A DNA stretch of 37,300 nt from Archaeoglobaceae archaeon (lineage in GTDB: Archaea > Halobacteriota > Archaeoglobi > Archaeoglobales > Archaeoglobaceae). This document shows positions 1-37,300 of the stretch, one piece after another. The stretch spans positions 1-37,300 of the forward strand of contig WAKM01000005.1 of NCBI GenBank assembly GCA_015523335.1, given 5' to 3'. The position numbers and the translations under genes are program-made. The notes below the pieces were generated by a model. It was not told the DNA's origin. It searched no databases and was given only the letters and a program-made list of their open reading frames with translations. How positions within the stretch are numbered: the first letter of the stretch is position 1; the number at the start of each line of letters is the position of its first letter.

Positions 1-82
1 ATAACTTTGTTAAAATATTTTAAATAATATATCTTACAAAAAGACAAAATTTTTAAGCATACGTGCTTTAGTTTCCAACCGC

Positions 83-1213
83 ATGGTCGATAGACTTAGC
101 AAGATAAAGCCATCGGCAACGCTTAGGATTTCTGCGATAGCAAAAGAACTTGCGAAACAGGGTAAGCCCGTTATAAACATGAGCGTCGGTGAGCCGGATT
201 TCGTTACGCCGAAGCACATCGTTGATGCCGCTATTAAAGCTTTAAATGAAGGAAAGGTCTTCTACACTCCTACGAAGGGTATCCCCGAACTTTTGGAAGC
301 CATAGCCGAGAAGCTTCAGAACGAGAACGGCATTCCGGCGAAACCGGACAATGTGATAGTTACGCCCGGAGCCAAATACGCCATCTTCGAAGCAATAATG
401 GCTACCGTTGAAAAGGGTGACGAGGTGATTTTGCTCGATCCTTCTTGGGTCAGCTACGAACCCTGCATCCTTATGGCCGAGGGTAAGCCCGTTTGGGTTC
501 CCCATGCCGAGGGATTTGAAGACGCACCAATTGAAGAATACATAACTCCCAAAACGAAGATGATCATAATAAATACGCCAAGTAATCCCCTCGGCGTCGT
601 TTATCCGAAGGAGTTCCTGAAGAAGGTTAGAGACATCGCAATAGATCACGACCTCCTCGTTCTCTCTGATGAAATTTACGAGAAGATAGTGTTCGAGGGG
701 GAGCACGTAAGCGTAGCTTCGCTCGATGGCATGTTCGAAAGGACTATAACGATAAACGGTTTCTCGAAAGCTTATTCGATGACAGGCTGGCGTTTGGGTT
801 ATGCTGTTGCGAACGAGGAGATAATAAAGGACATGAACAAGATCCAGTCTCACTCCGTAAGTCATCCGACATCGTTTGTTCAATACGCCGGAGTGGTTGC
901 TTTGAAAAGTGATCAGAGCTTCGTCGAGGAGATGGTGAAGGAATTCAAAGCGAGGAGGGACATTCTGGTTAAAGGTTTGGACGAGCTCGGAATCAACTAC
1001 GCTCCGCCCAAAGGGGCCTTCTATCTGTTCATGGACGTTGGGATGGATGGCGTTAAGTTCAGCGAAGATCTGCTGAAAAAGGAGTTCGTAGCCGTAACGC
1101 CCGGAGAGGCTTTCGGAGTTGCATATAAAAACTGGGTAAGGGTCAGTTACGCCACATCACGAAGCAACATCGAAGAATTCCTAAGAAGGCTCGAAAGGTT
1201 TATGAATTCGTAA
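83..1213 (+). CDS. Class I/II pyridoxal-phosphate aminotransferase (aspartate aminotransferase type)
   Basis: A 376-residue fold-type I PLP aminotransferase that should transfer an amino group between aspartate (or a related amino acid) and 2-oxoglutarate in the cytoplasm. Visible motifs are NTPSNPLG (about 164-171), LSDEIYE (194-200) and NGFSKAYSMTGWRLGY (225-240), whose Lys229 is the PLP Schiff-base residue. The VRVSYATS segment near the C-terminus carries the Arg that binds the substrate carboxylate. The ATG has no Shine-Dalgarno, but a TTTTTAAG box lies about 27 nt upstream, so a leaderless transcript is likely. Substrate is not fixed by sequence; aspartate, aromatic amino acids or alanine are all possible in this family. 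Confidence 0.9.
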   Translation: MVDRLSKIKPSATLRISAIAKELAKQGKPVINMSVGEPDFVTPKHIVDAAIKALNEGKVFYTPTKGIPELLEAIAEKLQNENGIPAKPDNVIVTPGAKYAIFEAIMATVEKGDEVILLDPSWVSYEPCILMAEGKPVWVPHAEGFEDAPIEEYITPKTKMIIINTPSNPLGVVYPKEFLKKVRDIAIDHDLLVLSDEIYEKIVFEGEHVSVASLDGMFERTITINGFSKAYSMTGWRLGYAVANEEIIKDMNKIQSHSVSHPTSFVQYAGVVALKSDQSFVEEMVKEFKARRDILVKGLDELGINYAPPKGAFYLFMDVGMDGVKFSEDLLKKEFVAVTPGEAFGVAYKNWVRVSYATSRSNIEEFLRRLERFMNS

Positions 1214-1269
1214 TTTAACCGTGTCGTGTATACCAAATTGGGCTTGAAAGTCATCATTAAACAGCAGTC

Positions 1270-1277
1270 TTTAAATA
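1270..1277 (+). promoter_or_regulatory. TATA-like box upstream of the Rad55-like ATPase gene
   Basis: TTTAAATA stands about 43 nt before the ATG at 1317. This predicts a short leader that contains the GAGGGA ribosome-binding sequence at 1305-1310. The call rests on position and composition only. Confidence 0.4.
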
Positions 1278-1316
1278 CAGGTAAAAATAAAAACACAATC
1301 GTTCGAGGGATGAGGG

Positions 1317-1964
1317 ATGGGCGATGTTCTGATTATAGGTGAGCCGGGAACCGGAAAAACGAGAATGATATTCAAGTTCCTCCCCGACTTTGATAAGGTC
1401 GTTTGGATTACAACTATAAAAAGTGCCGAAGTTATTAGGAGAACGATCGAGCCTAATTTTGATGTCGACCTTTGGATCGTTGACACTCACACTTGGGTTA
1501 GGAGATCGACACATACCGAGAGGGATGTTATCGTCAGCAACCCGATAAATCTGAACGAAGTCAGCTTGGCGATTGGTAGGGTTCTCGATCTGGTCGGGGA
1601 GGGATACTTGTTAGCATTTGATTCGATTTCAGGACTTTTGCTCTATCACGCTACCCAGAGGGTGGTTCACTTTCTGAGGAACATACTCGTTAGAATCGAA
1701 AGCGACAAGGCGAGTGGAATTTTTACGCTCGTTAAGAATGCTCACGATGTGTATACCGAAACTTCGGTTAGTTTGATGTTTTCGAACATAATCGAACTCG
1801 AAAGAAGGTTCGACGATAGCGTTAAGAGGTATATAAAGCTTGTAAAAACGTTCGGTTATATCGAACCCGAATTCGCCGAATTTACGATAGATTCCGAAGG
1901 TATCCATCTCCCAAAGCCGATTGAAGATTTTATTAGAGATCAGCTTAAGAGAACGTTCGCATAG
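1317..1964 (+). CDS. Rad55/KaiC-like RecA-superfamily ATPase
   Basis: A 215-residue protein with a Walker A loop GEPGTGKT at residues 8-15 and a Walker B-like strand YLLAFDSIS around 97-105, the arrangement of archaeal single-domain RecA/KaiC-like ATPases (the Rad55 or GvpD-like group). It is shorter than RadA and lacks an N-terminal helix-hairpin-helix domain, so it is not the main recombinase. Such proteins are often regulatory or signalling ATPases; the specific role is unknown. It stands alone with its own promoter and a Shine-Dalgarno-like GAGGGA just before the ATG. Confidence 0.65.
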   Translation: MGDVLIIGEPGTGKTRMIFKFLPDFDKVVWITTIKSAEVIRRTIEPNFDVDLWIVDTHTWVRRSTHTERDVIVSNPINLNEVSLAIGRVLDLVGEGYLLAFDSISGLLLYHATQRVVHFLRNILVRIESDKASGIFTLVKNAHDVYTETSVSLMFSNIIELERRFDDSVKRYIKLVKTFGYIEPEFAEFTIDSEGIHLPKPIEDFIRDQLKRTFA

Positions 1965-1996
1965 ATTTTAATATCCGATGCGACCCATTTTTAGCA

Positions 1997-2782
1997 ATGA
2001 CCAATAAGCTTAAAGTTGCAGACTACATGACGAGAAACGTCATAACTCTATCTCCGGATGATACAGTCGAAGATGCGATAAATCTGATCGAAAAAACCGG
2101 ACACGACGGTTTTCCGGTTGTAGATAAGGACGGAAAAGTGATAGGTTACGTTTCATCTATAGACCTACTGAGGAAGGATTCGAAGATGAAAATAAAGGAT
2201 GTTATGAGCAAGGAACTATACGTTGCGATGGACTTCATGGACTTAAAGGATGTTGCGAGGGTTATGTTCAGAACCGGACACTCGAAGCTTCCCGTTGTGG
2301 ATAGGAACGGAAGGCTCGTAGGTATAATTTCGAATGCAGACGTGATAAGGAGCCAGATCGAAAGGGCGAGTCCCGAAAAAGTCGAAAAGCTGAAGAGGAC
2401 GTTGGAGAAGATACACGGTGTTAAAATCAGCGTTGAAAGGGGAAAGGTCGAGATCGATCGGTTGATTCCGACTCAGACGAAGGTTTATGCCGATGAGCTG
2501 AACGGAAGAATTCACGAGTTGAGAAGGGGCTTGGCGGAGCCGATAGTTGTCATTAAAAAGGACAACAGACTTTATCTGATAGACGGACATCATAGGGCAG
2601 TTGCGGCACTGAAGATCGGAGTCAAAGAGCTCGATGCATACATTCTGAAAGTTCCAGAAAACGTCGAGTTGGGTATAGAAAGGTTGGTTAGGAAGAAGGG
2701 GATCAAGTCTCTGAAGGATGTTGAGGTAATAGAAGACACACCTCACCCGCTTGTGGAGATAACATTTAGGAAGACGGGATGA
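1997..2782 (+). CDS. Two CBS domains fused to a ParB-like domain
   Basis: 261 residues. CBS domain 1 covers about 8-60 (YMTRNVITLSP...GYVSSIDLL) and CBS domain 2 about 66-120 (DVMSKELYV...GIISNADVI); together they form a Bateman module that normally binds adenine nucleotides. Residues about 155-225 form a ParB/Srx-like domain with the motif DGHHRAVAA (196-204). ParB-fold domains are now known to bind and often hydrolyse nucleotides, so an energy- or nucleotide-sensing role is plausible, but no function is established here. A TTTTAATA box about 27 nt upstream suggests a leaderless start. The stop overlaps the hisE start (ATGA), the first of three such couplings. Confidence 0.75.
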   Translation: MTNKLKVADYMTRNVITLSPDDTVEDAINLIEKTGHDGFPVVDKDGKVIGYVSSIDLLRKDSKMKIKDVMSKELYVAMDFMDLKDVARVMFRTGHSKLPVVDRNGRLVGIISNADVIRSQIERASPEKVEKLKRTLEKIHGVKISVERGKVEIDRLIPTQTKVYADELNGRIHELRRGLAEPIVVIKKDNRLYLIDGHHRAVAALKIGVKELDAYILKVPENVELGIERLVRKKGIKSLKDVEVIEDTPHPLVEITFRKTG

Positions 2783-3069
2783 GTATGATACTCGACGAAC
2801 TGTATGAGGTTTTGATGGATCGGAAGCTGAATCCGAAGGAGGGTTCATACACATCAAAGCTTCTTTACCATGAGAAAGGGATCAACGCGATACTTGAGAA
2901 AATAGGTGAAGAGTGCACGGAGTTGATTTTAGCCGTCAAGGACGGAAACAGAGATGAGATAATATACGAAGCCGCAGACCTTATCTACCACATGATGGTT
3001 CTGTTCGTCAAGCTCGATATAAGGCTCGATGAAATATGGAGCGAACTCGAGAGGAGGAGGAGAAGATGA
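2779..3069 (+). CDS. hisE: Phosphoribosyl-ATP pyrophosphohydrolase
   Basis: A 96-residue all-alpha MazG-like enzyme for the second step of histidine synthesis, hydrolysing phosphoribosyl-ATP to phosphoribosyl-AMP and pyrophosphate. The metal-binding signature is visible as KIGEECTELILA (about 41-52) and EAADLIYHMMVLF (about 64-76). Length is normal for a stand-alone HisE; the HisI cyclohydrolase domain is not fused and is not in this window. The ATG overlaps the upstream stop by ATGA, so translation is probably coupled to the CBS-ParB gene. The Arg-rich C-terminus is encoded by a GAGGAGGAGGAG run that also gives the next gene a Shine-Dalgarno. Confidence 0.9.
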   Translation: MSMILDELYEVLMDRKLNPKEGSYTSKLLYHEKGINAILEKIGEECTELILAVKDGNRDEIIYEAADLIYHMMVLFVKLDIRLDEIWSELERRRRR

Positions 3070-3353
3070 AAACCTGCGTAATTTGGACGGTCAATCTGGA
3101 CAGCAGAAAAACGAGGAGCGAGGGAAGGAAGATCCCGCTGAAGTATGCGGTTCCGAACGTTAAGCTTGCGGAGCTCGTTGAAGCTTGCAGAGCTTTGGGG
3201 ATTCAATTCGAGGTTGAGGAGAAGAAGTATCCTAAGTGTTGGTGGGAGGATTGCGGCAGAGTAATCGTTCCGAAGACGAAGTCGAAGATTCACATAATGA
3301 TAGATATCGCAAAGAAGATTGCCGAGCTTAGAGAAAGCAAGAAGAGAAGATGA
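3066..3353 (+). CDS. srp19: Signal recognition particle subunit SRP19
   Basis: 95 residues, the usual size of archaeal SRP19. SRP19 binds the tips of helices 6 and 8 of 7S RNA and orders it for SRP54 binding. The signature IWTVNLDSRKTRSEGRKIP (about 6-24) corresponds to the family's conserved (W/Y)P..D...(S/T)R.EGR.(I/V)P block, followed by KKYPKCWWEDCGRVIV. I chose the ATG at 3066 because it makes an ATGA overlap with hisE and follows the purine-rich GAGGAGGAGGAG. A longer frame from 3036 would add ten Glu/Arg residues that are read from the hisE tail. Confidence 0.92.
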   Translation: MKTCVIWTVNLDSRKTRSEGRKIPLKYAVPNVKLAELVEACRALGIQFEVEEKKYPKCWWEDCGRVIVPKTKSKIHIMIDIAKKIAELRESKKRR

Positions 3354-4321
3354 AGCTGATATTTTTCCTCTCGGGTGAACATCCCGAATTGGCAAAGGAG
3401 GAAGTATTGGGACTGTTGGGCAGTTACGGGAGAATCGAAAAGTTGGACGAAGACGAGCAGATTCTCATTGCGAATTTCGAAGGTGATAGCAGAGCATTCG
3501 ATCGCTTGGCTTTAACTCACGAAATTTCTCAATTTTTCGCAAGCCGTCATATCGACGAGCTTGAAAACGTTTTTAGGGAGATACCGATTTCATCAGGATA
3601 CGTATGTGTTAGGGTAAGAAAGATCGGAAAGAGATGGAAGAACGTAAATTCTTTGGAGCTTGAGAAGTCTTTGGGAGCTATTTTATGGAAGAGAGGCGCT
3701 AAGATAAGCGTATCTAAGCCGGATAAGATAATCCGCGTTTATCTTGCTGAGAGAGCCCATGTAGGGATTCTCATGCACAAGACGAATACGAAGCAGTTTA
3801 TGGAAAGGAGACCGGATAAAAGACCCTTTTTCATGCCCAGCGTAATCGTTCCCAGATTCGCGAGAGCTCTGGTGAACATAACCGGCGTTAAGGGGATCAT
3901 GCTCGATCCCATGTGCGGAACGGGAACGTTTCTGATCGAAGCCGGACTCATGGGTGTTAAATTCGCCGGAATAGATGCGTTTAGAAAGGTCGTTTTCGGA
4001 TGTGCGAAGAATCTGAAGTTCTTCGGATTGCCGACGAACGTGATATGGGGCGATGCGAGGAATCTGCCGTTTAAGGACGATAGCTTCGATGCTGTGGTGA
4101 CGGATTTCCCTTACTTAAGGGCTACGAGGAGCTACGGCGAAGACCTGTATGAGAAGGCGACTGAGGAAATTTGGAGAGTTCTTAAGGAGGGTTGCAGAGC
4201 CGTTTTGGTTATAAACGTCGATGCAGAAGACATATTCAGACGATTTTTCAGAATCGAAGGTAAGTTCTACCAGAGGGTTCACAAGAGCTTAGTGAGAAGA
4301 TTTTTTATATGTAGAAAATAA
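3350..4321 (+). CDS. tRNA (guanine-10-N2) methyltransferase, Trm-G10/Trm11 family
   Basis: 323 residues with an N-terminal THUMP-type RNA-binding region (about 45-145) and a C-terminal Rossmann-fold methyltransferase. S-adenosylmethionine motif I is DPMCGTGTFLIEAG (186-199), GDAR at 234-237 fits the adenine-binding region, and TDFPY (251-255) is the N/DPPY-type catalytic motif. The archaeal enzyme makes m2G and m2,2G at position 10 of tRNA. It is coupled by an ATGA overlap to srp19, so the run hisE-srp19-trmG10 mixes histidine synthesis with RNA-binding functions. Assignment to Trm-G10 rather than another THUMP methyltransferase rests on the DFPY motif and size. Confidence 0.82.
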   Translation: MKLIFFLSGEHPELAKEEVLGLLGSYGRIEKLDEDEQILIANFEGDSRAFDRLALTHEISQFFASRHIDELENVFREIPISSGYVCVRVRKIGKRWKNVNSLELEKSLGAILWKRGAKISVSKPDKIIRVYLAERAHVGILMHKTNTKQFMERRPDKRPFFMPSVIVPRFARALVNITGVKGIMLDPMCGTGTFLIEAGLMGVKFAGIDAFRKVVFGCAKNLKFFGLPTNVIWGDARNLPFKDDSFDAVVTDFPYLRATRSYGEDLYEKATEEIWRVLKEGCRAVLVINVDAEDIFRRFFRIEGKFYQRVHKSLVRRFFICRK

Positions 4322-4369
4322 AAAACGTTATATCGTATCGACCGAAATTCTGGAGCGGGGATAGATGTG

Positions 4370-4990
4370 ATGTTCTTTGGCAGTAGGCGGGAGGAGGAGG
4401 TAATCAGGCTGGTTAAGGAGCACCTTAACACGGTTCTTCAAGCATGCGAGAGATTCAAGGTCGGAATCGAAAACGACGATGCGGAGTCTCTAAAGAAGGT
4501 CTGCGAGCTTGAAAAGATCGGCGATGCGCTTAGGAGAGACATAGCATCGAAACTGTATGAGGGAGCTTTTATTCCAGCCGTGAGGGTAAATCTCTACAGA
4601 TTTTCCGAAGTGGTTGATGAGATACTCGACACGCTTGAGGATTGCGCCATCGAATACATGAACCTACCGGTGAAGCTCGACGAGGACGTAAAATCTTACT
4701 GCATAACGATTGCCGAAGTGAACCTCAAGATGAGCATGGATTTAATTTTAGCGTTTGAATCTCTGGAAAAGAAAGCGGATCTAAAGGATGCCACGCTGAA
4801 AATCAGAACGAGAGAAGAGATTATAGACAAAGTTAAGCACGACCTATGTAGATTTCTCATGCAGAAGGATGTGGAAGGTTTTTGGGTTGGTAAGATCGTT
4901 TCGGACTTCATAGTGAGTCTCGGAAGTGTAAGCGACCTAATCGAGGATGCGGGCGATATAATTCAAATTCTGAACGTCAGCATGAGGTAG
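4370..4990 (+). CDS. DUF47 (PhoU-like) phosphate transport accessory protein
   Basis: About 206 residues, all alpha-helical by composition, with the PhoU/DUF47 pattern of repeated helical bundles (for example EEEVIRLVKEHL near the start, VVDEILDTLEDCAIEYMN in the middle, SVSDLIEDAGDIIQIL at the end). DUF47 proteins accompany PiT-type phosphate permeases and are thought to modulate them. The permease gene begins 4 nt after this stop, which supports that pairing. An in-frame GTG at 4367 is an alternative start; I prefer the ATG at 4370, preceded by the GGAGCGGGG ribosome-binding-like stretch. Confidence 0.85.
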   Translation: MFFGSRREEEVIRLVKEHLNTVLQACERFKVGIENDDAESLKKVCELEKIGDALRRDIASKLYEGAFIPAVRVNLYRFSEVVDEILDTLEDCAIEYMNLPVKLDEDVKSYCITIAEVNLKMSMDLILAFESLEKKADLKDATLKIRTREEIIDKVKHDLCRFLMQKDVEGFWVGKIVSDFIVSLGSVSDLIEDAGDIIQILNVSMR

Positions 4991-4994
4991 CGAT

Positions 4995-5939
4995 ATGCTA
5001 ATACTGATTCCGTTGATCTCGTGCATTCTCATAGCGTTCAGCATAGGTTCGAACGACACATCAAACGCATTCGGTATAAGCGTCGGAGCCGGTATAATAA
5101 CGTTCAGAAAAGCGGTATACCTTTTAGGCGTCCTCGTATTCATCGGAGCGGTTCTGCAAGGGCGGAACGTTATGAGAACGGTCGGAAAGGAACTCGTAGC
5201 GTTGAACATAGAGATCCTGAGCCTGTCTCTGTTCGTCTCGGCTTTCGTCATCATAATCGCAAACTGGAAGAAGTTGCCCGTTTCGAGTCATCAGGCTATA
5301 ATCGGAAGCCTCGTTGGCTCTGGCTTCGCTTTCGGATCAGTCGTTCGCGTTGACACCCTTCTGAAGATCGTTGAGTCTTGGATAGTGTCGCCTATAAGTG
5401 CACTACTTCTGGCCGTTGTCGTCTACAAGCTCATGGAAATCGTATTTAGAAGGTTGCCGGTGTTCAAGGTTGAAAGTATTCTCAGAATGCTTCTAATTTT
5501 AAACGGAATTATAATTGCCTACAACACCGGTGCAAACGAACTCGCTACGGCTTTAGGACCGATAGTATGCTACGGAATTCTAACTCCATTGCAAGCGGCA
5601 ATAATAGGAACGACTATGCTCTGGCTCGGTGCTTTCTTGCTCAGCGAGAGGGTTGTTGAGACAGTAGGTAAGGGAATAACGAGCTTAGATGCATTTTCAG
5701 GGTTTGCGGCTCAATTTGCAGCCGGAATAAGCGTTCTGATATTCACGACTTTAGGTATGCCGGTCTCGACGACCTACTGTATCATCGGCGGCATAATAGG
5801 AGTTGGGATGCTGAAGGGTGTAGGAACGATAAAGTCCAGTTTGCTGAGGAGGATAATGATAAGCTGGGTGGTAACACCCCTTCTGACGTTCGGTACCTGT
5901 TGCGCTATAGCCAAGATCGTGCTTTCACCTTATGTTTGA
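4995..5939 (+). CDS. pitA: PiT-family inorganic phosphate permease
   Basis: A 314-residue integral membrane protein with about ten hydrophobic segments. It has the two-fold repeat typical of the PiT family: GSNDTSNAFGISVGAGI near the N-terminus and NTGANELATALGPIVCYGI in the second half, matching the GANDxANA signature. It should import phosphate (or metal-phosphate) with a cation gradient. It is in an operon with the DUF47 gene. The last 15 nt overlap the end of the convergent ADP-ribosylglycohydrolase gene. Confidence 0.9.
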   Translation: MLILIPLISCILIAFSIGSNDTSNAFGISVGAGIITFRKAVYLLGVLVFIGAVLQGRNVMRTVGKELVALNIEILSLSLFVSAFVIIIANWKKLPVSSHQAIIGSLVGSGFAFGSVVRVDTLLKIVESWIVSPISALLLAVVVYKLMEIVFRRLPVFKVESILRMLLILNGIIIAYNTGANELATALGPIVCYGILTPLQAAIIGTTMLWLGAFLLSERVVETVGKGITSLDAFSGFAAQFAAGISVLIFTTLGMPVSTTYCIIGGIIGVGMLKGVGTIKSSLLRRIMISWVVTPLLTFGTCCAIAKIVLSPYV

Positions 5940-6833
5940 AATCATCAGATGCAGATCGTGTAACCTGTCCGCTAAATCGATCAGCATTTCCGCATCCCTT
6001 ACCTTTTCGATCCACTCTTTCGGTATAGCATCGATTCCAAGCCGGCAACCCTTCATCCCGCAAGCCATCGCCGCTATGGAGTCGGTATCACCTCCAGCGT
6101 TTACAGCTTTCAGAGCACATTCTTTAAAGTTAGAAGAGGAGAGGTAGCAGTAAAACGCAAGTGGGACGGAATCGTAAACGGACATCGAATTGCCAAGTCT
6201 GTCAACAGCGGAATCCAAGTCGAGGTTCGCGATCTGATGGGCGAGGTTTACCTTATCCGCAACCAACTCATCGTATTTCCTCGTTCTTTTCACGACTTCT
6301 TTTACCATCCTGCAATCGTCCCATTCGTTCAGGATGCATGCAACGGCTATTGCCATCGCAACGGCTCCGCTTACAGCCGATCCCTTATGAGTTACTATCG
6401 AAGAGAACACAGCATACTTCTCAACCAAATCTAAGCTAAAAGAATAAACCAAGCCGATGGGCAAAACTCTAACGGCTGAACCGCAGGTTTCGGATTCAAC
6501 ACCGGATCTGTTCCAAGGAACGCCGAAAGCTAAATTTTTCAGTGCAATTCTTGTTGTTGGGCCGATTCGATTGCTTGTAATAAGCTTCAACCTTTCGGCG
6601 AAGTCATCGGGACTGAAGTAGACCGTCTTCAAAATCGATTTAGCCAGCAGAATCATCTGCTCGGTATCATCTGTCCACTCCCCAGCCTTAAGGTCTCCGT
6701 AAGGGGAGTGCAAAAAATCTTTAACCTCACCGTAGATCCTTCTAATGTCATCTCTGCTCAGCCCTTCGACGGGCATTCCCAAAGCGTCGCCTATTGCGAA
6801 GCCGAGTATCGCTCCTCTAAACCTTTTGATCAT
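5925..6833 (-). CDS. ADP-ribosylglycohydrolase family protein (DraG/ARH type)
   Basis: 302 residues. The family's dinuclear metal site is visible: GAILGFAIGDALGMPVEG (about 7-24), EWTDDTEQMILLA (about 52-64) and NAGGDTDSIAAMACG (near 245-260). Members remove ADP-ribose from Arg, Ser or thymidine, or hydrolyse related nucleotides; the substrate here cannot be read from sequence. No ADP-ribosyltransferase partner and no nitrogenase reductase gene lies nearby. Translation starts at the ATG at 6833, about 26 nt from a TATA element shared with aroA, so it is probably leaderless. Confidence 0.85.
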   Translation of the reverse strand: MIKRFRGAILGFAIGDALGMPVEGLSRDDIRRIYGEVKDFLHSPYGDLKAGEWTDDTEQMILLAKSILKTVYFSPDDFAERLKLITSNRIGPTTRIALKNLAFGVPWNRSGVESETCGSAVRVLPIGLVYSFSLDLVEKYAVFSSIVTHKGSAVSGAVAMAIAVACILNEWDDCRMVKEVVKRTRKYDELVADKVNLAHQIANLDLDSAVDRLGNSMSVYDSVPLAFYCYLSSSNFKECALKAVNAGGDTDSIAAMACGMKGCRLGIDAIPKEWIEKVRDAEMLIDLADRLHDLHLMISNIR

Positions 6834-6853
6834 CGCTACGATTTCGCACCAAA

Positions 6854-6863
6854 TTTTATATAA
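6854..6863. promoter_or_regulatory. Single palindromic TATA element between two divergent leaderless genes
   Basis: The palindrome TTATATAA (6856-6863) lies at the middle of the 50-nt gap between the ADP-ribosylglycohydrolase start (6833, minus) and the aroA start (6884, plus). Its centre is about 26 nt from one start and 24-25 nt from the other. This is the archaeal TATA-to-start distance expected for leaderless mRNAs in both directions. Confidence 0.6.
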
Positions 6864-6883
6864 TGTTATGCCAACGCTTGGCT

Positions 6884-8140
6884 ATGGATGTCATCATCAG
6901 AAGTAGCGAGATCGAAGGCTCAGCGAGTCCTCCGCCGTCCAAAAGCTACACGCATCGAGCCTTCTTGGCTTCAGCCCTTTCAAGATCATCCAAGGTATTC
7001 AACGCTTTAATTTCGGACGATACCCTCGCAACTCTAAGCTGTTGCAGGATGATCGGTGCGGAATTCGTGCGTTCCGGAGATGCATTCAGATTCAGAGGTT
7101 GCGATGAAATCGAAGGCGGAAAATACATCTACTGTGCGAACTCCGGAACTACGATGAGGCTACTTCTGGGTGTGTTGTCTCTATCGAAATTAAGATCCGT
7201 TCTCGATGGGGATGAGTCCTTAAGGAGGAGACCTAACAGAGAGCTTGTTGAGGCTTTGAAAAATTTGGGCGCGGAGATAAGAGGTTTTGGTAGGTTTGAA
7301 CCTCCGATCTGGGTTAGAGGCGTGATTAAAGGCGGTGACGTCGAGATCAAAGCCAAGAGTTCTCAGTTCGTATCATCCCTACTCTTCGCGCTCCCTCTGG
7401 CGAGGGGTGATTCCATACTAAAAGTTTTGGATGTAAAGTCGAAGCCCTACATCGAAATAACACTGCACATCATTAGAGAGAGTGAAATCGAAATTGAAAG
7501 GGAGAACTTCACGTTTTACATCGAAGGCGAGCAGGAATTCAGGCTTAGGAACTTCAGCGTTCCTTCCGACTTTTCGTCCGCAAGCTACCTAATAGCGGCG
7601 GGAATTCTTGCCGGAAAGGTGGAGATTAAAAACATGTTCGAATCCGAGCAGGGGGATAAGAGAATAGTCGATATAGTTAAGGAGATGGGCGGAAATATTA
7701 GGTGGAACAAGAGGGATGGAATAATAGTGGCTGAGAGGTCGAAGCTTGAGGGAATCGAGGTGGATGCCGGCGATATTCCTGATCTCGTCCCCACGATTGC
7801 GGTTCTTGCAAGTATTGCAAAAGGAAAGACTGTTATATACAACGCGGAGCATCTTAGGCTTAAGGAGATCGACAGGATAGAGGGGATCTACAGCAACCTC
7901 AGAAACTTGGGAATCGAAGTTAAGAAGAGGAGGGACGGTCTCGAAATAGTCGGCAGTAAAATTGAAGGGGGAACCGTAGATTCCTTCGGAGATCACAGGA
8001 TGGCTTTGGCATTCTCCTTGCTCGGATTGGTGGCTGAGAAAGGCGTTTGTGTTAAGAACGCGGAGGTGGTTTCGGTTTCGTTTCCGAACTATTTCGAAGT
8101 TCTAAAAGAATTGGGTGCCAAAATCGAGGTGACCCATTAA
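6884..8140 (+). CDS. aroA: 3-phosphoshikimate 1-carboxyvinyltransferase (EPSP synthase)
   Basis: 418 residues from the ATG at 6884. It joins shikimate-3-phosphate and phosphoenolpyruvate on the way to chorismate. Family blocks are present: PPSKSYTHRAFLASAL at the N-terminus, ANSGTTMRLLLGVLSL, KSSQFVSSLLFALPLA, DAGDIPDLVPTIAVLA, HLRLKEIDRI and FGDHRMALAFSLLGL. An ATG at 6863 is in frame, but it lies inside or just beside the TATA element, and the true N-terminus of the family begins at MDVIIRSSEIEG. The 3' end overlaps the convergent signal peptidase gene by 4 nt. Confidence 0.93.
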   Translation: MDVIIRSSEIEGSASPPPSKSYTHRAFLASALSRSSKVFNALISDDTLATLSCCRMIGAEFVRSGDAFRFRGCDEIEGGKYIYCANSGTTMRLLLGVLSLSKLRSVLDGDESLRRRPNRELVEALKNLGAEIRGFGRFEPPIWVRGVIKGGDVEIKAKSSQFVSSLLFALPLARGDSILKVLDVKSKPYIEITLHIIRESEIEIERENFTFYIEGEQEFRLRNFSVPSDFSSASYLIAAGILAGKVEIKNMFESEQGDKRIVDIVKEMGGNIRWNKRDGIIVAERSKLEGIEVDAGDIPDLVPTIAVLASIAKGKTVIYNAEHLRLKEIDRIEGIYSNLRNLGIEVKKRRDGLEIVGSKIEGGTVDSFGDHRMALAFSLLGLVAEKGVCVKNAEVVSVSFPNYFEVLKELGAKIEVTH

Positions 8141-8838
8141 AATCTTCCACTACTCCTTCCAAGTTCGAGATACACGTAAAGGACTGAGCATATTATGATT
8201 ATCGCGAGTGCGTAGTTCTTGAAGGCTCTTATGATGTTCTTGTAGAACAGGTATTCTTCACCAAACGATCCTATCGATCTCAACTCTTGAGCGTTGAGTA
8301 TGAAGTATTTTCCGATCCCCCTTATCACGATAGGTTTGCCGCCTATCATCACAGCCTGAGCTATTATGTCCTTTTTGGTTATGACCCAAGGATCCGGGCC
8401 CGAAGCATCTCCGCCGGTGTAGATCAGTCCGTCTTTTATCTTCAGAATTCTGTGAGTGATCGGAAGGTATGAATCGGGTCTCTTGAACATGATTATGTCT
8501 CCGACATGCGGATCGATGTGGATAGCCTGAACCAGTATTAGGTCTCCCCTCTTCATCGTAGGATACATGCTGTCCGAAACCACAACAGCCAAGAAGAGCT
8601 TGTGCGTGAAGGCTAAAATCAAGAGTAGCGCTACGAAGCCCAAAACGGCAAATGTTCTGAAAACGGGTTTTTCTCGGTTTTTAAATAGTTCTACCCTCGA
8701 CTGAACTACTCTTATCCTCTCATTTCTCTCAGATATCAACCTGAGCCTTTCCAAGATCGAAAAGCGGTAACCCTTAACCTGAAAGTATGCGTAAACGATT
8801 ATCAGGAGCGATATTATACTTACGATCTCAACGATCAT
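8137..8838 (-). CDS. Archaeal type I signal peptidase (S26B family)
   Basis: 233 residues from the ATG at 8838. It cleaves signal peptides from exported proteins at the outer face of the membrane. Catalytic motifs: SDSMYPTMKRGDLILVQ with Ser90, ITHRI with His129, and YTGGDASGPDPW with Asp144, the Ser-His-Asp arrangement of archaeal and ER-type enzymes. Membrane segments are at about 2-20, 61-87 and near the C-terminus (YALAIIIICSVLYVYLEL). The linker 21-58 is unusually charged. The open frame extends another 97 codons upstream, but that part is read from the LysE gene in a different frame; the ATG at 8838 forms an ATGA overlap with the LysE stop. Confidence 0.88.
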   Translation of the reverse strand: MIVEIVSIISLLIIVYAYFQVKGYRFSILERLRLISERNERIRVVQSRVELFKNREKPVFRTFAVLGFVALLLILAFTHKLFLAVVVSDSMYPTMKRGDLILVQAIHIDPHVGDIIMFKRPDSYLPITHRILKIKDGLIYTGGDASGPDPWVITKKDIIAQAVMIGGKPIVIRGIGKYFILNAQELRSIGSFGEEYLFYKNIIRAFKNYALAIIIICSVLYVYLELGRSSGRF

Positions 8839-9455
8839 CGAAGAAAATATCCGTCGAGTTTTAAAAGGGTTGTCATACCAGTCGCCAAGAACCAGATGCC
8901 GAAGACGACAAATATGGCAACGGAAATCGCTGTCAATATCATCTGAGCTTTCCTTCCCCATATGTTCGAAGCTCTGTTGGAAGTCAAAGACACGAACGAC
9001 AGCCATGAGAAGTCGCATAGTTCGTGTAGAACTATCAGAGTTAGAAGTCCCAATAGTCCGTATTCTAACGACTTCATAACGAGCGTAAATCCGACGGTCA
9101 GCCACCAGATTATGAAGTAGGGATTGCATGAGCTCATAATTATCCCGGTCATGTATCCCCTCCTAACCTTCGCCTCAACCTCGCCGCTTTTAAGTTCGAG
9201 GTAGGCTAAATACAGCAATACGATCCCGCCAAGAACGCCAACAACCGCTTTAACGAAATCGGTAGCTATGAACGAGCCGAATAAGAACAGAGCGAGAATT
9301 ATCGGGATCTCAACAGTCGCATGTCCAAAGGTTATTGTAAGTCCGGCTAACTTGTTCTTCCTTCCTTCGGCGATCGTAGCGGCAAAGAGGGGTCCGGGAG
9401 CTATAACTCCGCTCAGAGAAATGAGAATGACTGTCAGAGCGAACGTTAGATCCAT
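8835..9455 (-). CDS. LysE/RhtB-family amino-acid exporter
   Basis: 206 residues, almost entirely hydrophobic, with about six membrane helices. The N-terminus (LSGVIAPGPLFAATIAEGRK, then GLTITFGHATVEIPIILALF) is the typical LysE/RhtB family opening with its PGP motif. Family members export amino acids such as lysine, threonine or homoserine lactones; the substrate is not predictable here. The gene is first in a two-gene operon with the signal peptidase (ATGA overlap). It is probably leaderless, with an AT-rich TATA element about 24 nt upstream that also faces the GGGP synthase gene. Confidence 0.85.
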   Translation of the reverse strand: MDLTFALTVILISLSGVIAPGPLFAATIAEGRKNKLAGLTITFGHATVEIPIILALFLFGSFIATDFVKAVVGVLGGIVLLYLAYLELKSGEVEAKVRRGYMTGIIMSSCNPYFIIWWLTVGFTLVMKSLEYGLLGLLTLIVLHELCDFSWLSFVSLTSNRASNIWGRKAQMILTAISVAIFVVFGIWFLATGMTTLLKLDGYFLR

Positions 9456-9471
9456 GGTTTAATTTCGGCAT

Positions 9472-9486
9472 AAATTTAAAAATTTT
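9472..9486. promoter_or_regulatory. Shared divergent TATA element between the LysE-type and GGGP synthase genes
   Basis: AAATTTAAAAATTTT lies in the middle of a 49-nt gap. Its centre is about 24 nt from the minus-strand start at 9455 and about 26 nt from the plus-strand start at 9505. Neither start has a Shine-Dalgarno. This repeats the geometry seen at 6854-6863. Confidence 0.55.
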
Positions 9487-9504
9487 GTTACCGAACTTGC
9501 ATCG

Positions 9505-10191
9505 ATGTGGAGGAAGTGGAGACACGTAACTAAGTTGGATCCCGATAGACCGAATCCGCCGGAACTAATTAAAGCGGTTGTTGAAAGCGGGACTGATGCG
9601 ATCATGATATCTGGAACTCAAAACGTAACGCTCGATAAGGCTAAAGCTCTGCTTGAGGAGGTCAAACAATACGAACTACCGACCGTCGTTGAACCATCGG
9701 ATCCTTTGAACGTCATATACGACGCTGACTACCTATTCGTTCCGACAGTTCTGAATTCCGCTGATGGGGAGTGGATAACCGGCAAGCACGCGAGATGGGT
9801 TGAGATGAACTTCGACAGACTCGAGGAGTTCTACGGTATCATAGACAGAACGGTGTTCGAGGGATACATCGTCCTAAATCCGGATTCAGCAGTTGGGAGG
9901 GTTACCAAAGCTAAGACGGATCTAACTCCCAAGCAAGCTGCAAGCTACGCGATAGTTGGGGAGAGGATATACAAGTTGCCGGCGATATACGTAGAATACA
10001 GCGGAACCTTCGGAGATCCCGAAGTCGTTAAAACGGTCAAGGAGGTTTTGGATAAAGCCGTGCTGATATACGGCGGAGGAATAGACAGCAGAGAGAAGGC
10101 TATGACGATGCTTGAGCATGCGGATATAATAGTGGTCGGAAACGTTCTATACGAGCAAGGGGTCGAGAGGTTTCTGGAGACGATCCCGTAA
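9505..10191 (+). CDS. Geranylgeranylglyceryl phosphate synthase (group I)
   Basis: 228 residues. The enzyme couples sn-glycerol-1-phosphate to geranylgeranyl diphosphate, the first ether bond of archaeal membrane lipids. The sequence matches my recollection of the Archaeoglobus enzyme over its whole length: [16 protein letters not shown] at the start, [30 protein letters not shown]-like and [14 protein letters not shown] blocks, and the phosphate-binding [11 protein letters not shown] loop near the C-terminus. The ATG at 9505 is the first residue of the family. The stop codon overlaps the ATG of the next lipid gene by 1 nt (TAATG), so the two ether-bond steps are coupled. Confidence 0.95.
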
Positions 10192-11045
10192 TGCGATCGA
10201 TTAAAGCGATTTGGGATCTTCTTAGGCTCGAACACGGATTGATGTATGCGTTGGGCGTAGTTGTCGGAATAGTCGTTTCTACCGGATTGGATTTTAATTT
10301 TAAGCACGTTTTTTTTGGTATCCTCACCGCAATTTTCTGCCAAGCTTCGGCTTTCGCTTTGAACGACTACTTAGACTACGAGGTCGATTTAGCCAACCGA
10401 AGGTTCGACAGACCTCTCGTTAGGGGGGATCTGAGTAGAAGTAGTGCCCTGCTCATAGGATTAATTCTCGCACCCATCGGGTTTCTCTCCGCTTATGCGA
10501 TCTCCCTAAACGCATTCCTACTGGCTTTTGCAATTACTACGCTGGGTTATCTGTATAACGCAAAGCTCAAGGAGTTCGGGTTGATAGGTAACTTCTACAT
10601 TGCCTTTTCGATGTGTGCCCCGTTCGTATTCGGTAGCGTCGTCGCAACGAACACCGTAACTCCGCAGATAGCTGTCCTATCGATCATAGCATTCCTCTCC
10701 GGGGTTGCGAGGGAGATCATGAAGGGAATTGAAGATGTCGAAGGCGATGCGATAAGGAACGTCAGAACGGTTGCGAGGGTTAAAGGCGTCGAATTCGCTT
10801 CGAAGCTTTCATCTTTACTGTTTTTGATAGCCGTGGCTTTGAGCTTCGTTCCCTTTCTTTACCTTCAAGGCTACAGGTTCGATATGAAATATATGGTGCC
10901 TGTGACAGTCACGGATGCGATTTTGGTTAAGATCTCACTCGAACTCTTACGCAGGCATGAGCCGGAAGACATAAGGAGGTTCAGAAAGCAGACTCTTGTG
11001 GCTCTTCTCTTTGGTTTGATAGGATTTCTGTTGGGCGCTTTGTGA
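10191..11045 (+). CDS. Digeranylgeranylglyceryl phosphate synthase (UbiA superfamily)
   Basis: 284 residues and about eight to nine membrane helices. UbiA-type aspartate-rich motifs are present: NDYLDYEVD at 58-66 (NDxxDxxxD) and EDVEGD at 181-186. The enzyme adds the second geranylgeranyl chain to GGGP at the membrane. The specific assignment follows from the gene's position directly after GGGP synthase; by sequence alone it could be another UbiA prenyltransferase. The final helix (LFGLIGFLLGAL) runs to the stop. Confidence 0.88.
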   Translation: MRSIKAIWDLLRLEHGLMYALGVVVGIVVSTGLDFNFKHVFFGILTAIFCQASAFALNDYLDYEVDLANRRFDRPLVRGDLSRSSALLIGLILAPIGFLSAYAISLNAFLLAFAITTLGYLYNAKLKEFGLIGNFYIAFSMCAPFVFGSVVATNTVTPQIAVLSIIAFLSGVAREIMKGIEDVEGDAIRNVRTVARVKGVEFASKLSSLLFLIAVALSFVPFLYLQGYRFDMKYMVPVTVTDAILVKISLELLRRHEPEDIRRFRKQTLVALLFGLIGFLLGAL

Positions 11046-11078
11046 AACGTTAAATATTAGAAGTTTGGAAGATCGAAC

Positions 11079-11630
11079 ATGATTTTGAGGGAGGAGGATT
11101 TCAGGAAAGATGCCCTAAAGTTGTCGGCTTATCTGATGTCTATATCTGCGAGAACGGCTCCGAAGTCCAAGGGAGAGGACGACATCGAGATAATCTACGT
11201 CGATGATAAGGATAAGGATCGAATTGCGGAGAAGATGATCGAACTCGCTAAAGAGAGGGGAAAGGGCTGGAAAAGGGATGGTAAGTGTATAAAGAAGGCT
11301 GAAGGAATCCTCATAATCGGTGTAAAAGGTGGAAAGCCGTTGGGATTAAACTGTGGAGCTTGCGGCTTCAACTGCGACGAGCTTAAGAAGATTGAGAGAA
11401 AAGGAGGAGATTTTATTGGTCCGAACTGCGTTTTCAAGATTTTGGATTTAGGTATAGCTTTGGGTTCAGCCGTGAAACTCGCGAGCATAATCAACGTAGA
11501 CAACAGAATAATATACAGGATAGGAGTCGTTGCGAGGATGCTCGGAATTACGAACGCCGATGTTGCTATTGGTATTCCACTGGCAAGCTTAGGCAAAAAT
11601 CCGTTCTTCGATAGAAAAGAGGATAAATAA
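11079..11630 (+). CDS. DUF2148 ferredoxin-domain protein
   Basis: 183 residues. The central region has the Cys pattern CGACGFNC (about 92-99) followed by GPNC at about 114-117, the hallmark of the DUF2148 family of presumed iron-sulfur proteins. The N-terminal half is highly charged and lysine-rich. The function of the family is unknown. Although it follows the lipid genes by 33 nt, it has its own TAAATATTA box about 25 nt before the ATG, so it may be transcribed alone from a leaderless promoter. It converges with the LEA14-like gene 11 nt downstream. Confidence 0.75.
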   Translation: MILREEDFRKDALKLSAYLMSISARTAPKSKGEDDIEIIYVDDKDKDRIAEKMIELAKERGKGWKRDGKCIKKAEGILIIGVKGGKPLGLNCGACGFNCDELKKIERKGGDFIGPNCVFKILDLGIALGSAVKLASIINVDNRIIYRIGVVARMLGITNADVAIGIPLASLGKNPFFDRKEDK

Positions 11631-11641
11631 TTTAAAAATTT

Positions 11642-12526
11642 TTAACCTAAGAAGCTCGTTCTGATTTCGAACGTCTGCTTCGTCAATGTAAAGCTTATCT
11701 CTCTGCCGGCGATTTTAACAGTCGGCTTTACGTCTATCTCAACCTTAGTTCTTTCGCCGTTCTTTATGTGTGTGATCCACCACTCCTTCAGCTTGTCGTT
11801 CATGATTTTCGTTATCAGCGTAAGCTTCGCATCGGACTTGGGCGGAATTACGGTATTCAGATCCTCGCTTCCCATTCCCACGAGAATTCCGTTCATCTTT
11901 ATGGTGTAATCAAAGCTTATTACCGGAATCGGAAACGCGTTGGGGTTATAGACATCCGCTACGGTTACGATTTCCGTCCATTTGTCGTTCACATCGCCCC
12001 AGTGGGATTTTACGGATCTGATCTCTATGTTAGCCAACCCACCGATGGAAATCGTTTCTGGTTTGCTCAGGGATATCGACGACAGGATGTCTGTCCTTAT
12101 AGTATTGCTGAAGCTTATCGGGAATTTGAACTCGAAAACCTTAAGATCGAATATCAGATCTCCCTTTATTTCTATCGTTGTTTTCTCTCCGTTCCTTATA
12201 TGGCTAACCCACCACTCTGGAATCTTGTTGTTGTCCAAGTAGATGGCAATTACGATGTTAGATTCCGAGTTAGCCGGGATTCCCGCCCTGATTGCATGTC
12301 CCTCCCCCATTTTAATTCCGTTCATGTATACGTTCATGACCACATCCTTCAGCGGAATCGGAAAAGGATTCGGATTGTAAACGTCGACGTTTACGAGTAT
12401 CTCAGTGGTGGATTCGTTTACTTTTCCCCAAGAGTAGGTTATCTTTCGTATCTCTGGTTTACCTACAGATGAGCATCCCACAAGTAGTATGGTCGCAATC
12501 AAGGCGATGATCAACATTTTTCTCAT
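11642..12526 (-). CDS. Lipoprotein with two tandem LEA14/WHy domains
   Basis: 294 residues. The N-terminus MRKMLIIALIATILLVGCSS is a lipoprotein signal with lipobox LVGC (Cys18). Two copies of the same domain follow, about 22-155 and 165-290. Shared elements are VDVYNPNPFPIPL / ADVYNPNAFPIPV, MNGIKMGEG / MNGILVGMG, and EWWVSHIRNGEKTTIEI / EWWITHIKNGERTKVEI. These are WHy (water stress and hypersensitive response) domains as in LEA14 proteins. It is probably anchored outside the cell membrane; the ligand is unknown. TATA-like ATCTTAAAT lies about 27 nt before the start. Confidence 0.8.
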   Translation of the reverse strand: MRKMLIIALIATILLVGCSSVGKPEIRKITYSWGKVNESTTEILVNVDVYNPNPFPIPLKDVVMNVYMNGIKMGEGHAIRAGIPANSESNIVIAIYLDNNKIPEWWVSHIRNGEKTTIEIKGDLIFDLKVFEFKFPISFSNTIRTDILSSISLSKPETISIGGLANIEIRSVKSHWGDVNDKWTEIVTVADVYNPNAFPIPVISFDYTIKMNGILVGMGSEDLNTVIPPKSDAKLTLITKIMNDKLKEWWITHIKNGERTKVEIDVKPTVKIAGREISFTLTKQTFEIRTSFLG

Positions 12527-12593
12527 AATATAGGGTTTAACTTAGGTTGTATTTAAGATAAACGCAAAATATTTTAAAGGATACGGATCAAGG

Positions 12594-13868
12594 ATGACCA
12601 TGCTTGATAGACTCTTTGAAATCACCAATAAGCATCACGAGTTCTTCAAGTATTCGATTCCTCTAATCGCAAGCGAGAACGTAACGAGTTATCTGGTTAG
12701 AAGATTCTACACGAGCGATTTCGGACATAGATATGCGGAGGGAAGGGTCGGCAAGAGGTTCTATCAAGGTTGCGCGTTTATAGACGAGCTTGAAGCTCTC
12801 GCAATAGATCTCACGAAGAAGTTGTTCGAAGTCGAACACGCCAACGTTCAGCCTATCTCGGGAACGATAGCAAATATGGCGGTTTTCTTTGCCCTAACGA
12901 ATCCGGGAGACACGATAATGTCCCTGTCCGTTCCGCACGGAGGGCACATCTCCCACGATAAGTTTTCGGCTGCAGGCTTGAGGGGTTTAAACGTGAAATA
13001 CTATGCATTCGACAACGAGAATTTCAACATCGACGTCGATGCGACAAAGAGGAAAGTTGAAAAGCTTGAAGTTAAGCCCAAGGTATTCGTTTTGGGTGCG
13101 AGTTTATTTTTATTTCCGCATCCCGTTAAGGAGATATCGGAAATAGCGAGAGATGTGGGAGCGAAGGTAGTTTACGATGCGAGCCACGTTTTGGGTTTGA
13201 TAGCGGGAAAGCAGTTTCAGGATCCTATTAGAGAGGGGGCGGATGTAGTTACCGCCTCCACCCACAAGACCTTCCCCGGTCCCCAGAGAGCAGTCATCAT
13301 GTGCAGGAAGGAGCTCGCGAAGACGATCGATAAGGGTGTTTTCCCCGGTGTAGTGAGCAACCACCACATTCACAGCTTAGCAGGTTACGTTGCCACGTGC
13401 TTGGAGATGATGAAGTTCGGTGAAGCCTACGCCAAGCAGATAGTTAAGAACGCTAAAAGGCTGGCTGAAAGTCTTTACAATTTGGGTTACGATGTTCTTT
13501 GCCCGGATTTGGGATTCACGGAATCGCATCAAATTGTTGTGGATGTATCCAAGTTCGGAGGCGGTGACAAAATCGCAAGGATGCTCGAAGATGTCGGAAT
13601 AATACTGAACAAGAACCTGCTTCCTTGGGACGACGTGAAGAATGCCGATAATCCTTCCGGTATAAGAATCGGAGTTCAGGAAGTGACGAGATTAGGAATG
13701 AAGGAAGAAGAGATGGACACAATCGCAGAGTTGATCGATATGACAATTAAGGGGAAGAGGAACAAGGATGAGATTCGAAAAATGGTCAGAGAATTCAAAT
13801 CGAATTACGTAACGGTCAAGTATACGTTTGAGGAATGTCCAGCCTACGATTTTCCCGAGTTATGCTAA
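12594..13868 (+). CDS. glyA: Serine hydroxymethyltransferase
   Basis: 424 residues. It interconverts serine and glycine with a one-carbon carrier, probably tetrahydromethanopterin in this kind of archaeon. The PLP lysine is Lys225 in ASTHKTFPGPQ. Other landmarks are LIASENVTS (24-32), GHRYAEG (44-50), QPISGTIANM (86-95), SVPHGGHISH (112-121) and VYDASHVLGL (193-202). The second in-frame ATG at 12600 is a good alternative start, because the nearest TATA-like box (12569-12579) would place transcription start close to 12600. Confidence 0.93.
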   Translation: MTMLDRLFEITNKHHEFFKYSIPLIASENVTSYLVRRFYTSDFGHRYAEGRVGKRFYQGCAFIDELEALAIDLTKKLFEVEHANVQPISGTIANMAVFFALTNPGDTIMSLSVPHGGHISHDKFSAAGLRGLNVKYYAFDNENFNIDVDATKRKVEKLEVKPKVFVLGASLFLFPHPVKEISEIARDVGAKVVYDASHVLGLIAGKQFQDPIREGADVVTASTHKTFPGPQRAVIMCRKELAKTIDKGVFPGVVSNHHIHSLAGYVATCLEMMKFGEAYAKQIVKNAKRLAESLYNLGYDVLCPDLGFTESHQIVVDVSKFGGGDKIARMLEDVGIILNKNLLPWDDVKNADNPSGIRIGVQEVTRLGMKEEEMDTIAELIDMTIKGKRNKDEIRKMVREFKSNYVTVKYTFEECPAYDFPELC

Positions 13869-13873
13869 TTTAA

Positions 13874-14251
13874 TTAGTTTCTTTCCCCTTTTACAAGTTT
13901 TTCTCTGTAATTCTCGCAATAGTAAAGCCTATGCTTAAAGTCCTCGCAGAACTTTCGCCAATAGTAGAAGTATTCCGATATCTCAAGATCATTTCCGAAA
14001 ACTACGATGTAGTCATTTATGACGTTAGCCTTGACCTTTAACGGTAATAACTCAAATATCCTGACATCATATATAGTCTTAACCTTACTCAACAGCTCTT
14101 TCAGGATATTGACGTTTCTACGAGTTATAACTGCCACATCAATATCCGAACTTTCTCTAAACTCTCCACTAACGTAAGAACCAAACAGGACTACCTCGTA
14201 ACTCGATAAAGGCTCCAAATCCTCCCTAATCTTTTTTAGCGAATATCTCAT
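13874..14251 (-). CDS. mntA: MNT-type nucleotidyltransferase, antitoxin-like
   Basis: 125 residues. A minimal nucleotidyltransferase domain with GSYVSGEFRESSDIDVAVI at about 23-41, giving the family's GS and DxD catalytic signatures. MntA proteins AMPylate a tyrosine of their HEPN partner HepT and so neutralise it. The start forms an ATGA overlap with the hepT remnant upstream, the usual order of such pairs. Residues after about 90 are rich in Tyr, Phe and Lys. The gene looks intact even though its toxin partner is broken. Confidence 0.8.
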   Translation of the reverse strand: MRYSLKKIREDLEPLSSYEVVLFGSYVSGEFRESSDIDVAVITRRNVNILKELLSKVKTIYDVRIFELLPLKVKANVINDYIVVFGNDLEISEYFYYWRKFCEDFKHRLYYCENYREKLVKGERN

Positions 14252-14629
14252 TTAAAAAACACCTTCTCTATAAGCTTCGTAAGGGTCTCTTTCACATCGT
14301 CAACAGATTCCAACACGATTTTTGTATCTATCTTGTTGTATCTATGAACTAACCAATTCCTTAAGCCATTGCACATCTTTAGTCTTTCACCTAACTTTTC
14401 ATCTATAACCTTAAGCTCAACAAGCTTTTCAATGTTTAAGTAGTCATCTTCAACCCTCAAACCCAAATCCTTAAGAAGCATTGCGATTATGTCCATAGCG
14501 GATTCTATTGAAGGTTGTAAAAGATTCCACTAATTTCGATTAGTCTTTCAGGTTTTCTGGAATCTGTTCAAGCGCTTCGATTATGTATTCTATCTTTTCC
14601 CGATACCTTACAATTCTATCTTCTTTCAT
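14248..14629 (-). pseudogene. hepT: HepT-like HEPN toxin (DUF86) with two frameshifts
   Basis: Conceptual translation needs three frames. Frame 1 starts at the ATG at 14629 (MKEDRIVRYREKIEYIIEAL, then EQIPENLKD) and hits TAA. Frame 2 continues as LIEISGIFYNLQ before TAG. Frame 3 continues as IESAMDIIAMLLKDLGL to the stop at 14248. The three pieces align end to end with the DUF86/HepT plan. The RNase motif RNWLVHRY (R-x4-H, with Y) is still present in the last piece, an open frame of 82 codons starting at 14496. One missing nucleotide (3n+1) at each break would restore the frame. It starts 6 nt after the asd stop. Confidence 0.75.
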
Positions 14630-14635
14630 TTTCCA

Positions 14636-15676
14636 TTAGCTCTTAAGATAGCCCTCTTTAACCATGAGCTCGGCGTTCAGAATACTCGCCCCAGCCGCGC
14701 CTCTTACCGTGTTGTGCCCAAGCGCGAGGTATCTGATTACGTTGCCTTCGACCTTCTTCAGCCTTCCAACCACGACGCTCATCCCATTTCCGGCGTCCCT
14801 GTCGAGTCGGGGTTGAGGTCTATCCGCCTCACTTCTGACTATTATAACCTTCTCTGGAGATGTGGGAAGATCCTTCAGAGGTTTGAGGGATTCGAACGCT
14901 CTAACTACGTCTTCAACCTCAACCGATCTATCGAATTCAGCCCAGATCGCTTCGAGATGTCCGTCTATAACCGGAACCCTGTGGCAAGATGCGGAAACCT
15001 TTATGCCCGCAGGAACAACCTTTTCTCCGTCGAACCTACCCAACAGCTTCAAAGGTTCGCTTTCGACCTTCTCTTCCTCGCCCTTTATGAACGGTATAAC
15101 GTTATCAGTTATCGCAAGCGACGGAACTCCCGGATACCCGGCACCGCTTAAAGCCTGCATGGTAGCGACGGTAACCCTTCTAAGCCCGAGTTCCATCAGA
15201 GGCTTGAGAGTTAGGACGAGCATTATCGTCGTGCAGTTCGGGTTGGTGACTATGAAACCGTCCCAGCCCCTCTTTCTCTTTTGCACCTCTATCAGCTTGA
15301 GATGATCGGGATTAACCTCTGGAATGACCAAGGGAACGTCCTCTTCCATTCTGAATGCCGAAGCGTTGCTCGCAACCACGAAACCCTCTTCGGCGAACTT
15401 CGGCTCAACGTCCCTCGCAACATCCGACGGAAGAGCTGAGAAGACTATATCGGCATCGCAGTGCTTCGGATCCATCGGAACCATCTCTATATCTCTGGCA
15501 CACTCCGGAACGTCCGAGGATACGATCCAGTTTACCTCATCTCCATACTTCTTTCCCACTCTTCTTTCGGATGCCATCAGCGTCGTTATTTTAAACCAAG
15601 GGTGATCGGCTAAAAGCTGAACGAATTTTTGACCAACCATCCCGGTTGCACCCAAAACAGCAACCTTGAGCTTCAT
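14636..15676 (-). CDS. asd: Aspartate-semialdehyde dehydrogenase (archaeal/fungal type)
   Basis: 346 residues from the ATG at 15676. It reduces aspartyl phosphate to the semialdehyde shared by lysine, threonine and methionine synthesis. An NADP-binding GATGMVGQ loop lies at 9-16 and the catalytic Cys148 in NPNCTTI. The [20 protein letters not shown] and [12 protein letters not shown] blocks fit the family. A TTG at 15688 is in frame but the ATG is favoured: an AATATTATTA TATA box lies 25-34 nt upstream and the family begins with [12 protein letters not shown]. Confidence 0.92.
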
Positions 15677-15759
15677 ATAGCCAAGCACTTTCCAAGGTGT
15701 TAATAATATTTTTCCCGAAACTCTAAATTTTAAAAATCTTCGTAACCATTTTTGGAGAT

Positions 15760-16521
15760 ATGAAGGTCAAGATCGGTAGCTTCGATGAACGATTCTCCAC
15801 GAAATTGGCAAAAGCTCTGAAATCAATCGGAATAAATGCTGAAGTTAGAAGGTACATAGATCTGGATTTTTACCCAGTCTACTTCGTTGAAGGCAAATTC
15901 AGTGAACTTAGGAATAAGTATGAGGAAACAGAGCTCATCGATGAAATAAAACGTTGGAAAAGCTACTTAGATTTAGCTAAGGATGTTGAAAGCTTCGAAG
16001 AGTTCGAGAAAAAGGTTACCGAAATGATTACCGGTAGCGAGACCGAAGTTTATGCGACTTTGGGCATACTATACGACATGCTTGAGGTTAACGGAATGAT
16101 CGAAGGTGGAAAGGTTAAGAATCCGCCCGAAGACCCGATAATAAGGTTTCCCTACGAAGCCGACGAAGACAAAGCTAAGAAGCTCGATCTCAATCAGAGG
16201 TTGATCGTTATAGCGGACGTTTCGTGCGAAGTTTTCGCGGACTTGGGCGATGCAATTCTTAACGAGAGACTCGCGAAGCTCTGCGAAGAGTATGGGGATG
16301 CTATCGGACTCTTAATTGTCGCCAATGTTGCCGAAGCCATGCTCGAAAAGATTGCCGAGGGAAAGATAGACGTCGAAGAACTTTTAACCATGCATAGGTT
16401 GGAGCTCGGAGAAAAAATCGAAATCAGATCGTCGAACGAAGCTTTAAAAGCGATTTTGGAAGCTCTTGAGAAGACGGGATTCGTAAAGATAAAGAAGGGA
16501 AAAGTTTCGATCAAAAGTTAA
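15760..16521 (+). CDS. Protein of unknown function, charged, alpha/beta
   Basis: 253 residues; I do not recognise the family. The N-terminal about 60 residues could form a small beta-alpha-beta unit ([20 protein letters not shown], then VYFVEG). The rest is mostly helical and acidic, with [20 protein letters not shown] and a final [19 protein letters not shown] that resembles a winged-helix or SH3-like end. No signal peptide or membrane segment. The ATG follows TTTGGAGAT, and a TTTTAAAAA box lies about 27 nt upstream. It precedes the DUF2298 gene by 15 nt, so the two may be co-transcribed. Confidence 0.6.
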
Positions 16522-16536
16522 AAGGCGCGTCGAAGC

Positions 16537-18519
16537 ATGCTCTCAGTAATCTTATGGCTCGGTGTGCTTGGGCTTTTAAGTTTTCTAACCCTACCGTTAG
16601 CCTCCAAGCTTAGGTTGATTTACGCTTCGAAGATCTTCGGTTTGGTTGTTCTCAGCTACATCGTTTGGATCTTTGCAAACTTCTTGAACTTCAAGACCGC
16701 AAGTCTCGTTGGCTTTTTAACCTACACTGCTATCTGCGTATATCCGCTCGCGAGATGTAAGGACGAAATAAAGGACATGCTGAAGGATTCCGCAAGATTT
16801 GAGATTATATTTGCAGTTTCTTTTTTGATCTATCTGCTCTACACCGCATTCAACCCGGACATATTTGGCGGAGAAAAGATGATGGATGTATCCGTTTTGA
16901 GCGGAATTCTTAGAAGTAGGGGAATGCCACCGATAGACGTCAATTTGGCTGGATTTAGATTCAACTGCTACTACTACATGGGCTACCTCATAGTCGCAAC
17001 GTTAACGAGCCTAACGCAAACATCAATCGGCGTAGCATATAACTTAGGAGTTGCAACGTTTTTTGCTTCTGTTTTGGCGTTATCTGTTGAATTCGCCATC
17101 AGAAACAGAGTCAAATTTTTGCCGATACTACTCCTAGCTGGAAACTTAGCATCCTTTGTAATACTGGTAGGTTGCGGACTGCAGATGCTCGGGTTAATTC
17201 ACGTAGAAGGGCTTAAGCCCGAAAGAGCGTTCGATTTTTGGACTGTAACGAGGGTAATTCCGGGCACGATAAATGAGTTTCCATTTGCAACGCTAACGTT
17301 TAGAGATCTTCATCCCCACCTCATGGACATCCCGTTTCAGGTTCTATTCATAATACTGCTGTTCGAATACGTCAAGCTTAGAGATCGGAGAATTCCGATT
17401 TTTCTATCGTTTCTGCTCGGATTCATGTTCACTGTAAACTCTTGGGAGTTCCCAACCTACCTGACTTTACTGACACTTACGATTTTAATTTTTGGAAGCT
17501 TTAGGGATCTTTTTGCGTTACCGCTTGCCGTATTTCCCTACATACCATACATCGTCAAACTTCATCCGTATGCGGTTAAGGGAATAGGTGTGGTCACCGA
17601 AAGAACCATGCTTCCCAACTTCGTCGTAGCTCAGCCTTTAATTCTGATTCCGTTGTGCTGGATCGCTTGGAAGAACAAAAAAAAGTTCTTAGCAATTTCC
17701 TTAACCCTGATACCGATAGCAGTTATTTCGAACTTCCAACTACTACCCCTCCTCATCCCTCTTGCGGTGTTGTCTGGAGTGAGTCTTCTAAAAAGAGATT
17801 TCAAGAGTATTTTGATCTTCATATCCGCGTTGATATTCTTACTCGTCGAGTTGTTCTACGTCAACGACCCCTATCCAGAAAAGTGGGAGAGATTGAACAC
17901 AGTTTTCAAGACCTACATTCAGGCGTGGATTATGCTGTCGTTCGCATCGGCGTTCATAGTTTCCAAAATCAACAGAAGAGCGCTTAAGATAGTTGCCCTA
18001 TTCGTAGCGATTCTCTGGATTTATCCCGTGGGTTACATTGCAACGTTGCACGGATTTAAGGGTAGTATCGATGGCATGACGTATACCAAGAAGTTCGGTG
18101 AATACGATGCTCTGAGATATCTCCAGAAATGTCCGAACGGCGTTGTGTTGGAGTTTCCGGGGAAGAGTCCCTTTGAATCCTACACATACACCGGCAGAGT
18201 TTCTGCTTTTACGGGGTTGCAGAGCGTCATTGCGAGAGGCGGACACGAACTCTTTTGGAGGTATTACAACGAATCAACGATTCCGATGCTGTATGAAAGG
18301 TGGAGGGACGCGAACGAAATGTATTCGGCAAGTGATATCGGCGAGATCATTCCACTACTTAAAAAATACAATGTAAAATATATTTATATTGGATATTTAG
18401 AGAAGAAACACTACAGTGAGGAAGCTCTAAGAAAATTCGAAGTGTTCAAAAAGATATACGACGACAGCAAGGTTGAGATATACGAGGTAACGTTTTTAAC
18501 TGCAAAGGCACACAATTGA
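16537..18519 (+). CDS. DUF2298 (YYY-domain) polytopic membrane protein, GT-C-like
   Basis: 660 residues with about twelve or more membrane helices. The family signature is clear: PDIFGGEKMMD (107-117), GMPPIDVNLAGF (129-140) and CYYYMGY (144-150), the triple-Tyr element that names the family. DUF2298 proteins resemble GT-C membrane glycosyltransferases that use polyprenyl-linked sugars on the outer face. A surface-glycosylation role is therefore reasonable, but substrate is unknown. The C-terminal about 150 residues form a soluble domain (YVNDPYPEKWERLNTVFK through KYIYIGYLEKKHY). A C/D box sRNA begins 2 nt after its stop. Confidence 0.8.
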   Translation: MLSVILWLGVLGLLSFLTLPLASKLRLIYASKIFGLVVLSYIVWIFANFLNFKTASLVGFLTYTAICVYPLARCKDEIKDMLKDSARFEIIFAVSFLIYLLYTAFNPDIFGGEKMMDVSVLSGILRSRGMPPIDVNLAGFRFNCYYYMGYLIVATLTSLTQTSIGVAYNLGVATFFASVLALSVEFAIRNRVKFLPILLLAGNLASFVILVGCGLQMLGLIHVEGLKPERAFDFWTVTRVIPGTINEFPFATLTFRDLHPHLMDIPFQVLFIILLFEYVKLRDRRIPIFLSFLLGFMFTVNSWEFPTYLTLLTLTILIFGSFRDLFALPLAVFPYIPYIVKLHPYAVKGIGVVTERTMLPNFVVAQPLILIPLCWIAWKNKKKFLAISLTLIPIAVISNFQLLPLLIPLAVLSGVSLLKRDFKSILIFISALIFLLVELFYVNDPYPEKWERLNTVFKTYIQAWIMLSFASAFIVSKINRRALKIVALFVAILWIYPVGYIATLHGFKGSIDGMTYTKKFGEYDALRYLQKCPNGVVLEFPGKSPFESYTYTGRVSAFTGLQSVIARGGHELFWRYYNESTIPMLYERWRDANEMYSASDIGEIIPLLKKYNVKYIYIGYLEKKHYSEEALRKFEVFKKIYDDSKVEIYEVTFLTAKAHN

Positions 18520-18521
18520 AA

Positions 18522-18576
18522 GCCGATGATGACTGATGGGCGAACTGAATTGTGATGAAAGGGAGAGTTCTGAGGC
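18522..18576 (+). ncRNA. C/D box sRNA (2'-O-methylation guide)
   Basis: All four boxes are present with canonical spacing. Box C ATGATGA is at 18526-18532 and box D' CTGA at 18545-18548. A 3-nt spacer leads to box C' GTGATGA (18552-18558), then box D CTGA (18570-18573). The guide regions are 12 nt (CTGATGGGCGAA, 18533-18544) and 11 nt (AAGGGAGAGTT, 18559-18569). A short terminal stem is formed by GCC (18522-18524) and GGC (18574-18576). Archaeal C/D RNAs bind L7Ae, Nop5 and fibrillarin to methylate rRNA or tRNA. It lies directly behind the DUF2298 stop and is probably cut from that mRNA. Confidence 0.85.
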
Positions 18577-18627
18577 ATCTATTGGAAAATTCCTAAGCTT
18601 GAGAAATGAGAAGAAGATCGAATCTGA

Positions 18628-18650
18628 TAAAAAAACAAAATAAAAGAAAA
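18628..18650 (-). terminator. T-rich terminator of the uL1-uL10-P1 operon
   Basis: On the minus strand, the sequence from 18650 down to 18628 is a pyrimidine run with blocks of 4-7 Ts, starting 5 nt after the P1 stop. Archaeal RNA polymerase terminates at such U-rich tracts without needing a hairpin. Confidence 0.55.
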
Positions 18651-18655
18651 GGTCG

Positions 18656-18982
18656 TTAACCGAATAGTGCTCCAAGTCCTTCCAGAGCTTCTTCTTCCGC
18701 CTTTTCTTCTTCCTCTTCCTTCTTCTCCTCTTCTTCCTTCTTCTCTTCTCCTGCCTCTGCGGCTGCTTCTGCTGCAACTGGTGCTGCTGGAGCCGCTACG
18801 GCTGGGATGGCGGCCTTCGAAATAGCCTCGTCTATGTCTATACCCTCCAAAGCGGCTACGAGAGCCTTAACTCTCGCCTCGTCCACCTCTATTCCAGCCG
18901 CGCTAAGCACGGCTTTTATGTTCTCCTCGTTTATCTCCTTCCCAGCAGCATGCAACAACAAAGCCGCATACACATACTCCAT
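18656..18982 (-). CDS. rpl12: Ribosomal stalk protein P1 (archaeal L12)
   Basis: 108 residues from the ATG at 18982. It is a dimeric stalk protein that binds uL10 and recruits translation GTPases. The N-terminal dimerisation domain begins [18 protein letters not shown]; an Ala/Pro hinge (about 65-80) and a Glu/Lys tract follow, and the tail ends in GLGALFG, the factor-binding motif shared with uL10. In-frame codons upstream at 18991 overlap the GGAGG Shine-Dalgarno (18991-18995), so the ATG 8 nt further on is the start. The acidic tract is nucleotide-identical to part of the uL10 gene. Confidence 0.95.
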
Positions 18983-18997
18983 TCCGACCACCTCCTA

Positions 18998-20017
18998 TTA
19001 ACCGAACAACGCTCCTAAACCCTCTAAAGCTGACTCTTCAGCTTCCTCCTCTTCTTCCGCCTTTTCTTCTTCCTCTTCCTTCTTCTCCTCTTCTTCCTTC
19101 TTCTCTACCTTCTCAACCTTAGCCTGTAAGCCTGAAATCCTGTTCCTGAGATCATCATCAAGAGCATCATCCGGCAGGTGAGATGCTAAAGCGACCATCT
19201 CAGCATATGCTTTCGCAAGTAAGTCTGGCATAACATCCTTCTCGAAGATTCCAGCGTTTATCGCTAAGTTTCTCGCATCGATCACGGCTTTCATTATGAG
19301 TATCTCCGCAGTTTCTTCCGTTACGTATGCCGCGTTCACGGCTAAGTTCAAAGCCTTCTGGAAAGCTTCTGCGAGTTGTCCCTTTACAGCTTCCTCGTCG
19401 ATCGCAAGCACGTCCGGTGTTAGAATGACGCCGCTGTCGTAGATGGCCCTAACATCCAATCCCAACTTTATTGGTTTGATGTCCAACTTCTCCAAAGCCC
19501 TCGCGACCTCCGGCTTGACCACATCTCCAGCCTTAACGACGGTGACGGTCTCCTTTATTACGATCTTGCCCCTCTCTATTGCAGCTGGCAGTCCCGCTGC
19601 CTGTAGTTCACCTATTATCGGACCGGGCGGGAATGGGGTTGGCCCCTTCTCGACTACGACATCCACTGGAGAAACCTGCCCTGGTTTCAGTGGCGAAGGA
19701 ACTTTCGTCTCTTCGATCATCTTGAACAGCTTGAACGGGTTCATGTCCGTAGCGACGATGGCTGTCTGATCGTAGATAAACTCTTTGAGCCTTTCGAAAT
19801 CTCCGCCCAAAGCGTCAATTGCCTTCTCTAAGAGGGTATTCTTGACTACCTTGATCAGAGCCTTTCCTCTGAAGTCTCTCCTGATCTTCTGCATCTGTCC
19901 AGATGGAACCCCCCTAAAACCTACGATCGCTATTACCGGATAACTTGAAAAGATCCTTCTAATCTCCTCAACAGCCTGCACCTTCCACTTCGGCGGAGAT
20001 CCTCTTACAGCCGCCAT
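18998..20017 (-). CDS. rpl10: Ribosomal protein uL10 (P0)
   Basis: 339 residues, normal for archaeal uL10. The RNA-binding N-terminal domain carries AIVGFRGVPSGQMQKIRR. An archaeal insertion with KGPTPFPPGPIIGELQAAGLP follows, then helical P1-binding segments (about 210-295), a charged Lys/Glu stretch and the C-terminal GLGALFG. It anchors several P1 dimers at the ribosomal stalk. The ATG is 1 nt after the uL1 stop (TGAAATG), so it is translated from the same mRNA. Confidence 0.95.
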   Translation of the reverse strand: MAAVRGSPPKWKVQAVEEIRRIFSSYPVIAIVGFRGVPSGQMQKIRRDFRGKALIKVVKNTLLEKAIDALGGDFERLKEFIYDQTAIVATDMNPFKLFKMIEETKVPSPLKPGQVSPVDVVVEKGPTPFPPGPIIGELQAAGLPAAIERGKIVIKETVTVVKAGDVVKPEVARALEKLDIKPIKLGLDVRAIYDSGVILTPDVLAIDEEAVKGQLAEAFQKALNLAVNAAYVTEETAEILIMKAVIDARNLAINAGIFEKDVMPDLLAKAYAEMVALASHLPDDALDDDLRNRISGLQAKVEKVEKKEEEEKKEEEEEKAEEEEEAEESALEGLGALFG

Positions 20018-20018
20018 T

Positions 20019-20666
20019 TCAAATCACCCTCACGGCAGGACCCATTGTAGTTTTAACGTATATCGACTTTACGTTCTGACTTGGGTTTTCATACTTATTC
20101 TCAACGACCTTAAGTATTTCCAACGCATTTTCCGCCAACCGCTCCGGATCCATGTCCCTCTTACCGATCGGAGCATGGAACGTCGGCTTATCTCTCGTTC
20201 TGATCTTCACCGACTTCTTCAGCCTTTCAATGAACGGTTTGGGATCGGCTAAAGGCGGAATCGGCTGTGGCATCTTTCCTCTCGGCCCAAGGATTGGTCC
20301 AAGCTTCCTACCTATTTCCGGCATCAACGTCGCCTCGGCTATGAAGAAATCGATTCGCTTTGCAAGTTTCTTCGCTTGCCTCTTGTTCTTTGCGAGCTCG
20401 TCTATGTCTTCGGGTGAGAGAACCACATCCGCCCCGGCATCCTTAGCCTTCAAAGCGGTTTCTCCCCTTGCGAAAACTCCAACCTTTCTCGGTTTACCCA
20501 AGCCGTGCGGAAGCATGACTATAGCGTCGATTCTGTTTTCCGGTCTTCTCATGTCCACGTTTTTCAAGTTTACCGCCATCTCCACCGTTTCGACGAACCT
20601 CCTCGGTTTCGCCTTCTGAATCGCTTCGCTTATTGCCTCGACGAGCCTCTCTTTTTCAACTAACAT
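20019..20666 (-). CDS. rpl1: Ribosomal protein uL1
   Basis: 215 residues. It binds helix 76-78 of 23S rRNA in the mobile stalk near the E site. The family segments PHGLGKPRKVGVFARG, GRKLGPILGPRGKMPQPIPP and FHAPIGKRDMDPERLAENA are all present. In methanogens uL1 is also a translational repressor of its own operon. A matching hairpin precedes this start codon. The gene for uL11, often upstream in euryarchaea, is missing; PAN lies there instead. Confidence 0.95.
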   Translation of the reverse strand: MLVEKERLVEAISEAIQKAKPRRFVETVEMAVNLKNVDMRRPENRIDAIVMLPHGLGKPRKVGVFARGETALKAKDAGADVVLSPEDIDELAKNKRQAKKLAKRIDFFIAEATLMPEIGRKLGPILGPRGKMPQPIPPLADPKPFIERLKKSVKIRTRDKPTFHAPIGKRDMDPERLAENALEILKVVENKYENPSQNVKSIYVKTTMGPAVRVI

Positions 20667-20677
20667 TTAATACCACC

Positions 20678-20708
20678 CCGTAGTCCCAACGGCGTCCGCC
20701 TCCTACGG
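20678..20708 (-). promoter_or_regulatory. uL1-binding-site-like hairpin in the leader of the uL1-uL10-P1 mRNA
   Basis: Read on the minus strand, an outer stem CCGTAG / CTACGG encloses an inner stem GGC-GGAC-GCC. The internal loop has GA on the 5' side and GTTGGGA on the 3' side. This is the architecture of the known archaeal uL1 mRNA site and of its 23S rRNA target: AG-GA-GGC ... GCC-purine-rich loop-CU. The GGGGTGG ribosome-binding sequence begins at the last bases of the outer stem and the ATG is 11 nt further on, so uL1 binding would block initiation. Confidence 0.7.
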
Positions 20709-20730
20709 ACTTTCCCATGCCATCACCAAG

Positions 20731-20740
20731 ATATTTTAAG
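20731..20740 (-). promoter_or_regulatory. TATA box of the uL1 operon
   Basis: CTTAAAATAT on the minus strand. Transcription would start about 26 nt later near 20709, that is, almost at the first base of the uL1-type hairpin. Confidence 0.5.
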
Positions 20741-20875
20741 TTATCGCTGATCGGCACTTACCGAAACAAATACGAAGGAGATACGGTTGGAGGACTTTTA
20801 GGAAGTATTTTTAACTTTTTGGAACGTAAATTAAGAAATAATCGAACCCGCGTTAGGTGGAGGATCCGAAGTGGG

Positions 20876-22138
20876 CTAAACGAACATTACTCCCTTTATG
20901 TCGCCGAATTTCGTTTCCTTTCGCATAACCTTTTCTATGGCTTTAAGGAAGTCGTCCATCTTCACGGTAGTTCTGTCCTCCCTTATCGCGAACATTCCTG
21001 CTTCGGTGCAAATTGCTTTGATGTCTGCTCCGCTGGCTCCCTCCGTGAGGTTCGCAAGTTCCGCGAAGTTAACGTCATCGGCAAGCTTCATCTTCCTCGT
21101 GTGGATCTTGAATATCTGAATTCGTCCTTCGTAGCTCGGCAGTGGAACCTCTATTATTCTGTCGAATCTGCCCGGTCTAAGGATGGCCGGATCCAATATG
21201 TCGATCCTGTTCGTTGCTCCGATGATCTTGATGTCCCCTCTCGGATCGAACCCGTCCATCTCGGCAAGCAGTTGCATCAAAGTCCTCTGAACCTCTCTAT
21301 CACCGCTCGTATCGCTTGCAGTTCTTCTCGCAGCGATCGCATCCAATTCGTCTATGAATATTATCGAAGGAGCCTTCTCCTTCGCAAGTTCGAATACCTC
21401 TCTGACGAGCCTCGCACCCTCGCCTATATACTTCTGAACGAACTCGCTACCTACGACCCTTATGAAGGTGGCGTTTGTGTGATGAGCAACGGCTTTAGCG
21501 AGCAGGGTTTTTCCGGTGCCCGGTGGTCCATACAGCAGAACGCCTTTGGGCGGCTCTATTCCGACCTCTTCGAACAACTGAGGCTTAAGCAGTGGGAGTT
21601 CTATCGCCTCTCTGATCTCCTCGATCTGCTTGTCCAAGCCACCTATGTCCGCGTAAGTTACCTTCGGTCTCTCTTCTACTTCGAACGCATATACCGTAGG
21701 ATCCTTCGATGAAGGAAGAACGCTTACAACTGCCAATGTCTGCTGGTTAAGAGCGACTCTAACTCCGGGCTTAAGCTCTTTAGGATCGATATAGTGAGAA
21801 GCGTAAACTACAAACTTGGGACCGGTTGAGCTTTTAACTACAACCCTACCGTTGTCGAGGACATCCGAAATCACTCCAACTATGAGAGGAGGCGATCTCA
21901 ACCTTTCGATTTCGCTCCTAAGTCTCCTAACTTCCCTCTCAAACCTTATCCTTTCGGTTTCGGCGAACCTCTTCTCATCTTCAAGCTTACGACAAAGTTC
22001 TTTAAGCTTGTAATATTCCTCCTCAATTCTCTTAAGCCTGAGGTATTCCTCTTCCAATCTTTTGAGCCTGTCGAGTAAATACGAATAATCCAAGGATTCC
22101 ACCGCAACGTCTTCCTTCGGAATGTCTTCTCCGCCCAC
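20876..22138 (-). CDS. pan: Proteasome-activating nucleotidase PAN
   Basis: 420 residues. A hexameric AAA+ unfoldase that feeds proteins into the 20S proteasome. The N-terminal coiled coil (about 15-80) is followed by an OB domain (about 82-150). The AAA+ domain has Walker A GPPGTGKT, Walker [32 protein letters not shown] with arginine fingers, and the pore loop [18 protein letters not shown]. The C-terminus ends GVMFV, where the canonical gate-opening HbYX motif would have Tyr. Start is GTG at 22138, supported by GGAGG 7 nt upstream (22146-22150). Confidence 0.95.
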
Positions 22139-22234
22139 TTCGGAACCTCCAATTAACTATATATTCAATCAACTATAAGAACTTATTGGAGTTTAACCGA
22201 CCTTCAAAACCAACATCCTTAGCGGGTGTGGAGG

Positions 22235-22714
22235 ATGGAATGCGAGATCTGCGGAAGGGAGATTAGGGGTAGGGGTTTTAAAATCATCGTCGAAGGATCC
22301 GAAATTACCGTCTGCGAGCATTGTAAGGATTACGGTGTCGAAAAACCCAGAGTTCCCCAGAAGAAGTCCTTTGTTTCGGTTCCGAAGCCAAAAAGCAGAC
22401 CGAAGGTGAACACCACCATCGATCTCGGAGATGAGCTCGTCGAGAACTTCCACATCATAATCAGAAGGGAAAGGGAAAAAAGAGGCTGGAGTCAGGAGGA
22501 TTTAGCTAAAAAGATTCAGGAAAAGGTGTCTCTAATCAGAAAGATTGAGAACGCCGAAATAACTCCAGAACCGGAAGTAATCGAGAAGCTTGAGAGGGTC
22601 TTCGATATAAAGCTGAGGGAGAAAGTCGAGGAGGTTAAGGTGGAAACTAAGAAGATCGACCTGACTCCAACGCTCGGAGACATAGTGGTTATAAAGAGGA
22701 AGAAGAGGTCTTAA
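22235..22714 (+). CDS. Archaeal MBF1-type transcription factor (zinc ribbon plus HTH)
   Basis: About 159 residues. The N-terminal zinc ribbon has MECEICGREI and VCEHCKDYG, giving four metal-binding cysteines. After a basic Pro/Lys linker, a Cro/C1-type helix-turn-helix follows (HIIIRREREKRGWSQEDLAK, then KIENAEITPEPEVIEKLERVF). Archaeal MBF1 binds ribosomal subunits and is a presumed transcription/translation cofactor. A GTG at 22226 is in frame; I prefer the ATG at 22235, because archaeal family members begin with the MxCEICG ribbon. It is divergent from pan. Its last 26 nt overlap the convergent radical SAM gene. Confidence 0.85.
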   Translation: MECEICGREIRGRGFKIIVEGSEITVCEHCKDYGVEKPRVPQKKSFVSVPKPKSRPKVNTTIDLGDELVENFHIIIRREREKRGWSQEDLAKKIQEKVSLIRKIENAEITPEPEVIEKLERVFDIKLREKVEEVKVETKKIDLTPTLGDIVVIKRKKRS

Positions 22715-23534
22715 TCCAGCACTTATTCGGACATTTGGCGCAGAAACCCTTCTCCCAACATCTGTTCCAGCAGACGATGTTGTGCTTGTAGGCGTTCGAA
22801 CAGCATGCGGATCTGAAGACGATCAGATCCATATCCTTCGCGAAATCTTCCAAAATTCTCTTCCTTTCGTAGTATTTTTTTGGTAAGCCGTTTATTCCGA
22901 GCTTCCTCTTAACCTCTCTCGTCAGTCTGAGGTTTCCCAATATGATCCTGTCCGTATAATCCGCTATAACCTCGATGCCCTTCTTGTAAGTCTCCAGATC
23001 AATCATCGGCAGTATGGGTCTCAAAAATACGCCTCCACCGATCTCCTTACAAAACTCAAGCCTTTCGGATGGCGGAGGTCTCCTCGGCTCAAATTTCTTG
23101 CAGATCTCATCGAAAGGTATGCACATGGAAGTTAGGGTGTCGACCCTTCTAAGAATTTCGACAAGATCGTAATCGATCTCCTTTGTCGAGATCTGAATGG
23201 GATTGCCGAGTTTCAGCATTTCCATTAAGAACTCCCTCGTATACTCTGGATAATCCAAAGGTTCGCATATCGCACCAACCGCCACGAAGCTCTTTCCCGG
23301 CTCGAAAAGGGGATTCAAAAGAAGAGAATAAACCAAAGCCTTCGGACTCAGATCGACGAGCTTGGGAGGAGAATCAACATAACAGTATAGGCATCCTCCG
23401 TTACATCCCTTTGCGATGTGAACCGTAAATCCGCAAGGTCTCGGCTTTCTTTTTGCATGGTCGTTTTTCCTCGCTTTTTCGATTTCTTCGTCCGATAGCT
23501 CCGACTCGTATTTTCTTATTAGTCCCTCCTTCAT
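22689..23534 (-). CDS. Radical SAM protein with a C-terminal Cys-rich segment
   Basis: 281 residues. The radical SAM signature CNGGCLYC gives Cys44, Cys48 and Cys51. VGAICEPLDYPEYTREFLME and FLRPILPMIDLETYKKGIE fit the SplB-like branch of the superfamily, which is often annotated only as radical SAM. The C-terminus has seven further cysteines in about 35 residues (ACCSNAYKHNIVCWNRCW, then CAKCPNKCW), enough for an auxiliary iron-sulfur cluster. It is the last gene behind the oxidative-stress genes, 22 nt after the superoxide reductase stop. Substrate is unknown. Confidence 0.75.
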   Translation of the reverse strand: MKEGLIRKYESELSDEEIEKARKNDHAKRKPRPCGFTVHIAKGCNGGCLYCYVDSPPKLVDLSPKALVYSLLLNPLFEPGKSFVAVGAICEPLDYPEYTREFLMEMLKLGNPIQISTKEIDYDLVEILRRVDTLTSMCIPFDEICKKFEPRRPPPSERLEFCKEIGGGVFLRPILPMIDLETYKKGIEVIADYTDRIILGNLRLTREVKRKLGINGLPKKYYERKRILEDFAKDMDLIVFRSACCSNAYKHNIVCWNRCWEKGFCAKCPNKCWIKTSSSSL

Positions 23535-23556
23535 CGCTGATTCGGCGTTATGAAAA

Positions 23557-23907
23557 TCAAGATACCTTCACTCTCTTGCTACTCTCCCAAAGCCCGTGCT
23601 TGTTGCAGTATGCCAAAGCAAATATGGTTCCGCTCTTTTCAAGCTTGAGCTTCAGCGTAACTTCTGGATTCACGTATTCGGGCGTAAATACGGCTTTAGC
23701 CAGCTTTATCGGATTGAAATCCCTTCCCTCTTCGTAAAAGTATACCTCGATGTATCTGATCGAATGATCGACTCTGCTCGGATGTCCGCTGACGTAAACC
23801 CTTAGCTCGAACCCTTCTCCAGATTTAACGGAATCGGGACATTCTATGATTGGCTTGTGGTTTTTAGCTTTTTCTCCTTCGGCGTAAATCAGATCACCGA
23901 ACCTCAC
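23557..23907 (-). CDS. Superoxide reductase (neelaredoxin / SORL type)
   Basis: 116 residues, the one-iron form without a desulforedoxin domain. It reduces superoxide to hydrogen peroxide using electrons from rubredoxin. The five iron ligands can be traced: His17 (KNHKP), His42 (SGHP), His48 (VDHSI), and Cys101 with His104 (YCNKHG). However, the usual Glu-Lys pair before the first histidine (EKHVP in the Archaeoglobus neelaredoxin as I recall it) reads KNHKP here. Start is GTG at 23907, with a Shine-Dalgarno GAGGTG 5 nt upstream. It follows rubrerythrin 1 by 9 nt, so its peroxide product can be handled by neighbouring enzymes. Confidence 0.85.
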   Translation of the reverse strand: MRFGDLIYAEGEKAKNHKPIIECPDSVKSGEGFELRVYVSGHPSRVDHSIRYIEVYFYEEGRDFNPIKLAKAVFTPEYVNPEVTLKLKLEKSGTIFALAYCNKHGLWESSKRVKVS

Positions 23908-23916
23908 GCTATCACC

Positions 23917-24489
23917 TCACAAGCATAACATATCCAAAGCGACGTAGTAGGACTTGGAATGTCCGCAAGATGGACATTTTTCAGGCGGTTCTTCTCCGTA
24001 GTGGATGTATCCACACTCCAAGCAGACCCACGCAACTTCCTCGTCCCTCTTAAACATCGTTCCGCTCTCGATAGCCTCGAGCAACTTCTCGAACCTCTTC
24101 TTGTGATGCTCTTCAGCTTTGGCTATAGCCCTAAGCCTTCCCGCTACTTCGTTCAGACCTTCCTCTTCAGCTATCTTAGCAAACTCTGGATACATCTTTT
24201 CCCATTCGTAGGTCTCGCCCTCTATCGCAGTTTTTAGGTTTTGGACAGTGTCTCCCAAAACTATTGGAGCTTCGGCTTCAGTTTTAACGACCGCCGTATT
24301 TCCTCTAACCTTTTGAATTAGCTCAAGCAAAGTCTCAGCGTGCTCTTTTTCATTTTCCGCAGTTTCCAAAAACACCTTCGCAACGAAAACGTAGCCCTCT
24401 TCTTTTGCGACCTTCGCGTAGAACGTGTATCTGTTCCTCGCCATGCTTTCTCCGATAAACGCCTTAACCAAATTCTCAAGCGTCTTCAC
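23917..24489 (-). CDS. Rubrerythrin 1
   Basis: 190 residues from a GTG at 24489 (MKTLENLVKAFIGESMARNR). The ferritin-like diiron domain spans about 1-140 with ESMARNRYTF, ENEKEHAE, EGETYEWEKMY and AKAEEHHKKRFE helices. The C-terminal rubredoxin domain has CLECGYIHYGEEPPEKCPSC. Rubrerythrin reduces hydrogen peroxide with electrons from NAD(P)H via rubredoxin. The GTG is chosen over the upstream frame because GAGGTGG lies at 24494-24500 and because the start overlaps the preceding stop by 4 nt (GTGA). It is a tandem paralogue of rubrerythrin 2. Confidence 0.92.
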   Translation of the reverse strand: MKTLENLVKAFIGESMARNRYTFYAKVAKEEGYVFVAKVFLETAENEKEHAETLLELIQKVRGNTAVVKTEAEAPIVLGDTVQNLKTAIEGETYEWEKMYPEFAKIAEEEGLNEVAGRLRAIAKAEEHHKKRFEKLLEAIESGTMFKRDEEVAWVCLECGYIHYGEEPPEKCPSCGHSKSYYVALDMLCL

Positions 24490-25058
24490 AAAACCACCTC
24501 CATAAGATCCTTTGCAACGAAGTTGTAGAACTTCGCCCCGCAGTTGGGGCAAACTTCAGGCGGAGCGTTACCGTGATGAACGTATCCGCAAACTAAACAG
24601 ACCCAATCCGTATCAGCATCCCTCTTAAACATCGTTCCAGCTTCTATCTCCCTCAGCAATCTTTCGAACTTCTTCTTATGCCTTTTCTCAACATCGGCAA
24701 GGGTTCCAAGCTTTTTTGCGACATCTACGAATCCCTCCTCTTCGGCAACTTCGGCGAGCTTTGGATAGAACTCCTCAGCCTCGAACTTTTCGCCCTCGAC
24801 AGCAGATCTGAGGTTTTGAACGGTATCGCCGAAGGTTATCGGAGCTTTGACTTCAACTTCCGTCGGTTCAACTTTAATTCTCTTCAGGAATTTCGCAAAT
24901 ATCTCAGCGTGACTCTTCTCGTTCTCAGCAACTTCCAAAAACACCTTACCGACAAAAACGTATCGCTCATCCTTCGCAATCTGGGAATAGATTAAGTATC
25001 TACTTATAGCGACGCTTTCACCGATGTAAGCTTTCAGAAGGTTTTTCGTAGTTTCCAA
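24486..25058 (-). CDS. Rubrerythrin 2
   Basis: 190 residues starting at a TTG (25058), supported by GAGGTG exactly 6 nt upstream. The ferritin-like domain (ESVAISRYLIYSQIAKDE, ENEKSHAEIF, EGEKFEAEEFYPKLAE, VEKRHKKKFE) and the C-terminal rubredoxin domain (CLVCGYVHHGNAPPEVCPNC) match rubrerythrin 1 over the whole length with no gaps of note, so the two arose by tandem duplication. A TTTAAATATTTT sequence 25-35 nt upstream could give it a promoter separate from peroxiredoxin. Confidence 0.92.
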   Translation of the reverse strand: METTKNLLKAYIGESVAISRYLIYSQIAKDERYVFVGKVFLEVAENEKSHAEIFAKFLKRIKVEPTEVEVKAPITFGDTVQNLRSAVEGEKFEAEEFYPKLAEVAEEEGFVDVAKKLGTLADVEKRHKKKFERLLREIEAGTMFKRDADTDWVCLVCGYVHHGNAPPEVCPNCGAKFYNFVAKDLMEVVL

Positions 25059-25094
25059 ACGTTACACCTCAAAAATATTAGATTTTGAAAATAT

Positions 25095-25745
25095 TTAAAG
25101 CTTCTTGTAACAGAACCACCAGTCGAAGCACTCGATCTCTCCAGCTTTTGCCTTCTCAAGCCTTTCCTTCGCCGTCTGCTCGTCCGTAGCTGGTGGAATG
25201 ATGACTTTGTCTCCGATCAGTTCGTTATTGGGCCAGTTCGCCGGCAAGGCAACTCCGTTCTCATCGCTCACCTGCAATCCCCTGACCATTCTAAGAATTT
25301 CGTCGATGTTTCTACCAAGCTCCTGCGGATAGTATAGCATAGCCCTAATTGTTCCCTTCGGATCGATTATGAATACCGCTCTGACCGTATTCGTTCCCTT
25401 AGCCGGATGGATCATTCCGAACTTCTCCGCGATCTTACCCTGATCGTCCGCTATGATAGGAAACGGAATCTCGACGCCCAAGTTCTCCTTTATCCACTCA
25501 GCCCACTTGATGTGGCTGAAGACCTGATCGATACTTAGCCCAACAAGTTCGCAGTTCAGCTTCTTGAACTCATCGTAACGTTTTGCAAAAGCGACGAATT
25601 CGGTCGTGCAAACGGGAGTGAAATCTGCCGGATGGCTGAACAGCACAACCCACTTGCCCTCGAAATCTTTCGGAAACTCGATAACACCTTTGGTCGTCAA
25701 CGCCTTAAACTCAGGTGCTTTCTCACCTATACTCAGCATGCACAT
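25095..25745 (-). CDS. Peroxiredoxin (archaeal Prx6/ApTPx type)
   Basis: 216 residues. The peroxidatic Cys46 is in [12 protein letters not shown]. Two C-terminal cysteines, Cys206 and Cys212 in [12 protein letters not shown], match the CxxxxxC pair of the Aeropyrum peroxiredoxin, which forms decameric rings. It reduces peroxides in the cytoplasm. Start codons at 25745 and 25739 are both possible; TTTTTATTT on the minus strand at about 25766-25774 fits a leaderless transcript at 25745. It heads the minus-strand antioxidant series and is divergent from an Lrp-type regulator. Confidence 0.93.
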
Positions 25746-25780
25746 ATTATAAACTTAATTTTCTGAAATAAAAACATTTC

Positions 25781-25795
25781 GTTCGAAATTCGAAC
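25781..25795. promoter_or_regulatory. Inverted-repeat operator between the peroxiredoxin and Lrp promoters
   Basis: GTTCGAAATTCGAAC is a perfect 7-bp inverted repeat around one central base. It lies just upstream of the TATA-like boxes of both divergent genes (about 25766-25774 on minus, 25804-25810 on plus). This is the size and placement of an Lrp/AsnC dimer site, so the adjacent Lrp protein is the natural candidate ligand. Confidence 0.6.
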
Positions 25796-25833
25796 AAATG
25801 ATATTTATACTACATGGAAACATTGTTTTAATT

Positions 25834-26250
25834 GTGGACGAAAAGGATGCGAAAATAATATCGTTGCTGATGAAGAACGCGAGGATACCGAAGACGAAGA
25901 TAGCTGAAGAACTCAAAGTGACGGAAACGGCTATCAGAAAGAGAATATCGAAGCTCGAAAGAGATAAAATCATCATAGGTTACAAAGCCGTTATAAACTA
26001 CAATACTGCCGGTCTTTCGGCTTCGCTGACGGGCGTTGATGTAGAGCCGGATAGGCTTTGGGAGGTCATCGACAAGCTGAAGAAGATCGACGAGGTAAAG
26101 TCGATTTACTTAACTACTGGCGATCACATGCTGATGCTTGAGATCGTCGGGAAATCCGTGGACGATCTTTCGAAAATTCACGAAAAAATATCAAAGCTTA
26201 AAGGAGTAAAAAGGATCTGTCCAGCTGTCATCTTAGACGTTCTGAAATGA
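25834..26250 (+). CDS. Lrp/AsnC-family transcriptional regulator
   Basis: 138 residues from a GTG at 25834. An N-terminal helix-turn-helix (DEKDAKIISLLMKNARIPKT, then IAEELKVTETAIRKRISKLE) is followed by a RAM effector-binding domain (SLTGVDVEPDRLWEVIDKLK onward). The open frame runs up to an ATG at 25798, but that would add MIFILHGNIVLI, which contains the TATA-like TTTATAC. The GTG lies 28 nt after it and begins the canonical VDEKD. Divergent from peroxiredoxin with an inverted repeat between them, it probably regulates the antioxidant genes and itself. Its tail overlaps the HEAT gene by 23 nt. Confidence 0.87.
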   Translation: MDEKDAKIISLLMKNARIPKTKIAEELKVTETAIRKRISKLERDKIIIGYKAVINYNTAGLSASLTGVDVEPDRLWEVIDKLKKIDEVKSIYLTTGDHMLMLEIVGKSVDDLSKIHEKISKLKGVKRICPAVILDVLK

Positions 26251-26836
26251 ACATGCGGGCAATCTCCTTGACTTTCCTTTCGATTATCCGATCACCGTCG
26301 TAAAACCTGCCCGTTCTTTCGTCGTCGATGTAATCTCTCACAACATCCAAAGCTCCAAGTCTTCCCAAAGCCCAGACTGCATAGACTGCAAAATCTCCGG
26401 ATTTTATCTCTTCGAGCGCCTCAACGAGCTTATCGACGGGATTAGGGTAAGCATCCTCAACTATTTCCGCAGTTCTCCCGATTCCGTAAGCTACGTATCT
26501 TCTCTCGACTTCCCAGTCATCCAAAAGCGAAACGAACTTGTTCTTAAAACCTTCGAACACATTCGGATTGCTTCTTCCGATTTCCGCAATGCCCAAAGGT
26601 GCACCAACGCAGTAAGCCCCGGACTCATCGCTGATGTGCCAAAAGAGGCGCAGTATGAAGTTTCTGGCTTTTTCACCCTTGCAGAGGTATCCGAGAGCTT
26701 CGGCACCTCTAAAACGGTAGAACTCGTTTGCATCGTAAAGGAAAGCCATTGCAAGGCGGGGAGAGAGTTTGTGAAACTCCCTTCGTTTCAGGTAATCTCT
26801 AAGCTCGTCCATTACATTATCAATAGGACCACCCAT
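26228..26836 (-). CDS. HEAT-repeat-like protein
   Basis: 202 residues, all helical. Repeating units such as FYRFRGAEALGYLCKG, YCVGAPLGIAEIGRSNPNVF, RRYVAYGIGRTAEIVEDAYP and YAVWALGRLGALDVVRDYID have the HEAT/PBS-lyase spacing of about 33-36 residues. Such solenoids serve as protein-interaction scaffolds; some act on bilin or iron-sulfur carriers, but no active site is visible here. The ATG at 26836 is 3 nt after the stop of the Dpp-type ATPase gene, so it is the last gene of that operon. Confidence 0.7.
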   Translation of the reverse strand: MGGPIDNVMDELRDYLKRREFHKLSPRLAMAFLYDANEFYRFRGAEALGYLCKGEKARNFILRLFWHISDESGAYCVGAPLGIAEIGRSNPNVFEGFKNKFVSLLDDWEVERRYVAYGIGRTAEIVEDAYPNPVDKLVEALEEIKSGDFAVYAVWALGRLGALDVVRDYIDDERTGRFYDGDRIIERKVKEIARMFISERLR

Positions 26837-26839
26837 TAA

Positions 26840-27544
26840 TTAATGCAACGATCGTTCGTCTACAATTTTCCCATTCCTCATAACCAAAATCCTGTCCGCT
26901 ATTACTTCTGCAAGCTCCAAGTCGTGAGTTATGAAGAGGTAGGATATTCCGAGCCTCTTCTGAAATTCCACGAGCAATCTGACGATGGAAGCTTGAGTTG
27001 AGATGTCGAGCATCGATGTGGGTTCGTCGCAAACTATGAACTTCGGATTTAAAGTCAATGCCCTCGCGATAACAGCCCTCTGCAATTCTCCGCCGCTTAA
27101 CTCATGCGGGTATCTATTCAGGTGCTCCTCCTTAAGACCTACTGCTCTGATCAGTTCGAGGATCAGTTCCTCTTCCTCATTTCTACTGCCGGCGAGTTTG
27201 TGAATTCTGATGGGCTCGGCTATGCTGTCGTATATCCTCCACCTCGGATCTAAAGCCTCTTCCGGATTCTGCGGTATTAGTTGCATCTTAGTTCTGAACC
27301 TTCTGAGCTCTCTTCCCTTCAGCTTGGTCAGATCCACACCGTCGAAGATAACCCTACCTTCGTCCGGCTTGATCAACATCAATAGGATTCTGCCCAAAGT
27401 CGATTTCCCGCTACCGCTCTCCCCAACTAAGGCAACGGTTTCGCCATCGTATACAGTAATATCCACGTTATCGACGGCTACAACGGTCTTACCGCCGAAT
27501 ATTCCGGATTTAAAGACTTTTCTAATTTTCTTACCTTCTATCAT
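26840..27544 (-). CDS. ABC transporter ATPase, DppF/OppF type
   Basis: 234 residues. It has Walker A GESGSGKST, the Q-loop region MQLIPQNPEEALDPRW, signature LSGGELQRAVIARAL, Walker B FIVCDEPTSMLD and the H-loop FITHDLELAEVIADRILVM. The ELQRAV and ALDPRW features are those of peptide/nickel importer ATPases. It is shorter than a full DppF because the C-terminal oligopeptide extension is missing. It overlaps the DppD-type gene by 14 nt. No permease or binding protein gene lies in the window. Confidence 0.88.
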   Translation of the reverse strand: MIEGKKIRKVFKSGIFGGKTVVAVDNVDITVYDGETVALVGESGSGKSTLGRILLMLIKPDEGRVIFDGVDLTKLKGRELRRFRTKMQLIPQNPEEALDPRWRIYDSIAEPIRIHKLAGSRNEEEELILELIRAVGLKEEHLNRYPHELSGGELQRAVIARALTLNPKFIVCDEPTSMLDISTQASIVRLLVEFQKRLGISYLFITHDLELAEVIADRILVMRNGKIVDERSLH

Positions 27545-28448
27545 AAAGCCAGCACCTTACAAATCGACCGTTCAGGTTTATGAGAGGCGGTTCGCTCTTA
27601 CACCTTTCGCTTGCAAATTCGCATCTATCCCTAAATCTACAACCCTTCGGCGGATTTATCATGCTCGGCTGGAATCCCTTTATGGGCTTCAATCCCCTTG
27701 AAGGAAGAGAATCGAGCAAACCCCTTGAGTATGGATGAAGCGGTTCGCTGAAAAATTCTTTAGTCGGGGAAACTTCGACTATCTTACCGCAATACATCAC
27801 GGCTATCTTGTCCGCCAAATTTTCTGCGAAATTAAGGTCGTGGGTGATTATTAACATCGTCTTATCTCCCACCTTTTCGAAGAGTTCAACTATCTGGGAT
27901 CTTTTGGACGCATCCAATCCCTTCGTCGGTTCGTCAGCTATTATAAGCTTGGGATCAGCGGATATTCCCATGGCGACGAGAACCCTCTGCCTCATCCCAC
28001 CGCTGAACTGATGCGGATAGTTCTCCACCCTATTCCCGCCAATTCCCAAGAACTCGAATAACCTTACGACCTTTGCAAACACCGATCTCCTGTCCATTCG
28101 GAAATGTTCAATCACCGGTTCGGCGCACTGAAAACCAACTGTAAGCACAGGATTGAGCGAAGATTGGCTTTGAGGAATCCAAGCGATTTCTCTACCTCTG
28201 ATTTTTCTCATGTCCTCTTCGCCAAGCTCTATTAGATTCCGTCCGTCGAACAATACTTTTCCGCTAACTTCCGCGTTCTTGGGTAACAGCCTCAATATCG
28301 CCTGAGCTAAAACTGATTTTCCGCTACCGCTTTCACCTATTAGTGTGAACCTTTCTCCCCTCTTAACTTCGAAACTGACACCATCCACGGCTTTAACTTT
28401 TCCGGCATTTGTTCTGAAGTATACTTTGAGGTCTTCGATTTCGAGCAT
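27531..28448 (-). CDS. ABC transporter ATPase, DppD/OppD type
   Basis: 305 residues from the ATG at 28448. It has Walker A GESGSGKSV, signature FSGGMRQRVLVAMGIS, Walker B LIIADEPTKGLD and H-loop MLIITHDLNFAENLADKIAV. The C-terminal oligo_HPY extension is complete (LHPYSRGLLDSLPS, then GCRFRDRCEFASERCKSEPP with its three cysteines). A TTG at 28460 is in frame, but the ATG fits the family start MLEIEDLKVYF; a TTATAAAT box lies about 34 nt upstream. Likely substrates are peptides or nickel, with membrane components encoded elsewhere. Confidence 0.88.
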   Translation of the reverse strand: MLEIEDLKVYFRTNAGKVKAVDGVSFEVKRGERFTLIGESGSGKSVLAQAILRLLPKNAEVSGKVLFDGRNLIELGEEDMRKIRGREIAWIPQSQSSLNPVLTVGFQCAEPVIEHFRMDRRSVFAKVVRLFEFLGIGGNRVENYPHQFSGGMRQRVLVAMGISADPKLIIADEPTKGLDASKRSQIVELFEKVGDKTMLIITHDLNFAENLADKIAVMYCGKIVEVSPTKEFFSEPLHPYSRGLLDSLPSRGLKPIKGFQPSMINPPKGCRFRDRCEFASERCKSEPPLINLNGRFVRCWLYDRR

Positions 28449-28522
28449 GTTATTACCCAAAGATTGAATAGTAACACGATTTATAACAGTTTACGTCTAT
28501 AAACGCAAGGTCATCGCAAGCA

Positions 28523-29617
28523 ATGTTGCACTATCGGCAAACGCTTATAACCGTAAGGTTGCCAATTCGAGTTGTGAGGTTCGACTACCTCTTCTTCCAC
28601 TCGGAAGACTTGGAGAAAATCGTTGCAAGCTTGGAAGGTCTAAAGCCCAAATTTAAGAAGTTCAAACGAACGGAAATTCTGGCATCGAATCATGCCGTGA
28701 TGGGGAAGTACAGAAACGTTGGATTCGTAGTTTCGGAGGAGGATTTATCTATTCAGTGCGAATGCTTAGGCAAATTTACGGTGGAACTGTCCACAGCGGA
28801 TGATACGTTTGAAATTTTTAAATATGGAAGATACAAGCTTGAAGACAACGTTTTGAAAATCGATGCGAAATTCAGCGAAGAACTTTTTTACGATTACATC
28901 CCCGCCCTGCTAATCGAGATCATCACAATCCGAACTCTAATCAACGAATGTAACCTTATGGCGGAGAAACTATCGGATGAAGAGAAAGCCATTATACTAA
29001 GAATCTCAAAACTATCACGGATAGCCAAGAGTTCAAGCGACATTTCGGAGCTTGAGGATATACTGTCGGAGATCACGAGTTACCACACCGACTTCTTCAA
29101 CAAGTTCGTCAAATTTAAGGATGTCAACGAAGAACTCTTTTCAGCCGTAACGAGAATCAGAAATATCGGTAGAGAGCTATCCCTAAACCTTGTCGAGTAT
29201 AGGGACGCTATTGACAGACTCAGATATTTTGAATCCAAGTTCGAGCAGACATTAATCGGCATTAGGGATCTCTACACCCTCATTTCCATAAGACTCGACG
29301 CTCTCAGAAATAGAGAGTATCTGGAGCTACTGAGAAGGACGTCCTCATTACAGGCGGCTGCAGCCGTAATCGAGTTCGTTGCTGTGTTCTACTACACTCT
29401 TAAAATCTGGGATTACTTCATGCCGATCGATAAACTGCCAGAATTCGCAACTTTTGGATTGCTAACGGTCTTCACGGCCTTGATAGTATTATACACGGAA
29501 GCTCTAAGCGAGATAATTCGTGATCGGAAAGTTTCCAAGAAGTTCGCAGTTCTAACGATCTTACTTGCGATTGTCGTAGGTTTGATGATCGCTACTCCAT
29601 CTTTAGGAGCTTTATAG
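28523..29617 (+). CDS. Unrecognised protein with C-terminal membrane anchor and coiled coil
   Basis: 364 residues; no family recognised. Residues 1-140 look like a soluble beta-rich domain (YLFFHSEDLEKIVASLEGL, then CECLGKFTVELSTADDTFEI). Residues about 150-270 are helical and heptad-like, a probable coiled coil. Three hydrophobic segments follow at about 276-300, 310-330 and 341-360. The plan resembles cytoplasmic sensor or CorA-like domains tethered to a membrane, but the CorA GMN motif is absent. TATAAA at 28498-28503 is 23 nt before the ATG, so it is likely leaderless. The 3' end overlaps the ferritin-like gene by 26 nt. Confidence 0.6.
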   Translation: MLHYRQTLITVRLPIRVVRFDYLFFHSEDLEKIVASLEGLKPKFKKFKRTEILASNHAVMGKYRNVGFVVSEEDLSIQCECLGKFTVELSTADDTFEIFKYGRYKLEDNVLKIDAKFSEELFYDYIPALLIEIITIRTLINECNLMAEKLSDEEKAIILRISKLSRIAKSSSDISELEDILSEITSYHTDFFNKFVKFKDVNEELFSAVTRIRNIGRELSLNLVEYRDAIDRLRYFESKFEQTLIGIRDLYTLISIRLDALRNREYLELLRRTSSLQAAAAVIEFVAVFYYTLKIWDYFMPIDKLPEFATFGLLTVFTALIVLYTEALSEIIRDRKVSKKFAVLTILLAIVVGLMIATPSLGAL

Positions 29618-29783
29618 CTCTTAGCCGTTCCTCTATCATCTTCGCATGCCTCTTTTCCTCATTAATAAGAAAATCCAAGAGTTCGGCAGTTTCATCGTCT
29701 GCGTTCTCTTTCATCTTCGTATACTCCTCGATAGCCTCCAACTCCATCTCTAACGCTTTTTTGAGTATGCTTTCAATGTCCAT
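29592..29783 (-). CDS. Short (63-residue) ferritin/rubrerythrin-like protein
   Basis: Two predicted helices with the diiron signature: MELEAIEEYTKM (about 13-24, with ExxxxEE-type ligands) and NEEKRHAKMIEERLRA (about 41-56, with an EExxH motif). This is half of a four-helix ferritin-like bundle, so a metal site could only form in a dimer. A role in iron binding is inferred from the motif alone. The start ATG lies about 26 nt from GCTTAAATCG on the minus strand. It does not belong to the rubrerythrin operon but extends the ferritin-like content of the region. Confidence 0.65.
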   Translation of the reverse strand: MDIESILKKALEMELEAIEEYTKMKENADDETAELLDFLINEEKRHAKMIEERLRAIKLLKME

Positions 29784-29879
29784 ACCTTTCGTTAATTTTT
29801 AGACGATTTAAGCATTTACGCCGGATACATTCTATAATCGGTGAACGTTCCGTCCACCCTCGCACGGCAGTGTAGACGG

Positions 29880-30410
29880 TCACAACTCGAAGAACATCTT
29901 CAATACTTTCTTCAGACCTCTTCTGAGAGTTTCAGATGCCGTTGACTTCGAAACACCCAAGGCTTTTGCCATCTCCTCCAACCTTATCTTCTTAGGACTG
30001 TCGAAGAAACCACATTCAAACGCGAGTTTGAGAAGCATATACTCTCTATACGTTATTTCGTCATCCTCCGAAAACATCTCCTTACTTACGAGTTCGTAAT
30101 TTATTCCGGATCTTTCGAGCACGGTTATCAGATTTTTAAAAGTCTCATCGTTGCAGACGATGTTCCAAATTATATCTTCGTGAATATCGGCGGAGGGAAC
30201 CATAGCTCCGGAATTTAGAATCTTCTGAGCTAAGGGACACCTGTGCTCGTCTATCACCATCACCGTTTTTCCGTCCGGAGTTTTAAGATTCACGAATGCT
30301 TTGATTCCTTTTTCACCCCTGCAAACGCATCTGAGCTTTAATACGGCGTTCGGATAACGCTTCGCTATGCAGTAATTCGGAATAGGAGTCCTAATCCTAA
30401 CTCTGAGCAT
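29880..30410 (-). CDS. Bat-type helix-turn-helix regulator (HTH_10), copy 1
   Basis: 176 residues. The C-terminal third is the Bat/HTH_10 DNA-binding domain (ITYREYMLLKLAFECGFFDS, then EEMAKALGVSKSTASETLRR). The N-terminal about 115 residues form a sensor-like domain containing cysteines (NYCIAKRY, LRCVCRGEKG, HRCPLAQK, IVCNDETF). It is paralogous to the regulator at 31133-31675. Both lack the PAS/GAF domains of the halophile Bat. It is divergent from the sulfite reductase gene, with an AATATATT TATA region about 26 nt upstream and a palindrome 2 nt before the start codon. Confidence 0.82.
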   Translation of the reverse strand: MLRVRIRTPIPNYCIAKRYPNAVLKLRCVCRGEKGIKAFVNLKTPDGKTVMVIDEHRCPLAQKILNSGAMVPSADIHEDIIWNIVCNDETFKNLITVLERSGINYELVSKEMFSEDDEITYREYMLLKLAFECGFFDSPKKIRLEEMAKALGVSKSTASETLRRGLKKVLKMFFEL

Positions 30411-30412
30411 AC

Positions 30413-30424
30413 ATCAAATTTGAT
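30413..30424. promoter_or_regulatory. Palindromic operator at the start of the Bat-type gene
   Basis: ATCAAATTTGAT is a perfect 12-bp palindrome, 2 nt upstream of the Bat start at 30410 and beside its predicted transcription start. Binding there would block the leaderless transcript, which suggests autoregulation. Confidence 0.5.
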
Positions 30425-30492
30425 TTTGGGATAATATATTTTCGAAATTGTTCGCATGAATACCTATATCGTGCCGGTGGCAACATAAAATT

Positions 30493-31119
30493 ATGGCGAT
30501 AAAGCAGAAGGACGGTAGCTACGCTGTCGTTTTGGATAAAATACTAACCACACCACAAGAGCTCAAGAAGATTGCCGAAGCTTTGGAGAAGCACGGTGCG
30601 AAGTTGGTGAAGTTCAGCGAGTCGCAGAGGATGGTGGTCGTCGGAATAGATCCCGAAAGGCTCGATGAGTTGTGTAGAGATGCCGGAGTTAAACTCGCAC
30701 CAGCTGTCGGTAACGTTGTGAGGAGTGTGAAGTTCTGTCCAGGCAATGCTTTGTGCGTTATGGGTCTGCAGGATACAATCGGCATAGCCGAGAAGCTCAA
30801 GAAGTTCGAAGGATTGAATTTGCCGTCTAAAATGAAGATCGCGGTTTCCGGTTGTCCGAATTCCTGCACGGAGCCGGCTGTTAGGGATATAGGTCTAATG
30901 GGAACCAAAGATGGTTTCACTATATTTGTGGGAGGTTCGGCTGGAAGGAAGCCGAGAATCGGCTGGAAGTTGGCTGAAAAGATCAAGCCTGATGAAGCTG
31001 TCGAGCTTGTCGAGAGGATAATCGACTTTTACAAGAACAACGCAAAGAAGGGGCAGAGATTGGGCGATTTCATAGAATCGATCGGCTTCGATAAGTTCAG
31101 GAACGCCGTTTTGGGTTGA
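30493..31119 (+). CDS. Small sulfite/nitrite reductase (siroheme-[4Fe-4S] protein)
   Basis: 208 residues, half the size of usual sulfite reductases. A ferredoxin-like half-domain (about 1-65) is followed by the siroheme-cluster site: Cys82 and Cys88 in FCPGNALC, Cys121 and Cys125 in GCPNSC, spacing C-x5-C and C-x3-C. SGCPNSCTEPAVRDIGLMG is the family signature. Low-molecular-mass assimilatory-type reductases of this size exist in methanogens and sulfate reducers. They reduce sulfite to sulfide in six-electron steps, but the physiological role here is unknown. It stands alone between two Bat-type regulator genes. Confidence 0.87.
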   Translation: MAIKQKDGSYAVVLDKILTTPQELKKIAEALEKHGAKLVKFSESQRMVVVGIDPERLDELCRDAGVKLAPAVGNVVRSVKFCPGNALCVMGLQDTIGIAEKLKKFEGLNLPSKMKIAVSGCPNSCTEPAVRDIGLMGTKDGFTIFVGGSAGRKPRIGWKLAEKIKPDEAVELVERIIDFYKNNAKKGQRLGDFIESIGFDKFRNAVLG

Positions 31120-31132
31120 CGTTTTAAGGACA

Positions 31133-31675
31133 TTACAGGTAATTGACGATCGCCAGTTTAACAACTTTTTTCAAAGCCTTTCTAATCAAGTTGGATGCCG
31201 TAGCTTCGGATATGTCAAGTATCTCGGCCAATTCTCTGAGTTTTATTCTTTTCGGATTTTCGAAGTATCCGTATTCCAAAGCGACTTTCAGTATCTCGAG
31301 CTCTCTCAGGCTTAGTTCTTCGTTATTTTCGAAGAATGTCGACTTCCAGACGAGTTCATAGTTTATGTTCAAATTGTCCAACGATTCTACGACATTCCTG
31401 AACTCTTCCCATGTGCAGGCAATTGTCCAGAAAATTTCGTCTTTTTTAACCTGAGCGGAGAGAACGATGACTCCAGAACCGAATAACACTTTGGCGAGTT
31501 GGCATTCGTGGTAGTTTCTGACGATTACGTCATGCGCGTTCGTCGGTTTAAAAGTAACAAGAGCTTTTACTTTGCCATCTTTGTCAGTTTGAACCCGTTT
31601 AATGATCATGACGTCACCGCGACGCTCTATGCGGCAGTCTTTTGGAATTTCCGTTTTTATTACAACTCTGAGCAT
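31133..31675 (-). CDS. Bat-type helix-turn-helix regulator (HTH_10), copy 2
   Basis: 180 residues from the ATG at 31675. The C-terminal domain (LSLRELEILKVALEYGYFEN, then RELAEILDISEATASNLIRK) is clearly HTH_10 and parallels copy 1, as do the N-terminal MLRVVIKTEIPKDC and the following sensor-like region. An in-frame ATG at 31708 would add 11 residues; the paralogue begins at MLRV and CGATTTAAC (31697-31705) lies 26 nt upstream, so I use 31675. It converges with the sulfite reductase gene, 13 nt apart, and is divergent from the COG1361 gene. Confidence 0.8.
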   Translation of the reverse strand: MLRVVIKTEIPKDCRIERRGDVMIIKRVQTDKDGKVKALVTFKPTNAHDVIVRNYHECQLAKVLFGSGVIVLSAQVKKDEIFWTIACTWEEFRNVVESLDNLNINYELVWKSTFFENNEELSLRELEILKVALEYGYFENPKRIKLRELAEILDISEATASNLIRKALKKVVKLAIVNYL

Positions 31676-31783
31676 GTAGCTATAAGCGATGTTATACGAT
31701 TTAACCATTTCCGAACAAAAATTAAATAAAACGTTTTTATATTTTTAAACATCTTAGACTAACCTATTTTCGTTTCGGTCGTT

Positions 31784-31799
31784 ACCTCTGAAATGAGGT
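31784..31799 (+). promoter_or_regulatory. Hairpin pairing with the Shine-Dalgarno of the COG1361 gene
   Basis: ACCTC (31784-31788) and GAGGT (31795-31799) are perfectly complementary around a 6-nt loop. The second arm is the Shine-Dalgarno used by the TTG start at 31807. Folding would hide the ribosome-binding site. Confidence 0.4.
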
Positions 31800-31806
31800 G
31801 ATTCCG

Positions 31807-33639
31807 TTGGTTTATAACGGTGAAAATCCGAGAGGCAATGAAAAAGCTTTAGCGACAGTTTTTGCGAATACTGTAATCGTTCTGACCGTAATAACGGCGG
31901 TTCTGATCTTGCTCACCAATACGGCGTCGGCTCTAACTTATGAAGACAAGCCGAACGTAACGGCTTATATCGTCGGTTCTAATCATCTAACGAGGGGTGA
32001 TTACGAAATCCTGAATGTGGTGGTTTACAATCCGGCGGAGAGGAAAAAGGTGGATTATATAGATGAGGAAGAGTCGATGTTTTTCTCCGGCAAGGAAAAC
32101 ATGTTATTTACCGCTTACAATGTCGAATTAAAGCTCGAAGGTAATGGGTATGTAGAGGTCAAAACGCCGGAGCAGAAGATTCCCGCTCTACCGCCCTTTA
32201 AACCCGTTCATTTGCAATTCGTCGTTAAGGTAAATGACGATGCTAAGACCGGCGAATATCAGCTAAAACTGAAGGTCAAGTTTGACAGAATAGACGGCTT
32301 GGAGTATCTCGACACATATCCGCCACAGGAGGTTCCAGTTCAGAAGGTCGTAAGTGGAACAAACGAAACGGTAACGGAAGAATACAAGGTTCTAACTGAA
32401 GCTTACAAGATAAGGTATAAGGCGGTTTCTTTTGAGATCCCTCTAACCGTTTACGTTGAGGGGAAGAACGTAAGGCTTGAGATAGTCAATGTAAGTGCAG
32501 AAAACATGATCGGTAAGGGTAAAGGCAGAGTAATTGTTTGGGTCAAAAATGTCGGTGAGAAAACGGGGAGGAACGCATACCTAATTTTGGAAACACCTCC
32601 CGGCTTTACAGCTTCTGCCTTAGTTTCACAGCAGGCAAGTCCTATGCAAACTCCTTCTGCTATGCCAATGCCAACAATGGCTACCACCAAGCCAACGGCA
32701 GTGCAACCTACCGTGACAGCTTCAGCATCACAGCCAACATACTACATTGGCGATTTTAAGCCGGGCGAAGTCGCCAAAGCGGTCTTTTACGTCAAGGTAA
32801 ACGTCAGAGAAGAGGGGAACTACACATTCAAGGTTAGGGTGGTTTATCTAAACGAATATAATCAGACGGAACATAGCAACGAAGTTCCGTTTGGAGTTCA
32901 CGTTGCAAAAGCTCCCGATTTCAAAGTTAAATCCGTCCAAAGCAAAGTATACGTAAATACTAAGGGTAACGTGATCGTTAAGATAGTTCCGACAGTAGAT
33001 TTGAAAGACGTAAGTGTATATCTCTCAACAAGCCCACCGCTCTCTGTTCTGAGTGCTAAATACTACTTGGGCGATGTAAAGGCTGGAGAGGAGTACACAG
33101 CGGTTTTCAAGATTCAGGCTTCCAATGATGCTAAGCCCGTAACATATCCCGCTGAAATTAGGGTGAAGTATAGGTCGCTTGATGAATACTTCGAGAGCGA
33201 TCCTATGGAGATCGGTATAAAGGTAAATCCGAAGATGAAGCTGGAAGTCTACGGAACGCCGAAGATTCAGGCTGGTAGCGAGGCTGTAGTCAAGTGGACA
33301 GTCAAAAACGTTGGAAACTTTACAATCAGAGAAGCCACAGCAAGGCTAACGATAGTCGATCCGTTCTCGTCGAGCGACGATACAGCTTATATCGGCACAC
33401 TTAAGCCTGGAGAAACAGCCGTTGTAAAATTCAAACTTAAGGTTGATAGAGATGCTACTCCGAAGCTCTACGGACTTAATCTGGAAGTCAAGTACAAGGA
33501 TCCAGAAGACGAGTGGGCTATCAGCGAGCCTGTTAAGGCTGTTGTAGAAGTAACGCCGGCGAAAGCGCCTTACGGGCTAATTCCCGTGCTGATCTTTTTA
33601 GCTGTTGTTGTCGGATTGTTAGTTTGGAGGAGACGTTGA
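31807..33639 (+). CDS. COG1361-type surface protein with NEW3/CARDB-like repeats
   Basis: 610 residues from a TTG at 31807. A signal peptide (VFANTVIVLTVITAVLILLT, then NTASA) leads to repeated Ig-like domains. Several carry the pattern YYIGDFKPGEVAKAVFYVKV, YYLGDVKAGEEYTAVFKIQA and AYIGTLKPGETAVVKFKLKV. A Pro/Thr/Ala/Met linker lies at about 275-315. The C-terminus is a membrane helix with WRRR, so the chain is anchored with its bulk outside. GAGGTG 6 nt upstream supports the TTG start; a GTG at 31798 is the alternative but lies within that Shine-Dalgarno. In archaea such proteins accompany RND transporters, as here. Confidence 0.82.
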   Translation: MVYNGENPRGNEKALATVFANTVIVLTVITAVLILLTNTASALTYEDKPNVTAYIVGSNHLTRGDYEILNVVVYNPAERKKVDYIDEEESMFFSGKENMLFTAYNVELKLEGNGYVEVKTPEQKIPALPPFKPVHLQFVVKVNDDAKTGEYQLKLKVKFDRIDGLEYLDTYPPQEVPVQKVVSGTNETVTEEYKVLTEAYKIRYKAVSFEIPLTVYVEGKNVRLEIVNVSAENMIGKGKGRVIVWVKNVGEKTGRNAYLILETPPGFTASALVSQQASPMQTPSAMPMPTMATTKPTAVQPTVTASASQPTYYIGDFKPGEVAKAVFYVKVNVREEGNYTFKVRVVYLNEYNQTEHSNEVPFGVHVAKAPDFKVKSVQSKVYVNTKGNVIVKIVPTVDLKDVSVYLSTSPPLSVLSAKYYLGDVKAGEEYTAVFKIQASNDAKPVTYPAEIRVKYRSLDEYFESDPMEIGIKVNPKMKLEVYGTPKIQAGSEAVVKWTVKNVGNFTIREATARLTIVDPFSSSDDTAYIGTLKPGETAVVKFKLKVDRDATPKLYGLNLEVKYKDPEDEWAISEPVKAVVEVTPAKAPYGLIPVLIFLAVVVGLLVWRRR

Positions 33640-35864
33640 TGTTCGGAGAGTTCTTGGACAGAGCGGCGAGATTCATCGCAAGAAGACCGGGTTTAGTCAT
33701 TTCAGTTGTCTTAATATTTATCATACTCTCCGCGATCTCAGCTTCCAACCTAAAGTTCTCTCCGATGAAGTACGAGAACTACATACCGGCAGACGATAAA
33801 GTCCTGACACAGTACGATCTGTACAAGAAAGATTTCGGTGTAAGCGAGAATAACGTTGTTATCTTCGTCAGAGGGGACAACGTCCTGAACCGACAGGTTT
33901 ACGAGTACATGCTCATGCTGGGGAACAATCTAAAGCAGATCGACGGGGTTATCGATGTAATATCTCCCGCATCCGTAATCGTTAAAATTAATGGAAAACT
34001 ACCGCAGAACGAGGCTGTTCTCAGAGAGTTAAGTGAAAAATACGCTTCAAACTTGATAATTTCCCCAAGCTGGGCTATAATGGTCGTTAAGTTGTCTGAA
34101 ATGGATCAGAATAAATTAAACGAGATTGCAAATCAGATCGAGCAAGTCTTAGAATTTACACCAAAACCGGCTGGTGTGAACGTTGAGGCAACTGGAAATC
34201 CATTGCTTGACGTTCAGATAATAAAGAGTGTTCAGAGGAACATGAGGCTGACAGCCAACTTCTCGGTTGTATTGATGATTTTGATCCTTTTTACGATGTT
34301 CAGCGGTGTTGTCAGAAAAAAGAGGATGGCATTAATGCCCCTCGTTATGTCTGTAATGTCCGTAATTGTGGTTGTAGGTTTAATGCCAAGGCTGGGAATC
34401 AGAATGAACAGTTATCTCTCCTCAATGATTCCGATTCTGATCGGTTTGGCGATAGAATACGCCGCACAGGTTCAGAGCAGGTATGAGGAAGAGAGGTTGA
34501 AAGGTAAAAGTAAGGATGATGCTGTCGTTCTGGCGATCACAAGAACGGGTTTGGCGGTTTTAATGGCTATGCTTACCACCGTAATTGGATTTATGTCGAT
34601 GACAGCCCCCAAGATCCCCACTCTCGCTTGGTTCGGTATCTTGATGTCTTTGGGTTTGATAACAGCCTACTTACTTTCAATGACTTTCCTTCCAGCGATT
34701 TTGAAGATCACAGATAAGGAAGAAATTAAGGATGCTATCAGAAGTGAAAGAAAAATCGGATTGCTTGAACGAATGTTGGTATCGATCTCGAAAGTTACCG
34801 CTTCAAATCCCAAGAAGATTTTAGCCTTGGCGTTGGTGCTCATAATCCTCGGTAGTTACGCCAGCACGCAGGTTAAACTTGAAACCGACAGAAAGAAGTA
34901 TTTCCCGCAAGACCTCCCAGCGATAGTTAGATTCAAAGAACTTGAGAAAACGGTTGGTGGACAAAATACGTTTGTCGTAGTGCTGAGCTGTGATGAACTA
35001 AACGCTAAAACCCTCAAAAAGGCTGACGATCTGGCTAAATATGTCGTGGGGAGGGAGGATTTGGTATACGGCTACGATTCGCTGTCGAGTCTGATAAAGA
35101 AGTTATTCGGTAGGTTGCCAGATAACGATGCGGAACTGTCAATGATAATATCAAAGATACCTCACGAAGCGATTAAGCAGTATTATTCGGATGGATTGCT
35201 TGCAATCTACTTCAAGACTAACGCGGATACGCATGACAAGAGGTTGAAGCTTTGGGACAGCCTTAAAAAGGATGTTCAGTTCTTCGGCTGGCATGAGGGT
35301 TACCACGTAACGGGACAATCTATCGTGATGACCGAGATGGGTTTGGCGATGGTAAAAAGTCAGTTGATGATGACCCTCGTTGCCTACGTTCTAATAGTTA
35401 TCCTGCTCTTTGCGGTCTATCGGTCGATTAAGAGGGCGGTAACACCTTTGATTGCGATAACCACTGTAATCGGAGTCGTGAACTTGTTCATGTTCATTTT
35501 CGGTATCAAGCAGACGATGTTCTCAATCTCTATGAACTCGATAACGCTGGGTTTGGGTATAGACTTTTCAATCCATGTGACGGAGAGATACTTTGAAGAG
35601 AGGTTGAATTTTTCGCCAATTGACGCTGTAAGAAGGACAATTGAGAGAACGGGCAAGGCTATCGTCACTTCGGGTTTAACAATGGCTGGCGGATTTGGAG
35701 CTTTAGCCCTCTCAAACATTCCAGCCATCCACGATTTCGGTATCTTAGCTTTAGTTTCGATAATATTCAGCCTGATCTCAGCCCTGACGATAGTTCCAGC
35801 ATTCCTTATGGTAGCTGAAAGGTTTAGATTTAAGTTCTCGAACATGACTGTGGAGGTGAAGTAG
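33639..35864 (+). CDS. RND-superfamily transporter (MMPL/HAE3 type)
   Basis: 741 residues with the RND plan twice: a membrane helix (LVISVVLIFIILSAISAS), an outer loop of about 160 residues, then five helices, repeated once. The helix-4 motif of repeat 1 reads IGLAIEYAAQVQSRYEEE, with Glu where RND/MMPL proteins usually have Asp; repeat 2 has the expected LGLGIDFSIHVTERYFEE. Likely cargo is hydrophobic (lipid, pigment or drug) moved with the proton gradient. The ATG at 33639 overlaps the COG1361 stop by 1 nt (TGATG) with GGAGG upstream. Five extra residues from 33624 lie inside the previous gene. Confidence 0.85.
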   Translation: MFGEFLDRAARFIARRPGLVISVVLIFIILSAISASNLKFSPMKYENYIPADDKVLTQYDLYKKDFGVSENNVVIFVRGDNVLNRQVYEYMLMLGNNLKQIDGVIDVISPASVIVKINGKLPQNEAVLRELSEKYASNLIISPSWAIMVVKLSEMDQNKLNEIANQIEQVLEFTPKPAGVNVEATGNPLLDVQIIKSVQRNMRLTANFSVVLMILILFTMFSGVVRKKRMALMPLVMSVMSVIVVVGLMPRLGIRMNSYLSSMIPILIGLAIEYAAQVQSRYEEERLKGKSKDDAVVLAITRTGLAVLMAMLTTVIGFMSMTAPKIPTLAWFGILMSLGLITAYLLSMTFLPAILKITDKEEIKDAIRSERKIGLLERMLVSISKVTASNPKKILALALVLIILGSYASTQVKLETDRKKYFPQDLPAIVRFKELEKTVGGQNTFVVVLSCDELNAKTLKKADDLAKYVVGREDLVYGYDSLSSLIKKLFGRLPDNDAELSMIISKIPHEAIKQYYSDGLLAIYFKTNADTHDKRLKLWDSLKKDVQFFGWHEGYHVTGQSIVMTEMGLAMVKSQLMMTLVAYVLIVILLFAVYRSIKRAVTPLIAITTVIGVVNLFMFIFGIKQTMFSISMNSITLGLGIDFSIHVTERYFEERLNFSPIDAVRRTIERTGKAIVTSGLTMAGGFGALALSNIPAIHDFGILALVSIIFSLISALTIVPAFLMVAERFRFKFSNMTVEVK

Positions 35865-35866
35865 GT

Positions 35867-36349
35867 ATGAACATGGCTACGGTAATAATAAACATCTTCG
35901 CCCTTGGCTGTTTGATCTTTGCTTTTATTAAGGATCGGACTAAGGCAAGGATGGCGTTGATGATAGCGTTGAAGTCCTTTATCCGTGTTCTGCCTAATGT
36001 TGTAGCTATCGTAATCTTCATAGGTTTGCTTTTGGGTTTCGTGCCAAGGAGTGTGATTTCCAATATCGTCGGTGAGCAGGCTGGATTTAAGGGAATACTT
36101 GTTGTTGCAGTATTGGAAGCGATACTGTATATACCATCTTTAATTTCGTTTCCTTTAGCATCGTCCCTCCTCAAAAGCGGGGCATCTGTCACAGCAGTTG
36201 CTATTTTCATCACCACGTTGACCATGATAGGAGTCGTTACCTTACCTCTCGAAATAAGGGAATTGGGTAAAAAGATGGCTATACTCAGAAATGGGATGAG
36301 CTTCGTCATAGCAATCGTTATCGGACTTATTATGGGGTGGATACTATGA
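35867..36349 (+). CDS. Half-size permease, COG0701-like membrane protein
   Basis: 160 residues with four to five membrane helices. FVPRSVISNIVGEQAGFKGI and LYIPSLISFPLASSLLKSGA recall the COG0701/ArsP permease family, in which a full transporter has two such halves. Only one half is encoded, so it would have to dimerise. The start ATG follows a strong GGAGGTGA and lies 2 nt after the RND stop, so it belongs to the same operon. The substrate is unknown; an alternative ATG at 35873 would remove two residues. Confidence 0.7.
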   Translation: MNMATVIINIFALGCLIFAFIKDRTKARMALMIALKSFIRVLPNVVAIVIFIGLLLGFVPRSVISNIVGEQAGFKGILVVAVLEAILYIPSLISFPLASSLLKSGASVTAVAIFITTLTMIGVVTLPLEIRELGKKMAILRNGMSFVIAIVIGLIMGWIL

Positions 36350-36665
36350 AAGAAGCACTGAGAAAAGAACAGAGAAATTTTGCAAAGGAGATTGAAGCTA
36401 TAGCGAATCCAAACGACGCTAAGGTTTTCGTGTTTGAAAATTCCGATTTATATCAGTTTCACAAGTTCTTAAAGCGTAATCCGGTTCATCTATTGATTGG
36501 AAAGGTAAATATATCGCTGAGGCTGAGAAGATACCACTGCTTAGAGTTGGATTTCCAGTTTGCGATCGTTTCGGATATCACAGAAAACCCATGCTTGGAT
36601 ACGGCGGTGCTTTAAGGATTGCAGAGGAGATCGCGAATTTATTTGTGAGCGGTTGTTACGGCTAA
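36346..36665 (+). pseudogene. C-terminal remnant of a nitrogenase component 1-like protein, frameshifted
   Basis: Two frames together encode a piece of the NifD/K/E/N-like oxidoreductase family. The first, from the ATG at 36346 (ATGA overlap with the permease), gives DAKVFVFENSDLYQFHKFLK and PVHLLIGK. A single missing base near 36503 shifts the frame. The second then gives GKYIAEAEKIPLLRVGFPVC and DRFGYHRKPMLGYGGALRIA and ends at the TAA at 36663-36665. LLIGN-GKYIA, PLLRVGFPxxDRxGxHR and GYxGALRxxEEI are family hallmarks. The roughly 350 N-terminal residues of a full protein are absent. Its original role (nitrogenase, CfbD, methylthio-alkane reductase or other) cannot be decided. Confidence 0.75.
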
Positions 36666-36671
36666 AAAATT

Positions 36672-37241
36672 TTAAAGTTTTCCTCTGTAATGCTCCGTTG
36701 CGGGACAGCCTAAGCACTTCTCATTTTTAAACCTCTCGCAGATGTCGCATCTCACACCGCACGGGGCTTTCGACAACTTCTTACTTGCGACCACCTTTAC
36801 GTCCAAAAAGCTGTCGTAGTAGGTCTCCATTATCGGATAGAATTCGAACCTTCTGACTCCCTTCTGCGCCCTTAAAGAGCAACTCTCCAAACTTATGCTC
36901 TCAAGCGTGTGGTAGTCTTCAGCCCAAACGAGCGCGAAGAGGTTGAAGGAGCCGGTTGTGACGAAAAACTTTATAGCCCTTGGACAATTCTCGAACCTCT
37001 TTAAAAGCTCTCTTAGGGCTTTCCCGCTTTCAACCTCCATCGCTATTAAGGCGAGCTTTACGTCAAGCTTATCAACGTTTATAAGGGCTTTCACGCTCAT
37101 GATTCCCTTATCTATAAGGCTTTCAACCCTCTTCTTAGCACCCATGCTCGTTAAACCGACCTTTTTGGCTATCTCAACGAACGTCTTTCTTCCATCCTTC
37201 TGCAGTTCCTCCAAAATAACCCTGTCCTTTTCATCGATCAT
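36672..37241 (-). CDS. Lrp/AsnC-family regulator with C-terminal Cys cluster
   Basis: 189 residues. An N-terminal winged helix (MIDEKDRVILEELQKDGRKT, then EIAKKVGLTSMGAKKRVESL) and a RAM-like domain (about 55-145) are followed by a 30-residue tail with Cys161, Cys165, Cys168, Cys176 and Cys179. CGVRCDICERF and CLGCPATEHY resemble the metal-binding motif of DUF3795-type proteins. The tail could sense metal, redox state or a cluster. A TATA-like AGCATATTAG lies about 26 nt before the ATG, with an inverted repeat between them. Confidence 0.82.
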   Translation of the reverse strand: MIDEKDRVILEELQKDGRKTFVEIAKKVGLTSMGAKKRVESLIDKGIMSVKALINVDKLDVKLALIAMEVESGKALRELLKRFENCPRAIKFFVTTGSFNLFALVWAEDYHTLESISLESCSLRAQKGVRRFEFYPIMETYYDSFLDVKVVASKKLSKAPCGVRCDICERFKNEKCLGCPATEHYRGKL

Positions 37242-37245
37242 AGTC

Positions 37246-37262
37246 GGTTTAACTACTAAACC
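37246..37262. promoter_or_regulatory. Inverted repeat upstream of the Cys-tailed Lrp gene
   Basis: GGTTTA-ACTAC-TAAACC is a perfect 6-bp inverted repeat, 5-nt spacer, lying between the TATA-like box and the ATG at 37241. It is a plausible autoregulatory site for the Lrp protein. Confidence 0.4.
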
Positions 37263-37300
37263 CTAATATGCTTTTCTGTTTTTAATTTTGGGCTTTTAAT

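Follow-up and report, generated by a model that had tools for sequence, protein, structure and literature searches.

The guides of archaeal C/D box small RNAs (sRNAs) have been described as fast-evolving, and no methylation site common to all of the species studied has been reported (PMC7994747, PMC4644070). The nucleotides equivalent to C1402 of 16S rRNA are 2′-O-methylated in Escherichia coli (m4Cm1402), Pyrococcus abyssi (Cm1376), yeast (Cm1639), and humans (Cm1703), and the eukaryotic guide for this site (18S Cm1703/Cm1639) is U43 (SNORD43)/snR70 (PMC7005279, PMC11542601). In the accessible literature, which comprised neither supplements nor most subscription papers, no paper assigning an archaeal guide to C1402 was found.

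The window analyzed here, 37,300 nucleotides in length, is the whole of a contig from an Archaeoglobaceae genome and contains a complete archaeal C/D box sRNA gene at positions 18522 to 18576. A preliminary description of this DNA had placed such an sRNA there, and the boxes, guides, and stem were all as it described them. The Rfam family sR1 (RF01152) matched the gene with 54.9 bits (E 3.6e-11; gathering threshold, 45) in a cmscan of the window and was the only RNA match in the window to reach the gathering threshold. Both the class of the sRNA and, by score, its Rfam family are already known. The features of the locus are as follows, with boxes and spacer as read from the sequence.

16537 to 18519, plus strand: neighboring gene, membrane protein DUF2298 (PF10060; Pfam, 267.7 bits)
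18487 to 18499, plus strand: putative archaeal promoter, BRE-like GTAACG and TATA-like TTTTTAA (A/T enrichment at the loci of the family)
18522 to 18576, plus strand: whole C/D box sRNA, sR1-like in Rfam (RF01152, 54.9 bits; homologues in about 48 genomes of the family)
18522 to 18524, plus strand: 5′ arm of the terminal stem, GCC (pairs with GGC at 18574-18576; nearly invariant)
18526 to 18532, plus strand: box C, ATGATGA (near-invariant column block in 21 relatives)
18533 to 18544, plus strand: D′ guide, CTGATGGGCGAA, 12 nt, with the core TGATGGGCGA (pairs with the organism's own 16S 1400-1408 and own 23S 2554-2564)
18545 to 18548, plus strand: box D′, CTGA (invariant in the alignment)
between 18548 and 18552, plus strand: D′-C′ spacer, ATT, 3 nt
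18552 to 18558, plus strand: box C′, GTGATGA (conserved)
18559 to 18569, plus strand: D guide, AAGGGAGAGTT, 11 nt (pairs with 23S GGCTCTCCC, 2508-2516)
18570 to 18573, plus strand: box D, CTGA (invariant in the alignment)
18574 to 18576, plus strand: 3′ arm of the terminal stem, GGC (pairs with GCC; nearly invariant)

A single G (18525) lies between the GCC arm and box C, and the arm is therefore written GCC(G), 18522-18525. The gene has the makeup of an archaeal C/D box sRNA: an RUGAUGA box C, a CUGA box D′, a UGAUGA box C′, a CUGA box D, and a stem; guides of 8 to 12 nt that abut boxes D′ and D and a spacer of a few nucleotides (here 12, 11, and 3 nt); and Watson-Crick pairing at position N+5 on the rRNA (16S C1402, 23S C2558, and 23S C2512). 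No second sRNA was detected in the window, either with Rfam or with a four-box pattern applied to both strands, to which this sRNA was the sole match.

The sRNA is widespread in its family. Searching with a sequence model derived from 21 of its members (match limit, E ≤ 4.6e-11) gave matches in 48 of the 54 other Archaeoglobaceae genomes (49/55 with the organism's own) and, at the same limit, in one of two genomes of the sister family. Viral contigs yielded no match. Nearly all family members retain both guides (D′ core TGATGGGCGA, D core GAGAG), whereas the D′-C′ spacer and positions 1 (adjoining box D′) and 12 of the D′ guide vary, which indicates selection on both guides. It is extremely improbable that the locus is a decayed or silent copy from which no RNA is produced, as the boxes are perfect, the guides are conserved, and a promoter-like element is present family-wide.

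The preliminary description had noted that the sRNA begins 2 nt after a stop codon, which is correct (TGA at 18517-18519), and had proposed that it is probably processed from the 3′ end of the mRNA. The latter proposal was not borne out. The TATA-like TTTTTAA (18493-18499) falls within the final part of the upstream gene, at −29 to −23 relative to the sRNA, and its −29 spacing is that of an archaeal TATA box, which makes a start of its own near 18522 likelier than mRNA processing. At least 6 of 7 positions starting at −29 were A or T in 88% of the 49 family loci, compared with a background of about 20%, and an A-rich BRE-like stretch precedes the TATA-like element in the family loci. Furthermore, the DUF2298 gene precedes the sRNA in only 8 of these 49 loci, all in genera g1 and g4. 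Sequence context thus favors an own promoter over release from the mRNA. According to a 2017 study, as it is covered in a review (PMC7994747), TATA-like motifs precede only 20% of the C/D box genes of archaea, which would place the TATA-bearing sRNA in a minority.

Other features of the neighborhood were also recorded. In Methanobacteriales (loci L154, L163, L181, L342, L344, and L233), the sRNA lies approximately 15 to 35 nt behind the stop codon of a proteasome-activating nucleotidase (PAN)-like gene and may be processed from there. The window also encodes a PAN-like gene (20876-22138, minus strand), 2.3 kb from the sRNA. A cluster of genes for ribosomal proteins L12/P1, L10/P0, and L1 (18656-20666, minus strand) is convergent to the sRNA, and the acidic C-terminal tails of P1 and P0 are near-identical at the DNA level. 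Linkage of the sRNA to the L12 gene was considered and set aside, as it was found in the organism's own genus only.

The D′ guide matches two rRNA sites. In the organism's own 16S rRNA, CGCCCGTCA (1400-1408) forms 9 bp with the guide, including one G:U pair, with a predicted duplex energy of −17.6 kcal/mol and C1402 at N+5; the A at guide position 2 mismatches 16S C1399. The second site lies in 23S rRNA. A contig end interrupts the 23S rRNA gene of the organism's own genome, so that the covariance model gave no match to it, and a DNA search recovered a 969-nt 3′ piece that carries the D′ site. Positions 2554-2564 (E. coli numbering) of this piece form 11 bp with the guide (predicted energy, −15.0 kcal/mol), with C2558 at N+5. 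Pairing with the A-loop/H92 region, with methylation directed to the C at the fifth position, had been proposed previously, and both region and nucleotide hold for the organism's own 23S rRNA. However, the segment TTCGCCCATTA named at the time does not: the own 23S reads TTCGCCTATTA instead, and the duplex consequently contains two G:U pairs, not one. The proposed target list was also incomplete, as 16S 1400-1408 pairs about equally well.

The literature consulted names U2552 and C2556 as methylated A-loop nucleotides of archaea, but not C2558. In five guide-bearing genomes (G080, G089, G062, G409, and G407), 23S G2557, which lies opposite guide C4, is replaced by A, and the 16S site was intact in all four of these genomes with a 16S sequence. 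A 23S match in G054 (L115, 79% identity) resembled a contaminant and was left out. Three of the A2557 genomes (G062, G080, and G089; L149-L151, family f9) have A at both 2552 and 2557 of 23S rRNA and carry the D′ guide TGATGGGCAG, whose A3 mismatches both 16S C1400 and 23S C2556. In Altiarchaeota (L156, L169, L206, L237, L241, L242, and L245), the partner guide CGAACAACC has a target in the A-loop with U2552 at N+5; it scored 9 to 10 on the own 23S rRNA of three Altiarchaeota genomes, and its site overlaps the putative C2558 site.

No target had previously been recognized for the D guide, but one was found here: 23S GGCTCTCCC (2508-2516) pairs with it through seven Watson-Crick and two G:U pairs (−15.3 kcal/mol), with C2512 at N+5. 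This site is identical across the 23S sequences of the family and lies approximately 45 nt upstream of the D′ target in 23S rRNA. In the organism's own genus (g1) and g4, two nucleotides separate GAGAG from box D, which would select C2512, whereas the other genera, and thus most relatives, have one nucleotide at this place, which would select U2513. As g1 and g4 also share the upstream DUF2298 gene, the shift to C2512 looks like a single event. A search for complements in the organism's own rRNAs and tRNAs, suggested earlier as a check, thus returned 23S sites for both guides and a 16S site for the D′ guide, while tRNA complements were weak. A tRNA target was rejected, with best scores of only 6.5 (D′) and 6.0 (D) over 30/39 of the own tRNAs.

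Opposite guide positions 2, 8, and 10, transitions distinguish the 16S segment matched by the D′ guide from the 23S segment, and the bases held at these positions bear on whether one or both sites are targets. Variants were searched in the organism's own phylum and in that of Methanobrevibacter with a relaxed pattern in which positions 3, 7, 8, and 10 were free by transition, positions 1, 2, and 12 were wholly free, and the rest were fixed. The pattern occurred in 54/393 and 139/152 genomes, respectively, while a reversed control pattern had no match in the same two phyla. T8 was present in 194/195 pattern matches, G10 in 195/195, and A2 in 190/195, although many of these genomes are close relatives, so that the counts are not independent, and the unbiased search for variants covered these two phyla only. 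T8 pairs with both 16S G1405 and 23S A2561, and replacing it with C would cost the 23S duplex a computed 4.0 kcal/mol. G10 pairs with both 16S C1407 and 23S U2563, and replacing it with A would cost the 16S duplex 4.8 kcal/mol, also as computed. A2 fits 23S only. Among shuffled D′ guides, 7/400 (2%) attained the real score somewhere in 23S rRNA, 39/400 (10%) did so somewhere in 16S rRNA, and 0/400 did so in both; for shuffled guide pairs, D′ and D sites of such quality within 100 nt of each other in 23S rRNA occurred in 0/400. As a 9-nt match to a purine/pyrimidine pattern is not rare by chance in 23S rRNA, the two-target reading is drawn from the held bases rather than from the match by itself.

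These data weigh on both single-target readings. The preliminary model, in which the D′ guide serves 23S C2558 and the 16S match is incidental, would account for the 11-bp duplex in the own 23S rRNA, for the Watson-Crick fit of A2 and T8 there (on 16S rRNA they form a mismatch and a wobble), for the D-guide target approximately 45 nt away in the same molecule, and for the Altiarchaeota partner guide aimed at U2552 in the same region. However, the guide is retained where 23S G2557 is A, G10 is never A although A would fit 23S U2563, and the 16S site coincides with a nucleotide that is methylated in each of the three domains; in addition, no 16S Nm has been reported for Haloarcula marismortui, and the guide is missing from most genomes of the own-phylum sample. 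We therefore consider this model unlikely. A guide for 16S C1402 whose 23S match is incidental appears equally doubtful. It would agree with the universality of the Nm site, Pyrococcus included, with the likeness of the guide to that of SNORD43, and with a 16S site that was intact in every genome checked, including G409, where A1405 makes the T8 pair Watson-Crick. In contrast, C at position 8 and G at position 2 would fit 16S rRNA better, yet T8 and A2 are held in nearly all of the 195 matches, and the 23S match exceeds that of 98% of the shuffled guides. On sequence grounds, we judge 16S C1402 to be the more certain D′ target and 16S and 23S together to be the most likely state.

The D′ core is not confined to Archaeoglobaceae. 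The pattern TGAKGANTGATGGGCGANCTGA matched at least 117 stretches in 85,000 species genomes, all with titles naming archaea, against a chance expectation of about one (our own estimate from pattern length), and 112 of the 117 matches listed have the four-box layout. Among the matches listed, the core TGATGGGCGA occurs in Methanobacteriales, Thermoplasmatota, Altiarchaeota, Hydrothermarchaeota, Methanococcales, Thermococci, and DPANN; it occupies the D position in most of them and the D′ position in Archaeoglobaceae and Hydrothermarchaeota, and the partner guide is lineage specific. The order of TGATGGGCGA and CCCTATGAGC is swapped between Hydrothermarchaeota (L216, L223, L235, and L266) and Methanobacteriales (L154 and others), as if the sRNA were circularly permuted, and CCCTATGAGC reads as complementary to the CAT anticodon loop, which would place C34 of tRNA-Met at N+5. 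The partner guides of other lineages were considered as evidence for the 23S site and rejected: no good rRNA match was obtained for the Methanobacteriales partner ACCCTATGAGCT, which limits the partner-guide argument for 23S rRNA to Archaeoglobaceae and Altiarchaeota. By its letters, ACCCTATGAGCT may instead fit the CAT anticodon loop of tRNA-Met. It is conceivable, if rather doubtful, that the guide has been kept since early archaeal evolution, marking 16S C1402 (P site) and 23S C2558 by means of wobbles held at the positions that distinguish the two targets, and that it shares ancestry with U43/snR70. Conserved between Archaeoglobus and gut methanogens and matching a site at which all three domains carry a methyl group, the guide provides a testable example of an RNA-guided modification possibly older than the divergence of archaea and eukaryotes, and also of a single guide serving both ribosomal subunits.

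Overall, we favor, with some confidence, a model in which the sRNA would be transcribed from its own promoter, be bound by L7Ae, Nop5, and fibrillarin as its presumed partners, and act as a dual-guide sRNA for 2′-O-methylation of rRNA. The D′ guide would direct methylation of 16S C1402, a P-site nucleotide of the decoding center, and probably also pair with 23S rRNA at C2558, just behind the A-loop, its wobbles fitting both sites, while the D guide would direct methylation of 23S C2512, adjoining the peptidyl-transferase center. As the sites matched by the two guides in the peptidyl-transferase/A-loop region are separated by approximately 45 nt, and as bridging has been proposed for archaeal sRNAs (PMC4644070), they might instead serve mainly as a folding chaperone that clamps 23S 2508-2564 during assembly, with methylation secondary. 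This is improbable, since each of the three duplexes has the Watson-Crick pair at N+5 that methylation needs.

Among described systems, the RNA class is ordinary, and the interesting part is a D′ guide that is perhaps unusually old and perhaps has two targets. The sRNA resembles sR1 (RF01152) in scoring above the 45-bit cut-off, in layout, and in its similar D′ guide, and the sR1 member L243 (Thermococci; 64.3 bits) has an identical D′ core. However, the guides of the sR1 consensus are shared only in part for D′ (gggaUggcCGcA, not identical) and not for D (GuAgGugACCUc in the model versus AAGGGAGAGTT here). sR2 (RF01139) is matched by Methanococcales sRNAs that carry the same core in the D position, but the window sRNA scored 25.1, below the cut-off of 42, and has the core in the other guide position. 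The bacterial enzymes RsmI/RsmH (16S m4Cm1402) act on the same nucleotide, but they are proteins that use no guide RNA. When the Rfam model of SNORD43 was aligned to the sRNA of the window, the D′ guides fell into register (UGACGGGCGgA versus UGAUGGGCGAA), but the match, with 20.3 bits (E 0.015), was below the cut-off of 45, and the two RNAs are unrelated in their other halves. As in SNORD43/snR70, the guide is in the D′ position and the core is near-identical (UGACGGGCGg versus UGAUGGGCGA), and the nucleotide that it would select in the own 16S rRNA (N+5, C1402) is the equivalent of human 18S C1703. This choice of nucleotide does not prove the sRNA to be a U43, but it suggests that the sRNA could act like one.

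Follow-up and report, generated by a model that had tools for sequence, protein, structure and literature searches.

What does the short, imperfect hairpin immediately upstream of the uL1 gene in this Archaeoglobaceae genome do, and does it belong to the mRNA of the gene that follows it or to the promoter that precedes it? The locus lies in the window, the 37,300-nucleotide stretch of contig WAKM01000005.1 analysed here, and comprises the genes for uL1, uL10 and the P1 (L12) stalk protein, with a gene for a proteasome-type AAA ATPase, which ends at 20876, located upstream of uL1. An initial annotation, made from the letters and their open reading frames, described the hairpin as a mimic of the uL1-binding site of 23S rRNA at the head of the uL1-uL10-P1 mRNA. 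Direct reading of the minus strand reproduces that description base by base and at the same position (Table 1). The uL1 encoded in the window belongs to a family with solved archaeal members and is a close relative of L1 proteins of known structure; the sequence of one of these solved relatives also occurs in entry 1u63, which we take to be an L1-mRNA complex. A further RNA, the sR1 C/D box RNA (RF01152, 54.9 bits), is found on the plus strand at 18522-18575 of the window, just past the end of a plus-strand ORF (16537-18519), where it faces the 3' end of the operon.

Table 1. Coordinates of the operon, the hairpin and the neighbouring signals in the window.
Feature	Position	Strand	Description
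Promoter-like block	20732..20746	minus	CGATAACTTAAAATA; TATA-like TTAAAATA within, starting 31 nt before CCGTAG
TATA-like cTTAAAATAt	20740-20731	minus	direct reading
uL1-site hairpin	20678..20708	minus	CCGTAG-GA-GGC[GGAC]GCC-GTTGGGA-CTACGG; direct reading, alignment of relatives, covariance model
Outer helix of hairpin	CCGTAG 20708-20703 / CTACGG 20683-20678	minus	
5' loop GA of hairpin	20702-20701	minus	
Inner helix of hairpin	GGC 20700-20698 / GCC 20693-20691	minus	
GGAC loop closing inner helix	20697-20694	minus	
3' loop GTTGGGA of hairpin	20690-20684	minus	
Shine-Dalgarno-like GGGGTGG	20673..20679	minus	its two leading G also form the 3' end of the outer helix
GGTGG directly 3' of hairpin	20677-20673	minus	
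uL1 start codon ATG	20666	minus	
uL1 gene	20019-20666	minus	PF00687; proposed repressor and first target
uL10 gene	18998-20017	minus	PF00466; starts 1 nt after uL1 end
P1 (L12) stalk protein gene	18656-18991	minus	PF00428; third operon gene, 6 nt after uL10

The hairpin is conserved almost throughout the class Archaeoglobi. We located uL1 in 57 of the 59 class genomes and fetched 56 uL1 loci, 55 of them with a readable leader; in 54 of these leaders CCGTAGGAG...CTACGG is present just 5' of the uL1 start codon, with a gap of 17-21 nt between the arms and a total length of 29-33 nt. The class alignment (A1) contains 54 of the 56 loci and omits L026, which is truncated by a contig edge, and L030, which has no hairpin; the L026 leader was recovered on another contig (L118), with the hairpin present. 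A covariance model (R1) built from the 54 class leaders yields a single match in the whole of the organism's own genome (E 9.8e-16); because R1 includes the window's own sequence, the relatives constitute its real test. R1 matches 55 of the 59 class genomes, once in each except G012. The second match in G012 (L117, 26.2 bits) falls, by eye, inside an eS19-like reading frame, and we discarded it as a chance occurrence. The class genomes lacking an R1 match are G024, in which the match to uL1 is limited to residues 85-215, G045 and G054, in which there is no uL1 match, and G048, the sole class genome with a readable uL1 leader and no hairpin (L030/L119). In G048 the uL1 gene closely follows a DUF166 gene (L119), and the leader may have been lost through rearrangement.

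The outer helix is invariant across the 52 distinct class rows, an invariance conditional on the selection of rows by the exact CCGTAGGAG...CTACGG pattern (which only L026 and L030 failed), and no covariation is visible there. The inner helix changes from GGC/GCC to GAC/GTC and to GAA/TTC, that is, by compensatory changes in two of its three pairs: pair 2 goes from G-C to A-U in four class rows, and pair 3 from C-G to A-U in two, with one row unpaired. RNAalifold independently recovers the same nine pairs, and its consensus has the GGC/GCC register of the initial annotation. Folding of the window's sequence by itself is not better than chance (MFE -14.5 kcal/mol, z -1.29, with 23 of 200 shuffles equally good), and the MFE fold has a shifted inner register, GGCGG/CCGUU, unlike the comparative one; on both grounds the single-sequence fold was dropped as evidence. 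We judge the hairpin to be beyond chance because of the comparison among relatives, not because of any one fold. An Rfam covariance search of the region, with E up to 10, returned no family matches, bacterial L1 leaders included.

Beyond the class, R1 matches bring the total to 156 of the 392 genomes in our sample of the phylum Halobacteriota, 55 of these being the class genomes. We fetched 50 non-class neighbourhoods, 15 because R1 had matched there (L134, L156-L169) and 35 according to the position of uL1, with R1 matches at many of these too; L134 held no uL1, leaving 49 non-class uL1 starts to be read. The element is found at 47 of these; of the other two, L145 has it with a longer insert, and L155 is without it. 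Among the 47, the outer helix is CCGTAG/CTACGG in 34, CCATAG/CTATGG in seven, TCGTAG/CTACGG in five and TCGTAG/CTACGA in one, the 5' loop is GA (26), TA (11), AA (7) or CA (3), and the base preceding the 3' arm is always A. By direct reading of this wider set, two of the six outer-helix pairs show compensatory changes, as does one of six on the phylum-level alignment (A3). A3 contains 66 of 71 sources and has no row for L119, L139, L145, L152 or L155, although L139 and L152 do carry the element, as does L145 with its insert. The alignment is model-fitted and so biased toward pairing, a bias that applies both to its 99.8% of paired cells over the 66 sequences and to the 26 cells changed on both sides, compared with 7.6 in shuffles. 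Covariation of the stems in related genomes, on which the initial annotation had staked its reading, is thus present, for the inner helix in the class and for the outer helix in the wider phylum.

A broader second covariance model (R2) matches 270 of the 392 phylum genomes, and all 38 non-class R2 matches for which both positions were reported sit at a uL1 start. Twenty further uL1 starts, mostly chosen as R2 misses, were read by eye; the element is present at six (L225, L226, L227, L230, L231, L237) and absent from 14. At many of the latter, again by eye, uL1 is close behind the end of a uL11-like gene and there is hardly any leader. Given these hairpin-less starts, drawn mostly from R2 misses, and G048, the element is dispensable.

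The organism's own 23S rRNA is missing from the assembly, and we used same-genus 23S for comparison. In the class 23S sequences that we read, the uL1 site (helices 76-78, the L1 stalk) consists of GGCGG or GGTGG, GA, GGC...GCC, a loop ending in A, and CCGCC or CCACC. The hairpin has the same GA / GGC:GCC / G...A core, but its 3' loop is 7 nt long, compared with 12 nt in same-genus 23S, and its outer helix differs from the G+C-rich helix of class 23S (GGCGG/CCGCC in the same genus), so that the outer helix of the mRNA is not identical to that of the organism's kin. Identity in this helix is not a defining feature of such sites; in the Methanococci, too, the site has its own helix. Among 14 non-class 23S sequences of the phylum, the helix adjacent to the core is GGTAG/CTACC in nine and GATGG/CCATC in five, and the window's mRNA helix shares the four loop-side pairs GUAG/CUAC with those nine but not with class 23S. 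Because the outer helices differ, R1 did not match the uL1 site in the 23S loci searched. In the 23S of genus g12 (L062, L063, L067) the middle pair of the inner helix is flipped, giving GCC/GGC, while the g12 mRNA keeps GGC/GCC, indicating that the mRNA copy does not track its 23S template base by base. The mimicry resides in the layout and the core; the outer helix has the look of an old copy that was maintained separately. One 23S sequence (L080), from an Archaeoglobi bin (G054), appears by eye to have a bacterial L1 stalk and is probably a contaminating contig.

The same layout recurs in other archaea at a different place. A scan with a Methanothermococcus uL1 query gave 55 named loci, and in 35 of them the layout is found inside the uL1 gene, at about +27 to +68, as GTGAAG-GA-GGC[15 nt]GCC-GAGAAA-CTTCAC or near it; any such in-gene site is found in 4.5% of shuffled sequences. 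The 35 loci are labelled Methanococci, Methanobacteria, Thermococci, Methanomicrobia or plain archaeal bins. R2, run on 40 of the 55 loci, found no leader-type element. On this evidence the Halobacteriota have the leader form and those other archaea the in-gene form. The rRNA-mimic layout that the initial annotation had likened to that of Methanococcus is therefore upheld, as the window's site matches both helices 76-78 of 23S and the in-gene site. Its suggestion that the site had "moved" from the gene into the leader finds no support, because the leader position is common to the phylum and hence old, with no direction of change apparent.

The uL1 of Methanococcus vannielii (MvaL1) represses its own operon through an mRNA site. 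That site, in M. vannielii and M. jannaschii, has the order found in the window (helix, GA, GGC:GCC, a G plus purine-rich loop ending in A, helix) and likewise sits on a uL1-uL10-L12 mRNA; its form is the one seen in the Methanococci loci of our scan. It differs in lying within the coding sequence (about +27 to +68) and in having the outer helix GUGAAG/CUUCAC, whereas the window's site lies in the leader, against the Shine-Dalgarno (SD) sequence, with CCGUAG/CUACGG. Leader sites have also been described: Shimmin and Dennis reportedly placed an L1 site in the leader of halophilic archaea in 1989, and the abstract of a 1999 paper by Kraft et al. in Genetics is said to describe, for A. fulgidus as for halophiles, a typical L1-binding site located within the untranslated leader. 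In our set the A. fulgidus leader (L019, G001) has the element in the position and form seen in the window, similar leaders are present in other families of the phylum, and the window's hairpin differs from the A. fulgidus/halophile site only in species, inner loop and small changes. Leader-type uL1 control itself is already known, and the window's hairpin is very probably a further instance of it. The bacterial rplK-rplA L1 leader also involves uL1 autorepression by rRNA mimicry and an irregular stem-loop with an internal bulge, according to a general uL1 review (PMC10931766), but it precedes uL11 or uL1 in another operon. Our literature search, which left subscription papers mostly outside its reach, found no paper on the Archaeoglobi uL1 leader beyond that review of uL1 in general, and no earlier description of the phylum-wide extent of the site, its frozen outer helix or the loss in G048.

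What is observed, then, is a conserved structured element, in a fixed place relative to the SD sequence and start codon, with a likeness to the uL1 site of rRNA. We propose that this hairpin is, very probably, the autogenous operator of the uL1-uL10-P1 operon, through which uL1 would repress translation. The placement of the element bears on how it could act. Our script located an ATG in 47 of the 54 class leaders, and in every one of these the outer helix lies 8-13 nt from it; the remaining seven, which include GTG and TTG starts, yielded no ATG. An SD match is present in 53 class leaders, and in 45 of these the best match begins 1-2 nt inside the helix or directly at its end; it begins within the helix in 45 of 46 non-class leaders. 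The anti-SD GGATCACCTCCT is found at the 3' end of the 16S rRNA in a genome of the same family (L065). With SD and outer helix overlapping or adjoining in this way, the initial annotation was right to put the site in a short leader immediately next to the ribosome-binding sequence.

An overlap of this kind would also suit an element of translation or mRNA stability that is independent of uL1, one that masks or presents the SD sequence, protects the 5' end (to which the hairpin is expected to be close in about half of the class leaders) or perhaps serves as a thermosensor. We consider this very improbable, as it does not account for conservation of the internal loop (NA / GNN...NNC-G...A), for the element being restricted to uL1 leaders or for the presence of the same layout within the uL1 gene of other archaea. 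The groups bearing the element presumably include both mesophiles and hyperthermophiles, which we also count against an independent element such as a thermosensor.

The spacing to the promoter is looser than that to the start codon. TTAAAATA precedes uL1 in 46 of the 54 class leaders and is missing from the other eight. It lies 30-32 nt before CCGTAG in 28 leaders and 34-85 nt before it in 18; in the organism's own genus the distance is 31-32 nt. The initial annotation had transcription beginning at the first base of the hairpin, which fits the genus but not the class in general. The element is in register with the ribosome-binding site and not with the promoter, and this favours translational control over a DNA operator. 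It is accordingly very unlikely that CCGTAG...CTACGG serves as an inverted-repeat DNA operator, read by a transcription factor at the transcription start. In favour of such an operator, its arms are nearly invariant and, in the genus, it lies near the expected transcription start, 31 nt after the TATA box. Against it, class leaders differ widely in the distance to the TATA box (30 to 85 nt) but keep 8-13 nt to the start codon, outside the class the arms are 13 to 44 nt apart, and some 90 nt apart in L225, and both the compensatory changes and the rRNA-like internal loop would be meaningless for a DNA site.

Several other features of these leaders were recorded. The promoter-like block CGATAACTTAAAATA is conserved in front of uL1 in the class, yet has one exact occurrence in the organism's own genome, plus one match with a single mismatch elsewhere; its matches total 27, close to the 23 of a reversed-pattern control. 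In genus g12 (L016, L022, L025, L027, L028, L038) a block, TTAAAATACTCtaaaCACTACGgGCTGAAAGTT, lies between the TATA box and the hairpin and is as conserved as the TATA box despite differing surroundings. A second "switch" arm that would pair with the hairpin was considered but found no support: CTA(C/T)GG is found upstream at eight places in 101 leaders, compared with 3.4 in shuffles (maximum 10), and the sixmer is broken in L022 of g12.

It is exceedingly unlikely that the regulator is another product of the operon, the uL10-P1 complex; a bacterial L10(L12)4 complex does bind the leader of its own operon (PMC4538822), but the RNA described here resembles the 23S uL1 site, the site compared, and stands before uL1, not uL10.

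Under autogenous control by uL1, the operon could be regulated as follows. uL1 in excess of newly made 23S rRNA would bind the copy of helices 76-78 on its own mRNA and keep the outer helix closed. The 30S subunit would then be blocked from starting on uL1, because the SD sequence begins inside the 3' arm or right after it. Synthesis of uL10 and P1 would drop along with that of uL1, presumably by translational coupling, and new rRNA, if preferred over the mRNA, would draw uL1 off and allow the mRNA to be translated again. This sequence of events follows from the nature of uL1 as a bifunctional repressor that recognizes the same motif on rRNA and mRNA, with autoregulation and mimicry conserved in archaea, as stated in PMC10931766.

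A broader reading, which we put forward tentatively and hold to be possible rather than likely, is that the leader site is one ancient, phylum-wide RNA family, separate from the in-gene type of the Methanococci, Methanobacteria and Thermococci. The outer helix of the Archaeoglobi members would have been frozen at CCGUAG/CUACGG, with loop-side pairs as in the 23S of most other sampled families, while the Archaeoglobi's own 23S drifted to GGCGG/CCGCC; the A-U pairs beside the loop may have been selected because, at high temperature, they leave the mRNA site weaker than its rRNA counterpart.

The comparison provides a covariance model, ready for use, of a regulatory RNA missing from Rfam, and it indicates that archaeal uL1 control of the leader type extends across the phylum and is tied to the ribosome-binding site, not the promoter. 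With leader and in-gene architectures that have fixed but different helices, the divergence of a feedback RNA from its rRNA template becomes testable, and G048 offers a natural knock-out in which to ask what uL1 feedback is for. If the broader reading is true, a weaker mRNA site at high temperature would set the order of the feedback.
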